Below, piece after piece: positions 1 to 64,000 of a stretch of DNA of 64,000 bases. The notes beneath the pieces were generated by a model. That model made no database searches and had not been told where the DNA came from. It worked only from the letters and a program-made list of their open reading frames with translations. This DNA comes from Oscillospiraceae bacterium (GTDB lineage: Bacteria; Bacillota; Clostridia; Oscillospirales; Oscillospiraceae), in contig SVLM01000005.1 of NCBI GenBank assembly GCA_015067945.1, positions 1-64,000 of the forward strand, given 5' to 3'. The position numbers and the translations under genes were made by a program. How positions within the stretch are numbered: the first letter of the stretch is position 1; every line of letters starts with the position of its first letter.

Positions 1-21
1 ACAACCATGAGCGCATCCAGA

Positions 22-59
22 ATAAAACTGGAGTGGCGCCGCTGACGCTGCGCCACTCC
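22..59 (-). terminator. Terminator downstream of the galactonate dehydratase gene
   Basis: A 10-bp perfect stem (GGAGTGGCGC, 30-39, with 50-59) is followed, reading leftwards, by a T-rich run. It lies about 100 nt past the stop codon of the leftward gene at 157. Nothing else recognisable is seen in bases 1-156. Confidence 0.6.
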
Positions 60-156
60 GCATAAAACTAAATATTGCCTACATAGGGGGCTTTTTGTGC
101 TGTCCGCACAAACTGGGGCTGTACAAAGCGTCGGGGGTTAACTTATTTTGCGGTTT

Positions 157-1308
157 TTACCAATCTGCAACGCTGCCGTCTTCAAAATACTGCCGGGGCG
201 TGGTCCATTTTCCGTCGTAGATCTTTTCTGCGATGGCTTTTTCGTCCAATTCTACGCCAAGACCGGGCTTGGTGGGCACTTCGATATAGCCGTCCTTGAT
301 GACGAAGGGATCTGTGATGTAACCCACACCCAGATCGCCCTTGTCCGGGTTTCCGGGATGTTCCTGCACCAGGAAATTGGGGGAACAGGCGTCCACCTGC
401 AGGCAAGAGGCCAGGGAGATGGGGCCAAGGGGATTGTGAGGTGCGATAGAGCCGTAATACATCTCCATCATGGTAGCGATCTTCCGGCCTTCAAAGATAC
501 CGCCACAGTGGCAGATATCCGGCTGGACAATGCTGACTGCCTGCTTTTCAATCAGTTCCCGGTATTGCCACTTGCCGAACAGCCGCTCGCCGGCGGCGAT
601 GGGAATGGTGGTGGACCGGGCGATATTTACCATGCAATCTACATTTTCCGGCAGGCAGGGCTCTTCGATAAAGAAGGGCATATAGGGCTTTAGCTCCTCT
701 GCCAGCCGAATGGCCATGGCAGGGCTGACTCTGCCGTGGAAATCGATAGCCAGATCCACATCCCAGCCGATGTGCTCACGAATACGGGCAAACCGCTCCA
801 CGTGGGCCTTGGTATTCGCCGGAGTATCTACCTGGCGGATGGGAGGGATGATTGAGTATTTCAATGCGGTGTAGCCGTCGGCCAGGCGCTGATCGGCGAT
901 ATCCAGCATTTCTTCCACGGAAAATTCGCCTACCACTGCGGTGCGTTTGATGTGGGTATACATTCGGATCTTGTCCCGGCATTTTCCGCCCATCATTTCA
1001 TAAACGGGACAATTGTAGTATTTGCCCTTGATGTCCCACATTGCCTGCTCGATGCCGCTGATGGCAGAGAGCATCAAGGGGCCACCGCGGTAAAAGCCGC
1101 CCCGGTAGAGGGCTTGCAGGTGATGCTCGATCATCATGGGATCCTTGCCGATCAGATATTCTTCAAACTCCTTGATAACAGCCTCCACTGCGGTACAGTG
1201 ACCTTCCAGCACCGGCTCACCGAGGCCGTAGATATCGGTATCGGTATGCATTTTTAAGAACATCCAGCGGGGTTTGACTTTAATGACTTCCAGTTTTGTA
1301 ATTTTCAT
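157..1308 (-). CDS. dgoD: D-galactonate dehydratase (enolase superfamily)
   Basis: Dehydrates D-galactonate to 2-keto-3-deoxygalactonate in the cytoplasm. The 383-residue protein follows E. coli DgoD along its whole length, starting with MKITKLEVIK. The expected metal ligands are Asp189, Glu215 and Glu241, and the catalytic histidines are His191 (in DFHGRV) and His291 (in APHNPLGP). The C-terminus ends in SVADW, like the family's SVAEW. The ATG overlaps the stop of the upstream glycosidase gene by 4 nt (ATGA), so the two are translationally coupled. A closely related sugar-acid dehydratase activity cannot be excluded, but the two histidines favour galactonate. No kinase or aldolase for the product is in view. 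Confidence 0.88.
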   Translation of the reverse strand: MKITKLEVIKVKPRWMFLKMHTDTDIYGLGEPVLEGHCTAVEAVIKEFEEYLIGKDPMMIEHHLQALYRGGFYRGGPLMLSAISGIEQAMWDIKGKYYNCPVYEMMGGKCRDKIRMYTHIKRTAVVGEFSVEEMLDIADQRLADGYTALKYSIIPPIRQVDTPANTKAHVERFARIREHIGWDVDLAIDFHGRVSPAMAIRLAEELKPYMPFFIEEPCLPENVDCMVNIARSTTIPIAAGERLFGKWQYRELIEKQAVSIVQPDICHCGGIFEGRKIATMMEMYYGSIAPHNPLGPISLASCLQVDACSPNFLVQEHPGNPDKGDLGVGYITDPFVIKDGYIEVPTKPGLGVELDEKAIAEKIYDGKWTTPRQYFEDGSVADW

Positions 1309-2393
1309 TTTGATTCCTCCAAGTCTGCCAAAGTGGCAAATTCCCGGATAACTTCGATCTCTCTGGGATCATAAGGACGGTGGTTGGGGCGGTACAGATC
1401 GTGGAACCATTTGGTGAAATCCACATCCGGGGCAAGGCCGTTGTGATAGGCGTGCCAGGTACCTTCCCAGGGCTCGTAGGTCTGATATTTGCCGGCCACA
1501 AAGCCCCAGTTGTAGCAGCCGATCTTTTCTAAGTAAAACAGCGGGAACAGGGTAAACACATCGTTGTGCAGGCAGCGGCCCAGCCACTCGGTGCAGATGA
1601 TGGGGCGGCCTTCCTTTTTCAGCCGGTGGATCACCTTGATGTGCTCGTTGTAGGGCTGATAGGAGTGGTAGGAAATGATATCGGAATTGTCTAGTGCGTA
1701 TTGCTCCGGGGCACTCAAAGGGATACTTTCGTCGCCCTTCATGCGGAACACACCGGCGGTCAGGGGCTGGACGGGGTCGAGGCTCCGCACCAGTTCAAAC
1801 AGTGCCTTGATGTTGGGCAGGGTGATCTCCGCCCGACGGCTATTGCCTGGCTCGTTGTATACGTCCCAAATGCAGATCCGCTGGTCGTCCTTGTATTTTG
1901 TCACGATTTCCCGAACCATGGCGAAATAGTCCTCCCGGCTTTCCGATTCGTCCAGATAGAAGTGGGGTGCAGGGCCGCTGTGGGCACCGTGCTGGGAATG
2001 CATTTTGCCGCCGTGGTAACCCCAGTCGTAGGTCTGCTCTCCAACGTACGGCATTTTCCAGCGTTCGGTTTTGGGTGGCATACAGTCGTTGGCCAGCACG
2101 ATCATGCAGGATTGGCCGTATTTGGCACAGAGGGCAATGTACCGCTCAAATCGCTCCATGAAGCCGTCGTGTTCCTCTTTCCAAACTACATATTCCAAAA
2201 TCAACCGGACGGTGTTGAAGCCAGTTGTCTGCATCAGCTTCAGTTCCTCCTCGGTAGTCTGAAACCGCTCCTCAAAGCCTAGGGCTTGCCACTGGTCAAT
2301 GCGGTTGGCACAGTCTGCACTCATATAGTTGCAGCCCCGGAACCAGGGCCGGGCGTTATACCAATCCCAAATTCGTTCCTTACTCCATCTCAT
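1305..2393 (-). CDS. Clan GH-A (GH5-like) glycoside hydrolase, cytoplasmic
   Basis: A 362-residue TIM-barrel glycosidase. The acid/base signature is NEP (Glu181, in WDVYNEPGN) and the probable nucleophile is Glu269 (in ICTEWLGR), as in clan GH-A. There is no signal peptide, so it should act on an imported oligosaccharide or glycoside. I chose the ATG at 2393 because an AAAAGGAG site lies 7 nt upstream; the frame is open further but has no better site. It is the first gene of a two-gene operon with dgoD, divergent from an AraC regulator. That suggests release of galactose- or galactonate-containing sugars, but the substrate is not readable from the sequence. Confidence 0.72.
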   Translation of the reverse strand: MRWSKERIWDWYNARPWFRGCNYMSADCANRIDQWQALGFEERFQTTEEELKLMQTTGFNTVRLILEYVVWKEEHDGFMERFERYIALCAKYGQSCMIVLANDCMPPKTERWKMPYVGEQTYDWGYHGGKMHSQHGAHSGPAPHFYLDESESREDYFAMVREIVTKYKDDQRICIWDVYNEPGNSRRAEITLPNIKALFELVRSLDPVQPLTAGVFRMKGDESIPLSAPEQYALDNSDIISYHSYQPYNEHIKVIHRLKKEGRPIICTEWLGRCLHNDVFTLFPLFYLEKIGCYNWGFVAGKYQTYEPWEGTWHAYHNGLAPDVDFTKWFHDLYRPNHRPYDPREIEVIREFATLADLEESK

Positions 2394-2440
2394 ACAAACA
2401 CGCTCCTTTTGTAGATATATCCATTTTATCGCCTGACAGG

Positions 2441-2469
2441 TTGACATGCCAGCCAATTCCCGGTATATT
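2441..2469 (+). promoter_or_regulatory. SigA-type promoter of the AraC regulator gene
   Basis: TTGACA (2441-2446), a 17-nt spacer and TATATT (2464-2469), followed by an AAAGG ribosome site at 2477. It sits in the roughly 95-nt gap between the divergent glycosidase and regulator genes, where the regulator would also bind. Confidence 0.7.
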
Positions 2470-2488
2470 ATAGCCAAAAGGTTAGGTG

Positions 2489-3271
2489 ATGGCGATGAAA
2501 TATCAACTGGAAAATTTCAACGGGAGCTACGATTTTCGCAGTGGCTTTCATGAAAACTGGTATGTGGAAGCCCATATCCATGAATATTGCGAGCTGCTCT
2601 ATTGCCAAAGCGGCACAGCGGAGGCAACGGTGAACGGAAAGAAAATCCAAGTGCCCCAGAAGCACTTGATTTGGTTGCCGCCCAACTGTATTCACCAGTA
2701 TCGGTGCGAAGGGACACGTGTGGTCTGCGCCGTTTTCTCCCACGATTACATTCCGCTGTACTTTGCTCAGGTGGGGCAGGCTCGGTCGACGGTTGTGCCG
2801 GTGTGCTTTTTTGATATGGAGCAGGTGTTGATGGGGTTTCCCACGCTGGACAGAGGGGAGAAGTTGCTCATCAGCGGATATTTGAATCTGATCTGTGCCC
2901 GGGTGCTGCAGCAGACGGAGCTGGAGCAGACAGAAACCCAGGATAGCGTTCTGTATCAAAAGGTAATTTCCTACCTTGCGGAGCATTTCCGGGAAGAAAT
3001 TACGCTGGAAGCGGTGAGCAATCACTTTGGTTATAATGCGAAGTATCTTTCCCATTGCCTGCACACACTTACCGGGGTGCATTTTACTAAACTGCTGGCA
3101 CTGTATCGCATTGAATATGCCAAAAAGCTGCTGACGGATCAGCACACCGACATTGGCCGGATCGCTATGGATTGCGGCTTTACCGCGGTCAATACTTTTA
3201 ACCGCAATTTCAAGGCCATCACCGGCATGACCCCATCGGAATACAAAAGGCAAAAAATACTGTCATTCTGA
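2489..3271 (+). CDS. AraC-family transcriptional regulator
   Basis: About 260 residues. The N-terminal half is a cupin-like ligand-binding domain (HEYCELLYCQSG followed by IWLPPNCIHQY). The C-terminal 100 residues carry the double helix-turn-helix of AraC proteins, ending in the usual GFTAVNTFNRNFKAITGMTP pattern. GTG 2486, ATG 2489 and ATG 2495 are all possible starts; ATG 2489 has the best spacing (7 nt) from AAAGG. It is divergent from the glycosidase-dgoD operon and probably activates it in response to the sugar. Confidence 0.85.
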   Translation: MAMKYQLENFNGSYDFRSGFHENWYVEAHIHEYCELLYCQSGTAEATVNGKKIQVPQKHLIWLPPNCIHQYRCEGTRVVCAVFSHDYIPLYFAQVGQARSTVVPVCFFDMEQVLMGFPTLDRGEKLLISGYLNLICARVLQQTELEQTETQDSVLYQKVISYLAEHFREEITLEAVSNHFGYNAKYLSHCLHTLTGVHFTKLLALYRIEYAKKLLTDQHTDIGRIAMDCGFTAVNTFNRNFKAITGMTPSEYKRQKILSF

Positions 3272-3415
3272 GCGGAGCTGCGATAGCAGCGAAGTCGAAG
3301 AATCCGTATTCTTTTGTATAGGAGAACCCGTTTGACGGACGAGCGATGCTCGCCCCTACGCCCGACCACGGTAGGACTTGTAGGGGCGGCCATTGGCCGT
3401 CCGCGGACGAGGGAG
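3259..3415. repeat. Composite intergenic palindromic repeats
   Basis: The first part (3261-3303, beginning TGTCATTCTGAGCGGAGC) is a short relative of the GTCATTGCGA repeat family seen elsewhere in the window. The second part (about 3333-3405) carries facing copies of GCCCCTAC/GTAGGGGC and GGACG/CGTCC, forming another fold-back unit. No gene is seen between 3272 and 3479. Confidence 0.55.
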
Positions 3416-3434
3416 GATATGTCCCTATAAGTGC

Positions 3435-3470
3435 AAAAACAGCAAGTCAGCTTTGACTTGCTGTTTTTTG
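3435..3470 (-). terminator. Bidirectional terminator between the AraC gene and glgA
   Basis: An 11-bp stem (ACAGCAAGTCA with TGACTTGCTGT), a 4-nt loop, A-rich on the left and T-rich on the right. It can end glgA (leftward) and the AraC gene (rightward). Confidence 0.75.
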
Positions 3471-3479
3471 TCGTTTTCT

Positions 3480-4925
3480 TTACCGGCCCAGCATTTTGCG
3501 GAACAGGGCCATATACTTTTCGGCAGGCTTGTTCCAGCTGAAGTCCTGACACATATCCCGGTACTGGAGGCTTTGGAAGCCCTCCCGGTTTTGATTGTAC
3601 AGATTCAGGCAACGCTTGACGGCGGCATAGAAATCATCGCCATTGTAGCTCTGGAAGGTAAAGCCCAGGCCGTTTTCTCCGTTTTCGTCCACGGGGGGGA
3701 CCGTGTCCTTCAGGCCGCCGGTGGCGTGAACTACGGGCACAGTGCCGTAACGCATGGCGTTCATCTGGCTCAGGCCGCAGGGCTCGGACTTGGAGGGCAT
3801 CAGATAAATGTCACCGCCGGCGTAGATCCGGCTCGCCAGACCCAAATCGAAGGTGATCTTGGCGGCTACCTGATCCGGGAATTCCGCGGCCAGCTCCCGG
3901 AAGAACTGCTCAAACTGAGGCTCGCCGGTGCCCAGAATCAAAAGCTGGCAATCCTCTTCCCACAGCAGGCTCCGGGCAATATAGCACAGCAGATCCAGTC
4001 CCTTGTGGCCTGCCAACCGGGTGACCATGACCATCAGCGGGACATCCGGCTTTTGGGGCAGACCCACTTCCTGCTGCAGGGCAGCCTTGCAGGCGGCCTT
4101 GCCGGGGATGAAGCTGTCGGCGTTGTAATGTGCCGGCAGGGCGGGGTCGGTCTCCGGATTGAATGTGCCCACATCAATGCCGTTGGTAATGCCGGTGAGC
4201 TTCCAGCTGGCGTCGGAAATAATGCCGTCCAGGCCGTGGGAGAAGTAGGGATACATCAGCTCCCGGGAATAGGTCTCGGAAACGGTGGTCACCAGATCGG
4301 CGGTTTCAATGGCACCTTTCATCATGTTCACCGAGTGGTTCATGTCCATGCAGCCCCGGTATTCCCAGGGCAGACCCAGCACGTCATCGAAGAAGCCGGC
4401 GTTTGCCCAACCCTGATACTCGATGTTGTGGATGGTGTACATACACTTGGTGTTGGGGAAGTCGCTGCGGTACATGGCCCGCAGGTAGGTGGGGACCATG
4501 GCGGTCTGCCAGTCGTTGCACTGGATCACGTCCGGCACAAAGCCCATCAGACGCAGGCCGTCCAGGCAGGCCTTGGAGAAGTAAGCATAACGCTCGCTGT
4601 CGTCCATGTCACCGTAGATGGCACCGGGGCGGTGGCCGAAGTAGTAATTGTTGTCCACAAAATACACCTTCACGCCATCGGTGCGGCCCTGCAGTGCCAT
4701 CAGGCCTGCATACTGCCGCCGCCAGCCCAGCTGAACCTCGTACTGAGCCATCAGCTCGGTCTGGAATTTGGGATTTTCCTTGATTTTTTTGTAGTATGGC
4801 AGGATCAGCACGACCTCGTTGCCGGGAATCCTGGCCAACGCGGCAGGCAGGGCCTCCATAACGTCGCCCAGACCGCCGGATTTTACATAGGGTGCACCCT
4901 CAGAAGCCAAAATGGCTATCTTCAT
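3480..4925 (-). CDS. glgA: Glycogen synthase (ADP-glucose)
   Basis: Transfers glucose from ADP-glucose to the growing alpha-1,4-glucan. The 481-residue length is normal for bacterial GlgA (GT5). The N-terminal KSGGLGDV motif (residues 16-23) binds ADP-glucose. The C-terminal GT-B half has PSKSEPCGLSQMNAMRYG with the catalytic Glu region. Its start overlaps the end of glgD by 4 nt, so it is the last gene of glgC-glgD-glgA. No branching enzyme or phosphorylase is in the window. The maltodextrin genes at 59-64 kb are the other alpha-glucan genes here. Confidence 0.95.
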   Translation of the reverse strand: MKIAILASEGAPYVKSGGLGDVMEALPAALARIPGNEVVLILPYYKKIKENPKFQTELMAQYEVQLGWRRQYAGLMALQGRTDGVKVYFVDNNYYFGHRPGAIYGDMDDSERYAYFSKACLDGLRLMGFVPDVIQCNDWQTAMVPTYLRAMYRSDFPNTKCMYTIHNIEYQGWANAGFFDDVLGLPWEYRGCMDMNHSVNMMKGAIETADLVTTVSETYSRELMYPYFSHGLDGIISDASWKLTGITNGIDVGTFNPETDPALPAHYNADSFIPGKAACKAALQQEVGLPQKPDVPLMVMVTRLAGHKGLDLLCYIARSLLWEEDCQLLILGTGEPQFEQFFRELAAEFPDQVAAKITFDLGLASRIYAGGDIYLMPSKSEPCGLSQMNAMRYGTVPVVHATGGLKDTVPPVDENGENGLGFTFQSYNGDDFYAAVKRCLNLYNQNREGFQSLQYRDMCQDFSWNKPAEKYMALFRKMLGR

Positions 4926-6034
4926 ACGACGCCTCCTCTTGTGATGATGACGGGATTGTTCGGTGTGCCGATGAGCTTGGCACCGGGACGGACAGTCACA
5001 TCCTTGTCCAAAATAACGTATTTCAGCTGTGCACCCTCACCGATTACCGCATCGTTCATAATGACGCAATCGGAAATCTCTGCACCGGGATAAACGGTAA
5101 CATTACGGAACAGCACGGAATTACTGACCTTGCCGCCAATGAGACAGCCGTCGGCAACAACGATATCTGCAGTGTCGCTGTTTTCACCGTAGAAGGTGGG
5201 AACCCGGTCACGAACACGGGTATACACGGGGTGGTTGTAGCCAAACAGATCGTGGCGGGTTTTGGTGTCGATCAGGGACAGGGTGTTTTCAAAGTACTCG
5301 GAAACGGATTCGTTGTACAAAACCACGCCGGGGAACTGGTAGACGTTGATGCTGACCTCGCCCTTCTGCCACAGACCCAGAACCAGATCCCGGTCCATGT
5401 GGAACAGATTCCGGGCGATATGCTCCCGAACCTGCTCAGCCAGCCACTTCTTGGAGGTTACGAAAATATCCATCGTAGCCAGATAGCCCTTGGGGGCTGC
5501 GTAGTCAACAGCGATGTCCACAGCCTCGCCCTTCTTGTCCAGCTTGATGGACAGATCCAGCTGCTTTTCGCCGTTGGCGATGCCGGCCTTGGTGACTACG
5601 GTAATGTTACGGCCGCTGGCGATATGAGAAGCCAGCACATCCTTCATATCGATATTGCACAGGATGGTGGAGCCGGTCATGATCACATACTCGTCCTCGT
5701 CGCCGTAGGTCAGGAAATTCATGGCGGAGTACAGAGATTCCAGCTTACCGCGGTAGCTGTCAGTGGCGGACATGGCATAGGGGGTTAAAAATTCCAGACC
5801 GCCCTCTTCCAGCTCCAGGCCCCATTCTTCACCGGCACCGATGTGGTTGATCAGAGACTGATAGTGGTGACGGGAAATGATGCCGATATGCCGCACACCG
5901 GCGGCGGTGAGGTTGGACAGCGCAAAGTCCACCTGGCGGTAACGGCCGCCAAAGGGGACGCTGGCGGTGGTGCGGTGTTCGGTCAGACCGTCCAAAGAAC
6001 CGTCGTTTGCAAAGATAATACCCATTACTTTCAT
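4922..6034 (-). CDS. glgD: GlgD subunit of glucose-1-phosphate adenylyltransferase
   Basis: A 370-residue paralogue of GlgC with the nucleotidyltransferase fold followed by a left-handed beta-helix. It begins MKVMGIIFANDGSLDGLTEHR, so the GlgC motif GGxGSRL is degenerate. That fits the known role of GlgD in Firmicutes as a modulatory subunit that pairs with GlgC. A start at 6034 is supported by AGGAGG upstream. It lies 14 nt after glgC and overlaps glgA by 4 nt. Confidence 0.93.
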   Translation of the reverse strand: MKVMGIIFANDGSLDGLTEHRTTASVPFGGRYRQVDFALSNLTAAGVRHIGIISRHHYQSLINHIGAGEEWGLELEEGGLEFLTPYAMSATDSYRGKLESLYSAMNFLTYGDEDEYVIMTGSTILCNIDMKDVLASHIASGRNITVVTKAGIANGEKQLDLSIKLDKKGEAVDIAVDYAAPKGYLATMDIFVTSKKWLAEQVREHIARNLFHMDRDLVLGLWQKGEVSINVYQFPGVVLYNESVSEYFENTLSLIDTKTRHDLFGYNHPVYTRVRDRVPTFYGENSDTADIVVADGCLIGGKVSNSVLFRNVTVYPGAEISDCVIMNDAVIGEGAQLKYVILDKDVTVRPGAKLIGTPNNPVIITRGGVV

Positions 6035-6048
6035 GGTGCATACCCTCC

Positions 6049-7239
6049 TTACAGCATATCACCGGGCAGCAGCACGGTGTTGGCTTCCACAACGGCACCC
6101 TTGGAGGTGACGCTGATTTTCTTCTTGTCCTTGGGTTTGAAAGCACCGCCGACAATGGCGTTGCAGCCGACGCGGCTGTTTTCTCCCAGAATGGCGTGGC
6201 GGACGATGGCACCGGGCTCAATGACGACACCGGGCATGATCACGCTGTCCTCCACTAGGGCGTTTTCACCGATGGTGCAGCCCATGGAGATGATGCTGTG
6301 GCGAACGGAGCCGTAAATTTCGCTGCCTTCTGCCACAAAGCAGTTAACAACCTTAGCGTCTTTGTCGATGTAGGAAGAGGGCAGGGCACTGTTCCGGGCG
6401 TAGATGGTGGAATTCTTACCGCCTCGCAGATCGAATACGGGTTCCTTGCCCAGCACGTCCATGTTGGCTTCCCACAGGGACTGGATGGTACCCACGTCCA
6501 TCCAATAGCCGTCGAACTCGTAGGCCATCAGCTTGTGGCCGGCGTTCAGCAGGTTGGGGATGATGTTCTTGCCGAAGTCGTTGGAGGAATTGGGATCCTC
6601 TTCGTCGGCGATCAGGAACTCCCGGAGGGTTTGCCAGTTGAATACGTAGATGCCCATGGAGGCCTTTGTGGACTTGGGCTGAGCGGGCTTCTCCTCAAAC
6701 TCGTAAACGGAGTTGTCGGGGTTGGTGTTCATGATGCCAAAGCGGCTGGCCTCTTCCAGAGAAACATTTCGCACGGCGATGGTGCAGGAGGCACTGTTCT
6801 TCACATGGTAATCCACCATGGCGGAGTAGTCCATCTTGTAGATATGGTCGCCGCCCAGAACCACAACATATTCCGGGTCAAAACGCTCAATGAAGTCAAT
6901 GTTCTGGTAGATGGCGTTGGCGGTGCCCTTGTACCAGCCACTCTTTTTGTCGTGGCGTTCATAGGGGGGCAGCACCTGAGCACAGCTGTGGGTCTTGTTC
7001 AGGCCCCAGGGCTGGCCGTTGCCGATGTATTCGTTCAGCTCCAGAGGCTGATACTGGGTCAGAATGCCCACAGTGTCGATGCCGGAGTTGACGCAGTTAC
7101 TTAAGGGAAAGTCAATAATGCGGTATTTGCCGCCGAAGGGCACGGCAGGTTTTGCGGTGTTCTCAGTGAGTACCTTCAGACGGCTGCCCTGGCCACCGGC
7201 CAGCAGCATGGCAATGCAGCGTTTTTTCTGGAAATACAT
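6049..7239 (-). CDS. glgC: Glucose-1-phosphate adenylyltransferase, catalytic subunit
   Basis: Makes ADP-glucose from glucose-1-phosphate and ATP, the committed step of glycogen synthesis. The 396 residues include [13 protein letters not shown] (pyrophosphorylase loop), [18 protein letters not shown] and [10 protein letters not shown], all intact, followed by hexapeptide beta-helix repeats. It is first in glgCDA, with an AAGGAG site before the ATG. The gap upstream (7240-7435) is A+T rich and must hold its promoter, but I could not pick one clear -35/-10 pair. Confidence 0.95.
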
Positions 7240-7435
7240 GTTGACAGCTCCTTAATATAGTAAGATTTTTTAACATTCTTCGACTGATATAATTCCATAT
7301 ATAACATACCATATTTTAAGCAATTAGGAAAGTGGAAAAATGGCTAAAATCTCAAGTGACTTTCTGGCATTTTCCACAATAATTTCTTGTCAGCAGTGAA
7401 GTTGCGTGGACATATCGACAGTTTTTGAGAGTTGG

Positions 7436-7464
7436 TTGACATTCTTGGGGGACGGGAGTAAACT
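7436..7464 (+). promoter_or_regulatory. SigA-type promoter of the mgtE leader
   Basis: TTGACA (7436-7441), exactly 17 nt, then TAAACT (7459-7464). Transcription would start near 7471, only about 25 nt before the leader peptide start codon. Confidence 0.75.
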
Positions 7465-7470
7465 ATTAGT

Positions 7471-7613
7471 ATCACAAAAAAAGGAGGCGTAACCATGGAC
7501 CCCGACACAAGCGGCAGTATAACCGGTGATCATAGTTTGCGGGTCATGGTGTGCCCGTAGACCGAACCGGTGTATTTGCCCTCTGAAATGGTAAAAAAGG
7601 AGGAAATACACAA
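7471..7613 (+). promoter_or_regulatory. mgtE leader RNA with ribosome-site-hiding hairpin
   Basis: After the leader peptide stop (7560), bases 7570-7583 (GTGTATTTGCCCTC) are complementary to 7600-7611 (GAGGAAATACAC), which contains the mgtE ribosome binding site. This gives 12 pairs with a 2-nt bulge. The self-complementary ACCGGT occurs at 7522-7527, inside the peptide gene, and again at 7566-7571, at the foot of the hiding stem, so the two copies can form a competing pairing. I see no M-box consensus. The layout suggests translational control of mgtE by ribosome behaviour on the leader gene; this is inferred. Confidence 0.6.
7495..7560 (+). CDS. Predicted MgtE leader peptide (MDPD type)
   Basis: A 21-codon frame between the promoter and mgtE, starting MDPDTSGSIT and ending RVMVCP. 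It has a textbook AAGGAGG (7481-7487) 7 nt before its ATG. The first residues, Met-Asp-Pro-Asp, resemble the Met-Glu-Pro-Asp start of enterobacterial MgtL. In MgtL, acidic and proline residues near the N-terminus destabilise ribosomes when magnesium is low. The peptide probably has no function of its own. Its role as an Mg2+ sensor is inference from motif and position; no homology to MgtL is claimed. Confidence 0.65.
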   Translation: MDPDTSGSITGDHSLRVMVCP

Positions 7614-8987
7614 ATGGAAAGATTTGAAATTGTAGAAAAAGCACTCCTCAAAATGCTGGAGGAGAAGAAGTACAGTGCCCTGCGGGATATTCTGCTGGTG
7701 ATGAATCCCAACGACGTAGCCCAGCTCTTTGACCAGGTGCCCCCGCAGAACATTCCTCTACTATTTCGGCTGCTGCCCAAGGAGCAGGCAGCGGAGACCT
7801 TTGTTGAAATGGAGCCGGAGGCACAGGAATTGCTGATCCGCAGCTTTTCGGATAACGAGCTGAAAGAAATTGTGGATGAGCTGTATGTGGATGATGCGGC
7901 AGACCTGGTGGAGGAGATGCCCGCCAATGTGGTTAAGCGGATCTTAAAGCAGGCGGACCCGGAAATGCGTCGGTCTATCAATCAGATCCTCCGCTATCCG
8001 GAAAATTCCGCAGGCAGCTGGATGACTACGGAATATGTATCCCTGCGGCCGGAAATGACCGTGGAGGAGGCCATTCTGCGGATTCGACGGCAGGGCGTGG
8101 ATAAAGAAACCATCTATACCTGCTATGTGACCAAAGACCGGGTGCTGGTAGGTATTGTATCTGTAAAGGATCTGCTCCTTGCTCAGGATGACGAAACCAA
8201 GATTGAAGATATTATGTTAACTAACCTGATCTCCGTTTCCACCCATACGGACCAGGAAGAAGTGGCCAGAATGCTCAGCCACTACGATTTCCTGGCACTG
8301 CCGGTGGTGGATAAGGAGAACCGGATGGTGGGTATCGTCACCTTCGACGATGCCATGGACGTGCTGGAAGCGGAAACCACCGAGGATATGGAGCTGATGG
8401 GCGGTATGACCCCCTCGGAAAAATCCTATCTGAAAAGCGGTGCCTTTGATCTGTTCAAGAACCGTATCCCCTGGCTGATGCTGCTGATGGTGTCGGCTAC
8501 CTTCACCGGACTGATCATCACCGCCTTTGAGGGTGCTTTGGCAGCCCAGGTGGCGTTGACCGCCTTTATTCCCATGCTGATGGGTACCGGCGGTAACTCC
8601 GGCTCCCAGTCTTCCGTTACGGTGATCCGTGCCCTGAGTCTGGACGAACTGAAGTTCTCCGATGTGGGCCGGGTGCTTTGGAAGGAGCTTCGTACCGCTT
8701 TGCTCTGCGGCGTGGCTTTGGCGGTGGTGTGCTTTGTGAAGATCTGGCTGGTGGATAAATTGCTCATGGGCAACGATCAGATTACGCTGATGGTGGATCT
8801 GGTAGTATGCCTGTCTCTGTGCGTCACGGTGGTGGCAGCGAAGGTGGTTGGCTGTCTGCTGCCCATCGGTGCCAAGGCCATCAAGGTAGACCCGGCGGTC
8901 ATGGCCAGTCCGTTCATCACGACCATTGTTGATGCACTGTCTTTGCTGGTCTATTTCCTGCTGGCGAAGATGATTCTGGGCGTGTAA
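7614..8987 (+). CDS. mgtE: Magnesium transporter MgtE
   Basis: A 457-residue Mg2+ channel of the SLC41/MgtE family. Domains in order: N domain of helical repeats (1-135), two CBS domains (about 140-260, with YVTKDRVLVGIVSVKDLL and LPVVDKENRMVGIVTFDDAM) and five C-terminal membrane helices (about 285-455) with the pore signature GTGGNSGSQSS. The CBS and N domains gate the pore by binding cytosolic Mg2+. The ATG follows AAGGAGG by 10 nt, and this site can be paired in the leader hairpin. Transcribed alone. Confidence 0.95.
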   Translation: MERFEIVEKALLKMLEEKKYSALRDILLVMNPNDVAQLFDQVPPQNIPLLFRLLPKEQAAETFVEMEPEAQELLIRSFSDNELKEIVDELYVDDAADLVEEMPANVVKRILKQADPEMRRSINQILRYPENSAGSWMTTEYVSLRPEMTVEEAILRIRRQGVDKETIYTCYVTKDRVLVGIVSVKDLLLAQDDETKIEDIMLTNLISVSTHTDQEEVARMLSHYDFLALPVVDKENRMVGIVTFDDAMDVLEAETTEDMELMGGMTPSEKSYLKSGAFDLFKNRIPWLMLLMVSATFTGLIITAFEGALAAQVALTAFIPMLMGTGGNSGSQSSVTVIRALSLDELKFSDVGRVLWKELRTALLCGVALAVVCFVKIWLVDKLLMGNDQITLMVDLVVCLSLCVTVVAAKVVGCLLPIGAKAIKVDPAVMASPFITTIVDALSLLVYFLLAKMILGV

Positions 8988-8994
8988 CAAACAG

Positions 8995-9030
8995 AAAACC
9001 GGCGTTCGGAACGCCGAACGCCGGTTGGTT
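8995..9030. terminator. Terminator shared by mgtE and the convergent lipoprotein gene
   Basis: A 12-bp perfect G+C-rich stem (8998-9009 with 9014-9025) with a 4-nt loop. It lies 10 nt after the mgtE stop and 13 nt past the end of the leftward small lipoprotein gene. Confidence 0.75.
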
Positions 9031-9038
9031 ATTTGATC

Positions 9039-9233
9039 TTACTGGCCCCGCAGCCAATCCAGGGTTTCCTTGCAGTCGTCGCAATAGGTGATTTCTGTTC
9101 CCAGAACATCTTCCTTGTGCATAATTCCGAATTTTTCCTCCCGGCAGAAGTCGCAGGTGTAGAAGCCAATGCAGCCGGTCAGCAGGGAAGTCAGTACTAC
9201 GATGATCAACAGAATACAAATGAGCTTTTTCAT
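9039..9233 (-). CDS. Small lipoprotein with two CxxC pairs
   Basis: 64 residues. A lipoprotein signal (MKKLICILLIIVV, lipobox LTGC with Cys21) is followed by only about 43 mature residues. These carry two cysteine pairs, TCDFC and YCDDC, which look like a single zinc or redox knuckle on the outer membrane face. It is convergent with mgtE and shares its terminator. I do not recognise the family and infer no function. Confidence 0.6.
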   Translation of the reverse strand: MKKLICILLIIVVLTSLLTGCIGFYTCDFCREEKFGIMHKEDVLGTEITYCDDCKETLDWLRGQ

Positions 9234-9376
9234 GTAAATTACCCCTTTTCGTGTTTTGCATTATTGTATCAGCGTTCCGCGACCGACACAATCAACCATT
9301 TGTAAGGTAGCATAAACGGTCGAATCTGTCAAGAAACAATCGTTTTTTGCGGAATGAATCATTTTTATACAGACCC

Positions 9377-9405
9377 TTGACAAGGGGAGTCTTTTGTGAT
9401 ATCAT
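9377..9405 (+). promoter_or_regulatory. SigA-type promoter with a roughly 120-nt leader
   Basis: TTGACA (9377-9382), a 17-nt spacer and TATCAT (9400-9405). The leader up to 9530 contains a small hairpin (AATTTC-CTACAGG-GAAATT, 9447-9465), a T-run at 9485-9490 and a second inverted repeat (TCCTG/CAGGA). It drives the 70-residue hypothetical gene at 9531. The gap 9234-9376 otherwise shows nothing I can name. Confidence 0.6.
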
Positions 9406-9530
9406 CGCCCCACAAACAGCAAACAGCTTATTCTGTAAAGGTTTAATTTCCTACAGGGAAATTATGCCCATTTGCAGGATAGGCTTTTTTTGTGCCTTCC
9501 TGTGAAAATTTCATATCAGGAGGGAATTGT

Positions 9531-9743
9531 ATGAATCATTATTCCGACCCCACTGCCAACAGAGCGTTGGGCAGCATCAACCGGGAGTTTTCCAGGCTGG
9601 AAAAGAAGGCGAAGCAAATTCGCCGCCGGCTGAAGGAGGGCAGAATGAGCCCCGAGGAGCTTGAAAAAGCACAAGCGCAATTCACGGGCATCTATCGCCA
9701 CGTTTTGACCCACGTCCTCAACAGCCCGGAGGACAACGAATAA
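9531..9743 (+). CDS. Small basic coiled-coil hypothetical protein
   Basis: 70 residues, start chosen at ATG 9531 because AGGAGGG lies 6 nt upstream; the frame continues upstream but without a ribosome site. The middle (REFSRLEKKAKQIRRRLKEG) is strongly charged and probably one helix. There is no membrane segment or metal motif. It has its own promoter and a strong terminator, so it is a single-gene unit. Unrecognised. Confidence 0.55.
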   Translation: MNHYSDPTANRALGSINREFSRLEKKAKQIRRRLKEGRMSPEELEKAQAQFTGIYRHVLTHVLNSPEDNE

Positions 9744-9779
9744 GCACCTCCGGTGCTGTCATCCTATCGCAGGGGCAGA

Positions 9780-9815
9780 AACAACCCCCTTCGGATTCCT
9801 CCGAAGGGGGTTGTT
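9780..9815. terminator. Strong bidirectional terminator
   Basis: A 16-bp perfect stem (9780-9795 with 9800-9815, loop TTCC), A-rich on the left and T-rich on the right, between two convergent genes. Confidence 0.85.
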
Positions 9816-9843
9816 AGCTATGTGGATGCTTTAGAAATTGCTA

Positions 9844-10446
9844 TCAGACAGAGGTGGTGGCGTTGGCAGCCTTGAGGCTCTGATATGCATTGGCATAAGT
9901 AGCATTCATGTAGGGTACAACCCAGATGGCAGCAATGCCAAGGGTAAGGCCGCACAGCATGGCCCAGCCGATGAAGGACAGACCCAGCACAAACAGATCC
10001 ATCTTGTAGCCGTTGGTCATGTACTTGGATGCAGTGATGCATTCCCGTGCAGACATGCCCTTGTTCTCAGCCAGGATGTACATGGACATGGAGTAAGAGA
10101 AGGACTTAACGATGCCGGGGATTACAAACAGCAGAGACCACAGGAAGGTATACAGACCGGTCAGGAAAGTGACCTTAAAGGCACTCCAGAAGTCGTCGAA
10201 ACCACAGAAGGAATCTCCCGCACTGGGCTTTTCGCCACCGATGACCATCAGGTAAACCCGCACCATGCTAAGTGCAAAAGCAGGAGTGACGACAACGGTT
10301 GCGATGATGGAACCCATGGGGATCAAGCCCAGGACAAAGTTGGCAATGGCAGATACTGCTCCGATGATCAAGGTAATCACAAACAAAATACCGATCTTAC
10401 CCTTGATTTGCTGTTTTGCGTTGGCTTTTAATTCTGCTCTATTCCT
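9844..10446 (-). CDS. DUF975-family membrane protein with a damaged start codon
   Basis: A membrane protein of the DUF975 family (about 200 residues) with hydrophobic segments at both ends and the C-terminal pattern YKMDLFVLGLSFIGW typical of the family. The conserved N-terminus (NRAELKANAKQQIKGKIGILF) is encoded, and an AAGGAG site lies at 10456-10461. The codon at the expected start (10444-10446) reads AGG, not ATG. There is no other ATG, GTG or TTG upstream before the in-frame stop. The first usable start is TTG at 10386, which would remove about 20 conserved residues. Either a point mutation or sequence error hit the start, or translation begins at TTG without a good ribosome site. Confidence 0.7.
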   Translation of the reverse strand, partial: RNRAELKANAKQQIKGKIGILFVITLIIGAVSAIANFVLGLIPMGSIIATVVVTPAFALSMVRVYLMVIGGEKPSAGDSFCGFDDFWSAFKVTFLTGLYTFLWSLLFVIPGIVKSFSYSMSMYILAENKGMSARECITASKYMTNGYKMDLFVLGLSFIGWAMLCGLTLGIAAIWVVPYMNATYANAYQSLKAANATTSV

Positions 10447-10540
10447 ATCTACGCTCTCCTTAATATTATTGGGAAAACCCGTGAATAAAATATCACATAT
10501 TTATCCAAAAATCAATAATATTTTTGTAATGCGAATTTCT

Positions 10541-10681
10541 GTCATTGCGAAGGAGCGAAGCGACTGTAGCAATCTCCTGATTGTTTCTCCTATCCGGGGG
10601 ATTGCCACGGCAGCGAAGCTGCCTCGCAATGACACCGCATTCGGAGGGGGATTGCCACGGCCCGTTGGGCCTCGCAATGAC
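10541..10681. repeat. GTCATTGCGA-type palindromic repeat (family A) plus a partial second copy
   Basis: Starts GTCATTGCGAAGGAGCGAAG and ends TCGCAATGAC at 10633; the ends are inverted copies. A half-unit follows to 10681, ending in the same CTCGCAATGAC. Shared inner blocks with the other copies are GGCAATCTCC-like and GATTGCCACGGC. It fills the gap between the DUF975 gene and the GntR gene. Confidence 0.8.
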
Positions 10682-10711
10682 ATGAGGTTTTAAGCATGAC
10701 AGAGAAAAGCA

Positions 10712-10748
10712 TTGACAAAACCTTCTAACTGTACTACAATAATAGTAC
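10712..10748 (+). promoter_or_regulatory. Promoter and overlapping GntR/YtrA-type operator
   Basis: TTGACA (10712-10717), 17 nt, TACAAT (10735-10740). An 18-nt perfect inverted repeat, GTACTA-N6-TAGTAC (10731-10748), covers the -10 box. It is well placed for autorepression by the GntR-type regulator encoded next. Confidence 0.75.
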
Positions 10749-10772
10749 ACTAATACAAAAAGGAGTGATGGA

Positions 10773-11141
10773 ATGGACTGGAAACTGGACAAATCCCGGC
10801 CCATCTGCCCCCAGCTTTGCGAGCTGATCTGCGTGGCCGTGGCAAACGGAACCATCGTTGCAGGGGAGAAATTGCTTTCAGTGCGGGAGATCGCACTGGC
10901 GGCGGGGGTCAATCCGAACACGGTGCAGAAATCCTTTGAGGAGCTGGAAAGACGGGGCGTGATCCATTCGGTGCGTGGCTCCGGCTGGTATGTCAACGAA
11001 AATACCAATGCCGCCGCGGTTGAGGTAAATTCCCTGCGGATGCAAAGGACCCGGGACTATCTGGCGGCTATGGCACAGCTGGGCTGTGACCCGGAGCAAA
11101 TCAACCAATATCTGAAGGAATGTCAGGGAGGAACACTATGA
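10773..11141 (+). CDS. GntR-family regulator, YtrA subfamily
   Basis: 122 residues: one N-terminal winged helix (ICPQLCELICVAVANGTI, then LLSVREIALAAGVNPNTVQK) and a short C-terminal tail without the large effector domain. This is the YtrA layout, and such regulators usually control a neighbouring ABC transporter. That holds here: the stop overlaps the start of the ATPase gene (ATGA), and a palindromic operator covers the promoter. The effector is unknown; in related systems it is often a cell-envelope antibiotic. Confidence 0.88.
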   Translation: MDWKLDKSRPICPQLCELICVAVANGTIVAGEKLLSVREIALAAGVNPNTVQKSFEELERRGVIHSVRGSGWYVNENTNAAAVEVNSLRMQRTRDYLAAMAQLGCDPEQINQYLKECQGGTL

Positions 11142-11836
11142 GTGAGCTTTTGAAAATTACGGGCCTGACGAAGCGGTACAGCAATGTGTTGGCTTTGGAC
11201 AATGTAGATCTGACCGTCGGGCCGGGCAAAATCATCGGTATTCTGGGCCCCAACGGATCGGGCAAAACCACGCTGATCAAGCTGATCAACGGTCTGCTGA
11301 CCCCCACCAAGGGCAGTATTCTGATCAACGGCAGTGCGCCCGGCGTGGAGACAAAGAAGGTGGTTTCCTATCTGCCGGATAACAATTTCCTGCCGTCCTG
11401 GATGACAGCAGAGCAGATTGTGGAGCTGTTTTCCGATTTCTATGCGGATTTCCGTCCGGAGCTTGCCTATAAAATGCTGGATCAGCTGGGTGTGCCCAAA
11501 AATATGCGGCTGAAGAATTTGTCCAAGGGCAACAAGGAAAAGGTCTGCCTGATTCTCGTTATGAGCAGAAATGCCCTGCTTTACGTACTGGATGAGCCCA
11601 TTGCGGCGGTTGATCCTGCTACGAGAGACTATGTCATCGCCACGATTATCAATAATTACAATCCCAATGCCACGGTGCTGATCTCTACCCACATCATTTC
11701 GGATATCGAGCCGGTACTGGACGAGGCGATCTTTATCAATAGAGGAAAGGTCGTGCTGCATAAGACGGTGGACGAGATCCGGCAGGAGAACGGCATGAGC
11801 GTTGACGGACTGTTCCGGGAGGTATTCAAATGGTAA
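11138..11836 (+). CDS. ABC transporter ATP-binding protein
   Basis: 232 residues from ATG 11138 (AGGGAGG upstream, 4-nt overlap with the GntR gene). Walker A is GPNGSGKTT, the signature region reads LSKGNKEK (degenerate for LSGGQ, as in YtrB/EcsA-like exporters), and Walker B with the D-loop is LLYVLDEPIAAVDP. The H-loop region is LISTHI. It pairs with the permease gene that overlaps its end by 7 nt. Probably an exporter or an immunity/stress ABC system. Confidence 0.9.
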   Translation: MSELLKITGLTKRYSNVLALDNVDLTVGPGKIIGILGPNGSGKTTLIKLINGLLTPTKGSILINGSAPGVETKKVVSYLPDNNFLPSWMTAEQIVELFSDFYADFRPELAYKMLDQLGVPKNMRLKNLSKGNKEKVCLILVMSRNALLYVLDEPIAAVDPATRDYVIATIINNYNPNATVLISTHIISDIEPVLDEAIFINRGKVVLHKTVDEIRQENGMSVDGLFREVFKW

Positions 11837-12642
11837 AGAAGCTTCTGAAACACGAATTTATCTACTACATCCGCAGCTTCGGTCTGTTTTTGCCCATTGT
11901 TCTGGTGATTGCCGTCATGGCAAGGGTGTTCCGGTGCTTTGATGACAGTAATGCCGTGAACAGAATTATGATCTATTCGTCTTCCATGATCCTGATCGTT
12001 GCCTGTGCGGCCTTGGTAATTCTTTCTGCGGTAATTGGCATCGTACGTTTTTATAAAAATATGTTTTCCGCAGAGGGCTATCTTACCTTTACCTTGCCGG
12101 TGACCAATGCCCAGCATATTTTCGTCAAACTGTTGATGTCCATCGTATTTGAGGCGGTTTGTCTGATGGTGGTTACCGCAGCCGGTGCGATTGCCCTTTC
12201 CGGTGATGCTTTGGCGGCTTTTTGGGACGGGTTGTGGCAAATGCTGCGTGGGATCGATGCACAGATCGGCACCGGCCATATGGTTGCACTGATCATCGAG
12301 TGGATCCTTTTGGCGGTGGCCTCTGTAGTGTCGGGTATGCTGCTGTTCTATGCCTGCATTACCGTGGGACAGACAGCGAAGAAGAACCGGATCATCAAGG
12401 CCATCGGAGCCTATTTTGTCTATTATATGATTACCCAGATTGCCGGAACGACATTTACCGTGTCCATAATGATGCTGGAGCTGAACGATGCTCTGACCGA
12501 TATTCTGGAATGGATCGTCTACCACCCCATGGCTTCCATGCATATGTTCTTCTGTGGCACGATTTTGCTGTACACCGGTTTGTCGGCAGTGTTCTGGCTG
12601 ATCACCCAGCATATCATGACCAAGAAGCTGAATCTGGAATAA
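11830..12642 (+). CDS. ABC transporter permease
   Basis: 270 residues with about six hydrophobic segments (around 17-35, 53-75, 98-125, 152-185, 198-215 and 240-262) and no extracytoplasmic domain. It overlaps the ATPase gene by 7 nt and ends at a strong terminator, so the unit is regulator-ATPase-permease. The substrate cannot be read from the sequence. Confidence 0.8.
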   Translation: MVKKLLKHEFIYYIRSFGLFLPIVLVIAVMARVFRCFDDSNAVNRIMIYSSSMILIVACAALVILSAVIGIVRFYKNMFSAEGYLTFTLPVTNAQHIFVKLLMSIVFEAVCLMVVTAAGAIALSGDALAAFWDGLWQMLRGIDAQIGTGHMVALIIEWILLAVASVVSGMLLFYACITVGQTAKKNRIIKAIGAYFVYYMITQIAGTTFTVSIMMLELNDALTDILEWIVYHPMASMHMFFCGTILLYTGLSAVFWLITQHIMTKKLNLE

Positions 12643-12647
12643 ACAGC

Positions 12648-12684
12648 TGCACCCCTCGCTGATTGCGAGGGGTGCATAATATTT
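12648..12684 (+). terminator. Terminator of the GntR-ABC operon
   Basis: A 12-bp perfect stem (TGCACCCCTCGC with GCGAGGGGTGCA, 12648-12659/12665-12676), a 5-nt loop and a following T-rich run. It also faces the end of the leftward rqcH gene. Confidence 0.82.
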
Positions 12685-12690
12685 TACACG

Positions 12691-14442
12691 TTAGGGCTGC
12701 TTCTTTTCCGCGTTCAGAGGGTCTACCACGATATTGGGGTAGGGGTTGACGATGACGGTGCGGTAGGTGTGGTAGATCACCATACCCGGCTTGCCTGCCG
12801 GAGGCTTTTTCACCTGCTTCACCGGGGTCACGTCCACGGGGATATTCTGTCCCCCGGTGGCCTCAGCGTAGTAGGCAGCCAGCTGGGCTGCCTGGGTCAC
12901 CGTGTCGTCGGGAACGGGTTTTCCGCTGCAGGCAATGATCACATGGCTGCCGTGAACCTTTTGTGCATGGAGCCAAAGGTCGTCCTTTCGAGCCATTTTG
13001 AAGGTCAATTCATCATTTTGCCGGTTGTTTCTGCCCACATAGATGGGCACGCCGTCGGTGGATTCAAACCGCATGGGCGGCAGCTTGGATTGCTTCATCC
13101 GCTTTTTGCCGGCGTCGGCCTTTACATAGCCACCCTGCTGCAATTCCTGACGGATTTCCTCCAACTCCTGCTCGCTGGCGGCCCGGTTCAGCTCGTCCAG
13201 AACGCTGAGCAGGTAGGTAAGCTCGATTTCGCCCAGCTCCAGCTGACGGGTCAGCTCCTTTTCGGCATTTTTCATCCGGGTGTAGTCCTTGTAGAATTTT
13301 GCCGCATTCTGTTGTGGGGAGAGGGTATTGGAAAGGGGAATCTGGATGAGCTTCATTTCCTCGTCGTAGAAATCTTCCGCCTCCAGAAGGGTCTGACCCC
13401 GTTGAATCCGGTGGATGTTGGCGGTGACGATGTCACCCAACTGCCGCAGCCGCTCCCGGTCGAAGGTTTCCTGCAGCTCCTTCTCCTGAATCGCCATTTT
13501 CCGGCGAAGCCGGGTGCATAAATTCTGGACGGTTTTCCGCAGGCCCTGACCCTTTTGCCGCAGGGCATCCTTCCGGTCCCGAAGGGTATAGAAGGCATCC
13601 AGCAGTGCCGAGAAGCTTTCAGCCGATTCGCAATGGCCGTACTGCCGGATGGGGCAGAAGGCAAATTGCTTGGGGGTGCCGTCGGCCTGGGCATAATACC
13701 AAGGGGCGGGACGGGTCATATTTTCCCGGAAGAAAAGCCGTAGCTTTTGTCCCCAAATAACCGGATCCGCCCCGGTAAGCCGGGCATCGCAATCTCCGGC
13801 GGCGAAGAGGGCGGCCTCCCGGCAGATCAGGGGAGAGAGTCCTCCCAGCGTGTCCATCAGCCGGTCGGCCAAAATATCCGCCCCGGGGGCAGTTAAAAGG
13901 TTTACATAATCCTCCTCAGAAAGGCACAGTGGGTCGGCCTTCGCCACCGGCTCGGGCAGCTGGTAGTTCAGTCCGGGCAGGGCAGAACGTTTTGCACTTT
14001 CGTCCAGCCCGATTCGCCGCAGGCAATCGATGATCCGTCCCTCCGGACTCAGCAGATACAGATTGCAGGTCCGGCCCATCAGCTCCGCAACCAGCTTTTT
14101 GCGTACCATATCGCCCATTTCGTCTATGCAGTCGAATGTAAAGATGGCACAACGCTCCATAGGCAGCTGATGAATATCTACGAGCCGGCCGCCGGAAAGA
14201 TGCTTACGCAGCAGCATACAGAACATGGGCGGCTCCGGAGGATTTTCCGGGGATGCGAAAGTCAGGTGCAGCCGGGGAGCGGTGGGATTGGCGGCAAAAA
14301 GCAGCTTTGTCCGGCCTTCCCGGTGCTTCAGGTGCAGCAGCACCGTGTCCCGGCTGGGTTGGTGGATTTTCTCCACACGGATATCCTGCAGAGTGCGGAT
14401 CTCCTCCAGCACGCAGGTCATATAAAATGCGTCAAATGCCAT
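12691..14442 (-). CDS. rqcH: Rqc2 homologue RqcH (NFACT protein)
   Basis: 583 residues. Binds stalled 50S-peptidyl-tRNA complexes and directs C-terminal alanine tailing in ribosome quality control. Order: NFACT-N (1-200, with KKLVAELMGRTCNLYLL), helix-hairpin-helix, long coiled coil (about 285-430) and the C-terminal NFACT-R domain (about 455-560, with YVGRNNRQNDELTFKMA and DDLWLHAQKVHGSHVII). The Asp-Arg pair needed for tailing (Asp97-Arg98 in B. subtilis) aligns with Glu96-Arg97 (in LPMERCAIF), a conservative change. Older annotations call this a fibronectin-binding protein. GGAGG precedes the ATG by 6 nt. Confidence 0.92.
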   Translation of the reverse strand: MAFDAFYMTCVLEEIRTLQDIRVEKIHQPSRDTVLLHLKHREGRTKLLFAANPTAPRLHLTFASPENPPEPPMFCMLLRKHLSGGRLVDIHQLPMERCAIFTFDCIDEMGDMVRKKLVAELMGRTCNLYLLSPEGRIIDCLRRIGLDESAKRSALPGLNYQLPEPVAKADPLCLSEEDYVNLLTAPGADILADRLMDTLGGLSPLICREAALFAAGDCDARLTGADPVIWGQKLRLFFRENMTRPAPWYYAQADGTPKQFAFCPIRQYGHCESAESFSALLDAFYTLRDRKDALRQKGQGLRKTVQNLCTRLRRKMAIQEKELQETFDRERLRQLGDIVTANIHRIQRGQTLLEAEDFYDEEMKLIQIPLSNTLSPQQNAAKFYKDYTRMKNAEKELTRQLELGEIELTYLLSVLDELNRAASEQELEEIRQELQQGGYVKADAGKKRMKQSKLPPMRFESTDGVPIYVGRNNRQNDELTFKMARKDDLWLHAQKVHGSHVIIACSGKPVPDDTVTQAAQLAAYYAEATGGQNIPVDVTPVKQVKKPPAGKPGMVIYHTYRTVIVNPYPNIVVDPLNAEKKQP

Positions 14443-14494
14443 AATGGCCTCCGTTTGTCAGTGGTATGGAGGAATACTTTCCTCAGTGTTTGTT

Positions 14495-14589
14495 GTCATT
14501 GCGAAGCCCAGAGGGCCGTGGCAATCCCCCGGAGTCGGAGAAAGACTTTGGAGGTTGCCACGCCAGTGTGAGCACTGGCTCGCAATGAC
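14495..14589. repeat. GTCATTGCGA-type palindromic repeat (family A)
   Basis: Starts GTCATTGCGA, ends CTCGCAATGAC, with CCGTGGCAATCCCC and GGTTGCCACG inside. It fills the gap between rqcH and mrnC. Confidence 0.8.
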
Positions 14590-14599
14590 AAAAAAGTGA

Positions 14600-15001
14600 T
14601 TACGCATCCACCATCAGGTGGAACAGTTCGTTGAGCCGGTCGGTGCAGCCCGCCAGATACAGTGCCCCGAACAGGGTTTCCAGTCCGGTAGCTTTGGAAT
14701 ACTCCTGAGGCGTGGCGGATTTTGGGGCGGCATGGGAGTGGGCGTTTTTGCCACGGCGGTAGTAGGCCGCTTCTTCCTCGGTCAAAACCGGGAGAATCTT
14801 TTCTACAAGCCTTGCCTGGGTAGGGGCTTTTACCAGCTCCACCGATTCCTTGTGCAGCCGCTTCACCGTCTGACCGCCCTTGGCACACAGATATGCCCGG
14901 CACAGAATTTCGTACACGCCGTCACCGATGTGGGCCAGACCCAAATTGGAGATGGCATCGATCTGCTGCTTATCCATATGCATCTGAAAGTAGTTTTCCA
15001 T
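14600..15001 (-). CDS. mrnC: Mini-ribonuclease III
   Basis: 133 residues. A dsRNA-specific RNase III-like domain without the dsRNA-binding domain; in B. subtilis it matures 23S rRNA ends. The motif LAHIGDGVYEILCR carries the catalytic Asp, and GLETLFGALYLAG is the second RNase III signature. Start taken at ATG 15001 (MENYFQMHM); the longer frame upstream reads through non-conserved sequence. It normally sits near cysS, which is not visible here. Confidence 0.9.
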   Translation of the reverse strand: MENYFQMHMDKQQIDAISNLGLAHIGDGVYEILCRAYLCAKGGQTVKRLHKESVELVKAPTQARLVEKILPVLTEEEAAYYRRGKNAHSHAAPKSATPQEYSKATGLETLFGALYLAGCTDRLNELFHLMVDA

Positions 15002-15096
15002 ACTTGCCGTCCTCGATTCCGGTGAGATATTTTCCTTACAATAACAGATTTTGATAAAAAAGTAAAGTGGGCCGGCAGCTTGCCGGCCCGTGTGCA

Positions 15097-15339
15097 TCAA
15101 TATTTCAGATACTTTCGCAATTTCGCCTCGGCACGGTGCAAGGTGCGGCAGACCGTGCTTTTGTGTACCTGACACTCCTGTGCGATCTGAGGCAGGGTTT
15201 TCAGCTGGAAATAGTAGGCGATAATCACTTGGCGTTGCCTGGGGGTCAACTCGTTGTCGATGACCTTTTGTACCCGCTTCATCTGCATCTTTGGAGGCAG
15301 CCGCAGACCAAGGTAACCCTCAAACTGTGTATTTATCAT
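15097..15339 (-). CDS. Small sigma-70 region 4-like HTH protein
   Basis: 80 residues starting MINTQFEGYL. The core, LTPRQRQVIIAYYFQ followed by LPQIAQECQVHKSTVCRTL, is a sigma region 4 type helix-turn-helix. There is no region 2, so it is not a complete sigma factor. Such proteins occur in Firmicutes phage-like and regulatory cassettes. It overlaps the upstream 94-residue gene by 20 nt and is the last of three small overlapping genes. Confidence 0.6.
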   Translation of the reverse strand: MINTQFEGYLGLRLPPKMQMKRVQKVIDNELTPRQRQVIIAYYFQLKTLPQIAQECQVHKSTVCRTLHRAEAKLRKYLKY

Positions 15340-15604
15340 TTCGGTAGTACCCCTTTTCGTAGTATCGTGCGGTGAGCTCAGCCAATTCATTCATTTGGGT
15401 CAGCATGGGCGTCAGCTCTGCGATCCGCCGCTTGATTCGCCAGATTTCCTCCGGGTCGTCGGTTTCCCGGAGCATTTGCCGCAGCTGCCGCAGGCGGTTT
15501 CGCAGCGGTACAGCGGCGGCCTCGTAGTCTTTGCTCATTTCAAGGAGCGTCATGGCTATCTTGTGCACATCGCAGGCAGTGTAGTCCCGGCCGGTAGAGC
15601 TCAC
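15320..15604 (-). CDS. Small coiled-coil hypothetical protein
   Basis: Up to 94 residues. The body (YEAAAVPLRNRLRQLRQMLRE, then WRIKRRIAELTPMLTQMNEL) is a charged helix-rich region, probably coiled coil. The start is uncertain: GTG at 15604 with a weak AGGAA, or an inner ATG about 20 codons later that lies over or just after the stop of the overlapping zinc-ribbon gene. Overlap with genes on both sides points to translational coupling. Function unknown. Confidence 0.55.
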   Translation of the reverse strand: MSSTGRDYTACDVHKIAMTLLEMSKDYEAAAVPLRNRLRQLRQMLRETDDPEEIWRIKRRIAELTPMLTQMNELAELTARYYEKGYYRNDKYTV

Positions 15605-15683
15605 CGCCGCATTCCTGGCAGAAGCCAGCCGGAACAGCAGCCTGCGGATCTATGTAGAGTGTAGGCTCGATCCTGAGATTCAT
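15540..15683 (-). CDS. 47-residue zinc-ribbon microprotein
   Basis: A short frame with a GAGAGG ribosome site 9 nt before ATG 15683. It begins MNLRIEPTLYIDPQ and contains two cysteine pairs, CQEC and CLRC, 14 residues apart, the pattern of a zinc ribbon. It overlaps the next gene by 65 nt in another frame. It is the first gene of a three-gene leftward cassette with the coiled-coil and sigma-like proteins, behind a TATAAT box and a palindrome. Unrecognised. Confidence 0.5.
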   Translation of the reverse strand: MNLRIEPTLYIDPQAAVPAGFCQECGGELYRPGLHCLRCAQDSHDAP

Positions 15684-15776
15684 GGGCATCATCCTCTCTT
15701 GTAAAATTGGGCAGTATATTTTGTCGATTTCTCTCTCGTTTCTCTCTGTTAATTTCCATCTATTTCCAGTTTTTAT

Positions 15777-15801
15777 ATTATACTACACACTTCGTGTATA
15801 G
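15777..15801 (-). promoter_or_regulatory. Promoter -10 and operator of the small zinc-ribbon cassette
   Basis: TATAAT lies at 15777-15782 (leftward), and directly upstream is an imperfect palindrome, CTACACAC-TTC-GTGTATAG (15783-15801), 7 of 8 positions paired. An operator between -10 and -35 is a typical repression site. The divergent XRE regulator 85 nt away is the obvious candidate binder. Confidence 0.5.
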
Positions 15802-15885
15802 TCCGTCGAAACGTGTAGACCCAAAATTCTCCCAAATCTGCCATGGCGTTGTGCTATACTTGTCCCATGGAAAGGAGCGATGAAG

Positions 15886-16227
15886 ATGCTTGGACCGAGA
15901 ATCGCCGCACTTCGCCGCAGTGCAGGCTTGAGTCAGGCGGAGCTGGCACGGGAGCTGCAGATCAGCCCCAGTGCCGTGGGAATGTATGAGCAGGGAAGGA
16001 GGGAGCCTTCCGGGGAATTGCTGGTGGCTATGGCCCGGCAGTTCGGTGTAACCACGGATTATCTGCTCACCGGCAAGGCTACCACGGAGCAGGAAGAAAC
16101 TGTGGCCCATCAGGCCCTGCTGGACACCCTTCGCACAGCGGATCAGCGGCTCCAGAAGCGGGATAAGCGTCCCTTTTCCCGGGAGGAATTGGCGGTGCTG
16201 ATGACCGCAATGCTGCTGGAGGCTTGA
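15886..16227 (+). CDS. XRE-family (Cro/C1-type) regulator
   Basis: 113 residues. The N-terminal HTH_3 domain has the standard pattern LRRSAGLSQAELARELQI, SPSAVGMYEQGRREPS and LLVAMARQFGVTTDYLL, followed by a charged C-terminal helix. I prefer ATG 15886 because the AAAGGAG site is 8 nt before it, whereas ATG 15880 is only 2 nt away. It is divergent from the zinc-ribbon cassette, and the operator-like palindrome lies between them. Confidence 0.85.
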   Translation: MLGPRIAALRRSAGLSQAELARELQISPSAVGMYEQGRREPSGELLVAMARQFGVTTDYLLTGKATTEQEETVAHQALLDTLRTADQRLQKRDKRPFSREELAVLMTAMLLEA

Positions 16228-16275
16228 CGGAAGCACTCCTTTTGGGGTATGATGTACCCAAAAGGAGGGTTTTTT

Positions 16276-16755
16276 GTGGACGATCGGCAATTTATGGAAG
16301 AAGCACTGACGCTGGCACGGCAATCGGCCGCGGAGGGAGAAGTGCCCGTTGGCTGTGTGATCACCTGCAATGGACAGATCGTAGGTCGGGGCCGCAATCG
16401 CCGGGAACAGGAGAAAACTGCCCTGGGTCACGCTGAGATCCAGGCCATTGAGGAGGCCTGCCGCGATTTGGGCGGCTGGCGGCTTTGGGAATGTACGCTG
16501 TACGTGACGCTGGAGCCCTGCCCCATGTGTGCAGGAGCCATCATCAATGCCCGGATTCCACGGGTGGTGTTTGGTGCCAGCGACGGCAAGTACGGTGCCT
16601 GCGGCTCGGTGTGCGACCTGTTTTCCATGGCGTTTAACCACCATCCTACAGTGGAAAAGGGTGTTTTGGGGGAGGAATCCGCGGCACTGATGCAGGAATT
16701 CTTCCAGAATCTGCGAGTGGAGCTTCGCAGCCGCCCCAAGTGGAAACGCCCCTAA
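16276..16755 (+). CDS. tadA: tRNA-specific adenosine deaminase
   Basis: Converts A34 to inosine in the anticodon of tRNA-Arg(ACG). 159 residues from GTG 16276, which sits 7 nt after AAAGGAGG; the frame continues upstream but without a site. The zinc motif is complete: HAEIQAIEEA (His and catalytic Glu) and PCPMCAGAI (two Cys). The dimer and tRNA-binding region DGKYGACGSV is present. Confidence 0.93.
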   Translation: MDDRQFMEEALTLARQSAAEGEVPVGCVITCNGQIVGRGRNRREQEKTALGHAEIQAIEEACRDLGGWRLWECTLYVTLEPCPMCAGAIINARIPRVVFGASDGKYGACGSVCDLFSMAFNHHPTVEKGVLGEESAALMQEFFQNLRVELRSRPKWKRP

Positions 16756-16824
16756 ATCGCATCGCTTTCTTCCGACTTTTTTCGCCCTTAACGACAAAAC
16801 ACGACATTTTTTCGGGAGGAAGCC

Positions 16825-17820
16825 ATGGATCATCAACGGCAAGCCCTGAGAATGGGCGGGGCAGTCATCGCCTTTGCCATACTTTTGAGGCTGTTTGCAT
16901 TTACATTTTCTGCCGCCCGGGACATTTTTCAGGAAACTGAATGGCTGTCCCTGGCGGTTTTTTTACAAACCGGTCGGGTGGTGCGGTATCCCCACGCTCA
17001 AAAAGAACCCCCGGAAGCAACACAACCCACCCGGCCTCCACAGCCCCAGCCCCCCATAGCACAGCCGGTGTTTTCCGAGACGGATCTTGAGAAGGTTGAC
17101 CTGATCAATGATAGCGGCTACAAGCTGGATTTGGAGCCTTTACTGACAACCGCACTGAGCTGGGATTTGACCGACGGGCAGCCGGCAGTGCTGATTCTGC
17201 ACACCCATGCCACCGAGGCCTACACCCCTTCGACAGGGGCGGAGTATGCAGCCTCCGGGGACTACCGGACATTGGATGCCCACTATAATATGGTGTCTGT
17301 AGGAGAAGAGGTTGCCCGGATTTTGCGGGACGGTGGCGTGGAGGTCATTCACGATAAAACCTATCACGACTATCCGTCCTACAACGGCTCCTACGGCAAT
17401 GCCCGCAATACCATTGCCGCCTATCTGGAGCAGTACCCCTCGATTCGCATGGTGCTGGACATCCACCGGGATGCGGCGGCAATGAGCAGCGGCGGTCAGC
17501 TGAATACCTCCGCAACGGTGGGCGGTCAGCCTTCGGCACAGATCATGGTGGTCATTGGCACCGATGCCTCCGGAAATTATCACCCCAACTGGCGGGAAAA
17601 TCTGGCCCTGGCGCTGAAGCTGTCCGCACAGCTGGAACGGGAGAATCCCGGCATTACCCGGCCCATCCACCTGCGGCCGGAGCGGTTTAATATGGATATG
17701 ACGGTGGGGAGCCTCTTGGTGGAGGTGGGGGCGGCAGGAGATACTCACGAGGAGGCCATGCTGGCGGCCAATGCCCTTGCCCGGGCGGTGCTGAGCCTTG
17801 CAAAGGGAACATCACAGTAA
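16825..17820 (+). CDS. spoIIP: Stage II sporulation protein P
   Basis: Peptidoglycan amidase/endopeptidase needed for engulfment, anchored on the mother-cell side. 331 residues: one N-terminal membrane helix (about 12-32), a Pro-rich linker (55-75) and the SpoIIP amidase domain with HTHATEAYTPS (about 126-136), DIHRDA (about 212-217) and the late Glu in LLVEVGAAGDT. The ATG follows GGGAGG. This is direct evidence for an endospore-forming lineage. Its 3' end overlaps the convergent DUF4363 gene by 9 nt. Confidence 0.92.
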   Translation: MDHQRQALRMGGAVIAFAILLRLFAFTFSAARDIFQETEWLSLAVFLQTGRVVRYPHAQKEPPEATQPTRPPQPQPPIAQPVFSETDLEKVDLINDSGYKLDLEPLLTTALSWDLTDGQPAVLILHTHATEAYTPSTGAEYAASGDYRTLDAHYNMVSVGEEVARILRDGGVEVIHDKTYHDYPSYNGSYGNARNTIAAYLEQYPSIRMVLDIHRDAAAMSSGGQLNTSATVGGQPSAQIMVVIGTDASGNYHPNWRENLALALKLSAQLERENPGITRPIHLRPERFNMDMTVGSLLVEVGAAGDTHEEAMLAANALARAVLSLAKGTSQ

Positions 17821-18189
17821 ATTCCACCAGCTGGGGCTGTGGCTCTCCTCCAGCATGGTGCAGATGCTGGCAATCCGCAGGCACACCGCAGAGAATTGGG
17901 AGGTATCTCCGAGGGTTTGACAAAGGGAAAGCTGATCGAACAAGCTGGCGATTTCCTCCAGAGGCTCATGATCTACCAGTGCGGCAATCCAGTGGCGGCG
18001 CTGCTCCCAGCTTGATCGGGCAGAGGCTGCCAGTGCCTTGGCTTGCTCCCAATCCGGCAGACTGAGCTTCGCGGCCTGTTCCAGACGGTTGACAAGATCG
18101 CCATGGGCATGCTGCATGATCATGGTGGCACCCAAACCCATGACCAGGAGAACCGCGAGAATCAGAATCCCAATCCACAGCTTTTTCAT
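17812..18189 (-). CDS. DUF4363-family protein
   Basis: 125 residues with one N-terminal membrane helix (about 5-24) and a helical C-terminal domain ending WWNLL. DUF4363 proteins are usually encoded beside DUF421 proteins in spore formers, as here, with a 4-nt overlap. The domain is probably outside the membrane. Biochemical role unknown. Confidence 0.75.
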   Translation of the reverse strand: MKKLWIGILILAVLLVMGLGATMIMQHAHGDLVNRLEQAAKLSLPDWEQAKALAASARSSWEQRRHWIAALVDHEPLEEIASLFDQLSLCQTLGDTSQFSAVCLRIASICTMLEESHSPSWWNLL

Positions 18190-18863
18190 TTTGCGGTCTC
18201 CTTTCGCAAAAAATAGATCCGGTCGCTTTTGTCAACCGTCAAAAGCCAGGTTTCGGCAACGGTGGCATCCTGCTGCTGCAGAACCTGGTTCAGCCAGGCC
18301 CGGTCCTTGCCGACGAGCTGCAAATTTTTTGCATAGATCTGTCCGTCACCGATGATGGTGATGGGCAGATATTGCTTTTCTACGGCAACGGACATCTCCT
18401 TGGCGGAGGCAGGACGGTGCTGGGGGAAGGGGAACACGGATAAATTGCCGTCGGTTTCCAAAATGGCGTATTGGACGGTGTTCAGGTCTAAAATGTCCTT
18501 TTCCCGCAGGTGACCGGTGAGTTCATCCAGAGTTACCCGGGTGCGGCGGAGGTTGTCCTGCAGAATATGACCGTTTTCGATCAGGATCACCGGCTTTCCG
18601 CAGAGCAGACGGCGAAAGCGGATGCTGGCCATGGAAAGGGCGGTGAGAATGAATTCCACGCCCAGAATGGTCACCATAGGTACAAGACCGGTGTGCAGCG
18701 GAACGCCCTCGTCCTGCATGGGAAGGGCGGCCAGATTCGCCACCAGCATGGTTACCACAAATTCCGAGGCCTCCATTTGCCCGATTTGCCGTTTGCCCAT
18801 CAGGCGGATGACAGCAATGAGTGCCAGATACAGCACGATGGTGCGGATATAGGAAAGGATCAT
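18186..18863 (-). CDS. DUF421 (YetF-like) membrane protein
   Basis: 225 residues. Three N-terminal membrane helices (about 5-22, 35-50 and 58-80) are followed by the conserved DUF421 body, with MGKRQIGQMEASEFVVTML, then KPVILIENGHIL and an RxTLDEL region. The family includes YetF/YrbG of spore formers. I take ATG 18863 because GGGAG is 8 nt upstream; ATG 18869 is too close to it. First gene of the pair with DUF4363. Confidence 0.85.
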   Translation of the reverse strand: MILSYIRTIVLYLALIAVIRLMGKRQIGQMEASEFVVTMLVANLAALPMQDEGVPLHTGLVPMVTILGVEFILTALSMASIRFRRLLCGKPVILIENGHILQDNLRRTRVTLDELTGHLREKDILDLNTVQYAILETDGNLSVFPFPQHRPASAKEMSVAVEKQYLPITIIGDGQIYAKNLQLVGKDRAWLNQVLQQQDATVAETWLLTVDKSDRIYFLRKETAK

Positions 18864-18921
18864 GGGCATCGCTCCCTTGCATTTTTGTTAGGTTTTCCCA
18901 AAACGGGAAGACTATGCAAAA

Positions 18922-18978
18922 ACCCCTCCGTCACGGAGGGGTTGCAGAAACCAAAGGCTCCCTTGTGTAAAGGGAGCC
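18922..18978 (-). terminator. Two consecutive hairpins ending the 90-residue gene
   Basis: Reading leftwards: GGCTCCCTT-N5-AAGGGAGCC (18956-18978), then AACCCCTCCGTGACGGAGGGG followed by five T (18922-18944 and beyond). The second is a classic intrinsic terminator; the first resembles dispersed repeats of this group. Confidence 0.75.
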
Positions 18979-18997
18979 GGGTTGACATGATTTACAT

Positions 18998-19270
18998 TTA
19001 GCGAATATCTTTTTGCCCGTAGTGAAACATTTTTAGACCAAGCGTCTGACTGATCATCAACAGGGATTGAAAGATAATTTCTACATCATCGTCCTCGTCT
19101 TCAACGCCCAACCGATCACATATGCGTTGGTATGCGTCATAGGCATTATTGTATAACTCTGAACAAGGCTCTCCATCGGCAAAGGCATTTTCGATGCCGG
19201 GAGCACCGCAGCCCGGTATATAGGCACCAATCAAGGTATAGTAGACATATTCTGCATAATTTTCGTGCAT
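18998..19270 (-). CDS. Acidic hypothetical protein
   Basis: 90 residues, acidic in the middle (DRLGVEDEDDDVEII), no membrane segment and no known motif that I can see. It is divergent from a ribbon-helix-helix regulator gene. A perfect 19-nt palindrome lies 18 nt upstream of its start, and a related site precedes the regulator, so both are probably under the same repressor. A toxin/antitoxin-like relation is possible but not shown. Confidence 0.55.
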   Translation of the reverse strand: MHENYAEYVYYTLIGAYIPGCGAPGIENAFADGEPCSELYNNAYDAYQRICDRLGVEDEDDDVEIIFQSLLMISQTLGLKMFHYGQKDIR

Positions 19271-19288
19271 AAACTCACCTCATGTTGT

Positions 19289-19351
19289 AGATATACATAG
19301 TATATCTAATATACCTAGAAAAGTCAACGCGGAAAGATATACAATGTATAC
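19289..19351. promoter_or_regulatory. Twin operators between the 90-residue gene and the RHH regulator
   Basis: Site 1 is a perfect palindrome, AGATATAC-ATA-GTATATCT (19289-19307). Site 2, AGATATAC-AAT-GTATAC (19335-19351), shares the left arm and most of the right arm. The sites are 46 nt apart start to start. One lies in the leader or promoter of each divergent gene. Confidence 0.7.
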
Positions 19352-19361
19352 GGGTGATAAT

Positions 19362-19526
19362 ATGAAGAAAACAGAGTTTATTACATTTAGAACCGATGCA
19401 AAGACAAAGGCAATTCTGGAAAAAGTTGCAGATGAAAAGAAATGGTCGATTTCTCAATTATCTGCACAAATCATTCAACAATGGATTACAGACAACGGCT
19501 TGCAATCTGAAAATGCAGAGCAATAA
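19362..19526 (+). CDS. Ribbon-helix-helix DNA-binding protein
   Basis: 54 residues: MKKTEFITFRTDAKTKAILE, then KKWSISQLSAQIIQQWI. The alternating strand (TEFITFRT) and two helices fit an Arc/CopG fold. Start at ATG 19362; the ATG at 19344 lies inside the operator-like palindrome region. It probably binds the two palindromes upstream as a dimer of dimers. Confidence 0.7.
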   Translation: MKKTEFITFRTDAKTKAILEKVADEKKWSISQLSAQIIQQWITDNGLQSENAEQ

Positions 19527-19626
19527 AGGACGTGCGGCGTGCACGTCCTTTTTCTGTCCGGAGAAATTGACTTTTTTCCGGCAATCGGCTACAATAGCAG
19601 TATCTTGCGAGTAAGGACATACAGAT

Positions 19627-20547
19627 ATGAAAAAGATACTGAGCTTATTGCTGATTCTGGCGATACTGCTGTGCGGCTGCGTTCAGGGGACGCCTCCGGA
19701 AACGGAAACCAGAGTGCCCATTCCGGAAACCGACCCCTATGTGGGCATGACCAAGGCGGAATTTTACGAGAACTATACCCCGGCCACCAGCTACATGGAT
19801 GCCTACTACCGCTCCCAGCACGGATTTTTGTCCGGCTCGCTGGAGGTTCCCGGTCAGGATGCCACCGTGGCGGACTACCGCCCCATGGAGGGTGACCGAT
19901 ACATCCGCAACACCCAGGCAAAATACCTGGACGACGGCAATACCTATGTGGTTGTGGACGGCAACGGCAATGAAGTGATGCGTATTTACAAAGACGGCGG
20001 CTACATTACTTTGGAAGAAGTGGCGGCCTATATGTACGCATTCGGCGGCTCTAATGGCACCTTCCCGGCAAACTATACCTCCGCCAAGAAAACCAAGCCC
20101 ACCAACAGCATTTGGGATGAATACCTGCGGGTGAATCACTCCTATTTTTCCGGTGATACCAGCAGATATCCCTACGAACCCGTGCTGCCCAATATTTCCG
20201 GCTGCGGCGGTACGCTGCAGTATTACGAAATGGACATCGGCACCACCGGCACGGTTACCCCGGGCTATGAAACCCCGGTCATTTACAACAATGGCACTAA
20301 GATCAACCGGGGTGCTGCCCGATTGGTCTATGCCCGTGAAGACCTGAACAAGAACGGTATTTACGAGCAAAATGAGATTTTTGTATTCTACACCCACAAT
20401 CATTACAATGATTTCCGGGAATACTTAAATTACTACGGCGGCTGGGGTGAGATCTTCGGCAACATCACCGGCGGCGGTGAATATAGCAGCAAGTACAACT
20501 GCAATCCTACCCCCTATGTCTCTACGGCATACCGGGACTTTTACTGA
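19627..20547 (+). CDS. Secreted lipoprotein with a possible barnase-like C-terminal domain
   Basis: 306 residues. Lipoprotein signal (MKKILSLLLILAILLCGC, lipobox Cys), Pro/Thr-rich spacer, then a secreted body. The last 100 residues (LVYAREDLNKNGIY, IFVFYTHNHYNDFREY) recall the end of microbial guanyl-specific ribonucleases, where an Arg-Ile/Leu-x-Tyr strand and a late His before F-x-x-Y carry catalysis. This is a pattern-level match only. A tyrosine-rich surface protein without enzymatic activity is equally possible. The next gene, also surface-exposed, starts 22 nt later. Confidence 0.5.
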   Translation: MKKILSLLLILAILLCGCVQGTPPETETRVPIPETDPYVGMTKAEFYENYTPATSYMDAYYRSQHGFLSGSLEVPGQDATVADYRPMEGDRYIRNTQAKYLDDGNTYVVVDGNGNEVMRIYKDGGYITLEEVAAYMYAFGGSNGTFPANYTSAKKTKPTNSIWDEYLRVNHSYFSGDTSRYPYEPVLPNISGCGGTLQYYEMDIGTTGTVTPGYETPVIYNNGTKINRGAARLVYAREDLNKNGIYEQNEIFVFYTHNHYNDFREYLNYYGGWGEIFGNITGGGEYSSKYNCNPTPYVSTAYRDFY

Positions 20548-20569
20548 TCAAAACTAACGGAGGACGACC

Positions 20570-21862
20570 ATGGCTCTGAACGACGAAGAACTGAATAGAC
20601 GCCGGGAAGAGCGAAAGCGGGAAAAGGCCTTGTTGGACAGTCAGCTCCGATGGCTGAAGCTGGGTGCAATCATCACCGCGGTGATTTTGGTGCTTTGCGG
20701 TGCTGCGTTGCTGATCACCAACGGGCTGATCAAGCCCCAGCAGACCGTACCTCCCCAGCTGCAGACGCCGGCAACCTCAGTAACCACTGCACCTACCCAG
20801 CCTCCGGAAACCACGCCCACTGAGCCTGCCATTCCCAATACGGTGATCCATTATCTGGCCGGTGGCAATGTGAATGTGACGGATCAGACCGTTTCTGCCG
20901 GTCAGGGCGTCAACGGCTATGACTACACGGGTTTGTTTATGGATTTGGCAGGCGTTTTGTCCGGAAGTCATCTGACCTCGGTGAATTTCGAGGGCAACAT
21001 TTTTAGAGAAAGCTACGGTTCGGAGTCCGCCTGTGCCCCCCCGCAGCTGATGACGGCTCTGCGGAACGCCGGCGTGGATATCATCCAGACCGCAAACTCC
21101 TACACGGTGCACAACGGTCTGCGTGGCTTGACTGCTACCCTGGATGCCGTCCGGAACGCCGGTATGGAACCGGTGGGATCCTTTGCGGATCAGGGGGAAT
21201 TCGACAGAACCCGTGGCTTCATCATCCGGGAGGTGGAGGGCATCAAGATCGCCGTGGTGGCCTTCACCAAGGGCATGAACGGCATGGGCCTGCCCCAGGG
21301 CGGCTTTGTCAACCTGCTCTACACCGACTTTTCCACCACCTATCAGAATGTGGACTCCGAGGGAATTTCCAAAATTCTGCGGAATATTTCCTACGAACAG
21401 CCGGATATTACCATTGCTCTGGTACACTGGGGCAGTGAAAACTACGACAACATCAGCAAGACCCAGGATCAGATCAAAGATCTGCTTCTTAGCGGCGGTG
21501 TGGATGCCATCGTCGGCACTCACCCCCACTATGTGCAGAAGATCACCCAGGATTCGTCAGGCCGGGTGGTTGCCTATTCCCTGAGTGATTTGGTGGGCGG
21601 TAATGACACCAAGTATTCTGTTTTGCTGGATCTGGAAATCACCAAAAATGGCCAAACCGGTGCTGTGAGCATTACCGGCTACGATTATGTGCCGGTATAT
21701 TATGCCGATGAGCGGGAAACCGGTGGAACGGTACGGCTGCTGCGGATTCGGGAGGCCATCGCGGCCTACGAGAATAATTTCCTGGACAAGGTGTCCCAGG
21801 AAACCTACGAGGCCATGAAAAATGCTCTGGAACGCATCGAAGCCCGTGTCAATGGTAAATAA
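20570..21862 (+). CDS. CapA-family (PGA_cap) membrane-anchored phosphoesterase-like protein
   Basis: 430 residues: a charged cytoplasmic tail, one membrane helix (about 27-48), a Thr/Pro-rich linker (52-83) and a metallophosphatase-type CapA domain. Motifs: LAGGNVNVTDQ (degenerate first block), VNFEGNIF, QTANSYTVHNGL, VVAFTKGMNG, IALVHWGSENYDN and VGTHPHYVQ. CapA proteins are linked to poly-gamma-glutamate synthesis, but no capB or capC is near. GGAGGAC precedes the ATG. It may form an operon with the lipoprotein upstream. Confidence 0.83.
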   Translation: MALNDEELNRRREERKREKALLDSQLRWLKLGAIITAVILVLCGAALLITNGLIKPQQTVPPQLQTPATSVTTAPTQPPETTPTEPAIPNTVIHYLAGGNVNVTDQTVSAGQGVNGYDYTGLFMDLAGVLSGSHLTSVNFEGNIFRESYGSESACAPPQLMTALRNAGVDIIQTANSYTVHNGLRGLTATLDAVRNAGMEPVGSFADQGEFDRTRGFIIREVEGIKIAVVAFTKGMNGMGLPQGGFVNLLYTDFSTTYQNVDSEGISKILRNISYEQPDITIALVHWGSENYDNISKTQDQIKDLLLSGGVDAIVGTHPHYVQKITQDSSGRVVAYSLSDLVGGNDTKYSVLLDLEITKNGQTGAVSITGYDYVPVYYADERETGGTVRLLRIREAIAAYENNFLDKVSQETYEAMKNALERIEARVNGK

Positions 21863-21882
21863 CAACCAACGCAAGCAAATCT

Positions 21883-21986
21883 GTCGTTGCGAACCAGTGA
21901 CCGATGTCACTGGTGTGGCAATCTCCAAAGGTTTTCGAAACCTCCGGGGGATTCCCACGCCAGACTTCGGACTGGCTCGGAATGAC
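21883..21986. repeat. Diverged GTCATTGCGA-type repeat (family A)
   Basis: Begins GTCGTTGCGAACCAGTGACC, contains GTGTGGCAATCTCC and ends CTCGGAATGAC. The inner sub-palindrome ACCAGTGAC/GTCACTGGT folds on its own. It lies between capA and the convergent HAD gene. Confidence 0.75.
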
Positions 21987-22002
21987 ACGTTAACGAAAAT
22001 AA

Positions 22003-22036
22003 AAATCAGCGTGTGCAAAAGCACACGCTGATTTTG
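22003..22036 (-). terminator. Terminator of the glpA-HAD operon
   Basis: Stem AAAATCAGCGTGTGC with GCACACGCTGATTTT around an AAAA loop, ending 9 nt before the last codons of the leftward HAD gene. A-rich and T-rich flanks on both sides. Confidence 0.85.
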
Positions 22037-22044
22037 TATATAGG

Positions 22045-22854
22045 TTACATTTTCTTCAGTTCGGTCAAAATCTCGGCACCGCTTTCCAGCACCAAATGGG
22101 GCTTGACATCAGATTCTGCCAAAGTCTGCAGGGTGGATTCACCGGACAGAACCAGCACGCCGGTGCAGCCGGCATTGATGCCGGATTTGACATCGGTGTA
22201 AATCCGATCACCCACGACCGCAGTTTCCTCCGGCTTGTAACCCAGCTTTGCCATAGCCAGCTGGGGCATCAGGGGGCTGGGCTTGCCGATGACGACGGGC
22301 TCCTTGCCGGTGGCATTCTTGATGCCGATGCACACGCTGCCGCAATCCGGCACGCTGCCAAACTCGGTGGGACATACCAGATCCGGGTTGGTGGCAATGT
22401 AGGGCAGCTCGGGGCGGGTCAGCAGCAGGTAACTCACATCGTGGAGCTTCTGGAAGGTCAGTTCTGTGTCAAAACCCATAACGATGCACTCCACCTTGTC
22501 AAGGTCGGTGGTAACGGTGAAGCCTTCGCTTTCCAGCTCTGCAACCAAAGAACGGGTGCCGCAGACATAGAGGGTCTTGCCGGGGTGATTCTGCTTCAGG
22601 TAGAAGGCGGTTGCCTGGGAGGAAGTCATAAAATCCTCCCGGGTGGCGGCAATGCCCAGCTTTTCCAGTTTTTTTACATAATCGGCCACACTCTTGGAGG
22701 AGTTATTGGTCATAAACAGATACTTACCGCCGGTGCGACGGATTTGGCTCAGCAGCTCGATGGTAAAATCGTACAGCCGGTCACCTAAGTACAGCGTACC
22801 GTCCATGTCGAACAGGTACAGTTTGGTGTTATTTACAAGGGTTTTTACATCCAT
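22045..22854 (-). CDS. HAD-IIA hydrolase (NagD type), candidate glycerol-3-phosphate phosphatase
   Basis: 269 residues. Motif I is FDMDGTLYLGDR (nucleophile Asp plus acid/base Asp), motif II TNNSSKS, a C2-type cap, motif III around VIGKPSPLMP and motif IV VVGDRIYTDVKSG. The family includes nucleotide and p-nitrophenyl phosphatases and the Gram-positive glycerol-3-phosphate phosphatases. It starts 8 nt after the DUF1667 gene, at the end of the GlpP-controlled operon. That makes glycerol-3-phosphate or a related triose phosphate a reasonable substrate guess; context is the only basis for it. Confidence 0.85.
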   Translation of the reverse strand: MDVKTLVNNTKLYLFDMDGTLYLGDRLYDFTIELLSQIRRTGGKYLFMTNNSSKSVADYVKKLEKLGIAATREDFMTSSQATAFYLKQNHPGKTLYVCGTRSLVAELESEGFTVTTDLDKVECIVMGFDTELTFQKLHDVSYLLLTRPELPYIATNPDLVCPTEFGSVPDCGSVCIGIKNATGKEPVVIGKPSPLMPQLAMAKLGYKPEETAVVGDRIYTDVKSGINAGCTGVLVLSGESTLQTLAESDVKPHLVLESGAEILTELKKM

Positions 22855-22862
22855 GGCACACC

Positions 22863-23210
22863 TCAGTCCACCGCTTTGGTGATAACCACTTCCGTGCCGA
22901 ACACATCGGTCAGAATCACCTGGCCGATGGCTACGGGAGCTTCTACGGTGGTTTTCCGCAGAAGAGCCATCACATCCATCATCTTGCCCTTGGGCACGGG
23001 TGCGGCGGTCTTGACGGAAACCATGGTGTCCTTACGGTTGGAAACCCGGACAGTGGAAGTCACGGTGCGGACGGGATTGGTGCACTCGTCAATGGCGTAC
23101 TTCTCGCCCTTGGGGCAGGTGAAACCGGTAACAACCAGCTTGCCGCCCTCTTCCTTGACGGTCATGGGGCAGCCTCGGGGGCAAATAATGCAGGTAATAT
23201 TTCTTTCCAT
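22863..23210 (-). CDS. DUF1667 Fe-S/redox accessory protein
   Basis: 115 residues. Four N-terminal cysteines (CIICPRGC near residues 7-14, then FTCPKG and ECTNP) suggest an Fe-S or zinc site, followed by the DUF1667 core (VRTVTSTVRV, KTAAPVPKGKMMDVM). DUF1667 is regularly the third partner of GlpA/GlpB-like FAD enzymes in Clostridia. The ATG overlaps the stop of the oxidoreductase gene by 1 nt. Confidence 0.85.
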   Translation of the reverse strand: MERNITCIICPRGCPMTVKEEGGKLVVTGFTCPKGEKYAIDECTNPVRTVTSTVRVSNRKDTMVSVKTAAPVPKGKMMDVMALLRKTTVEAPVAIGQVILTDVFGTEVVITKAVD

Positions 23211-24454
23211 TACAGTTCCTCCAATGCGACCACGATGGGTTCGGTGATGTTTTCCAGCATTTCTGCCTTGATGTTGATTTTCTCCATCTCACCGGGTGCG
23301 GCCTTCAGCCGCTTTGCGGTGGCCAGAACCTGATCACCGGAAGTGACGGTGAATTTGACTTTGCCGAAGGGCTGGGTCACACGCAGGAATACAGAAACAT
23401 CCTTGCCGGTTTTCCGGACATTCTGGGGAATCACATAGCGAACACCGTTGCCGGGCTTGGTGGGCACTGCATCGCCGCTGGCGGCACCGTTCAGAATCAG
23501 CTCGGCGGCACCGATACCGGCACGCTCAGCCTCCTCGGAAACATAGTCCACCAGATCATGAACCTGCAGAACATTGCCGCAGGCGAAGATGCCGGGGATC
23601 TGAGTCTGGCAGATATCGTCAACCAACGCACCGTTGGTGATGGGGTCCATGGGGATGCCGCAGGCACGGGTCAGTTCGTTTTCGGGAATCAGACCTACGG
23701 ACAGCAGCAAAGTGTCGCAGGGAATGTAACGCTTGGTCTCTTCGATAGGCTGACGGCGTTCGTCCACCTGAGCGATGGTCACGCCCTCCAGCCGCTTGTC
23801 GCCGTGGATCTGTGCCACGGTGGTGCTCAGATACAGCGGAATGCCGAAGTCCTCCAGACACTGGACGATGTTCCGGGTCAAACCGCCGGAATAGGGCATC
23901 AGTTCGCAGACGGCCTCCACCTTTGCACCCTCCAGGCTCATGCGGCGGGCCATGATCAGGCCGATGTCACCGGAGCCTAGAATGACAACCTTCTTGCCCA
24001 CCATGTAGCCTTCGCAGTTCATCAGCTTTTGGGCAGTACCGGCGGAATAGACACCGGCGGGACGGCTGCCGCAGATATTCAAGGCACCGCGGCTCCTCTC
24101 CCGGCAGCCCATGGCCAGAATCACAGCGTCAGCCTGGAATTTCAGAATACCCTGGCGGCTCTGAGCGGTGACGATCTTTTCGGGGGAAACATGGGTGACG
24201 GTGGCTTCGTAATAAACCTTGATGCCACGCTCCATGACTTTCTTTTCGTAAACAGCGGCATACTCCGGGCCGGTCAGCTCCTGACCCAGCTTGTGCAGAC
24301 CGAAGCCGTTGTGGATGCACTGCATCAAAATACCGCCCAGGTGGGGTTCCCGATCCAAGATCACCACATCGGTGACGCCCCGGTCATAGGCGGCAATGGC
24401 TGCTGCCATACCGGCGGGGCCGCCGCCAACAACGATAATTGCGTGTTTTTCCAT
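23210..24454 (-). CDS. FAD/NAD(P)-dependent oxidoreductase, GlpB-like partner
   Basis: About 414 residues. Two dinucleotide-binding motifs: IIVVGGGPAGMAAAIAA (FAD, N-terminus) and KVVILGSGDIGLIMARRM (NAD(P), about 155-175), with GIFACGNVL closing the FAD site. It belongs to the pyridine-nucleotide-disulfide family without an active-site CxxC. It sits between the GlpA-like and DUF1667 genes. Together they probably form the anaerobic glycerol-3-phosphate dehydrogenase complex that passes electrons to NAD(P)+. Start ATG 24454 or GTG 24463; the latter overlaps the glpA stop. Confidence 0.87.
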   Translation of the reverse strand: MEKHAIIVVGGGPAGMAAAIAAYDRGVTDVVILDREPHLGGILMQCIHNGFGLHKLGQELTGPEYAAVYEKKVMERGIKVYYEATVTHVSPEKIVTAQSRQGILKFQADAVILAMGCRERSRGALNICGSRPAGVYSAGTAQKLMNCEGYMVGKKVVILGSGDIGLIMARRMSLEGAKVEAVCELMPYSGGLTRNIVQCLEDFGIPLYLSTTVAQIHGDKRLEGVTIAQVDERRQPIEETKRYIPCDTLLLSVGLIPENELTRACGIPMDPITNGALVDDICQTQIPGIFACGNVLQVHDLVDYVSEEAERAGIGAAELILNGAASGDAVPTKPGNGVRYVIPQNVRKTGKDVSVFLRVTQPFGKVKFTVTSGDQVLATAKRLKAAPGEMEKINIKAEMLENITEPIVVALEEL

Positions 24455-24455
24455 A

Positions 24456-25895
24456 TTATTCACCGATCCTTCCTGTCAGCATGTAGCTGTCGCCGCCGCT
24501 CTTGGTGACGGATTCCATGGGAATGCCCAGCTCTTCGGCAATCAGGGCCATGACGTAAGGGCCGCAGAAGCCGCCCTGGCAGCGACCCATGCCGCCGCGG
24601 GTACGCCGCTTAACGCCGTCGATGTCCATAGCACCGGGATTCTTGCGAATGGCCGCCCGGATCTCGCCCTCGCTGACGGTTTCGCAGCGGCAGACGATTT
24701 TGCCAAAGTCGGGATTTTCCTGAATGTAAGCGTTCTTTTCCTCGTCGGTCATTTCCCGGAAGGCGTGCATATTCTCCCGGTTGCCGTTCCAGTCGGCCTT
24801 CTCGGTCAGTACCAGACCGGCCTTGGAAAGCAGCTCCACCGCATACCGGGCGATGGCTACACAGCAGGTCAGGCCGGGAGAGTCGATTGCTGCCACATGG
24901 ACAAAGCCGGGGGCGTTCTTGGACGCTTCGATGATAAAGTCACCGCTCTTTTCGGAGGAACGGACACCGGAGAAGGAGGTGATGACCTGACGGAAGTTAA
25001 CGGAAGGCACGCTCTTGGCGGCCAGCCGCTGTACCTGCTCCAAGCCTGCGGGGGTGGTATCCCGGCTCTCGGGAGTTTCGACCTTCAGTGCGGTGGGGCC
25101 GGTGAGCAGGTTGCCGTCTACAGTGGGGGAGACAAGAATGCCCTTGCCCTCTTCGGAGGGAACCTGGAAAATGGTGTGGCTGACCCGGCTGCCCTCGGTC
25201 TTATCCAGCAGGATGTATTCGCCGGCACGGGGAATGATGGTAAAGTAGTCATCGCCCACCATGGCAGCAACCTTGTCAGAATAGCCGCCGGCACAGTTGA
25301 GGATGTACTTGCCGGTGACGGTCTCGCCGCTGGCGGCGGTAACCGCGTAGCCGTTTTCGTTCTTTTCAATGGCGGAAACAGCGAAGTTCCGCTTCAGGCT
25401 TACGCCGTTGTCCATGGCATTTCCCACTGCGGCAATGGTCAGGTCGTAGGGGCAGATGATACCGGCGTTGGTGACATGCAGGGCACTGGTGATGGCGGTG
25501 GAGAGGTTGGGCTCAATGGAACGGGCCTCGTCGCCGGTGAGGATTTTCAGACCGGGAATGTTGTTGATCTGACCCCGTTCGTAAAGCTCCTGCACAGCAG
25601 GGTCTTCCTTTTCGCCGAAGGCACAGACCATGGAGCCGTTATGTAAGCAGGGGACGTGGAGCTGCTCGGCGGCTTCGTAGAGCATTTCTACGCCGACGGT
25701 GTTCAGTTTGGCTTTCAGGGTACCGGGCTCCGGGTCGTAGCCGCCGTGGACGATGCCGCTGTTGGCACGGCTGGCACCGGTGGCCACATCGTTTTCCTTT
25801 TCCAGCAGGCAGACGGACAGGTTGTACCGGGAAAGCTCTCGGGCAGCCATACCGCCGACCACGCCGGCACCGATGATGATCACATCAAAGTTCAT
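24456..25895 (-). CDS. glpA: Glycerol-3-phosphate dehydrogenase GlpA-like with BFD Fe-S domain
   Basis: 479 residues. N-terminal DAO-type FAD domain (DVIIIGAGVVGGMAARELS) and a C-terminal BFD-like [2Fe-2S] domain with CRCETVSEGEI and GRCQGGFCGP (four Cys). It oxidises glycerol-3-phosphate to dihydroxyacetone phosphate. Start at ATG 25895; the open frame upstream runs back through the GlpP terminator hairpin and is not coding. It is the first structural gene after the antiterminator site. Confidence 0.9.
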   Translation of the reverse strand: MNFDVIIIGAGVVGGMAARELSRYNLSVCLLEKENDVATGASRANSGIVHGGYDPEPGTLKAKLNTVGVEMLYEAAEQLHVPCLHNGSMVCAFGEKEDPAVQELYERGQINNIPGLKILTGDEARSIEPNLSTAITSALHVTNAGIICPYDLTIAAVGNAMDNGVSLKRNFAVSAIEKNENGYAVTAASGETVTGKYILNCAGGYSDKVAAMVGDDYFTIIPRAGEYILLDKTEGSRVSHTIFQVPSEEGKGILVSPTVDGNLLTGPTALKVETPESRDTTPAGLEQVQRLAAKSVPSVNFRQVITSFSGVRSSEKSGDFIIEASKNAPGFVHVAAIDSPGLTCCVAIARYAVELLSKAGLVLTEKADWNGNRENMHAFREMTDEEKNAYIQENPDFGKIVCRCETVSEGEIRAAIRKNPGAMDIDGVKRRTRGGMGRCQGGFCGPYVMALIAEELGIPMESVTKSGGDSYMLTGRIGE

Positions 25896-25934
25896 GGTTT
25901 CAAATCCTTTCAAAATATGTAAAAAATATAAAAA

Positions 25935-25988
25935 AGAGAAACGCAAAAGGAAGACATATGTTTCAATGTCCTTCTTTTCCGTTTCTCT
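25935..25988 (-). promoter_or_regulatory. GlpP-dependent terminator/antiterminator before glpA
   Basis: Read leftwards, AGAGAAACG at 25980-25988 pairs with CGTTTCTCT at 25935-25943. Further pairing inward gives arms of about 23 nt around a 7-nt loop. A run of T follows at once. It lies between glpP and glpA, as an intrinsic terminator that the glycerol-3-phosphate-bound GlpP protein would prevent. Confidence 0.85.
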
Positions 25989-26016
25989 TAATCTCCAACG
26001 GTAAAATATTCGGTTT

Positions 26017-26577
26017 TCACAGCTCCCACAGACCGGGAGAACCGGTAGAAATGGCGGTGGCACCGCTGCTAAGTGCGGCAGTAATTTCCGCCTTGGTCTC
26101 GATCAGACCGCCGGCGATGACCGGAATGTTTCCGGAGGCAAAACGACGGATCGCCTTGGGCAGAACACCGGGCATGATCTCCATAAAATGGGGATTGGTG
26201 TTTTTCAGCATTTCCTGAATGCTCTCCAGACCCTGAGAATCCAGAATGAAGAACCGCTGAATGGTCAGCAATCCCAAATCTTTGGCAGACCGGATGATCT
26301 GAGCCTTGGTGCTTAAAATGCCGTCCACACCGCAGTTTGCCAGGTATTGCAAGCCGGTTTTGTCCCGGCCGATGCCTTCGGCCAAGTCCATGTGGACAAA
26401 TATGGCCTTGCCGGCTTCGTGAGCCTGGGTAACTTTCTCGGCTACGGTCAGCAAATCTGTTTCCAAGCAGAAGAGGACTGCTGCTGGGGATGCCAAGGCT
26501 TGCTGCCAGGAGCTTTCCCGGACAGCGGCAATGATAGGGCAGTCTTCCAGGCGATTAAGCAATTCACTGGCACGCAT
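26017..26577 (-). CDS. glpP: Glycerol-3-phosphate responsive antiterminator
   Basis: 186 residues; RNA-binding TIM-barrel-like protein that lets RNA polymerase read through the glp leader terminator when glycerol-3-phosphate is present. Family blocks: CPIIAAVR, VHMDLAEGIGRD, GVDGILSTKAQII, QRFFILDSQGL, EIMPGVLPK and IPVIAGGLI. Start ATG 26577, with AGGAG 8 nt upstream. The terminator it should control lies just downstream, before glpA. Confidence 0.93.
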   Translation of the reverse strand: MRASELLNRLEDCPIIAAVRESSWQQALASPAAVLFCLETDLLTVAEKVTQAHEAGKAIFVHMDLAEGIGRDKTGLQYLANCGVDGILSTKAQIIRSAKDLGLLTIQRFFILDSQGLESIQEMLKNTNPHFMEIMPGVLPKAIRRFASGNIPVIAGGLIETKAEITAALSSGATAISTGSPGLWEL

Positions 26578-26606
26578 AAGCTCACTCCTATCCATTGTAT
26601 AAATTT

Positions 26607-26635
26607 AGTTTACTGCAAAAATATGGTATTGTCAA
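26607..26635 (-). promoter_or_regulatory. SigA-type promoter of glpP
   Basis: Read leftwards: TTGACA (26630-26635), 17 nt, TAAACT (26607-26612), about 30 nt before the glpP start. The same -10 variant is used at mgtE. Confidence 0.7.
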
Positions 26636-26711
26636 GGTGAAAAAGTATTTGGGGTGGTCAAAGAGTGGCATTTGTGCTGTTGTTGCGGAAAGAAGGATTA
26701 CAATGGCCTTT

Positions 26712-26783
26712 GTAGGGGAGGGTCTTGACCCTCCCGCCGACATTGGGGTAAATTCATTAGGGAGGGTCAAGACCCTCCCCTAC
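26712..26783. repeat. GTAGGGGAGGGTC palindromic repeat (family C), copy 1
   Basis: 24-nt inverted arms (GTAGGGGAGGGTCTTGACCC... at 26712-26735 and its complement at 26760-26783) around a 24-nt non-conserved spacer. Each arm also has an inner palindrome, GGGTCTTGACCC. A second copy is at 47312-47384. Confidence 0.85.
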
Positions 26784-26801
26784 GGAAATAAGGAATATGG
26801 A

Positions 26802-26829
26802 AAAAGCCCTCCCGCCAGGGAGGGCTTTT
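26802..26829 (-). terminator. Terminator of the fumarase-transporter unit
   Basis: A 12-bp perfect stem, AAAAGCCCTCCC with GGGAGGGCTTTT, loop GCCA, directly at the 3' end of the leftward transporter gene. Confidence 0.85.
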
Positions 26830-26832
26830 GGC

Positions 26833-27990
26833 TTATCCGAAGAAAATCGGCAGGAACTGACAGCACAGAACCACCATGATCAGTGCCAGAGGATAGGTGG
26901 CGGCGTAGGCCACAGCCACGGCCTCTGTCTTGGTGACCTGCATCAGGGTTCCCAGGGCAGGGGTGCTGGTCATACCGCCGCAGATGGAGCCCAGAGAACT
27001 CAGCACATCGATTTTGAAGACCTTGACCGCCAGAATATAGCCGACGATCATGGGCAGAATGGTCATCACCGCACCCAAGAGGAACAAGCTCACGCCGTAC
27101 TGTCCCAAAATGGCGATAAAGCCCTTGCCGGCCTCGGTACCTGCACCCATCAGGAACAGGGCAAGGCCCAATTCCCGAACTACATTCAATGTCTTTTTGG
27201 GAACATCGATGGCCACCGGGCCCGCATGGGCAAAGTGACCCATTACCAAACCGGTCAGCAGAGGACCGCCGGAAGTGCCCAGGGAAAATACCGCACCGCC
27301 GGGCAGAGGAATTTCGATCTTGCCGATCAGCACGCCCAAAATGGCGGCAACGGCAAAGGCAAACAGACCGAATTCGTCCAGATTCTTGTAGCTCTTCTTT
27401 TCCAAAGTTTCACCGGGGGCAGAGGCCGTTCCTGCCAGCCGCTGGCGTTCTTTCTCGATGTCGATCTTCAGCATCTTGGGAATCAGCTGGACAAACAGCA
27501 CCACACCCACCACGCCGAAGGGATAGGCAATGCCGTAGCCCACAGATGCCTGATCACTGCCGGTGGCTTCAATAGCAGCGGCCAGACCGGGGGTGCTGGT
27601 CAGGGCACCGGACATCATACCCACGGACAGATCCACGGGGATGCCTGCCAGAGTGATGACACCAACGCATGTCAATGCACCTACCAAAATTACGGCGATG
27701 CCCAAAAGCACATAGGAAACAGCCTGCTTCTTAAAGTTCCGGAAAAATCCGGGACCGGCAATAAAACCGACGGAAGTAACGAAACTAATCAAGCCGATAT
27801 TCTTAACAATACCCGGCACCAGCAGGCCAAAATGGCCAAAGACCAGTGCCACCAGCAAAATGCCGGAGGTGCCCAAAGACAGACCCTTGATGGAGATGCT
27901 GCCCAGCAGATAGCCCAGAGCGGCAATGCAGAAAATAATCATGATTTCGCTTTGGAAGATGGCACCAAGGCTTTGAAGAAATTCATTCAT
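26833..27990 (-). CDS. AspT/YidE-type antiporter, probable dicarboxylate transporter
   Basis: 385 residues, 10-11 membrane helices, with two copies of the YidE/YbjL signature: GMMSGALTSTPGLAAA (about 126-141) and GSICGGMTSTPALGTL (about 346-361). This is the aspartate:alanine exchanger family (TC 2.A.81). The TrkA-C domains often found between the halves are missing; a short charged loop (about 175-200) takes their place. It follows the fumarase genes by 15 nt and lies in the reductive C4 block, so export of succinate or exchange of fumarate, malate or aspartate is likely. Substrate inferred from context. Confidence 0.8.
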   Translation of the reverse strand: MNEFLQSLGAIFQSEIMIIFCIAALGYLLGSISIKGLSLGTSGILLVALVFGHFGLLVPGIVKNIGLISFVTSVGFIAGPGFFRNFKKQAVSYVLLGIAVILVGALTCVGVITLAGIPVDLSVGMMSGALTSTPGLAAAIEATGSDQASVGYGIAYPFGVVGVVLFVQLIPKMLKIDIEKERQRLAGTASAPGETLEKKSYKNLDEFGLFAFAVAAILGVLIGKIEIPLPGGAVFSLGTSGGPLLTGLVMGHFAHAGPVAIDVPKKTLNVVRELGLALFLMGAGTEAGKGFIAILGQYGVSLFLLGAVMTILPMIVGYILAVKVFKIDVLSSLGSICGGMTSTPALGTLMQVTKTEAVAVAYAATYPLALIMVVLCCQFLPIFFG

Positions 27991-28005
27991 GAATCACGCA
28001 ACTCC

Positions 28006-28566
28006 TTAAGCATTCTGCTTATTCAGGTAGGCCGCACGGCCGGTTTCATACAGGTTATTGCCCTCGCTGTCGATGATGACCACCAAAGGCATATCCTCTA
28101 CATACAGCTTACGCAGAGCCTCTGCACCCAAGTCTTCATAGGCGATCAGTTCACACTTTTTAATGCACTTGGCAAGCAATGCACCGGCACCGCCGATGGC
28201 ACCGAAGTACACGCCGCTGTACTGTTTCATGGCTTCCACAACTTCCGGCAGCCGGGCACCCTTGCCGATCATGCCTCTTGCTCCCACGCTCATCATGGTG
28301 GGGGCGTAAGCATCCATACGGCCGGAGGTGGTAGGACCGGCAGAGCCGATGACCTGACCGGGTTTGGCGGGGGTGGGGCCTACATAATAAATGGTGGCAT
28401 CCTGGGGGTCAAAGGGCAATTCTTCACCCCGGGCCAGAGCCTCGCACATCCGCTTGTGACCTGCGTCACGGGAGGTGTAGATGGTGCCGGTGAGCAGAAC
28501 GCTGTCGCCGGCTTTCAAGGTTCTTGCCAGCTCCTCGGTCAGAGGCAGAGTAATTCTCTTTTCCAT
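28006..28566 (-). CDS. Class I fumarate hydratase, beta subunit
   Basis: 186 residues, the C-terminal swivelling domain of Fe-S fumarase/L(+)-tartrate dehydratase. Motifs: GDSVLLTGTIYTSRDAGHKR (substrate-binding Arg/His), YVGPTPAKPGQVIGSAGPTT and GVYFGAIGGAGALLAKCIKK. Its ATG follows the alpha subunit stop immediately. Works with the alpha subunit to interconvert malate and fumarate. L-tartrate as substrate cannot be fully excluded, but the neighbours favour fumarate. Confidence 0.92.
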   Translation of the reverse strand: MEKRITLPLTEELARTLKAGDSVLLTGTIYTSRDAGHKRMCEALARGEELPFDPQDATIYYVGPTPAKPGQVIGSAGPTTSGRMDAYAPTMMSVGARGMIGKGARLPEVVEAMKQYSGVYFGAIGGAGALLAKCIKKCELIAYEDLGAEALRKLYVEDMPLVVIIDSEGNNLYETGRAAYLNKQNA

Positions 28567-29409
28567 TTACAGCACCTCCGTCTTATGCCGGGTCACATGG
28601 CAGTTGATGTTGATGGCACAGGGCATACCGGCAATGTGGGTGGGCAGGGTCTCAATATTCAGGCCGATGGCAGTGGTTTTGCCGCCAAAGCCCTGAGGGC
28701 CGATACCCAAAGCATTGACTTTTTCCAGCATTTCGTCTTCCAGCTCTGCGTAGAAGGGGTCGGGATGATGGGTGTCCAGGGGACGCATAATGGCCTTCTT
28801 GGCCAGCAGGGCGGCCTTGTCGAAAGTGCCGCCGATGCCCACACCGATAACCATGGGGGGGCAGGGATTGGGGCCGGCATTTTCCACAGTTTCCAGAATG
28901 AAATCCTTGATGCCCTGCAGACCTGCACTGGGCTTGAACATCCGGATGGCACTCATATTCTCACTGCCAAAGCCCTTGGGGCCTACGGTGATTTTGACCT
29001 GATCACCGGGGACAATTTCGGTGTAGAGCATGGCGGGGGTATTGTCGCCGGTGTTGCCACGGCGGACGGGGTCGCCGACTACGGATTTGCGCAGGAAGCC
29101 CTTGTCGTAGCCACGGCGGACGCCTTCATCCACCGCCAGCCGCAGGTCACCGCCCACAAAGTGGACGTCCTGACCGATCTCCAGGAAGACGCAGGCCATG
29201 CCGGTGTCCTGACAAATGGGGACATTCTCCCGGTCAGCGATATTGTAGTTTTCAATGATATTATCCAACACACCCTTGGCGATCTCGCCGTCCTCGCAGC
29301 TGCGGCAGCGTTCGATGGCACATTTTACATCACCGGGCAGGTGGTTGTTGGCTTCAATACACAGCCGCTCCACCACATCGGTGATTTGGCTGACGTCAAT
29401 TTCACGCAT
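28567..29409 (-). CDS. Class I fumarate hydratase, alpha subunit
   Basis: 280 residues carrying the catalytic [4Fe-4S] cluster. Likely ligands are the Cys in VPICQDTGM, in GPNPCPPMV and in ININCHVTRH. Oxygen-sensitive, as expected in an anaerobe. GGAGG precedes the ATG. It is separated from the fumarate reductase genes upstream by a family-B repeat (29448-29629). Confidence 0.93.
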   Translation of the reverse strand: MREIDVSQITDVVERLCIEANNHLPGDVKCAIERCRSCEDGEIAKGVLDNIIENYNIADRENVPICQDTGMACVFLEIGQDVHFVGGDLRLAVDEGVRRGYDKGFLRKSVVGDPVRRGNTGDNTPAMLYTEIVPGDQVKITVGPKGFGSENMSAIRMFKPSAGLQGIKDFILETVENAGPNPCPPMVIGVGIGGTFDKAALLAKKAIMRPLDTHHPDPFYAELEDEMLEKVNALGIGPQGFGGKTTAIGLNIETLPTHIAGMPCAININCHVTRHKTEVL

Positions 29410-29447
29410 AGTTTGCCTCCGTTCTTGTTTTGTTGCTGGGGCATAAA

Positions 29448-29629
29448 CCTTCCCCCGGGGGGAAGGTGGTCGAGCAGAGCGAGACCGGAAGAGGAATGGC
29501 GAAAAGTAAAAGGTTGTTTCAAGTCTGCAATGTCGTGCAAACTGTCAGTGTTCCGCCCGTATTCCTCTTCAGTCACCTAAAGCGGTTCCGAAGAGCCGCT
29601 TTAGGTGCCAGCTTCCCCTCGGGGGAAGC
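29448..29629. repeat. Modular multi-hairpin repeat (family B), copy 1
   Basis: Inverted orientation relative to the other four copies. Outer ends CCTTCCCCCGGGGGGAAGG and GCTTCCCCTCGGGGGAAGC. One side hairpin is an 11-bp perfect arm (ACCTAAAGCGG with CCGCTTTAGGT). The central stem pairs GAAGAGGAAT with ATTCCTCTTC across about 70 nt. It lies between fumA and the fumarate reductase genes. Confidence 0.85.
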
Positions 29630-29657
29630 GTATATACGCTTGCTCGGTAGTGTGTTG

Positions 29658-31256
29658 TTATCTCTCGTGTCTTGCGTACTTGGGCAGCAGCAGGGGAGAA
29701 ACGCCCGTCTCTGCACAGCCGGCCTCTTTCAGCATTTCGGCATACTGGTAAATATGATCCAGGTTGGGTGTGCCCAGCTCGACTTCCTTGGCCTTGGCAG
29801 CGGCAGCCTTACCGGCATTGCGGCCAAAGACGATAATATCCAGCAGGGAGTTGCCCATCAAACGGTTACGGCCATGGATTCCGCCAACAGCCTCACCGGC
29901 TACCAGCAGGTTGGGAATAGCCTTGGTAAAGCCCTCGCCGCCGATCTCCAGGCCACCGTTCTGGTAGTGCAGAGTGGGATATACCAGAATGGGAACTTTT
30001 CGCATATCAATACCGTAGTTTAAGTACATACGCAGCATTGCAGGAATTCTCTTTTCGATGGTTCCCTCACCGTGGATCATTTCGATCATGGGGGTATCCA
30101 GCCATACGCCACTGCCCAGAGGGGTATCTACGCCCTTGCCGTTGGCACATTCGCGAATGATGGCAGATGCGGAAACGTCTCTTGTTTCCAGAGGATGTGC
30201 ATAAGCCTCACCGTCTTTGTTGACCAGCATGGCACCAATGGAACGAACCTTCTCGGTAACCAGTGCACCGAAGATCTGGCTGGGGTAGGCAACGCCGGTG
30301 GGGTGGTACTGGATGGTGTCCTGATACAGCAGGGGAGCACCGGCACGGTAGCCCAGAATCAGGCCGTCAGCAGTAGCACCGTAGTGGTTGGAGGTGGGGA
30401 AATTCTGATAGTGCAGACGGCCTGCACCGCCGGTGGCGATGATGACGGTTTTGGCTCTGGCGACCAGGTAATCACCGGTTTCCATGTTCAGCAGAACAGC
30501 ACCGGCAACCTGACCCTTCTCGTCCTTCAGCAGCTCCACAGCGGAAGTGAATTCCACAACGGGGATCTTCCGGTTCAGCACCTCGTCGCGGACGGTACGC
30601 ATGATTTCTGCACCGGAGTAGTCCTTGCAGGCGTGCATACGCTTCCGGGAAGTACCGCCGCCGTGGGTGGTGACCATCCGTCCGTCCTCGTCCTTGTCGA
30701 ACATGACGCCCAGCTTATTCAGCCAGCGGATGGCATCGGGAGCCTCCATAACCAGCCGCCGGAGCAGCTCGGGACGGGCAGCGAAGTGACCGCCGCCGAA
30801 AGCGTCCAGATAGTGCTGGACGGGGGAATCGTTTTCCTTGTCGGCAGCCTGAATGCCGCCTTCGGCCATCATGGTGTTGGCATCGCCAATCCGGAGCTTG
30901 GTGACCACCATAACATTGGCACCGGCCTCGTGGGCCTCGATGGCAGCGGATGCACCGGCACCGCCACCGCCGATGACCAGAACATCCACATCATAGTCGA
31001 TTTTGGTCAGGTCGATATTTTCGCTGAGCAGACGGCTGTTGGAGTGAATCAGATTGGTCAGCTCCACCGGGGCCTTCTGTCCCTTGTTGGGACCGATTTT
31101 GATCTCCTTGAAGCCTTCGGGCCGGTAGTCCGGGTGGTAGGCCTTCAGCAGCTCGCTCTTTTCCTCGGCGGTCATGCGGCGGGGCTCCGTGCCCATACGT
31201 GCAGCACGGGTGGCCTCTACCTTCTTAATGGATTCCATCATAGATTCCGTAAACAT
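29658..31256 (-). CDS. Soluble fumarate reductase flavoprotein subunit (TfrA/SdhA family)
   Basis: 532 residues. After an 85-residue N-terminal extension rich in charge comes the FAD site (DVDVLVIGGGGAGASAAIEA), then the succinate dehydrogenase/fumarate reductase core with MMAEGGIQAA, HYHPTG-like QYHPTG, the catalytic Arg region (RDVSASAIIREC) and NGGLEI. No membrane anchor gene follows. It forms an operon with the Fe-S gene upstream (13-nt gap). Directionality towards fumarate reduction is inferred from the neighbouring malate dehydrogenase, fumarase and Hdr-Flx genes; L-aspartate oxidase is less likely because nadA and nadC are absent. Confidence 0.83.
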   Translation of the reverse strand: MFTESMMESIKKVEATRAARMGTEPRRMTAEEKSELLKAYHPDYRPEGFKEIKIGPNKGQKAPVELTNLIHSNSRLLSENIDLTKIDYDVDVLVIGGGGAGASAAIEAHEAGANVMVVTKLRIGDANTMMAEGGIQAADKENDSPVQHYLDAFGGGHFAARPELLRRLVMEAPDAIRWLNKLGVMFDKDEDGRMVTTHGGGTSRKRMHACKDYSGAEIMRTVRDEVLNRKIPVVEFTSAVELLKDEKGQVAGAVLLNMETGDYLVARAKTVIIATGGAGRLHYQNFPTSNHYGATADGLILGYRAGAPLLYQDTIQYHPTGVAYPSQIFGALVTEKVRSIGAMLVNKDGEAYAHPLETRDVSASAIIRECANGKGVDTPLGSGVWLDTPMIEMIHGEGTIEKRIPAMLRMYLNYGIDMRKVPILVYPTLHYQNGGLEIGGEGFTKAIPNLLVAGEAVGGIHGRNRLMGNSLLDIIVFGRNAGKAAAAKAKEVELGTPNLDHIYQYAEMLKEAGCAETGVSPLLLPKYARHER

Positions 31257-31268
31257 AATGACCCCTCC

Positions 31269-31943
31269 TTACTTTTCAATATCCCGGTGGTTGTACAGTT
31301 CCTGCATTTCGGAGATGGGCTTTTGCATAATGGCCTCGATCAGTGCATCGTAGGCACCGGAGTTGATCTCGGCCACCCGGTTCTCCAGATGTTCGGAGGC
31401 AGGGGCAATGTACTTGCCGGTCAGGCGGCGTGCCAGCAGACCCACCATAGGGTGGCTGATACCGGCGGGGCAGCGGACGGAGCAGCAGCCACAGCCGACA
31501 CAGTCAAAGCTTTCTTCGGCACACTTTTCAAATTCGCCACGCTGGGCGTAGGCAATGTACTGCATAACATTCAGGCTCTGGGTGCAGGCCTTGGTGCAGG
31601 CGTTGCAGCCGATGCAGGCGTAGATTTCGGGGTACAGCTCCATCATCACCCGCTGATCGGCCTTCAGACCCTCAATGTCGTAGGTCCGCTTGTCGGTGGG
31701 GAAGAAGGGGATGGAGGCCACATACATGCCCTCCTGAACCTGAGTTTGGCAGGCCAGGCAGGTTTTCAGCTCATTGCTGCCCTTAATGCGGTAGATGGTG
31801 GCACAAGCACCGCAGAAGCCGTGGCGGCAGCCGCAGCCCCGTGTGAGGGTATAGCCGGCATATTCCATGGCGGTCATGATGGTCAGATCGCCGGGAACGG
31901 AATATCTTTTGCCGAAAAAGTAGACATTTACCATGTTTTCCAT
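31269..31943 (-). CDS. Fumarate reductase iron-sulfur subunit, TfrB N-terminal type
   Basis: About 224 residues. An N-terminal [2Fe-2S] ferredoxin fold (CGCRHGFCGACATIYR and a later LKTCLAC), then two [4Fe-4S] motifs, CIGCNACTKACTQS and CVGCGCCSVRCPAG. It matches the front part of methanogen TfrB and of SdhB but lacks the C-terminal CCG (HdrD-like) domains of TfrB. Those domains are encoded separately here as HdrB. Start probably ATG 31943; ATG 31952 is also possible. Passes electrons to the flavoprotein encoded next. Confidence 0.82.
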   Translation of the reverse strand: MENMVNVYFFGKRYSVPGDLTIMTAMEYAGYTLTRGCGCRHGFCGACATIYRIKGSNELKTCLACQTQVQEGMYVASIPFFPTDKRTYDIEGLKADQRVMMELYPEIYACIGCNACTKACTQSLNVMQYIAYAQRGEFEKCAEESFDCVGCGCCSVRCPAGISHPMVGLLARRLTGKYIAPASEHLENRVAEINSGAYDALIEAIMQKPISEMQELYNHRDIEK

Positions 31944-31993
31944 ATTTGGCATCGTCCTTTCGTGGTTTAGATTATGGCGGCGAAGCCGCATAA

Positions 31994-32191
31994 GCTTCCC
32001 CCGGGGGGAAGCTGGCACAAAATTCCGAAAAGGGATTTTGTGACTGAAGAGGAATGCGGGCAGAAATCTATGATTTTGAATCAGTGTCAGACTTTGTAGT
32101 AGGCCTGTTGACAACTCTGCATTACAGTATATCGCCCGTGTTCCTCTTCCGGCTCAGGCTTTGCCTTCGCCACCTTCCCCTCGGGGGAAGG
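31994..32191. repeat. Modular multi-hairpin repeat (family B), copy 2
   Basis: Outer ends GCTTCCCCCGGGGGGAAGC and CCTTCCCCTCGGGGGAAGG. Arm 1 is ACAAAATTCC with GGGATTTTGT. Central stem GAAGAGGAATGCGGG with CCCGTGTTCCTCTTC. Located between flxA and the fumarate reductase Fe-S gene. Confidence 0.88.
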
Positions 32192-32216
32192 TTTGGCGGC
32201 TGTGCCGCCAGCAAAA

Positions 32217-33074
32217 TTAGTACTCGTTAGGCAGTTCGTCGATTTCGTCGAAGCGGAACACCGGGCCGTCCTTGCAGACATACTTGGTGCCGATGTTGCA
32301 GCGGCCGCATTTGCCGACGCCGCACTTCATCCGCAGCTCCAGGGTGGTGTAGACCTGCTCGTTGCTAAAGCCCAGTTCTTTCAGGCCCTGCAGGCAGAAT
32401 TTGATCATGATGGGAGGTCCGCAGAGCAGAGCGACTTTGTTGGTGTCGAAATTCAGCTCCTTCAGGTAGCTGGGAACAAAGCCAACATGGCCGTCCCAAC
32501 CCTCCTGCTCCCGGTCAATGGTCAGGTGCACATTGACACCGGGTGCTTTGGACCAAACCTCTTCGATCTCCTTACGCTGCACCAGATCGTCAGCAGAGCG
32601 GGAGCCGTAGAGAATATCCACAGTGCCGTAGTTTTCACGGTTGTCCAGCACATAGTTGATGACGCTTCGCAGGGGAGCAAGGCCGATACCGCCGGCGATG
32701 AACAGCAAATTCTGTCCTTTCAGGGCAGTTTCTACCGGGAAATTGTTGCCGTAGGGACCGCGAACCAAAATCTCATCGCCAACCTGCAGGGTGTGGAGCT
32801 GGTCAGTCAGCTGACCGCAACGCTTAATGGAAAATTCCTGATACTCCTTATTGGTGGGAGAGGAGGTGATGGAGAACATGGCCTCGCTGACACCGGGCAG
32901 GCACACCATGGCACACTGGCCGGGCATATGCTCGAAGAGCTTGCCGCCGCCGGGGGCGTTGACCCGGAAGGTCTTGACATCGGGGGTTTCCTCCCGGATG
33001 TCGGTGATGATGCCAACCTGAGGAATCAGCGTATCATGCATATAGCCGGGATGACAGGTACATTCGTGCATCAT
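32217..33074 (-). CDS. flxA: FlxA-like FAD/NAD(P)H-binding electron-input subunit
   Basis: 285 residues of the ferredoxin-NADP reductase fold: FAD motif region MFSITSSP, NAD(P) motif FIAGGIGLAPLRSVI and LLCGPPIMIKF. A C-terminal cysteine cluster (MKCGVGKCGRCNIG) binds an Fe-S centre, as in AsrB, hydrogenase gamma and FlxA proteins. It is the NAD(P)H entry site of the predicted Hdr-Flx complex. Two ATG codons in tandem (33074, 33071); AAGGAGG favours the second by spacing. Last gene of hdrBCA-flxDCBA. Confidence 0.85.
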   Translation of the reverse strand: MMHECTCHPGYMHDTLIPQVGIITDIREETPDVKTFRVNAPGGGKLFEHMPGQCAMVCLPGVSEAMFSITSSPTNKEYQEFSIKRCGQLTDQLHTLQVGDEILVRGPYGNNFPVETALKGQNLLFIAGGIGLAPLRSVINYVLDNRENYGTVDILYGSRSADDLVQRKEIEEVWSKAPGVNVHLTIDREQEGWDGHVGFVPSYLKELNFDTNKVALLCGPPIMIKFCLQGLKELGFSNEQVYTTLELRMKCGVGKCGRCNIGTKYVCKDGPVFRFDEIDELPNEY

Positions 33075-34096
33075 TTACCCTCCTTTGCAAAGGCCTTGAT
33101 GACCTTGACGATATTTAAGTGGCTGGGGCATTTGTCCACGCACCGGCCGCAGCCCACGCAGGAGAACATTCCGTCGTTGTTGGCGGGGAAGTAAGCCAGC
33201 TTGTGCATGAAACGCTGGCGGAACCGCTGCATTTGGCTGGTACGGTTGTTGCCGTGGGCCATCATGGTAAAGTCGGAGTACATACAGCTGTCCCAGCAAC
33301 GCATCCGCTGAACGCCAGAACCGGTGTTGTAATCCTTAATGTCGTAGCACTGGCAGGTGGGGCAGACAAATGTGCAGGTGCCGCAGGCCAGACAGGGCTT
33401 ATACAGCTGCTCCCACAGCGGGGAGTCAAACTTGGTTTTGGCGGCTTCCGCACCCCAGCCTTCCAGAGAAAGATCCTTTAAGGGGAGCTTTTCCTGAATG
33501 GAGCGGATGGCTGCCTTGGCATCTTCCACGGCAGCGTCATCGGTGCTTTCCAGCAGAGAGGACACAGCGGCGGTGAGAGACTCGCCCTTTTCACTTTGGG
33601 GCAGCCAGTAGAGGTGTTCTCCTGCGAACCAGGTGGCCACATCTCCCTCGGGAGCAGCACAGTCAATGCCAAAGCAATGGCAGAAGCAGGATGTGTCCGG
33701 CTTGCTGCAGGCCAGGGAAACCACGGTGCCATGCTTGCGGCGGGCGGCGTAGTAGCTGTCTACCGGGTCGGACAGAAATACCTTGTCGAGGACGGCAAGG
33801 CCCCGGACATCGCAGGCCTTCATGCCGAAGACAACGAAATTCTTGTCTTCCAGCTCCGCTGCGGTGACGGACAGCTTGCCGTCGGTGCGGTGGCAGGAGT
33901 AGAGATTTTCGCTCTGGGGGAAGAATACATCCTTGCCGGAGCGGACGGTCTTCAAAGTTTCCAGATCCACATCGGCATCTTCGCTCCAGGGGGCGAAATT
34001 GGTCTTACCTGCAGTATTCACCGGCAGGTACAGCTCGCCTTTGGCGGCAATGGCAGCCAGCAGGGCAGGAATGTCAGCTTTTGCAATGCGATACAT
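33071..34096 (-). CDS. flxB: FlxB-like 4Fe-4S protein
   Basis: 341 residues, start ATG 34096 (AAGGAGG 7 nt upstream). An N-terminal domain with several isolated Cys (MKACDVRG, CSKPDTSCFCHCFG) of the AsrA/hydrogenase-beta type and a C-terminal ferredoxin part with CLACGTCTFVCPTCQC and CVGCGRCVDKCPSH. Links the FAD subunit to FlxC and HdrA. Its stop overlaps the flxA start. AsrA of a sulfite reductase is the nearest alternative, but no asrC follows. Confidence 0.8.
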   Translation of the reverse strand: MYRIAKADIPALLAAIAAKGELYLPVNTAGKTNFAPWSEDADVDLETLKTVRSGKDVFFPQSENLYSCHRTDGKLSVTAAELEDKNFVVFGMKACDVRGLAVLDKVFLSDPVDSYYAARRKHGTVVSLACSKPDTSCFCHCFGIDCAAPEGDVATWFAGEHLYWLPQSEKGESLTAAVSSLLESTDDAAVEDAKAAIRSIQEKLPLKDLSLEGWGAEAAKTKFDSPLWEQLYKPCLACGTCTFVCPTCQCYDIKDYNTGSGVQRMRCWDSCMYSDFTMMAHGNNRTSQMQRFRQRFMHKLAYFPANNDGMFSCVGCGRCVDKCPSHLNIVKVIKAFAKEGK

Positions 34097-34100
34097 ATCC

Positions 34101-35063
34101 TTACCTCCTTCCAACGCCGGGTTCGGCGTCGTCGGTACGGAAGCTGGTCAGGGGGGCGGCAGCGTCAATATCTGCACCGGCCTGGTACTCGCCGTACAGG
34201 CTGTTGATATCTTTAATGAACTTGCGGTTGAACAGATGCAGAGGAATACCCTGGGGGCAGACACGGCTGCACTCACCGCAGTCGGTACACCGGCCTGCCA
34301 CATGGAAGGCACGGATGATGTGGAACATTTTTTCCTCAAAGGAGGTGGCGTTTGCTTTCTGTGCGGAGTCGAACTTGGTCGAATCAAACACGCACTTGCG
34401 GCAGGAGCAGGCGGGGCACACATTCCGGCAGGCATTGCATCGGATGCATTTACTCAGCTCCGCCTGGAAGAAGGCAAATTTTTCTTCCGGGCTCATGGCC
34501 TCGATCTTGGCAATCTCGGCAAAGCGGTCAGAATCGCAGGTATCCACGCTCTCGCCAATCAGCTCGTCGTAGATCTTATGATCCTTGCCCTTGCAGACAT
34601 GGCACCGCTCCAGCATGGCGTCCTTGTAGGCAACTTGCTTATCACCGTACAAGGTTTTGACGGTGAGCATTTCGCTGCAGTCGGGATAACCGGCACCTTC
34701 CACGGACAAAATGCCCTCGGCACCTAAGTTTTCGATCTTCAGCTTGCCCTTGCAGCCAACACCGATGATGTAGGCCTTTTCCCGGTCAATCCGATGCTCC
34801 TTGATCAGCTGGTTAAAGCTGTAGGAATCGCAGGGCTTCAGGAAAACCAGAGTTTTGCCGTCGAGCCTGCTGGCCTCGATCATGTACTTGGAAAGATTGG
34901 CACCGCAGAAGCCGTTGTAGACGAAATTGCTTTCCAGATCTTCAGCGGTTGTGAAGAAGGCAGGCTCTACGTCCCAATCATTCTCGCCCTTACGCCAGCC
35001 GAGAACCCGGACAATTTCACCGCTTTCCAGCAGGGATTTGGCTTTATTAATCAATTCTTGCAT
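34101..35063 (-). CDS. flxC: FlxC-like 4Fe-4S protein
   Basis: 320 residues, starting MQELINKAKS. N-terminal FrhB/hydrogenase-beta-like region (FLKPCDSYSF, ERCHVCKGK) and a C-terminal dicluster ferredoxin region: CIRCNACRNVCPACSCRKC and CTDCGECSRVCPQG. Similar in build to FlxB, as in known Flx clusters. Four nt separate it from flxB. Confidence 0.8.
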   Translation of the reverse strand: MQELINKAKSLLESGEIVRVLGWRKGENDWDVEPAFFTTAEDLESNFVYNGFCGANLSKYMIEASRLDGKTLVFLKPCDSYSFNQLIKEHRIDREKAYIIGVGCKGKLKIENLGAEGILSVEGAGYPDCSEMLTVKTLYGDKQVAYKDAMLERCHVCKGKDHKIYDELIGESVDTCDSDRFAEIAKIEAMSPEEKFAFFQAELSKCIRCNACRNVCPACSCRKCVFDSTKFDSAQKANATSFEEKMFHIIRAFHVAGRCTDCGECSRVCPQGIPLHLFNRKFIKDINSLYGEYQAGADIDAAAPLTSFRTDDAEPGVGRR

Positions 35064-35488
35064 CGCAAATCCCCCAATCTGACACTGGGGCCCAGTGTCC
35101 GTACTTTTGCAACAAAGCTGTTCATGGTTTCCGAGAACTTCACGCCCTCGGCGGCGGATACCCATTCGACCCGGGTACGGCCATTTTCTACGCCCAGATA
35201 GTCCAGCATGCTAAACAGCAGGGTCATCCGGCGACGGGCGTAGTAGTTGCCGGTGGAGTAGTGGCAGTCACCGGGGTGACAGCCGCACATGATCACGCCG
35301 TCGGCACCCTTTTCAAAGGCACGGAGGATGAACATGGGGTTGACGCGGCAGGAGCAGGGCACTTTGATGATTTTTACATCGGCAGGATAAGCCAGTCGGC
35401 TGGAGCCTGCCAGGTCTGCACCTGCGTAGCTGCACCAGTTGCAGCAGAAGGCTACAATAGTGGGTTTCCAATTTTCATTTACCGGCAT
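35051..35488 (-). CDS. flxD: MvhD/FlxD-type iron-sulfur subunit
   Basis: 145 residues. The MvhD fold has FCCNWCSYAGAD, IKVPCSCRVNP and GCHPGDCHYSTGN, the cysteines of the [2Fe-2S] site that connects electron-donor modules to HdrA. The gene overlaps the end of hdrA by 10 nt and the start of flxC by 13 nt, so the proteins are made together. Confidence 0.9.
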   Translation of the reverse strand: MPVNENWKPTIVAFCCNWCSYAGADLAGSSRLAYPADVKIIKVPCSCRVNPMFILRAFEKGADGVIMCGCHPGDCHYSTGNYYARRRMTLLFSMLDYLGVENGRTRVEWVSAAEGVKFSETMNSFVAKVRTLGPSVRLGDLRCKN

Positions 35489-37467
35489 ATTGCATCCACC
35501 TCCGCAAGAATTTGTCTGTTAGAGAAGCCCTGCAGGTCCATCGCACCGCTGGGGCAGGTTACGGTACAGGCACCGCAGCCCTGACACAGAGCACCGTTGA
35601 CCACCGCAATGCGGCGGGTCTCCCGGATGCCGTGGTCGTTGACCAGTTTGTCTTCGTAGGAAATTGCACCGTAGGGGCACACATTGGCACACTGGGAGCA
35701 GCCGTTGCACAGCAGCTCATCTGCCTTGGCTGTGCAGGGGTTGGTCTTCAGCTTATCCTTGGCCAGCAGGCCGATGACCTTCACCGCTGCCGCACCGGCC
35801 TGAGCCACGGTTTCAGGAATGTCCTTGGGGCCCTGACATACACCGGACAGGAACACACCGGCGGTGGGGGATTCCACAGGCCGCAGCTTGGGGTGTGCCT
35901 CGGTGAGGAAATTGTTGGTATCGATGGAGGCGGTGAGCATGGTAGCGATCTTCCGCACATCAGGGTTGGGCTCGATGGCGGTGGCCAAAACCACCATATC
36001 CGCCTTCTTCAGGATCTGCTTGCCCTCTAAGAGGTCAACGCCCTGAACCAGCAGGCTGCCGTCGGCCTGGGGAGAGACCTTGCCCACCTGACCCTTGATG
36101 TAGTTGACACCGTAATCCTCCACAGCCCGGCGGTAGAATTCGTCGAAATTCTTACCGGGGGTACGGACGTCGATGTAGAACACCGTCACATTGGTATCCG
36201 GGTACTTATCCCGGATCAGCATGGCGTGCTTGGCGGTGTACATACAGCAGATTTTGGAGCAGTAGGGCTTGCCCCGATCGTCGGAGCAGCGGCTGCCCAC
36301 GCACTGAATGAACACAATCTCCTTGGGAGCCTTGCCGTCAGAAAGACGCTCCAGATGACCCTTGGTGGGGCCTGCGGCGTTCATGATCCGCTCCAGCTCC
36401 AGAGAGGTGATTACGTCTTTACTCTCGTTGTAGGCATATTCGCCGTACTTATCCAGCTTGATGGTGTCAAAGCCGGTGGCAACCACGATGGCACCGTAGT
36501 TTTCCGTGATGATTTCGTCCTGCTGGGTGTAGTCGATGGCACCGGCCTGACAGAACTTTTCGCAGATGCCGCACTTTCCGGTCTTCAGCTTGATGCAGTT
36601 GGCGGCATCAATGACGGGCACATTGGGAATGGCCTGAGCAAAGGGCGTATAGATAGCACTGCGGGTATTCAGGCCCCGGTTAAATTCATTCAGCGGCTTC
36701 TTGGAGGGGCATTTTTCCTGACAGATGCCGCAGCCGGTGCATTTGTCCATGTTGACATAGCGGGCCTTCTTGCGGATATCCACTGTGAAATTGCCGACGA
36801 AGCCGGAAACCTTTTCCACTTCGGAGTAAGTATGGATGGTGATATTTTCGTGGGCAGCGGCCTCCACCATCTTGGGGGTCAGAATACAGGCGGAGCAGTC
36901 CAGGGTGGGGAAGGTCTTATCCAGCTGGCTCATGCGGCCACCGATGGAGGGGGTCTTTTCCACGATGTCCACCTTGTAGCCGGCATCGGCAATGTCGATA
37001 GCGGTCTGAATACCGGCGATACCTCCGCCGATGACCAGTGCCCGCTTGGTGACCAGGCTTTCGCCCTGCTGCAGCGGTGCGTTCAGATGCACCTTGGCAA
37101 CGGCGGCACGCATCAGAATGGTAGCCTTTTCCGTAGCCTCGGCCATGTCCTTGTGAATCCAGGAGCAATGCTCGCGGATGTTGGCGATTTCCACCATGTA
37201 GGGGTTGATGCCGGCCTTCTCCGCAGCCTTGCGGAAGGTGGCCTCATGCATCCGGGGGGAGCAGGAGCAAACCACGATGCCGGTCAGCTTCTTTTCTGCG
37301 ACGGCAGCGGCGATCCGGGACTGACCGGCCTCACTGCACATATAGGGATAGTCTTCCGCGTGGACGACGCCCTGCTCGCGTAGGGCCATCTCCACAACTT
37401 TCTTTACGTCTACCGTGGCGGCGATATTACTGCCACAGTGACAGACAAAAACACCAATTCTTTGCAT
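35479..37467 (-). CDS. hdrA: Heterodisulfide reductase subunit A (bifurcating flavin)
   Basis: 662 residues. Order: N-terminal Cys-containing domain (VCHCGSNIA, CSCSPRMHEATFR), thioredoxin-reductase-like FAD domain (ALVIGGGIAGIQTAIDIA), inserted ferredoxin (CTGCGICQEKCPS), further Cys motifs (CVGSRCSD, CSKICCMYTAKH) and two C-terminal [4Fe-4S] clusters (CNGCSQCANVCPYG and CQGCGACTVTCPSG). The FAD in HdrA is the site of flavin-based electron bifurcation in studied complexes. It is normal length, has no selenocysteine, and GGAGG precedes the ATG. Confidence 0.93.
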   Translation of the reverse strand: MQRIGVFVCHCGSNIAATVDVKKVVEMALREQGVVHAEDYPYMCSEAGQSRIAAAVAEKKLTGIVVCSCSPRMHEATFRKAAEKAGINPYMVEIANIREHCSWIHKDMAEATEKATILMRAAVAKVHLNAPLQQGESLVTKRALVIGGGIAGIQTAIDIADAGYKVDIVEKTPSIGGRMSQLDKTFPTLDCSACILTPKMVEAAAHENITIHTYSEVEKVSGFVGNFTVDIRKKARYVNMDKCTGCGICQEKCPSKKPLNEFNRGLNTRSAIYTPFAQAIPNVPVIDAANCIKLKTGKCGICEKFCQAGAIDYTQQDEIITENYGAIVVATGFDTIKLDKYGEYAYNESKDVITSLELERIMNAAGPTKGHLERLSDGKAPKEIVFIQCVGSRCSDDRGKPYCSKICCMYTAKHAMLIRDKYPDTNVTVFYIDVRTPGKNFDEFYRRAVEDYGVNYIKGQVGKVSPQADGSLLVQGVDLLEGKQILKKADMVVLATAIEPNPDVRKIATMLTASIDTNNFLTEAHPKLRPVESPTAGVFLSGVCQGPKDIPETVAQAGAAAVKVIGLLAKDKLKTNPCTAKADELLCNGCSQCANVCPYGAISYEDKLVNDHGIRETRRIAVVNGALCQGCGACTVTCPSGAMDLQGFSNRQILAEVDAICR

Positions 37468-37472
37468 GGCAG

Positions 37473-37853
37473 TTACCTCCGATACTTTCTGAACGCACTC
37501 ATCAGCAGCTGCTGGGGCGTTTCCTTATCCAGCAGGGCAGGAACCTCATCGGGTGACAGCAGCTGCTGACCCCGGCTGCGGACGAATACCTGCCGGGCGG
37601 CGTCGATAAGCTGACCGGGCTTGACACCCCGGGGGCAACGCTCCACGCAGGCAAAGCAGCTCAGGCACTTTTCCAAAGATTTGCTCTGCATCAGTGCTTC
37701 GATGTTTTCGTTCTGCACATAGCTGACAAACAAATGGGGCGGAATGTCCATCTCGTCAAAATTGGGGCAGGAGGCAGAGCATTTGCCGCACTTCATGCAC
37801 TTGAGAGGATTGACACCGCTGATTTGTTTGATCTGTTCGATTTGCTTGTTCAT
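37473..37853 (-). CDS. hdrC: Heterodisulfide reductase subunit C
   Basis: 126 residues with two [4Fe-4S] motifs, CMKCGKCSASCPN and CLSCFACVERCPRG, the normal HdrC layout. It carries electrons between HdrA and HdrB. The start codon overlaps the hdrB stop by 1 nt, and hdrA starts 5 nt after its end. Confidence 0.92.
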   Translation of the reverse strand: MNKQIEQIKQISGVNPLKCMKCGKCSASCPNFDEMDIPPHLFVSYVQNENIEALMQSKSLEKCLSCFACVERCPRGVKPGQLIDAARQVFVRSRGQQLLSPDEVPALLDKETPQQLLMSAFRKYRR

Positions 37854-38635
37854 CAGGCATCCTCCTTTACACCCAAAGCCTCAGCCAGCAGCTCCGTGAA
37901 GTAGACGATGGGCAGCTTGCTGTTCTTGGTCAGGTTAAACTTGCACAGAGGGCAGGCGGTGACCAGCAGGTCTGCACCAAAACTCTCGGCAGAATTTGCG
38001 ATCCGCTGGCACATATTGGTTGCACCCTGAGGATCCTTCAGGCTGATGTAGCCGCCGCAGCACTCGTTGCGGTAGGGATAAACCACCGGCTCAGCACCCA
38101 GAGCCCGGATGAAATCCTCCAAAATGGTGGGGTTTTCCGGATCATCAAAGGCCATTACGCCGCTGGGTCGCAGCAGCAGGCAGCCGTAGTAAGCACCGAT
38201 CTTTTTGCCGGTGAGAGGATTGACAACCTTTTTCTTCAGCTCGGCAAAGCCGACCTTGTCCCGGAGCACTTCCAGGAAGTGGAGAACCTCGGTTTCGCCC
38301 TTGTAGGGCTCGGCAAGGCCCATGTAGTTGTTGGCACGGGACTGAATGTCGGCAACATTCGCCATATCGTCGTTGACCCGCTTCATAACATGGTGGCAGG
38401 CAGAGCAGACGGTCACCAGGCTCTGATTCTTTTCCTTTGCTTCATTTAAGGCACGGACGCAGGAAAGCTTGGATGCGATCTCGTCGGTACCCAGGGGGTA
38501 TACGCCGCCGCAGCACTGCCAGTTATCAAGCTCTTCAAGCACGAAGCCCAGAGCCTCTGCAGAGGCTCTGGCGTAACGGTCAAGATCTTTGGCTTTGGTT
38601 CGCAGTGTGCAGCCGGGATAGTAGCTGTATTTCAT
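37853..38635 (-). CDS. hdrB: Heterodisulfide reductase subunit B
   Basis: 260 residues, two CCG domains. First: YYPGCTL, NWQCCGGVYP, CSACHH. Second: YYGCLLLRP, NECCGGYISL, CPLCKFNL. These bind the non-cubane [4Fe-4S] clusters that reduce a disulfide in methanogens. The organism should have no CoM/CoB or DsrC, so the terminal acceptor of this HdrB is open; the nearby fumarate reductase is the obvious candidate. First gene of the seven-gene hdrBCA-flxDCBA run. Confidence 0.92.
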   Translation of the reverse strand: MKYSYYPGCTLRTKAKDLDRYARASAEALGFVLEELDNWQCCGGVYPLGTDEIASKLSCVRALNEAKEKNQSLVTVCSACHHVMKRVNDDMANVADIQSRANNYMGLAEPYKGETEVLHFLEVLRDKVGFAELKKKVVNPLTGKKIGAYYGCLLLRPSGVMAFDDPENPTILEDFIRALGAEPVVYPYRNECCGGYISLKDPQGATNMCQRIANSAESFGADLLVTACPLCKFNLTKNSKLPIVYFTELLAEALGVKEDA

Positions 38636-38686
38636 ATCGTTTCCTCAATTCTGTGAGAGTTCAAATGTGGAACGCCGCCAGGCGTC

Positions 38687-38874
38687 GCTTCCCCCGGGGG
38701 GAAGCTGGCATCACCGCATGGTGATGACTGAAGAGGAATGCGGGCAGGGATGGTTGGATTTTGCAGTAGACCTAGGCTTGGAAGCAAGTCTACAATGCTT
38801 CCGTGTATTGGATTGCATCCCGTGTTCCTCTTCCGACCTCGCTTACGCTGGGCCACCTTCCCCTCGGGGGAAGG
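38687..38874. repeat. Modular multi-hairpin repeat (family B), copy 3
   Basis: Same outer ends and central stem (GAAGAGGAATGCGGG with CCCGTGTTCCTCTTC) as copy 2, but arm 1 is CATCACC with GGTGATG and the inner 70 nt differ. It fills the gap between the malate dehydrogenase gene and hdrB. Confidence 0.88.
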
Positions 38875-38881
38875 TTTTTTA

Positions 38882-39823
38882 TCAAATATCCAACTGTGCA
38901 ATAACAGCCTTCAGGGCGTTGGCACTGAAACGCATCTTCTCTTCTTCCTCAGCGGTCAGCTTCACGGGAACCTTGCCCTTGACACCGTTAGGACCGATGA
39001 CGGTCATGGCACTCAGACACACATCCTCCACGCCGTATTCGCCGTGCATCAGGGAGGATACGGTGGCGAAGGAATCGTAAGCTGCGGTGAGCTTCTTGAG
39101 AATCTTCATAACGGACACGCTGACGGCATAGAAGGTAGCACCCTTCTTGGCGATGATCTCGCCGCCGGACTTCTGGACATATTTCAGAGTGGCTTCCTTG
39201 TCCAAAGGTTCAGTACCCTTGGTTGTCATCAGTTCCTCGTAAAGATCCAGATCGCAGCCGGACACAGAGGCCAGGGACCAGGGGATGAAGCTGGTGTCGC
39301 CATGCTCGCCGAAGACATAGGCGTGGATGTTGTTCTGTGCGATCTTGAAGTGATCGCTCAGGTCGTAACGCAGACGGGAAGTGTCCAGAATGGTGCCGGA
39401 GCCCAGAATCTGGCTTTCGGGCAGGCCGGAGATCTTGGTGAACACATAGGTCATCACGTCCACGGGGTTGGCAACGATGACGTACAGAGCGTTGGGGGCG
39501 TATTTCACGATCTCGGGGGTGATGGACTTCAGAATATTTACATTGGTCTGAGCCAGGTCAATCCGGGTTTGGCCGGGTTTGCGGCCCACACCGGAGGTGA
39601 TGATGACGATGTCAGAACCGGCGGCATCGGCGTAGTCACCGGCAATGACGGAAATCGGCTCACGGAAGCTGGTGCCCTGAACGATGTCCATGACCTCGCC
39701 CTCGACCTTATCCTTATTGATGTCGATCAGAACGATCTCGGAAGCAACATCATCCAAAGAGAGAGTGTAGGCTATGGTTGCACCCACGTTGCCGGCACCG
39801 ATGACGGTAATTTTTCTGCTCAT
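38882..39823 (-). CDS. LDH-scaffold dehydrogenase, predicted malate dehydrogenase
   Basis: 313 residues, starting MSRKITVIGAGNVGATIAYT (NAD site). Catalytic residues of the family are present: Arg in the mobile loop (GQTRIDL), Arg in DTSRLRYDL and His in FGEHGDTS. The specificity residue (Gln102 of Bacillus LDH, in NQKPGETR) is Arg81 here (GRKPGQTR). Arg at this site gives oxaloacetate/malate specificity in malate dehydrogenases, and Gln102Arg is known to convert Bacillus LDH. With fumarase and fumarate reductase downstream, malate dehydrogenase fits better than lactate dehydrogenase, although the rest of the sequence looks LDH-like. Confidence 0.72.
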   Translation of the reverse strand: MSRKITVIGAGNVGATIAYTLSLDDVASEIVLIDINKDKVEGEVMDIVQGTSFREPISVIAGDYADAAGSDIVIITSGVGRKPGQTRIDLAQTNVNILKSITPEIVKYAPNALYVIVANPVDVMTYVFTKISGLPESQILGSGTILDTSRLRYDLSDHFKIAQNNIHAYVFGEHGDTSFIPWSLASVSGCDLDLYEELMTTKGTEPLDKEATLKYVQKSGGEIIAKKGATFYAVSVSVMKILKKLTAAYDSFATVSSLMHGEYGVEDVCLSAMTVIGPNGVKGKVPVKLTAEEEEKMRFSANALKAVIAQLDI

Positions 39824-39901
39824 AATGAAAACCTCCTGAAATGTAAGTAGAGAATTTTTGTTTCGGTAGTCTGTTATCGATAATTTTTTCTCGATAGCCA
39901 C

Positions 39902-39930
39902 ATTATACGGGAAATAAGCGGAAAAATCAA
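39902..39930 (-). promoter_or_regulatory. SigA-type promoter of the reductive C4 block
   Basis: Read leftwards: TTGATT (39925-39930), 17 nt, TATAAT (39902-39907). An inverted repeat, TATCGA/TCGATA, follows in the leader (about 39878-39896). No other strong promoter is seen until hdrB, so it may start a long transcript. Confidence 0.7.
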
Positions 39931-40017
39931 CTGGTTAATGCAGGGAATGATAGCCAAAATCACGGGAAAATTTGGCGGTGCTTTATACAATATGTATAAT
40001 AACTAATAAATTGTCAG

Positions 40018-40046
40018 TTGGCAATCGGTTTGGGATATGTTATAAT
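40018..40046 (+). promoter_or_regulatory. SigA-type promoter of nrdG
   Basis: TTGGCA (40018-40023), 17 nt, TATAAT (40041-40046), followed by AAAGGAGG at 40061-40068. Confidence 0.7.
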
Positions 40047-40075
40047 GAAAAAAGAACAAAAAAGGAGGCATTCAT

Positions 40076-40783
40076 TTGCAAATCGTCGGAATACAGAAAA
40101 TGACGCTGCTGGACTATCCCGGACGGGTGGCCTGCACAGTGTTTTTGGGCGGCTGCAATTTCCGCTGCCCCTTTTGCCATAACAGTGAGCTTTTGGACGG
40201 CTCGGCAACACCGGTGATGGACGAGCAGGAGCTACTGACCTTTCTGGAAAAGCGAAAAGGCCTTCTCGACGGTGTGTGCATCACCGGTGGCGAGCCCACC
40301 CTGCAGAAGGATCTGCCGGAATTGCTGACGGAAATAAAAAAGCTGGGGTATGCCATCAAGCTGGACACCAATGGCTACCGTCCCGATGTCTTGAAGAAAT
40401 TGGTGGATCAGGGTTTGGTGGATTATGTTGCCATGGATGTAAAAAATTGCCCGGAGCGTTATGCCCAAACCGCGGGCCTGCCGGGGTTGGATATTACGCG
40501 GATCGAGGAGAGTCTTGCCTTTTTGCTGTCCGGGGCGGTGGACTATGAGCTTCGCACCACCGTGGCAGAGCCTTTGCATGATCGGCAGGCCATGGAAGCT
40601 ATTGCCCGGTGGCTGGAAAAAATTTCCCCCAAAAAGAAGGTCAAGCGGTTTTTTATTCAGCCCTTTGCAGACCGGGATACCGTACTTTTTGCCGGTCTGA
40701 AAGCACCGGAAAAGGCGGAATTGGTGGCTTTTCAGGGCATTTTGGCAGGTTATGCCGAAGAAGTGTCCATTCGTGGCACTTAA
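40076..40783 (+). CDS. nrdG: Anaerobic ribonucleotide reductase activating protein
   Basis: 235 residues; radical SAM enzyme that makes the glycyl radical on NrdD. The cluster motif is CNFRCPFCHN (CxxxCxxC), with CITGGEPTLQ for SAM. Start is TTG at 40076, 7 nt after AAAGGAGG; there is no nearby ATG. It is followed by nrdD after a promoter region of its own, so the two are neighbours but may be transcribed separately. The length (longer than E. coli NrdG) suits the Clostridia-type activase. Confidence 0.9.
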   Translation: MQIVGIQKMTLLDYPGRVACTVFLGGCNFRCPFCHNSELLDGSATPVMDEQELLTFLEKRKGLLDGVCITGGEPTLQKDLPELLTEIKKLGYAIKLDTNGYRPDVLKKLVDQGLVDYVAMDVKNCPERYAQTAGLPGLDITRIEESLAFLLSGAVDYELRTTVAEPLHDRQAMEAIARWLEKISPKKKVKRFFIQPFADRDTVLFAGLKAPEKAELVAFQGILAGYAEEVSIRGT

Positions 40784-40845
40784 TAAAAAACCACAACATC
40801 TTGTGTTTGCACAAGAAAATATATGGCATATATTGAATTTTGTGG

Positions 40846-40914
40846 TTGACATTGAAAAAGAAGCAAGGTATAATACAGGCGTTGTCGCGTTTACGGGCTG
40901 TGACAATGCCTGTA
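40846..40914 (+). promoter_or_regulatory. nrdD promoter and leader stem-loop
   Basis: TTGACA (40846-40851), 17 nt, TATAAT (40869-40874). The first transcribed bases form a hairpin: TACAGGC with GCCTGTA and TTGTC with GACAA (40874-40914), with a 15-nt loop. Upstream, 40791-40843 holds an inverted pair (ACCACAA/TTGTGGT) and smaller palindromes that may bind a regulator such as NrdR, though the spacing is not the classic one. Confidence 0.65.
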
Positions 40915-40941
40915 TTTTACATATGAGAGGGGAAAAACACT

Positions 40942-43323
40942 ATGTACCGTGTTGCAAAAAGAGACGGCGGCACTGTGGAATTTGAGATTTCCAAGATCAG
41001 TGCGGCCATGGTCAAGGCCTTTGAGGCCGTCAATAAGCAGTATCATCCCAGTGTGATCAACCTGCTGGCTCTGCAGGTCACTGCGGATTTTGACCCCAAG
41101 ATCGAGGATGGTATCATCGCCGTGGAGGACATTCAGGACTCCGTGGAACGGGTGCTGTCCGATGCCGGCTATGCGGATGTTGCCAAGGCCTACATTCTGT
41201 ACCGCAAGCAGCGTGAGAAGATCCGCAATGTCAACTCCGCCCTGCTCAACTACAAGGATCTGGTGGACAACTACCTGAAGATCAACGACTGGCGTGTGAA
41301 GGAGAATTCTACCGTCACCTATTCAGTGGGCGGTCTGATTCTTTCCAACTCCGGTGCCATCACTGCCAACTACTGGCTCAGCGAAATTTACGATCAGGAG
41401 ATTGCCGAGGCTCACCGCAGTGCGGCCATGCACCTGCACGATCTGTCCATGCTTACCGGTTACTGTGCCGGCTGGAGCCTGAAGCAGCTGATTCAGGAAG
41501 GCCTGGGCGGCGTTGTGGGTAAGATCACCTCTTCTCCTGCCAGCCACCTGTCTACTTTGTGCAATCAGATGGTCAATTTCCTGGGCATTATGCAGAATGA
41601 ATGGGCCGGTGCTCAGGCATTCTCCTCTTTTGATACCTATCTGGCTCCCTTTGTCAAGGTGGACAACCTGAGTCAGAAGGAGGTCAAGCAGTGCGTGCAG
41701 TCCTTCATCTACGGTGTGAACACCCCCTCCCGTTGGGGTACTCAGGCTCCTTTCTCCAATATTACGCTGGACTGGACCGTTCCTGCCGACCTGAAGGATA
41801 TGCCTGCCATCGTCGGCGGTAAGGAGATGGACTTCACCTACGGCGACTGCAAGAAGGAAATGGACATGGTCAACCGTGCCTTCATCGAGATCATGATCGA
41901 GGGCGACGCCAATGGCCGTGGCTTCCAGTATCCCATTCCCACCTACTCCATCACCCGTGATTTCGACTGGAGCGAGACCGAGAACAATAAGCTCTTGTTT
42001 GAGATGACCGCCAAGTACGGCACGCCCTATTTCTCCAACTACATCAACTCCGATATGGAGCCCTCCGATGTCCGCTCCATGTGCTGCCGTCTGCGTCTGG
42101 ATCTGCGGGAGCTGCGTAAGAAGTCCGGCGGCTTCTTCGGCAGCGGTGAGTCTACCGGCTCTATCGGCGTTGTCACCATCAACCTGCCCCGGATCGCATA
42201 TCTTGCTGAGAATGAGGCGGATTTCTACGCCCGTCTGGACAAGCTGATGGATATCGCTGCCCGCAGCCTGAAGGTCAAGCGTACCGTCATTACCCAGCTG
42301 ATGGAAAACGGCTTGTATCCCTACACCAAGCGTTACTTAGGCACCTTCGGCAACCACTTCTCCACCATCGGCCTGATCGGCATGAACGAGGTGGGTCTGA
42401 ATGCCAAGTGGCTCCGCAAGGACCTGACCCACAAGGAAACCCAGGAATTCGCCAAGGAAGTGCTGGATCATATGCGTGAGCGGCTGAGCGACTATCAGGA
42501 GCAGTACGGCGATCTGTACAACCTGGAGGCAACCCCTGCCGAGTCCACCACCTACCGTTTTGCCAAGCACGATAAGGAAAAGTATCCCGGCATTATCACT
42601 GCCAACGAAAACGGCACGCCCTACTACACCAACTCCTCCCACCTGCCCGTGGGCTACACCGAGGACATCTTCTCTGCTCTGGAGATTCAGGACGATCTGC
42701 AGACCCGTTACACCTCCGGCACCGTGTTCCACGGCTTCCTGGGTGAGAAGCTGCCGGATTGGAAGGCTGCTGCTGCTCTGGTCCGCAAGATCGCAGAGAA
42801 TCACAAGCTGCCTTACTACACCTTGTCTCCCACCTATTCCGTCTGTGCCGACCACGGCTACATTGCCGGTGAGCATTTTGAATGCCCCATCTGCGGCAAG
42901 AAGGCAGAGGTTTACAGCCGGATCACCGGTTACTACCGCCCCGTGCAGAACTGGAACGACGGCAAGAGCCAGGAGTACAAGGACCGCAAGGTTTATAATG
43001 TAGGTACCTCCGTACCCAAGGCAAAGGTTACCGCCCCAGTACAGAAGGAAGAAGCTCCCTGCTGCTGCGAGCAGCCCAAGGCGGAGGTCGCTTCCGGTGC
43101 CAAGGCCATCCTCTTCAGCCGTGTGACCTGCCCCAACTGCCGGGTTGCCGAGCAGCTGCTGAGCAAGGCCGGTGTGGCATACGAGAAACTGATTGCTGAC
43201 GAGAATGTGGAGCTGTGCAAGGCTTACGGCGTCAAGGGTGCACCCACCCTGGTCATCACCGACGGTGAGAACTTTAACAGCTATTACAGCGTGCCGGAGA
43301 TCAAGAAGTATCTGGCTAAATAA
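40942..43323 (+). CDS. nrdD: Anaerobic ribonucleoside-triphosphate reductase with C-terminal glutaredoxin-like domain
   Basis: 793 residues. N-terminal ATP-cone (about 1-95), large barrel domain, zinc site (CADHG and CPICGK) and glycyl-radical loop RITGYYRPVQNWNDGK (about 657-672). A Pro/Ala linker with CCCEQ leads into an 80-residue glutaredoxin/NrdH-like domain (about 712-793) with the redox motif CPNC and a cis-Pro segment GAPTLVITDG. The fused domain probably supplies electrons or cleans up disulfides, and trxB lies directly downstream. Very biased codon use suggests high expression. Confidence 0.95.
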   Translation: MYRVAKRDGGTVEFEISKISAAMVKAFEAVNKQYHPSVINLLALQVTADFDPKIEDGIIAVEDIQDSVERVLSDAGYADVAKAYILYRKQREKIRNVNSALLNYKDLVDNYLKINDWRVKENSTVTYSVGGLILSNSGAITANYWLSEIYDQEIAEAHRSAAMHLHDLSMLTGYCAGWSLKQLIQEGLGGVVGKITSSPASHLSTLCNQMVNFLGIMQNEWAGAQAFSSFDTYLAPFVKVDNLSQKEVKQCVQSFIYGVNTPSRWGTQAPFSNITLDWTVPADLKDMPAIVGGKEMDFTYGDCKKEMDMVNRAFIEIMIEGDANGRGFQYPIPTYSITRDFDWSETENNKLLFEMTAKYGTPYFSNYINSDMEPSDVRSMCCRLRLDLRELRKKSGGFFGSGESTGSIGVVTINLPRIAYLAENEADFYARLDKLMDIAARSLKVKRTVITQLMENGLYPYTKRYLGTFGNHFSTIGLIGMNEVGLNAKWLRKDLTHKETQEFAKEVLDHMRERLSDYQEQYGDLYNLEATPAESTTYRFAKHDKEKYPGIITANENGTPYYTNSSHLPVGYTEDIFSALEIQDDLQTRYTSGTVFHGFLGEKLPDWKAAAALVRKIAENHKLPYYTLSPTYSVCADHGYIAGEHFECPICGKKAEVYSRITGYYRPVQNWNDGKSQEYKDRKVYNVGTSVPKAKVTAPVQKEEAPCCCEQPKAEVASGAKAILFSRVTCPNCRVAEQLLSKAGVAYEKLIADENVELCKAYGVKGAPTLVITDGENFNSYYSVPEIKKYLAK

Positions 43324-43331
43324 AAACCACA

Positions 43332-43357
43332 GGGCCGGGCATCCGCCCGGCCCTTGA
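43332..43357 (+). terminator. Terminator of nrdD
   Basis: A 9-bp G+C stem, GGGCCGGGC with GCCCGGCCC, loop ATCC, then TTGATAT. Lies 8 nt after the nrdD stop; the short T-run means some read-through into trxB is possible. Confidence 0.65.
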
Positions 43358-43444
43358 TATGTGATGGTTAGAATCTTGGCTCTCCCAAAGGGAGAGGCAA
43401 GGATGTGCTGTTTTGACAATTTTGAAGCGGAAAGAAGGTTCTCT

Positions 43445-44362
43445 ATGTATGATATGATCGTTGTGGGAGGTGGCCCGGCGGGACTGACCGCGGCCATTTA
43501 TGCCCTCCGGGCCGGCAGAACCGTGCTGGTGATTGAAAAAAGCGGCTTTGGCGGACAAATCGCCTTTTCTCCCAAGGTGGAGAATATTCCCGGCACCATC
43601 CAGATCAGCGGCAGTGAATTTGCAGACCACCTGACGGATCAGGTGATGAACCTGGGTGCGGATGTGGAACTGGAAACCGTTACCGGTGTGGAAACCATAG
43701 GCGATATCAAGCGGGTTACCACCGAAGAGGGCGGCGTGTATGAAGCGAAGACTGTGATCTTGGCAGTGGGTGTCAAGCACCGCACGCTGGGATTGCCCGG
43801 CGAGGAAGACCTGATCGGCAAGGGTATTTCCTTCTGTGCGGTCTGCGATGGTGCATTCTATGCCGGTCAGGAAGTGGCCATGATCGGCGGCGGAAATTCC
43901 GCCATGCAGGAGTCACTGTTGCTCAGCGATGTGTGCAAGCAGGTGACCATCGTGCAGAATTTGGCGGATTTCACCGGCGAGAAAAAGCTGGCTCAGGCCC
44001 TGGCGGCCAAGGAAAATGTCCGGGTGCTGTTCAGCACTGTGGTCACCGGCTACCTGCAGGAAAAGGGCGAGCTGACCGGCTTGAAGCTGCGTAGCGAAGT
44101 GACCGGTCAGGAGCAGGAGCTGGCTGTCAGCGGTGCGTTCCTGGCTGTGGGTCTCATGCCGGAAAATGACGCTTTTGCCCATCTGTGCGGCCTGAATCCC
44201 TGGGGATATTTTGATGTAGGTGAGGATTGTGCCACCCAGACTCCCGGCATTTATGTTGCCGGTGATTGCCGGAGCAAGACTGTCCGGCAGGTGACCACCG
44301 CCGCCGGTGACGGTGCGATTGCTGCCACCAACGCCTGCCGCTATTTGCAGAGCAAGGAGTAA
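43445..44362 (+). CDS. trxB: Thioredoxin-disulfide reductase-like protein
   Basis: 305 residues. FAD motif VVGGGPAGLTAAIYA, active-site CAVCDG (CxxC), NADPH motif AMIGGGNSAMQESLLLS and C-terminal GIYVAGDCRSK. Start ATG 43445, after AGAAGG. It could reduce the glutaredoxin-like tail of NrdD or a free thioredoxin. The NADPH motif lacks the usual HRR that follows it in classic TrxB (VTIVQNL here), so the electron donor may not be NADPH. Confidence 0.88.
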   Translation: MYDMIVVGGGPAGLTAAIYALRAGRTVLVIEKSGFGGQIAFSPKVENIPGTIQISGSEFADHLTDQVMNLGADVELETVTGVETIGDIKRVTTEEGGVYEAKTVILAVGVKHRTLGLPGEEDLIGKGISFCAVCDGAFYAGQEVAMIGGGNSAMQESLLLSDVCKQVTIVQNLADFTGEKKLAQALAAKENVRVLFSTVVTGYLQEKGELTGLKLRSEVTGQEQELAVSGAFLAVGLMPENDAFAHLCGLNPWGYFDVGEDCATQTPGIYVAGDCRSKTVRQVTTAAGDGAIAATNACRYLQSKE

Positions 44363-44414
44363 AGGGGTTTCTCCCGGGGAGAGTTTTTGTGCGGAGCACC
44401 ACGCCAATAGAACT

Positions 44415-44503
44415 GTCATTGCGAGGAGCGTAGCGACGTGGCAATCTCCAAAGGGGCTCTCCTGACCGGGGGATTGCCACGGCCCGTTGGGCCTCGCAAT
44501 GAC
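44415..44503. repeat. GTCATTGCGA-type palindromic repeat (family A)
   Basis: Starts GTCATTGCGAGGAGCG and ends CTCGCAATGAC, with TGGCAATCTCC and GATTGCCACGG inside. It is close to the copies at 10541 and 48993. Confidence 0.85.
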
Positions 44504-44536
44504 AGAATACGGGGGAGGCAGGGAATAGCATAAAAT

Positions 44537-44563
44537 CGGGCGTGTTCGACTTGAACACGCCCG
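44537..44563 (-). terminator. Terminator of the SDR-rpiB operon
   Basis: An 11-bp perfect stem (CGGGCGTGTTC with GAACACGCCCG), a 5-nt loop and ATTTTA after it in the leftward direction, 7 nt past the rpiB stop. Confidence 0.82.
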
Positions 44564-44569
44564 TAAAAT

Positions 44570-45010
44570 TTACTTTTCCAGAGCCATGACCTTTTCGATC
44601 CGCCGGGCATGCCGGTCAGATCCGGAAAATTCGGTATTCACCCAAATGTCCACAATTTCCAGAGCCAGCTCCTGACTGATGATGCCGGCACCAATGGCCA
44701 TCATGTTGGTGTCGTTGTGCTCTCTGGTCAGCTGGGCACTCTTGGTGTCGGAAAGCAGGGCACAGCGAATACCCCGCACCTTGTTGGCGGCAATGGACAC
44801 GCCGATACCGGTGGTGCAAAGCACGATGCCCCGGTCACAGCAGCCGTCAGCGACCGCCCGTGCTGCAGCGGCGGCAAAGTCGGGGTAATCGCAGGAATCC
44901 GGCGTATGGGTGCCGAAATCCGTCACTTCATGACCGGCATCGGTCAAATGCTGTACGACCTTGTTCTTCAGCTCCAAAGCTCCGTGGTCACAGCCGATGG
45001 AAATCTTCAT
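44570..45010 (-). CDS. rpiB: Ribose-5-phosphate isomerase B
   Basis: 146 residues. Interconverts ribose-5-phosphate and ribulose-5-phosphate. Motifs: ISIGCDHGALELK, TDFGTHTPDSCDYPDFA and the catalytic Cys region GIVLCTTGIGVSIAANK, then REHNDTNMMAIGAG. Start ATG 45010. It follows the SDR gene by 16 nt. An allose- or galactose-6-phosphate isomerase role is possible for such proteins, but no sugar cluster is near. Confidence 0.92.
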   Translation of the reverse strand: MKISIGCDHGALELKNKVVQHLTDAGHEVTDFGTHTPDSCDYPDFAAAAARAVADGCCDRGIVLCTTGIGVSIAANKVRGIRCALLSDTKSAQLTREHNDTNMMAIGAGIISQELALEIVDIWVNTEFSGSDRHARRIEKVMALEK

Positions 45011-45026
45011 AGTAAACATCCTTTCT

Positions 45027-45725
45027 TTACAGCACCAGACCGCCATTAACGCTCAGTACCTGTCCGGTGACAAATTCTGCCTCCGCAAGATACTCCATGG
45101 CCTGGGCGATATCGGCAGGGGTTCCGTTTCTGCCGACGCAGCTTTCTTCTGCCAACGAAGCCATGGTTTCTTCGGAAACGCTGGCACACATATCCGTTTG
45201 AATCACACCCGGTGCAATGCAGTTTACCCGGATACCGCTGGGACCCAACTCCTGTGCCAGAGCCTTACTCAGTGCGATGACCGCACCCTTGGTGGCGGAA
45301 TAGGCCGCCTCGCAGGATGCACCGACTTGTCCCCACATGGAGCTGACGGTGATGATACAGCCACTTTGCTTCTTCAGGAATTTGGGCATAGCAGCGTTGA
45401 CGCACAGGTACATTCCCTTGACATTCACGGCAAACAGCCGGTCCCACTCGTGTTCCTGCAGATCCTGCATCAGCCCGTAATGGCAGATGCCGGCGTTCAG
45501 AATCAGCACATCCACATCCGGGATCTGCTGAAATGCGGCCCAGACCGCATCGCTGTCTGCCACGTCGCACCAAATGGCGGTGGCACCGGTTTTTTCAGCC
45601 ACGGCTTTGGCGGCTTCGTGATTCTTTTCGTAAAGGAAAAATACCCGGTGACCCTTTTGGGCAAATAATTCTACGGCTGCAGCTCCGATACCCCGGCTGC
45701 CGCCGGTAATAACAACTGTTGACAT
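45027..45725 (-). CDS. Short-chain dehydrogenase/reductase (FabG-like)
   Basis: 232 residues. Rossmann motif VVITGGSRGIGAAAVE, NAG motif ILNAGICHYG, catalytic Ser in TVSSMWGQVG and YSATK (Tyr-x-x-x-Lys). It closely resembles 3-oxoacyl-ACP reductases, but there is no fatty acid gene nearby, so the substrate is open. First gene of a pair with rpiB, behind the terminator of the yab operon. Confidence 0.85.
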   Translation of the reverse strand: MSTVVITGGSRGIGAAAVELFAQKGHRVFFLYEKNHEAAKAVAEKTGATAIWCDVADSDAVWAAFQQIPDVDVLILNAGICHYGLMQDLQEHEWDRLFAVNVKGMYLCVNAAMPKFLKKQSGCIITVSSMWGQVGASCEAAYSATKGAVIALSKALAQELGPSGIRVNCIAPGVIQTDMCASVSEETMASLAEESCVGRNGTPADIAQAMEYLAEAEFVTGQVLSVNGGLVL

Positions 45726-45737
45726 AGTACACCTCGT

Positions 45738-45764
45738 AAAAAAGGCTGCCGCGGCAGCCTTTTT
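45738..45764 (-). terminator. Terminator of the yabP-yabQ-divIC-yabR operon
   Basis: Perfect 16-nt palindrome GGCTGCCGCGGCAGCC (45744-45759), A-run before and T-run after, directly past the S1-protein gene. Confidence 0.85.
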
Positions 45765-45771
45765 GGATGGA

Positions 45772-46227
45772 TTATCTTCTGCGGCTCTTGGTGCGGTGAT
45801 CGCTGTATTGCCGAATGGAGGAAATTTTACTGTCGGATTCGGACATAAAAGCCTTCAGCTTCTCTTCAAAAAGCTGATCTGCGGTCTTAGGTGCGGGGGG
45901 CGGAGTCGGTGCAGTGCGGGCAGGACGGGGCTGTGCATTCTGGGCAGGGGCGTTGCGGAAATTGCTCCGGGGGGCAGCTGCTTCCCGAACGGGCTTTGCC
46001 TCCAGCCGCTTGATGGACAGATTGATCTTGCCGTTTTCGTTGCCGATGACCACGACCTTTACATCCTGACCCTCGGTAAGGTGCTGACGGATGTCGCTGA
46101 CATAGGCGTTGGCGACTTCGGAAATATGTACCATTCCGGTTTTGCCCTCCGGCAGGGAGACGAATGCACCGAAATTGGTGATGGATTTGACTTTACCTTC
46201 TAAAATGGCTCCGACGGTTAACTCCAT
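45772..46227 (-). CDS. yabR: S1 RNA-binding domain protein (YabR-like)
   Basis: 151 residues: one S1 domain (about 1-72, VGAILEGKVKSITNFGAFVSL, then GMVHISEVAN) and a long Pro/Ala/Arg-rich low-complexity tail (about 80-125), ending in a charged helix and RRR. Start ATG 46227; a GGAGG lies 14 nt upstream, rather far. It sits after divIC, in the same place as yabR in B. subtilis. Probably binds RNA or ribosomes. Confidence 0.88.
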   Translation of the reverse strand: MELTVGAILEGKVKSITNFGAFVSLPEGKTGMVHISEVANAYVSDIRQHLTEGQDVKVVVIGNENGKINLSIKRLEAKPVREAAAPRSNFRNAPAQNAQPRPARTAPTPPPAPKTADQLFEEKLKAFMSESDSKISSIRQYSDHRTKSRRR

Positions 46228-46263
46228 AGTTTGCTTTGCTTCCTCCAAAATAATAAAATGCGG

Positions 46264-46575
46264 TTACTTAGACGGATCAATGATCACGCTGTCCGGATCC
46301 ACAAGACCCAGCTCTTCCCGGGCGATCTGCTCGATGCCGGCAACGGTGCCCAGACTGTCGATCAACGAGGACAGCCGGTTGTTTTCCTGCTCCAGCCGGG
46401 AGGCCTGCACCCGAAGTGCGTCGGTTCTTGCCTGAGCGTCCCGAATGGCTCCGCCCAAAATGATCAGAGCCACGGTGCAGATGATGATGGCACACAGTAC
46501 CACGATTTTTGTGATGTTGCTGCTGCGTTTGTAGACCAGCTTCACATTGCGTAGAAGATTGTTGAATCGTGCCAT
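46264..46575 (-). CDS. divIC: Cell division protein DivIC/FtsL-like
   Basis: 103 residues: short cytoplasmic tail, one membrane helix (about 22-42), then an extracellular coiled coil (RVQASRLEQENNRLSSLIDSL) and the conserved end AREELGLVDPDSVI. Part of the divisome with FtsL and DivIB. AAAGGAG precedes the ATG. Almost the whole gene is overlapped, in another frame, by the open end of yabQ. Confidence 0.88.
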   Translation of the reverse strand: MARFNNLLRNVKLVYKRSSNITKIVVLCAIIICTVALIILGGAIRDAQARTDALRVQASRLEQENNRLSSLIDSLGTVAGIEQIAREELGLVDPDSVIIDPSK

Positions 46576-46990
46576 GACGGGCTCCTTTCTTTCGAGGCTT
46601 TCTTAACTTATCTATTGTACCCGATTTTTCGCCAGATGCAAATAGATTTTTGAGAAAAATCCGGCTTTTTTTCAAAAATTTTTTCAACAGAACCAGCGGA
46701 AAGGTAATTATTTTCCAAAATCCGGCAAAAAATGGCCTGGCCAACCGGGATACAGTCAGCCGCCAGCCGACCCAGCCTGCCAAAAGGCCTGTCCAGTATC
46801 CGATCCGCAGATCCCCCTGACAGACAGAAAATCCCAAAAACAGCCATGCCCAAAAAGTGGCCAAAATGAAGAAAAAATCCCCCAAATGCCGATGCTTCAT
46901 GGGTCGAAAGAAGTCATAAGCAAGACCCAAAGCCAGCCCCAGCAGGAAGCTGATGCCCAGCCGCCCGGCGGCTTCCGCCGGGGTGATCAT
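46277..46990 (-). CDS. yabQ: Spore cortex protein YabQ, with frame running through divIC
   Basis: The first 130 or so residues match YabQ: hydrophobic N-terminus ISFLLGLALGLAYDFFRP, further membrane helices, then a Lys-rich tail (LLKKFLKKSRIFLKN). The ATG overlaps the yabP stop by 4 nt. The frame has no stop at the expected place and continues about 100 codons through divIC, giving Gln/His/Arg-rich sequence with no family likeness. Just before divIC the neighbouring frame has TAG and TAA stops (about 46610-46620), so a single-base shift near the A- or T-runs at 46650-46690 would restore a normal YabQ end. Confidence 0.75.
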   Translation of the reverse strand: MITPAEAAGRLGISFLLGLALGLAYDFFRPMKHRHLGDFFFILATFWAWLFLGFSVCQGDLRIGYWTGLLAGWVGWRLTVSRLARPFFAGFWKIITFPLVLLKKFLKKSRIFLKNLFASGEKSGTIDKLRKPRKKGARHGTIQQSSTQCEAGLQTQQQHHKNRGTVCHHHLHRGSDHFGRSHSGRSGKNRRTSGAGLPAGAGKQPAVLVDRQSGHRCRHRADRPGRAGSCGSGQRDH

Positions 46991-47256
46991 CCGAAGAGCC
47001 TGCCCAGCAGGCCGCCCTTGTGCCGGGGTTCTTCATAAATCAGTGCCGATACGCTGCCCTCAACGGCGATCTGGCCACCGTCTACAGAGAGGGTTTTCAG
47101 CTGCAGCTGCTGTCCGTGAACAGACAGCGTACCCAGCTCGGTACGCAGTACTACAGAGGTGTCGTCAAAGCTGACAACCTCCGCAACGCCGGTCATGGTC
47201 AGCTGATGCCGCTCGTTCAGGGTCAGGCGGTGTGGCAGTGTCATAGGATCGGTCAT
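46987..47256 (-). CDS. yabP: Sporulation protein YabP
   Basis: 89 residues of the YabP/YqfC family, containing LTLNERHQLTMTGVAEVVSFDDTSV-like beta strands and GTLSVHGQQLQLKTLSVDGGQIAVEG. It is needed at a late stage of sporulation together with YabQ. Start ATG 47256, 6 nt after GGAGGG. First gene of yabP-yabQ-divIC-yabR, the same order as in B. subtilis. Confidence 0.9.
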   Translation of the reverse strand: MTDPMTLPHRLTLNERHQLTMTGVAEVVSFDDTSVVLRTELGTLSVHGQQLQLKTLSVDGGQIAVEGSVSALIYEEPRHKGGLLGRLFG

Positions 47257-47311
47257 GTCCATCCCTCCTCGCAAAAGGCTATGCGAAGGGAGGAGGGATT
47301 ATGATAAACAT

Positions 47312-47384
47312 GTAGGGGAGGGTCTTGATCCTCCCATCGCAACTGCACCCAATAACCATAGGGAGGGTCAAGACCCTCCCCTAC
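47312..47384. repeat. GTAGGGGAGGGTC palindromic repeat (family C), copy 2
   Basis: 24-nt arms (47312-47335 and 47361-47384) nearly identical to copy 1 at 26712; one base differs in the left arm (GATCC for GACCC). The 25-nt spacer is unrelated. Between yabP and the methyltransferase gene. Confidence 0.85.
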
Positions 47385-47447
47385 AAAGGGGGGGTGCAAA
47401 CGTGCAAGTGAATATGAAAAGCAAGGGCGTTAAACCCTTGCTTTTGC

Positions 47448-48026
47448 TTATTTTTGTCCGGTGACCTGATACATTTGGTCGTTGGAAATTTTCACGGTGA
47501 CGGTCAGGTGGGCAGAAAACAGTTCCGCCAAATTATCTTCGTGCATTAAGCCAACGCTTACCTTGCTGGCAGGCCCCTCGTGGCGGTGGTCAATGGCGGC
47601 ACGGCTCATGCCGTGGGCAACGGTCAATGTGCCGCCGGGCTTGAGCATGGTGCAAAGCGTTGCAATCAGGCCTGCAGGGTCGGGGAAGTGAGGGAAGGCG
47701 TTGTAGATCACAATACAGTCAAACTGCTTGCTAAAATCCACTTTTTGCACATCGCCGCAGATGACGTCCACCCGGCCGGGGAATTTTTGGGCGGCGATCT
47801 TCGCCATCTCCGGGGAGATGTCCACCGCGGTAACGGAGGCCACATTTCTGGCCAGATAGTCCGGGAACAGCACGCCTGTGCCGCAGGCCACATCCAAAAC
47901 ATCCTTGCCGGCGGAAACCCCGGCGTTGTCCAAAATGGTGGAAATAATGGCATCACTGCGGATCATATCCGCATCCCACTGGGGAGCCAGCCGGTCAAAG
48001 AACTGAATTACATCCTGCTGGTTCAT
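47448..48026 (-). CDS. Class I SAM-dependent methyltransferase
   Basis: 192 residues, starting MNQQDVIQFFDRLAPQWD. SAM motif I is VLDVACGTGVLFPDYL, motif II around VTAVDISPEMAKIA, then CGDVQKVDF and YNAFPHFPDP. UbiE/arsM-like fold; the substrate is unknown. The start overlaps the end of the ECF S-component gene by 4 nt, so it may modify the imported compound or a related metabolite. Confidence 0.85.
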   Translation of the reverse strand: MNQQDVIQFFDRLAPQWDADMIRSDAIISTILDNAGVSAGKDVLDVACGTGVLFPDYLARNVASVTAVDISPEMAKIAAQKFPGRVDVICGDVQKVDFSKQFDCIVIYNAFPHFPDPAGLIATLCTMLKPGGTLTVAHGMSRAAIDHRHEGPASKVSVGLMHEDNLAELFSAHLTVTVKISNDQMYQVTGQK

Positions 48027-48574
48027 GAGATTTTTTCTCCTTTGGGGTAACGCACCGGCAGCAGCCGGGCCTTGGTCAGAGCGAAGATCACCAGGGGCAT
48101 CAGCACCAGCTGCAGCACAATGCCGGGGATGCCGGATACCAAAGAGGTGGTGACCCATGCGAATGCGGGACTTCCGGGGGTAAAAATCAGGGCCTTGGCA
48201 AGGCCGGATACGGTGCGGCCCAGAAGCATGGCGGTGACCATGCTGATGTACAGATCAGCGGTGTAGCTCCGGGTGCGGACAAACCGCATCATCAGGCCGG
48301 TGATCAGACCGTAGGTGGCACATTCCACCATCATGCTGGGCAGCATGGCAGCAGGGGGCATACCGGTGATCACGCTGGACAGCAGAGGTCCAAGCAGGCC
48401 GGTGACCAAACCGAAGGGCCAGCCGCAGGCCAGACCGCACAGCAGAACCGGGATGTGCATGGGAAGAAACACCGTGCCGGCGTTGGGAATGGCGTGGAAG
48501 GCGATGGGCAGAACCACACACAGTGCAACGCACACGGCGGCAAAAACCATCTTTTTTACATAGGTAAATTTCAT
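48023..48574 (-). CDS. ECF transporter S component
   Basis: 183 residues, six membrane helices, no ATPase. The N-terminus (KFTYVKKMVFAAVCVALCVVLP) and the Gly/Pro-rich first loops (LPMHIPVLLCGLACGWPFG, then GLLGPLLSSVITGMPP) are typical of ECF substrate-binding components of group II, which share a distant EcfAA'T module. The vitamin or metabolite cannot be told. Operon with the methyltransferase. Confidence 0.82.
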   Translation of the reverse strand: MKFTYVKKMVFAAVCVALCVVLPIAFHAIPNAGTVFLPMHIPVLLCGLACGWPFGLVTGLLGPLLSSVITGMPPAAMLPSMMVECATYGLITGLMMRFVRTRSYTADLYISMVTAMLLGRTVSGLAKALIFTPGSPAFAWVTTSLVSGIPGIVLQLVLMPLVIFALTKARLLPVRYPKGEKIS

Positions 48575-48607
48575 GGAGGAGGTCTCCCCTTTCTTGATTT
48601 TGACCAC

Positions 48608-48636
48608 ATTATATCCGCCCGAAATTGCTTTGTGAA
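48608..48636 (-). promoter_or_regulatory. SigA-type promoter of the ECF-methyltransferase operon
   Basis: Read leftwards: TTCACA (48631-48636), 17 nt, TATAAT (48608-48613), about 35 nt before the start codon. No riboswitch consensus is seen in the short leader. Confidence 0.72.
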
Positions 48637-48717
48637 GCCCCCTGGGGGGATGAAATTTAGTTGAAAATTGAAAATGGAAAATTATCCTGTCATTCTGCAA
48701 GGAGGGTGCAGCAAAAG

Positions 48718-48934
48718 GCTTCCCCCGGGGGGAAGCTGTCGTACAAATTGGCTCTTCGAAACCGATTTGGGTGACTGATGAGGAATGCGGGCAGAAAAGT
48801 AATTATTTTGTATGGGTTTCGTACTTGGTAATAGGTCTGATAACGATTCCGTATATCAGTTTGTCTCCCGTGTTCCTCATCCGTCTTCAAATTTGCCTTG
48901 CAAATTTGAATCCACCTTCCCCTCGGGGGGAAGG
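48718..48934. repeat. Modular multi-hairpin repeat (family B), copy 4
   Basis: The longest copy. The central stem reads GATGAGGAATGCGGG against CCCGTGTTCCTCATC, so both sides changed together relative to copies 2 and 3. Arm 2 is TTCAAATTTG with CAAATTTGAA; arm 1 is CAAATTGG with CCGATTTG. Confidence 0.88.
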
Positions 48935-48948
48935 TATTGGGACAAAAA

Positions 48949-48978
48949 CCCACGCCGGAAACTTCCGGCGTGGGTTTT
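48949..48978 (-). terminator. Terminator beyond the sortase gene
   Basis: An 11-bp perfect stem, CCCACGCCGGA with TCCGGCGTGGG, loop AACT, T-run on both sides. Separates the sortase gene from the ECF operon. Confidence 0.78.
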
Positions 48979-48992
48979 ATCCAAATTTATAT

Positions 48993-49136
48993 GTCATTGC
49001 GAGGGGGCGTAAGCGACCGTGGCAATCTCCTAAATGTTTCTCCTAACGGGGGGATTGCCACGGCCCGTTGGGCCTCGCAATGACACCGTGCTTGGAGGAG
49101 CTTGCCACGCCAGTGTGCTCACTGACTCGGAATGAC
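48993..49136. repeat. GTCATTGCGA-type palindromic repeat (family A) with an extra half-unit
   Basis: A full unit (GTCATTGCGAGGGGGCG to CTCGCAATGAC, 48993-49084) plus a half-unit ending CTCGGAATGAC at 49136. Same arrangement as at 10541-10681. Confidence 0.85.
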
Positions 49137-49147
49137 ATCTTTTCTCG

Positions 49148-50008
49148 TTAAGCGATCCGTTTGGCAATGACCACATGGCGGCCAACGGCTTCGCCATTTT
49201 CGTAGATGGTGTATTCGCAGGTGGAGAGGGTGATCAGCTTGTCACCGTACTGGGCAGTGATGCCGGTGTCGTAGTAGGCAAGGGCTTTGACATTGTTGAT
49301 AAACTGGTTAAAATCCGCCTCATCCTTGGCATCGTCAAAAAGGTGATAGGCATAGCCGTTGCCGTAGGTTCCGCTGGTCTTGAAGGCCACAATGACCTGA
49401 TACACATGACGCTCGTACAGCGTGTCGAAATAAATGTACTGGTGGGACTCCCAGAAGGACTTACGCTTGTAGCCGTCCAGACCGGAGAACATGGAGCCGT
49501 CCTTCATGTGGTGGCCGTAGAGGGTGATGTTATCGGAGGGCTTGAACACATCGCAGGCCTCCCGGACATAAATCGCACCCCAGGCACTTTTCTTGCCCTC
49601 GAAGGTGTGATCCAGGTAATAGTCCGGACGGGTGGGGGACTGGAGAACGGGATAGCTGATTTTGGTGTCCGGCACGGTGATCCAGCCAACCAGCTCCTGA
49701 TTCTTGTCGTAAAACACCTGCAACTCCTCCAGAATCGTAGGCTCCGTGGGGCCTGGGGGGTCTGTAGGTTCTGTAGATTCACTGGGAGCGGTACCGTCTG
49801 TGGGTTCGGTAGCCTCGGTGATGGGGGGCCGGGAGGGGGGATTGTACTGATCCAGCAGGCTGTCGTATTCACTTCTTGCCGCGTTAGAGCGAATCAGATA
49901 GTCCGCAACATATATGGCACTGGCAATGAAGACCAGGCAGAAAAAGCCCAGCAGTATATAGTAGGCGATCTTCTTGGCCAGCTTCTTTTTTTGGGGGTTC
50001 TGTTCCAT
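49148..50008 (-). CDS. srtB: Class B sortase
   Basis: 286 residues. One N-terminal membrane helix (about 14-35), a Pro/Thr/Glu-rich linker (58-93) and the sortase fold. The catalytic triad is His in LYGHHMKDGS, Cys in LSTCEY and Arg in GRHVVIAKR. Start ATG 50008. No substrate gene with a sorting signal is next to it, so it may anchor proteins encoded elsewhere or act as a housekeeping sortase. Confidence 0.92.
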   Translation of the reverse strand: MEQNPQKKKLAKKIAYYILLGFFCLVFIASAIYVADYLIRSNAARSEYDSLLDQYNPPSRPPITEATEPTDGTAPSESTEPTDPPGPTEPTILEELQVFYDKNQELVGWITVPDTKISYPVLQSPTRPDYYLDHTFEGKKSAWGAIYVREACDVFKPSDNITLYGHHMKDGSMFSGLDGYKRKSFWESHQYIYFDTLYERHVYQVIVAFKTSGTYGNGYAYHLFDDAKDEADFNQFINNVKALAYYDTGITAQYGDKLITLSTCEYTIYENGEAVGRHVVIAKRIA

Positions 50009-50202
50009 AAAAGAGTATCCTTTCCTTAGGGATTGCCCATATATCATACAGAATTTCCCACAGAAAGTAAAGAATTATTTTTAGGTGCGTCAAGGAGAAA
50101 CAAATGTCCGCCATAAGCTAAAAGAGGATTGCTTTTATATGGAAAGGATGATAGAATAGCACTATTCATCTGAGAAAAATCCAAACAAAGGAGTAAATTA
50201 CC

Positions 50203-51582
50203 ATGATTTCCAGAGAAATATGCCAGCGTGTGCTGAGCAAGGCCGTTTCCACCGGTGCGGACTATGCGGAGCTCTTCGCTGAAAACACCGTCAATCACGC
50301 CATCAGCATGATCGCCAGCAAGGTCGATGCCATCAAGGACGGCGTCATTGCCGGTGCTGCTGTCCGTGTCTACAAGGGACTGCGAAGCGTTATGGCTTCC
50401 ACCGTCGACACCAGCGAAGCAGGCCTGATCCGCTGTGCCGAGCAGGCTGCCGAGGCACTGGGTCAGGGCACTGCCGAGATCGACATTGTTCTGAAGGAAC
50501 GGATTTTCGGTGATATTCACCCCGTAAAGATCGTTCCCTCCAGCATCGGCAACAAGGAAAAGGTGACCATCCTGAAGGAAGGCTATTTTGCAGCCAAGGA
50601 CTATGACGAATCCATTACTCAGGTCACCGGCTCCCTGATGGATGTGGATCACAACATCCTCATTGCCAACTCCGAGGGTATCTATGCTCAGGATCGGCAG
50701 GTTCGCACCCGGATCGCTATCAACGCCGTGTCGGATAAGGGCGACGGAGCCCAGACCGGCTCCTGTGCCCCGGGCCGTCGGATGGGTCTGGAGATGTTTG
50801 ATTTCATCGATCCCAAAAATGTGGGCATTCATGCCGCCAAGCAGGCCGTGACCATGGCCGGTGCCGGTTATTGCCCCGCAGGCGTTATGCCCGTTGCCAT
50901 CGACAACGGCTTCGGTGGCGTTATCTTCCACGAGGCCTGCGGTCACTCTCTGGAAGCTTCCTCCGTGGCTTACGGCCGGAGCCAGTTTGTGGGCAAGCTG
51001 GGTGAAAAGATCGCCAACGAAAAGGTCACCGCCATCGACGACGGCACCATCGCCAACGCCTGGGGCTCTATCAATGTGGACGACGAAGGCACCCCCGCAC
51101 AGAAGAACGTGCTGATCGAAAAGGGTGTGCTGAAGTCCTACATGATCGACAAGATGGGCGGCCGCCGCATGGGTATGGCCTCCACTGGCAACGCCCGGCG
51201 TCAGAGCTATGCCTACACCCCCACCTCCCGTATGACCAACACCTACATCGCCGCAGGTGATGACAGGAACGAGGATATCATTGCCTCCATCGAGTACGGC
51301 CTGTATGCCAAGGAAATGGGCGGCGGCAGCGTCAACCCCGTCACCGGTGAATTTAACTTCTCCGTCAATGAGGGCTACATGGTTCGGGGCGGTAAGATCT
51401 GTGAGCCCGTCCGGGGTGCAAGCCTTGTGGGCAAGGGCAGTGAAGTCATTCAGAACATCGATATGGTCGGTACTGACCTGGATATGGGTCAGGGTATGTG
51501 CGGTTCTTCCAGTGGCAGCGTTCCCACCAATGTGGGTCAGCCCCTGATCCGCGTATCCACCATCACCGTCGGCGGCAGATAA
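50203..51582 (+). CDS. tldD: Metalloprotease TldD
   Basis: 459 residues. The zinc motif HEACGHSLE (HExxxH) is intact. It forms a heterodimer with TldE that trims peptides, for example ribosomally made modified peptides such as microcin B17, and degrades CcdA. AAAGGAG precedes the ATG, and tldE starts 14 nt after the stop. The gap 50050-50202 holds only A+T-rich promoter-like sequence. Confidence 0.93.
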   Translation: MISREICQRVLSKAVSTGADYAELFAENTVNHAISMIASKVDAIKDGVIAGAAVRVYKGLRSVMASTVDTSEAGLIRCAEQAAEALGQGTAEIDIVLKERIFGDIHPVKIVPSSIGNKEKVTILKEGYFAAKDYDESITQVTGSLMDVDHNILIANSEGIYAQDRQVRTRIAINAVSDKGDGAQTGSCAPGRRMGLEMFDFIDPKNVGIHAAKQAVTMAGAGYCPAGVMPVAIDNGFGGVIFHEACGHSLEASSVAYGRSQFVGKLGEKIANEKVTAIDDGTIANAWGSINVDDEGTPAQKNVLIEKGVLKSYMIDKMGGRRMGMASTGNARRQSYAYTPTSRMTNTYIAAGDDRNEDIIASIEYGLYAKEMGGGSVNPVTGEFNFSVNEGYMVRGGKICEPVRGASLVGKGSEVIQNIDMVGTDLDMGQGMCGSSSGSVPTNVGQPLIRVSTITVGGR

Positions 51583-51595
51583 GGAGGTAACGAAT

Positions 51596-52933
51596 ATGGA
51601 TTTTAATGCTTTCAAGGAAGCCGTCATTGCCAAGTGTGCCGAGCTGGGCATCACGGAGTACGAGATTTATTACCAGAATGCGGAATCCACCAGCATCGGT
51701 GCGTTCCAGCATGAGATCAACCAGTTCACCTGCTCCACCGAGGGCGGCGTGTGCTTCCGCTGCATCTATGGCGGAAAGATGGGCTATGCCTCCACCGAGG
51801 ATCTGAGCATCGCTCAGGCCGCTGCGGTGGTGGAAAAGGCTGTGGACAATGCCTCCTGCCTGGAGGCAGAGGAGCAGGTGTTCCTTTGCGAGGGCGGTCA
51901 GGAATATCAGCCGTTGGAGGATCGCTCCTATCCGCTGCCCGGTACGGAGGAAATTATCTCCACCGTGCTGGCTACTCAGGATAAGCTGTACCAGGCCGAT
52001 CCTGCGGTGATCGACGGCAGTCAGACCCAGGGCGTGGCAGAGCGGAGCGAGATTGCCATTTACAATTCCAAGGGCCTTGACCTGCACAGCGTTACCACGT
52101 TGTCCGGCCTGGTTGCCGTGGCGGTGGTTACCAACGGTCAGGAAATGGCCAACGACTATCAGATAAAGCTGGAAAAACTCAGTGCCATCGACACCGATGC
52201 TCTGACCCAAAAGGCTGCAGCCACCGCCAAGCAGAAGCTGGGCGGCGACGTGGCTCCCACCGGCCAGTATCCCGTAGTGTTTGATCCTGAGGCCATGAGC
52301 GATCTGCTGCAGGTGTATTCTTCCATCTTCTCTTCTGAGATGGCACAGAAGGGCCTGAGCAAGCTCTCCGGCAAGGAAGGCGAGGTCATCGCTTCCGAGG
52401 CAGTGACTTTGGTCGACGATCCGTTCCACAAGGCCAATCCCATTTCCCGGAATTTTGACGCCGAGGGAAGCCCCACTTACTGTAAGAATGTCATCGAAAA
52501 GGGCGTATTCAACACCCTGCTGTACAACCTGAAGACCGCCGCTGTTGCCGGTAAGAAAACCACCGGCAATGCATCCAAGGCCGGTTATGCTGCTGCGGTG
52601 GGCATCAGCCCCTTTACCATGTATCTTGCTCCCGGTTCTGTTTCCGAGGATGACCTGCTGGAGCAGGTGGGTGAGGGTGTGTATATCAACTCTCTGGGCG
52701 GTCTGCACGCCGGTGCCGATCCCATTTCCGGAGACTTCTCCCTGCAAAGTAGTGGCTTCATGATTCGTGACGGCAAGAAGGCAGAGTATGTCAAGTCCTT
52801 CACCGTGGCCGGCAACTTCTACGATATGCTGAAGAATATCAAGGCCGTGGCCTCCAATCTGGAGATGCCCGGTATGTCCGGATTCGGTTCTCCCAGCGTT
52901 TTGGTGGAAGGCTTGTCCGTGGCAGGTAAATAA
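51596..52933 (+). CDS. tldE: TldE/PmbA, non-catalytic partner of TldD
   Basis: 445 residues of the PmbA fold without the HExxxH motif. The N-terminal half reads YEIYYQNAESTSIGAFQHEI, and the end GFGSPSVLVEGLSVAGK is as in the family. AAGGAGG precedes its ATG. No obvious precursor-peptide gene is next to the pair. Confidence 0.92.
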   Translation: MDFNAFKEAVIAKCAELGITEYEIYYQNAESTSIGAFQHEINQFTCSTEGGVCFRCIYGGKMGYASTEDLSIAQAAAVVEKAVDNASCLEAEEQVFLCEGGQEYQPLEDRSYPLPGTEEIISTVLATQDKLYQADPAVIDGSQTQGVAERSEIAIYNSKGLDLHSVTTLSGLVAVAVVTNGQEMANDYQIKLEKLSAIDTDALTQKAAATAKQKLGGDVAPTGQYPVVFDPEAMSDLLQVYSSIFSSEMAQKGLSKLSGKEGEVIASEAVTLVDDPFHKANPISRNFDAEGSPTYCKNVIEKGVFNTLLYNLKTAAVAGKKTTGNASKAGYAAAVGISPFTMYLAPGSVSEDDLLEQVGEGVYINSLGGLHAGADPISGDFSLQSSGFMIRDGKKAEYVKSFTVAGNFYDMLKNIKAVASNLEMPGMSGFGSPSVLVEGLSVAGK

Positions 52934-52952
52934 ATTTCCGTGTACAATAGAC

Positions 52953-52993
52953 AATATCGGCATGATTCGGACCGGGTCATGCCGATATTTTTG
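52953..52993 (+). terminator. Terminator of tldD-tldE
   Basis: A 13-bp perfect stem (AATATCGGCATGA with TCATGCCGATATT), an 11-nt loop and a T-run. Confidence 0.85.
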
Positions 52994-53060
52994 CCAAAAA
53001 TTGCAAGAAAAGCCAATTCATCTTTCTCTTGCTATTGCGTTTTCGGGACGGCTGTGGTAA

Positions 53061-54449
<1,389 letters not shown>

Positions 54450-54461
54450 GAACATATGAAA

Positions 54462-54496
54462 AACTTCCCCCGGATTCATCCGGGGGAAGTTTTTGC
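54462..54496 (+). terminator. Terminator of gdhA
   Basis: A 13-bp perfect stem (AACTTCCCCCGGA with TCCGGGGGAAGTT), loop TTCA, then T-run. Confidence 0.88.
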
Positions 54497-54531
54497 GTTT
54501 TGAGAAATAACAGAGCAGCGAAGCTGCTATG

Positions 54532-54728
54532 GCTTCCCCCGGGGGGAAGCTGGCACAAAATTCCTGTAAGGGATTTTGTGACTGATGAGGAATGCGGGCA
54601 GAAAAGTATTGCGCTTGGAAAAGGGAAGTACTTTGCAAAAGGTCTGAATGCGGTTCTACATATCAGCATATCTCCCGAATTCCTCTTCCGACCTCGCTTT
54701 GCTCGGCCACCTTCCCCTCGGGGGAAGG
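54532..54728. repeat. Modular multi-hairpin repeat (family B), copy 5
   Basis: Same outer ends and central motifs (GATGAGGAATGCGGG, CCCGAATTCCTCTTC); arm 1 is ACAAAATTCC with GGGATTTTGT, as in copy 2. It lies between the convergent gdhA and Na/Pi transporter genes. Confidence 0.87.
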
Positions 54729-54732
54729 CTTT

Positions 54733-56475
54733 TTACAGCCGGTATTTTGCCTGATAGGCGGCGAATTGGGCAGCGAAGTCCGGGTTTTCCTGCTTCAGCA
54801 GGTGGTTGTTTTCGTGAATGTTCCGGTTATGGTGGGCAAGGTCGATGACGGAGTTGGCAACGTTGGCACAGTGGTCACCGATACGCTCCAGTCCTGTCAG
54901 CAGATCCGACCACACAAAGCCGGTCTCAATGGTGCAGCTGCCACCCTGCAGCCGGACAATGTGCCGGGTTCGCAGTTCGTCCTTCAGGTCGTCGATGACC
55001 TCTTCCAAAGGCTCTACCTGCCGGGCAAGGGCAAGGTCGTTTTCCAAAAATGCCCGGAAGCTGAGGTCGATGATCTCCCCAACGGCGGAGGTGATCACCG
55101 CCAGCTCCTTCTTGGCGGCATCGGAAAGAGAGCTGCCCTTTTCGTGCAATTCCCGGGCACCCTCCATCAGGTTGCGGCAATGGTCGCCGATACGCTCCAT
55201 ATCACCGATGGCTTTGAGCAGGGAAGCGGCCTCCATGTGGGCATCCTCCGTAAGGTCCAAGGCACTGAGCTTCACCAGATAGCTGCCCAGCACGTCCTCA
55301 TAGTGGTCGGTGAGCCGTTCACCCTTGAGAATTTCGGCTTCGGTCTCCTCACTGTACTGATCCAGAATCGCCACGCCCTGCAGGTAGGTCTGCTTGGTAA
55401 CGGCTGCCATATCGGCGGTGACGCAGCGGCAGCGTTCCAAAGCCACGGAGGGCACAGCCATCAGATGCTCGTCCAGCTCCACAACCTGCTCTTTCTCCTG
55501 GGTATCGGGAACCAGCTTGCAAACCAGCTTTTCCAGTAGCTTGTCGCAGGGCAGCAGCAGGGAGGTACATACAATATTAAAAATAGTATGGCATACGGCA
55601 ATGCCCAGGTGAGTGGCACTTTGGCCGAAGATTGCCGGTGCCAGGATAAGGTCAATCAGCAGGAAGAGAATTAAACATGCAATCGTGCCGATCACATTAA
55701 ACAGCAAATGCACCATGGCAGTACGCCGGGCGTTTTTGTTGGTGCCGATGGAGGACATGATGGCAGTGATGCAGGTGCCGATGTTTTGGCCCATGATGAT
55801 GGGGAACGCGGCGGCGTAGGAAACAGAGCCGGTGGAAGACAGAGCCTGCAAAATACCCACCGATGCGGAGCTGGACTGAATTACAGCGGTGAGGATCGCA
55901 CCGGCCAGCACACCCAAGATCGGATTGGTAAACAGCAGGAACAGCTCCGTGAACCAGGCTTCGTCTTTCAAACCTGCCACAGCACCGGACATGGTGTCCA
56001 TGCCGAACATCAGCACCGCAAAACCCAGCAGGATCATGCCCAGATCCTTTTTCTTGCCGTTTTTCAGGAACATATAGAAAATGATACCGATCAGTGCCAA
56101 AATGGGGGTAAAGGAGGTAGGTTTGAGCAGCTGAACGATGGGGTTGCTGCCCTCAATACCGCCTAAGCTGAGAACCCAGCTGGTGACGGTGGTGCCCACA
56201 TTGGCACCCATGATCACATTGATGGCTTGCCTCAGGGACATCAGACCGGAGTTTACGAAGCCAACGACCATGACGGTGGTGGCGGAGGAGCTTTGAATGA
56301 CCGCTGTAACACCTAAACCCGTGAGAAAACCGGCCATTTTTGTGGATGTGAATTTCCCCAGCAGGCTTCGAAGGCTGCTGCCGGCGGAGCGTTCCAAGGC
56401 CTCGCCCATGATGTTCATACCGAACAGGAACAGGCACAAACCGCCGATCATGGTGAGGATGTCAAAAATGCTCAT
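54733..56475 (-). CDS. Na/Pi cotransporter with PhoU-like domain
   Basis: 580 residues, starting MSIFDILTMIGG. The membrane part (1-310) has two inverted Na/Pi (NptA/PF02690) repeats, each with the QSSSATT or QSSSASV motif (around residues 62 and 211). The C-terminal 200 residues form a PhoU-like helical domain with two GDMERIGDHCRNL/GLERIGDHCANV repeats. Imports phosphate with sodium. It starts 46 nt after the VWA gene and may belong to that operon. Confidence 0.92.
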   Translation of the reverse strand: MSIFDILTMIGGLCLFLFGMNIMGEALERSAGSSLRSLLGKFTSTKMAGFLTGLGVTAVIQSSSATTVMVVGFVNSGLMSLRQAINVIMGANVGTTVTSWVLSLGGIEGSNPIVQLLKPTSFTPILALIGIIFYMFLKNGKKKDLGMILLGFAVLMFGMDTMSGAVAGLKDEAWFTELFLLFTNPILGVLAGAILTAVIQSSSASVGILQALSSTGSVSYAAAFPIIMGQNIGTCITAIMSSIGTNKNARRTAMVHLLFNVIGTIACLILFLLIDLILAPAIFGQSATHLGIAVCHTIFNIVCTSLLLPCDKLLEKLVCKLVPDTQEKEQVVELDEHLMAVPSVALERCRCVTADMAAVTKQTYLQGVAILDQYSEETEAEILKGERLTDHYEDVLGSYLVKLSALDLTEDAHMEAASLLKAIGDMERIGDHCRNLMEGARELHEKGSSLSDAAKKELAVITSAVGEIIDLSFRAFLENDLALARQVEPLEEVIDDLKDELRTRHIVRLQGGSCTIETGFVWSDLLTGLERIGDHCANVANSVIDLAHHNRNIHENNHLLKQENPDFAAQFAAYQAKYRL

Positions 56476-56521
56476 ATCGCTTGCGTCCCTTCTTTTTCTA
56501 TAGTATATGCAGATTCTTCGT

Positions 56522-57802
56522 TTAATCCGGCGTTGCCAAACGCCGGCAGGCATTTGCCAGGGCACCCAAGGTGTTGCAGGAGATCATGGTACAGCCGGAG
56601 GCCATTACCTGAGCACTACGCAGATAGCTCCAGCGATTTTCAGGGATCGGGTTCAGCCAGATTACCTTGCCGCAGAGGTGCTTTGCTTTTTGCAGAGCCT
56701 CGTAGGCCCGGCGGGTCTCCACGGTTTTGGTGTCGGAAAGAATGATCAAGGTGGTGGAATCTGTCAAAATCGGCGGCCGCTGCCCGGAAAGGTATTCCAG
56801 AGCGTTGGCAAGATTCGTGCCCTTGCCGTAAATGCCGGAGCGGCTGACATAGTCCCGGAAGATATCCATGTTTTCCAGACTAAAGGCGTCAGCCTCCACC
56901 GTGGATTCCGAAAAGAGGAAGACTTTGGAGCTTTCCGAGGCCTGATTCAGGGACTGAATAAACCGCAGGGCGAATTCCGAAAATTGGATCATAGAGCCGG
57001 AAACGTCGCAGAGCATCACCATGTGGCGGCGGCGACGGGGCTTTTTCTTATATTTGAGCCGGTAGAAGGCTCCGCCGGTTTCCAAGCCCTTGCGGATGGT
57101 CTTGCGAAAATCCAGCACGCCGCTGCGGCCGGAGCTTTTGTTCCGGGAGGCAAGCTCTGCGTTGATCTGCTGTGCCAGGGTTTGGATGATGGAAATGGCC
57201 TTGGGAATTTCCTCGTCCCGGAATTCAGAGATGTCCCGGAACAGCAAGCCGATTTCCGGATCTGCCGCTGCCACGTTGGTGGCGGCATCTTCCATCCGCA
57301 TCTGCTGCTCCAAAAGGGATTTGGTAAAAACAGAATGAATGAAATTGCCATACAGCTCCGGGCTTCGCTCGGCACTGTTTTTGTACTTGTCCAGAAAATC
57401 CAGCAGTCGCTGCCGCTCAGATTCCGGCATGGAGGCGAAGGTGTTTCGCTGCTCCTGGCTGAGCATCATGGGCTGACCGTTGACCTGCAGCTGCTCTTGA
57501 GAGGCTGCCCGGATGGCTTCCATTTGGGCGTCCTTTTCCGCTTGTTCCCGGGCAAGGGCCCGCATAACATCCTCGCTGACGAAAAAACCGTCGAAAACCC
57601 GGTCGAAAATCAGCTGCTCCTCCCGGGATTTGGCATAGATGGCGGATAAGGCCTGTTTCACAGTCTGCCGATCCGCAAAACCCAGATCGATCAAAATCCG
57701 GCAGGCGTCGGCAGTTTCCTGATGACTGACTTTGAATCCCTCAAGCCGGAGCATTCGGGAAAAGGCGGTCAGCTTGGCAAGATAGACCTGATGGTCATCC
57801 AT
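56522..57802 (-). CDS. VWA domain protein (CoxE-like) paired with MoxR
   Basis: 426 residues, starting MDDHQVYLAKL. N-terminal helical region, then a C-terminal von Willebrand factor A domain with the MIDAS motif DVSGSM (about residues 271-276) and the later Thr/Asp positions. Such proteins act with MoxR AAA ATPases as metal-insertion or complex-assembly chaperones. The start overlaps the MoxR gene end by 8 nt. The target enzyme is not encoded nearby. Confidence 0.87.
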   Translation of the reverse strand: MDDHQVYLAKLTAFSRMLRLEGFKVSHQETADACRILIDLGFADRQTVKQALSAIYAKSREEQLIFDRVFDGFFVSEDVMRALAREQAEKDAQMEAIRAASQEQLQVNGQPMMLSQEQRNTFASMPESERQRLLDFLDKYKNSAERSPELYGNFIHSVFTKSLLEQQMRMEDAATNVAAADPEIGLLFRDISEFRDEEIPKAISIIQTLAQQINAELASRNKSSGRSGVLDFRKTIRKGLETGGAFYRLKYKKKPRRRRHMVMLCDVSGSMIQFSEFALRFIQSLNQASESSKVFLFSESTVEADAFSLENMDIFRDYVSRSGIYGKGTNLANALEYLSGQRPPILTDSTTLIILSDTKTVETRRAYEALQKAKHLCGKVIWLNPIPENRWSYLRSAQVMASGCTMISCNTLGALANACRRLATPD

Positions 57803-58685
57803 GGTGGTGACCTCCGCAGTGGTGACCGCAGTTGCATTCTTCGGCAGGCTTTGTGTCCATGGCGGCAATATCCTCGCTGTTTTTTAAGATAAAGCCGGCG
57901 GTCTGCCGCAGAGCATCGGGAGTCAGCTCCTTCACGCCCAAAGCATCCAATGCGGCGGCCCAGTCCAAAGTTTCGGCAATGGAGGGCTTTTTCAAAATCG
58001 CTTCGTTGCTCCGCAGCTGCTGAACCGCCAGAGCCACCTGGGCACAGAGTTTGTCGTCCACATGGGGCAGCTTTGCCCGGAGGATGGCCAGCTCCTTTTC
58101 CATATCCGGATATTCAATATATAAATAGGCACAACGGCGACGCAGAGCCTCAGAAAGGGGACGGGCCCGGTTGGAAGTCAGCACCACAAAGGGAATGGTG
58201 TTTGCCTTGACGGTGCCGATCTCCGGGATGGAAACCTGCATATCCGACAGCAGCTCCAGCAGGAAGGATTCGAATTCTTCGTCGGCCTTGTCGATTTCGT
58301 CGATGAGCAGTACCACGGGCTTTTCGGATTTGATGGACTTCAGCAGGGGACGCTCCAAAAGGTACTCGTCCCGGAAGAGGGAGTCGGTCAATTCCGCCTT
58401 GTTGCTGTCGTCCTTGTTGATCTGGATGGACAAAAGCTGCTTCTGGTAGTTCCACTCGTACAGTGCCTTGCTCTCGTCCAGGCCTTCGTAGCATTGCAGC
58501 CGCACCAGATCCCGGTCCAGGGCGGCGGCCATGACCTTGGCGATCTCGGTTTTGCCCACACCGGCGGCACCCTCGATGAGCAAGGGGCGGCCCAGCTTCA
58601 GGGCAACATACAAGACCGTGGCCAGGGTTTCGTCATAAATATAGTGTGCCTGATCCATTTTGGATTTTAACGTTTGCAGATCCAT
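57795..58685 (-). CDS. MoxR-family AAA ATPase with a His/Cys tail
   Basis: 296 residues, starting MDLQTLKSKM. Walker A is EGAAGVGKTE, Walker B VVLLIDEIDKAD, sensor 1 VLTSNRARPL and the arginine finger follows at LRRRCAYLY. Beyond the AAA lid the protein ends in CNCGHHCGGHHHG, six histidines and three cysteines in 13 residues, which should bind metal. With the VWA partner this suggests delivery of a metal such as nickel, copper or zinc. Start ATG 58685. Confidence 0.9.
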   Translation of the reverse strand: MDLQTLKSKMDQAHYIYDETLATVLYVALKLGRPLLIEGAAGVGKTEIAKVMAAALDRDLVRLQCYEGLDESKALYEWNYQKQLLSIQINKDDSNKAELTDSLFRDEYLLERPLLKSIKSEKPVVLLIDEIDKADEEFESFLLELLSDMQVSIPEIGTVKANTIPFVVLTSNRARPLSEALRRRCAYLYIEYPDMEKELAILRAKLPHVDDKLCAQVALAVQQLRSNEAILKKPSIAETLDWAAALDALGVKELTPDALRQTAGFILKNSEDIAAMDTKPAEECNCGHHCGGHHHG

Positions 58686-58877
58686 AACATACCTCTCGTG
58701 TGGTTTTTCTTTTATTATACCAAGTAATGGGTGCTTTTGCAACGGATGAATTGGTAACATTTGACAGAAGTGCCATATATAGGTGGCGTTAATAACGACA
58801 ATATAGACATGTTGCACAATGGGTGTCTTTCAAAATTGTGCGTAAAGTAGAATCTGTCCGTCAGGGAAAGAAAAGTA

Positions 58878-59056
58878 GTGCAAATTCGAGCGAGATGTTG
58901 TATGATTATGGGGCAGCCGCAGAGAACGCGGCTGCTCGCTACGTCCGAAGAAAATCGATAAATTGGTATCGACATGACGTCTGAAAAAGGGATCCCTTTT
59001 TCATGTTCTCGTTTCGAGAACATGATGAAACCTTGGCTTTCACAGTCAGAGACTGT
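58878..59056 (+). promoter_or_regulatory. Palindrome-rich leader of the maltodextrin operon
   Basis: A possible weak promoter (GTGCAA 58878-58883, 17 nt, TATGAT 58901-58906) is followed by five inverted repeats in a row: GCAGCCGC/GCGGCTGC (58913-58935), TCGATA/TATCGA (58955-58972), a 20-nt terminator-like palindrome (58983-59002, centre GGGATCCC), CATGTTCTCG/CGAGAACATG (59002-59024) and ACAGTC/GACTGT (59042-59056). One or more may be a LacI-type operator or attenuator. The rest of the gap 58686-58877 shows nothing I can name. Confidence 0.55.
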
Positions 59057-59094
59057 AAGCATACATTAACTCACTATTTTAGGAGGAAAACAAA

Positions 59095-60339
59095 ATGAAG
59101 AAAATCATCGCACTGCTTTTGGCTGCTATGATGGTCATCGGTTTGTTTGCTGCCTGCCAGCCTGCTACCGAGAATCCCGGCAGCAACAACGGCCCTGAGA
59201 AGATCACCCTGACCGTCTGGGGCCCCACAGAGGACCAGAAGGAAGGCAACAGCTACCTGAAGGCTATCTGCGACAAGTTCGCAGAAGCACACCCCGAGTA
59301 CGACATCACCTGGAACTTCGGCGTTTGCTCCGAGGGCGACGCCGGCACCAAGGTCACTCAGGATCCCGAGACCGCTGCTGACGTTTACATGTTCGCAAAC
59401 GACCAGCTGGGTGCTCTGATCCAGGCCGGTGCTATCGCCAAGCTGGGCGGCACTGTGCTGGACCAGATCAAGGCTGACAACTCCGAGGCCATGGTCAACA
59501 CCGTTACCTCCGGTGACGGCGTCTACGGTGTTCCCTACGCGATCAACACTTGGTTCATGTACTACGACAAGTCCGTCTACACTGAGGAAGACATCAAGTC
59601 CCTGGACGCTATGATGGAGAAGAAGGCTGTTGCTTTCCCCATCACCAACACCTGGTATCTGCCCGCTTTCTACTTCGCCAACGGCGGCACCATGTTCGGT
59701 GACGGCACTCAGGGCTCCGAGGGCATCAAGTTCGGCGGCGACAACGGTGCTGCTGTTACCGCTTACCTGGCTAACGCTATCGCTTCCGGCAAGCTGGTCG
59801 ATGCTGACGGCAACGGCTCCGGTCTGGACGATCTGCGTAACGGCAAGGTCGGTGCATACTTCTCCGGCACTTGGGATGCTACCGCAGTTCAGGAAGCTCT
59901 GGGCGAGAACTTCGCCGCTGCTCAGCTGCCCTGCATCACCATCAACGGTGAATCCAAGCAGCTGATGAGCTTCGCAGGCTCCAAGGCTCTGGGTGTCAAC
60001 CCCCACTCCAAGCACCTGAAGGCTGCCAACCAGCTGGCTGCATTCATGGGCTCTGCTGAGGCTCAGGAGCTGCACTACAATATGCGTAACGGCGATGTGG
60101 TTCCCTGCAACACCACCCTGCTGAAGGGCGAGACCTTCTCCAAGAATGTGGCTGCTGTTGCTCAGGAAGCTACCTTCTCCAACACTTCCGTTATCCAGCC
60201 CTCCATCCCCGAGATGAGTGCTTACTGGACCAACGCCGGCTCCATGGGCACCGGCCTGGTCAACAAGGAAGTCACTGTTGACAATGCTGCTGAGAAGACC
60301 GAGGCATGGAATACTGCCATTAACAACACCGGTCTGTAA
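59095..60339 (+). CDS. malE: Maltose/maltodextrin ABC transporter, binding lipoprotein
   Basis: 414 residues. Lipoprotein signal MKKIIALLLAAMMVIGLFAAC (Cys21), then an extracellular family 1 solute-binding protein with ITLTVWGPTEDQKEGNSYL at the N-terminus and the hinge region GVYGVPYAINTWFMYYDKS. TAGGAGG precedes the ATG. Codon use is extremely biased (GCT, GGC, AAG), as expected for an abundant binding protein. Maltodextrin specificity rests on family and on the amylase gene downstream. Confidence 0.9.
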   Translation: MKKIIALLLAAMMVIGLFAACQPATENPGSNNGPEKITLTVWGPTEDQKEGNSYLKAICDKFAEAHPEYDITWNFGVCSEGDAGTKVTQDPETAADVYMFANDQLGALIQAGAIAKLGGTVLDQIKADNSEAMVNTVTSGDGVYGVPYAINTWFMYYDKSVYTEEDIKSLDAMMEKKAVAFPITNTWYLPAFYFANGGTMFGDGTQGSEGIKFGGDNGAAVTAYLANAIASGKLVDADGNGSGLDDLRNGKVGAYFSGTWDATAVQEALGENFAAAQLPCITINGESKQLMSFAGSKALGVNPHSKHLKAANQLAAFMGSAEAQELHYNMRNGDVVPCNTTLLKGETFSKNVAAVAQEATFSNTSVIQPSIPEMSAYWTNAGSMGTGLVNKEVTVDNAAEKTEAWNTAINNTGL

Positions 60340-60374
60340 TCTGTAGGTTAACATCCGCTTAGAAACAAACATCT

Positions 60375-60402
60375 GGCGGCGGCAAGGAAACTGGCCGCCG
60401 CC
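60375..60402 (+). promoter_or_regulatory. Hairpin between malE and malF
   Basis: A 9-bp pure G+C stem, GGCGGCGGC with GCCGCCGCC, no T-run. Such intercistronic hairpins usually protect the binding-protein message and lower expression of the permease genes. Confidence 0.7.
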
Positions 60403-60435
60403 TCTTCAAACTTAGTAGAAGGGGGAGAGCACAAG

Positions 60436-61833
60436 ATGTCCAATGCTCTTGCTAAATCCGCTGCTGCTCACGGAAAACCCGGAAAAGCCGGCTCTCTGGG
60501 CAGTGCTCTGAAAAACGGCGGCCCCATAGTGTGGCTTTCCTGCCTGGTTATGGGCTTGGGAAATATCTTCGCAGGTCAGATTGTCAAGGGCCTGCTGTTC
60601 CTGCTGATTGAGGTTGCAGTTATTGTATTTATGTTCCTTCCTGAGGGAGGACTCCACTGGCTTTCCATGCTTCCCAGCCTGGGCGATCGGCCCATGCAGG
60701 AGGTTTGGGATGAGGTCGACATGATCTATAAGTATATTATTGGCGACCAATCCAACTTGATTTTGCTGTACGGTGTCGCTACCGTATGTATCCTTGTGGC
60801 ACTGGTTCTGTTCTGGCAGGCCTCTGTACGCAGCGGCTACCAGGCTCTGTGCGTAAAGCGTCAGGGCAAGAAAGTACCCGGCATTGTGGATGATGTAAAG
60901 TCTTTGTTCGACGGCAATATCCACAAGCTCCTTATGACTCCGCCATTTTTGTGTCTGCTCATCTTTACCGTCATTCCGTTGCTGTACATGATGTGCATGG
61001 CATTTACCAATTACTCCAAAGAAGGTGACCACCTGATCCTGTTCGACTGGGTGGGTTTCAAGAACTTCCTGTCTGTTTTTGACAGCAGCTCTACCATCGG
61101 CAAGCAATTTGGCGATGTTTTGATCTGGACCCTGGTTTGGGCATTCTTTGCCACCTTCCTGAACTTCTTCCTGGGAACCTTCCTGGCCATGATCATCAAC
61201 CGCCCCACCATCCGCTGCAAGGGCCTGTGGCGTGGCGTTCTGTCTTTGACCATTGCAGTGCCCCAGTTCGTTTCCTTGATGATCATCCGCAGCATGTTCC
61301 TGGAGCGAGGCATCGTCAACGAGATGCTGCAAAACTGGGGCATTTTGGGTGCGGAGGAGACGCTGCCTTTCCTGTCCAATGCAAACTGGGCAAGAACCCT
61401 GGTCATTTTGGTGAACCTCTGGGTTGGTATTCCCTATACTGTGATGCAGGTGACGGGTATCCTGAAAAACATTCCTGCGGAGCAGTACGAGGCCGCCCGG
61501 ATCGACGGTGCCAATGCCTTCCAGCAGTTCCGCAAGATCACCTTGCCTTACATGATCTTCGTGATGACACCTTACCTCATCACCCAGTTCACCGGCAATA
61601 TCAACAACTTTAATGTTATTTACCTGTTCACCAGAGGTGATCCTCTGGGCGTGGGCAATACCGCAGGCGATACGGATCTTCTGGTTACCTGGCTGTACAA
61701 GCTGTCGGTGGATCAGCAGAAGTACGATGTGGCCGCGGTCATCGGCATTCTGACGTTCCTTGTTTTGAGCGTGGTGTCGCTGATCACTTACCGCAGCAGC
61801 GGATCTTACAAGAATGAGGAGGGCTTTAAATAA
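60436..61833 (+). CDS. malF: Maltodextrin ABC transporter permease MalF
   Basis: 465 residues, about eight membrane helices. The long N-terminal part (1-150) has extra helices and a cytoplasmic loop, as in MalF proteins. The EAA loop is EQYEAARIDGANAFQQFRKITLP, for docking the ATPase. The ATPase (MsmX/MalK type) is not encoded here and is probably shared. AGGGGGAG precedes the ATG. Confidence 0.9.
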   Translation: MSNALAKSAAAHGKPGKAGSLGSALKNGGPIVWLSCLVMGLGNIFAGQIVKGLLFLLIEVAVIVFMFLPEGGLHWLSMLPSLGDRPMQEVWDEVDMIYKYIIGDQSNLILLYGVATVCILVALVLFWQASVRSGYQALCVKRQGKKVPGIVDDVKSLFDGNIHKLLMTPPFLCLLIFTVIPLLYMMCMAFTNYSKEGDHLILFDWVGFKNFLSVFDSSSTIGKQFGDVLIWTLVWAFFATFLNFFLGTFLAMIINRPTIRCKGLWRGVLSLTIAVPQFVSLMIIRSMFLERGIVNEMLQNWGILGAEETLPFLSNANWARTLVILVNLWVGIPYTVMQVTGILKNIPAEQYEAARIDGANAFQQFRKITLPYMIFVMTPYLITQFTGNINNFNVIYLFTRGDPLGVGNTAGDTDLLVTWLYKLSVDQQKYDVAAVIGILTFLVLSVVSLITYRSSGSYKNEEGFK

Positions 61834-62720
61834 TGGCTAAGAATAGTACTCCCGTTAAGATTCGCGGCGGCATGAAAGCCCGCCGGATCACCACGGATGT
61901 TATCAGCTATATTTTCCTGAGCATCGTGTGTCTGATTTGGGTCATTCCCTTTGTGTATCTGGTGCTGCACAGCTTCCGCCCGGGCCCCGGACAGTTTAAG
62001 GAGTATTTCTTCCCCAAGGAGTATACCTTTGATAACTATATTGCACTGTTTACGGACTTCTCGGTGCTGAACTTCCCCAGAATGTTCCTGAACACCCTGT
62101 TCATTGCTACCTGCAGCTGCATTATTTCCACCTTCTTTGTGCTGGCAGTTTCCTACAGCCTCAGCCGTGTCAAGTGGAAGATGCGGAAACCCTACATGAA
62201 CATGGCCATGGTGATCAATCTGTTCCCCGGCTTCATGTCCATGATGGCGGTTTATTTCCTGCTGAAGGCTCTTGGCCTGACCGAGGGCGACAAGATCCCT
62301 CTGGCGATGATCATCTGCTTCTCCTCCGGTGCCGGTACGGGCTTCTTCGTCATGAAGGGCTATATGGATACCATTCCCAAGGCTCTGGATGAGGCGGCTT
62401 ATCTGGACGGTGCTACCCGTTTTCAGACCTTTACCAAGATCACGTTGCCGCTGTGCAAGCCTATGATCGTGTATCAGGTCATTACTTCCTTTATGGGCCC
62501 ATGGGTGGACTTCGTGTTCGCCAAGGTCATCGCCCGTGCCAATGCCAAGTACTTTACCGTTTCCATCGGCTTGTTCAGCATGCTGGAGAAGGAATATGTG
62601 GATACCTGGTATGTCCGGTTCTGTGCCGGTGCGGTGCTGGTGGCCATTCCCATCTCCGTGCTGTTCCTGATCACCCAGAAGTTCTATCAGGAAGCCATGA
62701 GCGGCAGTGTGAAGGGGTAA
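61833..62720 (+). CDS. malG: Maltodextrin ABC transporter permease MalG
   Basis: 295 residues, six membrane helices, EAA loop LDEAAYLDGATRFQTFTKITLP. Overlaps the malF stop by one base (TAATG). The TAA stop (62718-62720) is the first part of the left inverted repeat of the element that follows. Confidence 0.92.
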   Translation: MAKNSTPVKIRGGMKARRITTDVISYIFLSIVCLIWVIPFVYLVLHSFRPGPGQFKEYFFPKEYTFDNYIALFTDFSVLNFPRMFLNTLFIATCSCIISTFFVLAVSYSLSRVKWKMRKPYMNMAMVINLFPGFMSMMAVYFLLKALGLTEGDKIPLAMIICFSSGAGTGFFVMKGYMDTIPKALDEAAYLDGATRFQTFTKITLPLCKPMIVYQVITSFMGPWVDFVFAKVIARANAKYFTVSIGLFSMLEKEYVDTWYVRFCAGAVLVAIPISVLFLITQKFYQEAMSGSVKG

Positions 62721-62999
62721 GCAGTGAGGAATCGAACCCCCGATAGGTTTTCAGGGGCAGCTTTCCGCCAATACTGCGGAAAATCCCTTGAAAATACCAA
62801 CGGGTATTCCCTGCGTGATTTTTCTTGTCTTGACGAAAAGCGACTCTCTGAAAACTGCAGAGCACCCCACTGCGAGGATTTTCGCTTTGGATTTTTGTGC
62901 AGATGACGCAGTCTTGCTGACGCAAGACAAGGAAGATAAAGAAAAATACAAACGAAAGGACCGCAGTGGGGCTGTCGAGGCTCGAATCCTCACTGCTTA
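62718..62999. mobile_element. MITE-like fold-back element between malG and the amylase gene
   Basis: Terminal inverted repeats of 23 bp match at 20 positions: the left end (62718-62740) starts TAAGCAGTGAGGA and the right end (62977-62999) is its complement. Inside, CTTGTCTTG (62824-62832) pairs with CAAGACAAG (62923-62931) and CCCACTGCG (62866-62874) with CGCAGTGGG (62962-62970), so the whole 282 nt can fold back. Both ends lie on TA. Open frames on both strands are short and look non-coding. It has no transposase of its own. Confidence 0.6.
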
Positions 63000-63003
63000 A
63001 TGT

Positions 63004-64000
63004 ATGAAGAGCAGTATGCGTTTCGTATGTCTGCTGCTTGCTGTGCTGCTTCTTGCAGGCTGCACTCCTGAATCAACCACCGCCCCCGAGTCATCGGGGG
63101 CGGAATTGACAGAAAAAGCACTGCAGCAGATCAAAAGCCTGGGAACAAGCCCGGATGACAATTACCGTATCTGGTATGAGCTGTTTATCTACTCCTTCTG
63201 CGATTCCGACGGAGACGGCATCGGCGATATCCGGGGCGTGATCTCCAAGCTGGATTATTTGCAGGAATTGGGGGCCAACGGCATTTGGTTTATGCCCATC
63301 CATCCCAGCTCCACCTATCATAAGTACAATGTCCACGACTACTACGCCATTGACCCGGCCTACGGCACCATGGAGGATTTTGACGCTCTCATGGCCGAGT
63401 GCCAAAAGCGGGATATCCATGTGATTTTGGATTTGGTTGTGAACCATACCGGCTCCGAGCATCCCTGGTTCAAGGAGGCGGTAAGCTACCTGCAGTCTCT
63501 GCCTGCCGGGGCAGAGCCAAAGGTGGAGGATTGCAAATATCTGGATTACTACTATTTCACCAAGGAAAAGAAGTCCACAAACCGGATCGTCAACGGCACC
63601 GATTGGTACTATGAAGGCGTTTTCGACTACCAAATGCCCGACCTGAACTGGGGCAGCGATGCTGTCCGCAGTGAGGTCAAGGCGATCATGGAATTTTGGC
63701 TGGGCAAGGGCGTGGCCGGATTCCGGGTGGATGCTGCCAAGGAATTCTACACCGGCATGACCGATCCGAACATCGAGGTTCTGAACTGGCTGCAGACCAC
63801 AGCCCTCTCCATCAAGCCCGATTGCTACATGGTAGCCGAGGTTTGGGAAGGTTTTGCCCAGATTGCGGAATACTATAAGAGCGATTTTTCCAGCATTTTC
63901 AACTATGCCTTCGGCAACAGCAACGGCAAGATCATTTCCGTGCTGCGAGGTGCGGGACAGCCCGGCGTGGTCTCCACCTACGCCACCGGCCTTGAAAAGG
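63004..64000 (+). CDS. GH13 alpha-amylase lipoprotein (cut by window end)
   Basis: At least 332 residues. Lipoprotein signal MKSSMRFVCLLLAVLLLAGC, then a GH13 barrel: YSFCDSDGDGIGDIRG, DLVVNH (region I), GFRVDAAKEF (region II, nucleophile Asp) and VAEVW (region III, acid/base Glu). Region IV lies beyond 64000. An outer-face enzyme that would cut starch or maltodextrins for the MalEFG importer. There is no ribosome binding site before the ATG: the 5' flank is the right end of the fold-back element. Confidence 0.9.
   Translation, partial: MKSSMRFVCLLLAVLLLAGCTPESTTAPESSGAELTEKALQQIKSLGTSPDDNYRIWYELFIYSFCDSDGDGIGDIRGVISKLDYLQELGANGIWFMPIHPSSTYHKYNVHDYYAIDPAYGTMEDFDALMAECQKRDIHVILDLVVNHTGSEHPWFKEAVSYLQSLPAGAEPKVEDCKYLDYYYFTKEKKSTNRIVNGTDWYYEGVFDYQMPDLNWGSDAVRSEVKAIMEFWLGKGVAGFRVDAAKEFYTGMTDPNIEVLNWLQTTALSIKPDCYMVAEVWEGFAQIAEYYKSDFSSIFNYAFGNSNGKIISVLRGAGQPGVVSTYATGLEK

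Follow-up and report, generated by a model that had tools for sequence, protein, structure and literature searches.

A widely conserved MDAG leader-peptide family before Mg2+ transporter genes, with a candidate translational switch at mgtE of an Oscillospiraceae bacterium

The short open reading frame (ORF) that precedes mgtE in the window (the whole 64,000-nucleotide stretch of DNA analysed here) belongs to the MDAG leader, a genuine family of leader peptides that is widely conserved before Mg2+ transporter genes. The region may be a leader-peptide-controlled translational attenuator of the Mg2+ importer that lets import proceed if translation of the leader fails, as at low Mg2+; we infer the sensing step and the direction of control, and hold this reading tentatively, at a little less than even confidence. 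An earlier sequence-only reading had proposed a Mg2+-responsive leader switch acting on mgtE translation, and its general idea is largely right: the conserved coding-like ORF, the covarying stem, the competing pair and the tie to Mg2+ transport agree with it, whereas its acidic/proline peptide motif is wrong as a family rule, and it missed the GRS/CGA block, which the window has lost.

The leader in the window and its distribution

The features of the window locus are collected in Table 1. The 21-codon ORF with its Shine-Dalgarno (SD) sequence AAGGAGG, the stem hiding the mgtE ribosome site and the competing ACCGGT pair, all named by the sequence-only reading, are present, the stem having 13 pairs in the fold instead of the 12 counted before. 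The consensus promoter of that reading also exists as a site; however, positions 7240-7640 hold two promoter-like sites against a mean of 1.0 in shuffled sequence, and since about one such site is expected there by chance, it is no evidence alone. Among the marks of membership in the family (a short ORF with an SD, an M-D/E-x-G start and a Mg2+ transporter gene no more than ~0.35 kb downstream), the window leader has all except that codon 4 is Asp, not Gly. No Rfam family reaches threshold within the window when covariance models are run, M-box RF00380 (gathering score) included; thus, the window mgtE is without a recognised M-box. Soon past the mgtE stop, at 9001-9022, lies a GC-rich inverted repeat, possibly a terminator hairpin, and on the minus strand at 3480-7239, divergent from mgtE, are three neighbouring genes that we take to be glycogen synthesis genes from their resemblance.

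Table 1. Coordinates of the leader, its pairing elements and mgtE in the window
Feature	Position	Strand	Remarks
Promoter-like site TTGACA-17-TAAACT	7436..7464	+	10/12 consensus matches; TTGACA at 7436, 17-nt spacer, TAAACT ending 7464
Leader ORF Shine-Dalgarno AAGGAGG	7481..7487	+	SD also before the ORF in most relatives
Leader ORF, 21 codons, MDPDTSGSITGDHSLRVMVCP	7495..7560	+	ATG 7495, TAG 7558-7560; lineage-divergent member of the MDAG...GRS family
Element A, 5' side of P1, ACCGGT inside the leader ORF	7522..7527	+	
P2 hairpin, within the last leader ORF codons and stop	7535..7562	+	From folding
Element B, 3' side of P1, ACCGGT past the ORF stop	7566..7571	+	Adjoins the P3 foot
P3 5' arm, anti-SD side of the hiding hairpin	7570..7584	+	
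P3 3' arm	7599..7611	+	Includes mgtE SD GGAGG 7599-7603
mgtE, Mg2+ transporter, 457 aa	7614..8987	+	ATG 7614; NCBIfam mgtE equivalog 466 bits, cut-off 233

Of 101 genomes of the window's genus, 93 gave mgtE-like matches in a protein search. Ninety loci, part of the listed matches, were read, of which 85 were positioned by alignment to the window mgtE and five were distant paralogs that could not be positioned. A leader ORF is found upstream of mgtE in 80 of the 85 positioned loci (78 by rule and two, L042 and L053, behind an inserted repeat), which together with a P3 stem that pairs better with its own partner than with swapped ones supplies the conserved frame and the stem covariation looked for in relatives. 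In L020, L023 and L058, neither a leader nor a CGAAGT block lies within 700 nt of mgtE, while in L079, for which no leader was counted, the upstream region is cut by the contig end. L077 has a second mgtE, 51% identical, behind an M-box and a diverged leader. In L042 and L053, a structured repeat (TGGCTCCCCTTGAGGGGAGCTG...) stands between leader and mgtE, and the leader stop lies ~195 nt before mgtE. In Candidatus Faecousia faecipullorum, the leader motif precedes an mgtE 81% identical to that of the window. An exact-DNA scan of named genomes returned at least 115 motif stretches; among the matches listed, 20 are followed by an mgtE within 400 nt, and the other 95 have no MgtE, MgtA or CorA match at that position in the available flanking DNA.

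The family search covered 150 genomes with mgtE matches in 127; 68 loci were read, 65 positioned and 40 kept as leader-bearing, the 25 left out including L206 (already in the genus set), L234 (its leader is that of L233) and L246 and L266 (rule matches judged false). The family consensus is MDAGSS..GT..GRS, which shrinks to METAGRSS in L233. In L233 and L234, this minimal METAGRSS... leader runs past the mgtE start in another frame and leaves no stretch for P1 or P3, a layout that suggests overlapping-frame interference instead of an RNA switch.

A sequence-only model (R1) built from 74 leaders gave 53 matches at E<=0.001 in 295 genomes of the order, six of them the model's own input sequences. 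The other 47 comprise 38 before mgtE (35 within 350 nt of a listed mgtE and three on contig fragments), five before a Mg2+-translocating P-type ATPase (mgtA), one at a contig end, one ~0.77 kb before mgtE, and two (L349 and L350) with no Mg2+ transporter of these kinds seen alongside. Among the five mgtA loci, L348 was assigned by its first codons only, which resemble those of L347, and L345 reaches a score of 604 on an incomplete stretch, the cut-off being 611. The mgtE-associated matches span 13 families of the order; model matches with E above 0.01 are largely chance finds, 4 of 84 standing before mgtE. Beyond the order, related leaders occur in further orders of the class and in a second class of the phylum. 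The class search gave 22 loci besides the window's own, of which 16 lie before mgtE, one being a distant MgtE (L382, 27% identity), and in the phylum search all five matches beyond the window at E<=0.001 do so, four of them in one family. Sampled over the order, 150 listed mgtE genes have an R1 leader in 49 cases, an M-box without an R1 leader in seven, both in none and neither in 94. Forty of these 94 loci were read by eye, unscored, and about half have a diverged short ORF (for example MDGRSRR, MDASGVTVPRQ or MDTGRSSR), the remaining half or so showing no recognisable leader.

Peptide motif and the CGA codon

The shared peptide is M-D/E-A-G-S-S...G-R-S. The 60 unique genus leaders of equal front length read M-D/E-A-G-S-S-G-N-I-P-G-R-S, with ATA in 54/60, CGA in 58/60 and AGT in 58/60, while the third base is variable in CCN and GGN; length differences among the other genus leaders are whole codons. 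Single-base departures relative to the commonest codon in codons 2-13 number 118 synonymous and 60 non-synonymous, where 24% synonymous would be expected (sequences being counted, not independent events), and third-base entropy is 1.04 against 0.54/0.53 in codons 2-8 and 0.73 against 0.17/0.26 in codons 9-13. Codons 15-19 have 28 synonymous and 57 non-synonymous departures and no periodicity. This substitution pattern indicates that the ORF front (codons 2-13) is kept as protein; the tail is not, yet it is predicted to fold into P2. Pfam and NCBIfam profiles run against six leader peptides gave no match but one Pfam at E 0.047, far under cut-off.

The leaders were filtered by a start of M[DE] (M[DEGA] in the genus) and by an SD, with an Arg or similar residue downstream in the family and order sets; thus, the selection itself largely accounts for the acidic position 2 (159/163 leaders) and for there being an Arg. 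In the class set, which was assembled from model matches, 14/16 have D/E at position 2. A single acidic residue occurs in positions 2-6 in 150/163 leaders and two in 10/163. The sequence-only reading had taken the window's MDPD start for the sensor and looked for an MD/E-P-D/E block in relatives; the start is present in the window and is unconserved, since M[DE]P[DE] occurs in 1/163 leaders, the window's own, Pro at position 3 in 6/163, and the usual start is MDAGSS. MDPD is therefore rejected as the family's sensor motif and is a local quirk of the window. The proposal that came with it, of ribosomes dropping off at an acidic/proline start at low Mg2+ as in MgtL, draws on the MDPD of the window and on the acidic second position, largely a selection effect, and given these counts we consider it very improbable.

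The rare codon CGA is fixed at one place in the family: 145 of 159 leaders use it for their first Arg, compared with 36 of 316 Arg codons further along these ORFs, and AGT follows this CGA in 116. Across 45 long ORFs of the window, CGA accounts for 6.6% of 742 Arg codons. The order and class sets are biased towards CGA, the model behind them having been trained on leaders with that codon; CGA is the first Arg in 75/78 genus and 37/39 family leaders, where the Arg codon was no filter. These counts leave out six order-level loci that the genus or family sets already contained. The position of the first Arg varies between residue 5 and residue 22. CGA is fixed either for P1 pairing or for decoding. 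The window leader is without GRS and CGA-AGT, reading ...ITGDHS (GGT GAT CAT AGT), and its closest relatives, L002 and L003, retain GRS (MESGTSGSIPGRS). A frameshift at AAG-TAG, suggested by an other-frame stop there, was dropped, as relatives without TAG exist.

Pairing elements and folding

In relatives, P1 is taken as the segment around CGA-AGT (A) paired with a stretch past the leader stop (B), and n varies among the duplex and fold tests because duplicate sequences were omitted, as were leaders whose region was too short or offered no usable anchor. With 18-nt A segments of 110 leaders, the duplex stands at -13.3 with the leader's own B, -11.5 with that of other species and -9.5 with shuffled sequence, and none of 2000 permutations, which ignore kinship, was as good. 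For the extended P1, own against swapped values are -18.95 v -17.42 in the genus (n=77), -20.1 v -17.26 in the family (n=38), -16.75 v -12.91 in the order (n=22) and -15.16 v -12.45 in the class (n=14), with 0/1000 permutations as good in each set, kinship again ignored; the own pairing beats the mean of the others in 57/78, 31/38, 20/23 and 12/14 leaders, respectively. L364 is a clear example, with GATCGAAG pairing with CTTCGATC. In the mgtA leaders, P1 is unsupported (own -11.2, swapped -12.2, 874/1000 permutations as good). A strict 8-base P1 core was set aside as evidence, the fixed A core being complementary to B only slightly more often than to shuffled B (34/77 v 25.3; 17/38 v 14.4; 12/22 v 10.2; class 10/14 v 5.5). 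Overlap of P1 with the P3 5' arm is near the expectation from random placement (68/71 v 59.3; 30/33 v 25.1; 12/20 v 11.5) and is therefore descriptive only.

The hiding stem P3 stands at -16.7 own v -13.36 swapped in the genus, -17.47 v -14.75 in the family (0/2000 permutations each) and -14.22 v -12.41 in the order (1/2000), all with kinship ignored, and the own arm is better than others in 62/69, 28/33 and 13/18 leaders, respectively. Over 110 leaders, P3 regions have a mean z of -2.78 (103 below -1) and at least three of five SD bases are paired in 101, while P2 has a mean z of -1.95 (83 of 110 below -1). RNAalifold on the full 76-row MAFFT alignment predicted zero pairs, which we attribute to varying loop lengths; the own-versus-swapped duplex tests were used instead.

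In the window, P3 has its 13 pairs between 7570-7577 and 7604-7611 and between 7580-7584 and 7599-7603; its z of -1.87, with 8/200 shuffles folding equally well, is modest over chance alone, and the conservation in relatives makes this predicted stem firmer. The ACCGGT pair (7522-7527/7566-7571) plus its enclosed hairpin gives z -3.32 with 0/200 shuffles as good, whereas full-leader folds are unremarkable (7490-7622, z -1.28; 7470-7640, z -1.06). At the position of element A, most same-genus relatives read ATACCNGGNCGAAGTAG where the window reads ACCGGT. The window copy is one that keeps the anatomy of the switch in weakened form, with the GRS codons lost and P1 below average strength.

Partition-function models of 119 leaders put the probability that the mgtE SD is unpaired at 0.45 with P1 forced, 0.27 free and 0.19 with A blocked, and between blocked and P1-forced states the exposure shifts by more than 0.1 upwards in 84 and downwards in three. 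A ribosome footprint on A under otherwise free folding lowers exposure only from 0.26 to 0.21, and the only footprints to exceed the baseline of 0.256, slightly, are those at the ORF start (0.266) and near the stop (0.279). For the window, the corresponding values are 0.39 free, 0.35 with P1 forced and 0.21 with A blocked, P1 bringing no opening. Taken with the comparative pairing, these models support a translation switch at the MDAG leader.

Proposed mechanism, alternatives and known systems

Under ample Mg2+, ribosomes would traverse the leader and cover A, P3 would shut and little MgtE would be made. Under scarce Mg2+, they would fail or slow short of A, so that P1 could form, the P3 foot, whose bases are shared between P1 and P3, could open and MgtE could be made. 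The candidates for sensing Mg2+ are the Met-Asp-Ala-Gly-Ser-Ser start and slow decoding at the rare CGA. It is the modelled order of SD exposure, highest with P1, intermediate when free and lowest with A covered, from which the proposed direction follows. The link to Mg2+ comes from the genes and elements around the leader. An M-box precedes mgtE in 4/20 family loci without a leader by rule, and in eight loci (L238, L240, L077, L344, L345, L346, L359 and L371) the leader lies 3' of an M-box, four of these (L344, L345, L346 and L359, the leader of the last identified by eye) serving mgtA and the other four mgtE. At the leader itself, Rfam found nothing in the leader-bearing loci scanned, its only matches there being the 5' M-boxes and one distant SRP RNA. 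The mgtE, mgtA and M-box contexts together place one leader before two unrelated Mg2+ transporters and beside a known Mg2+ sensor.

The fixed rare codon could also be read as the site of a low-Mg2+ ribosome pause, as at CGA-AGT, in which case the presence of the ribosome would open the mgtE site by some other rearrangement. CGA at this one place and hardly at later Arg codons speaks for it, as does mgtQ, in which a ribosome on region 1 frees the mgtB site in the excerpted account (PMC8092293); however, a footprint on A lowers predicted SD exposure, and footprints at the start or near the stop raise it only slightly, so that we consider such a stall rather unlikely. The leader might instead sense a different signal, be it charged tRNA, an antibiotic or a general stress on the ribosome, with the Mg2+ transporter merely its output. 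Fixed rare codons are a usual mark of codon-level sensing, the leader has one, and its peptide front is rich in Ser and Gly; minimal leaders such as METAGRSS and MDGRS are without the Ser/Gly run, however, and two unrelated Mg2+ transporters and a Mg2+ riboswitch as neighbours would be hard to place, which makes this the less probable. An undescribed ligand-binding RNA with an incidental reading frame would account for the support for P1 and P2 and for the base-by-base conservation of CGAAGT, but the protein-like substitutions in codons 2-13, the whole-codon length changes, the SD before most ORFs (although an SD is one of the rules by which the leader ORFs of relatives were picked), the variable spacing from start to first Arg and the lack of an Rfam match at the leader in the window and the loci scanned make it quite improbable.

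Returning to the attenuator, its parts have counterparts in described systems, known here from excerpts of the cited papers. Mg2+-responsive leader peptides have been described in enterobacteria (PMC8092293, PMC11282234). The nearest case to have been studied is mgtQ of Salmonella mgtCBRU, an 8-residue ORF between two operon genes, in which Asp2 and Glu5 are needed and a ribosome on region 1 releases the ribosome-binding site (RBS) (PMC8092293). Like the MDAG leader, it is a short ORF before a Mg2+ transporter with competing stems, an RBS in a stem, translational control and an acidic position 2 (PMC8092293); its plan of an RBS in a stem and a competing stem inside the upstream ORF is found here in P3 and P1 by comparison and folding. 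The two differ, which tells against the attenuator as proposed, in that the ribosome on region 1 of mgtQ frees the RBS in that excerpt, whereas a footprint on A of the MDAG leader is predicted to hide the mgtE site, and the peptides are set apart by description, not alignment (PMC8092293). The mgtL leader of enterobacterial mgtA has an EPDP motif (Glu2/Asp4) and acts through Rho-dependent transcription termination (PMC11282234). It shares with the MDAG leader, some copies of which precede mgtA, the place before a Mg2+ transporter gene and the thought that Mg2+ is read via ribosome stability (PMC11282234); the EPDP is lacking in the MDAG family save for the window's MDPD, and the excerpted control by mgtL is on transcription, whereas the apparent target of the MDAG leader is the ribosome site. 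An acidic start of the MgtL type (at least two acids, or acid/proline alternation) is not a property of the family; the window leader, taken by itself, has one.

The M-box (ykoK, RF00380) shares its target genes with the MDAG leader, being found upstream of orthologous mgtE and mgtA, and differs in that it binds a ligand as RNA and has no peptide; most MDAG leaders occur without it, and the M-box stands alone in some relatives and in tandem with the leader in the eight loci above. The mycobacterial M-box uORF2 (Rv1805A), whose peptide is called mycobacteria-specific and whose ORF is controlled by the riboswitch in the excerpted text, is likewise a conserved small ORF between an M-box and Mg2+-stress genes, compared by description (PMC12810186). 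The mgtE motif is a proposed riboswitch found only in Thioalkalivibrio, like the MDAG leader a candidate cis element with the mgtE SD inside it; no ORF is mentioned in the excerpt, and the comparison is again by description (PMC11109978). The MDAG leader is absent from the excerpted passages of PMC8092293, PMC11282234, PMC12810186, PMC11109978, PMC3641672 and PMC6429828, and no title or abstract on it turned up in a literature search whose scope left out most subscription papers and preprints; the family is apparently undescribed, its novelty being provisional.

More broadly, it is possible, with the balance slightly on the side of doubt, that undescribed leaders across Bacillota read Mg2+ via the ribosome by a rule other than the acidic/proline one (an MDAGSS start, then Gly-Arg(CGA)-Ser(AGT) at a variable distance), as a second sensor for MgtE and MgtA that replaces the M-box or acts in series with it. 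If so, this would suggest more than one origin for ribosome-based reading of Mg2+, with another peptide rule at work. The family occurs in gut and other Clostridia, before two unrelated Mg2+ transporters and partly in series with the M-box. Through its GRS/CGA-AGT block and its tandem loci, ribosomal Mg2+ reading becomes directly testable.

Several loci have further layouts. L345 (G386:C9:105000-107500) has an M-box, then two successive short ORFs with MD/ME starts and then an mgtA-type ATPase gene. In L347 and L351, the leader ORF overlaps the mgtA start in another frame, with no M-box in the stretch scanned. In L357 (G107:C5), an M-box lies closely upstream of a CorA-like gene (NCBIfam corA 109 bits, cut-off 201).
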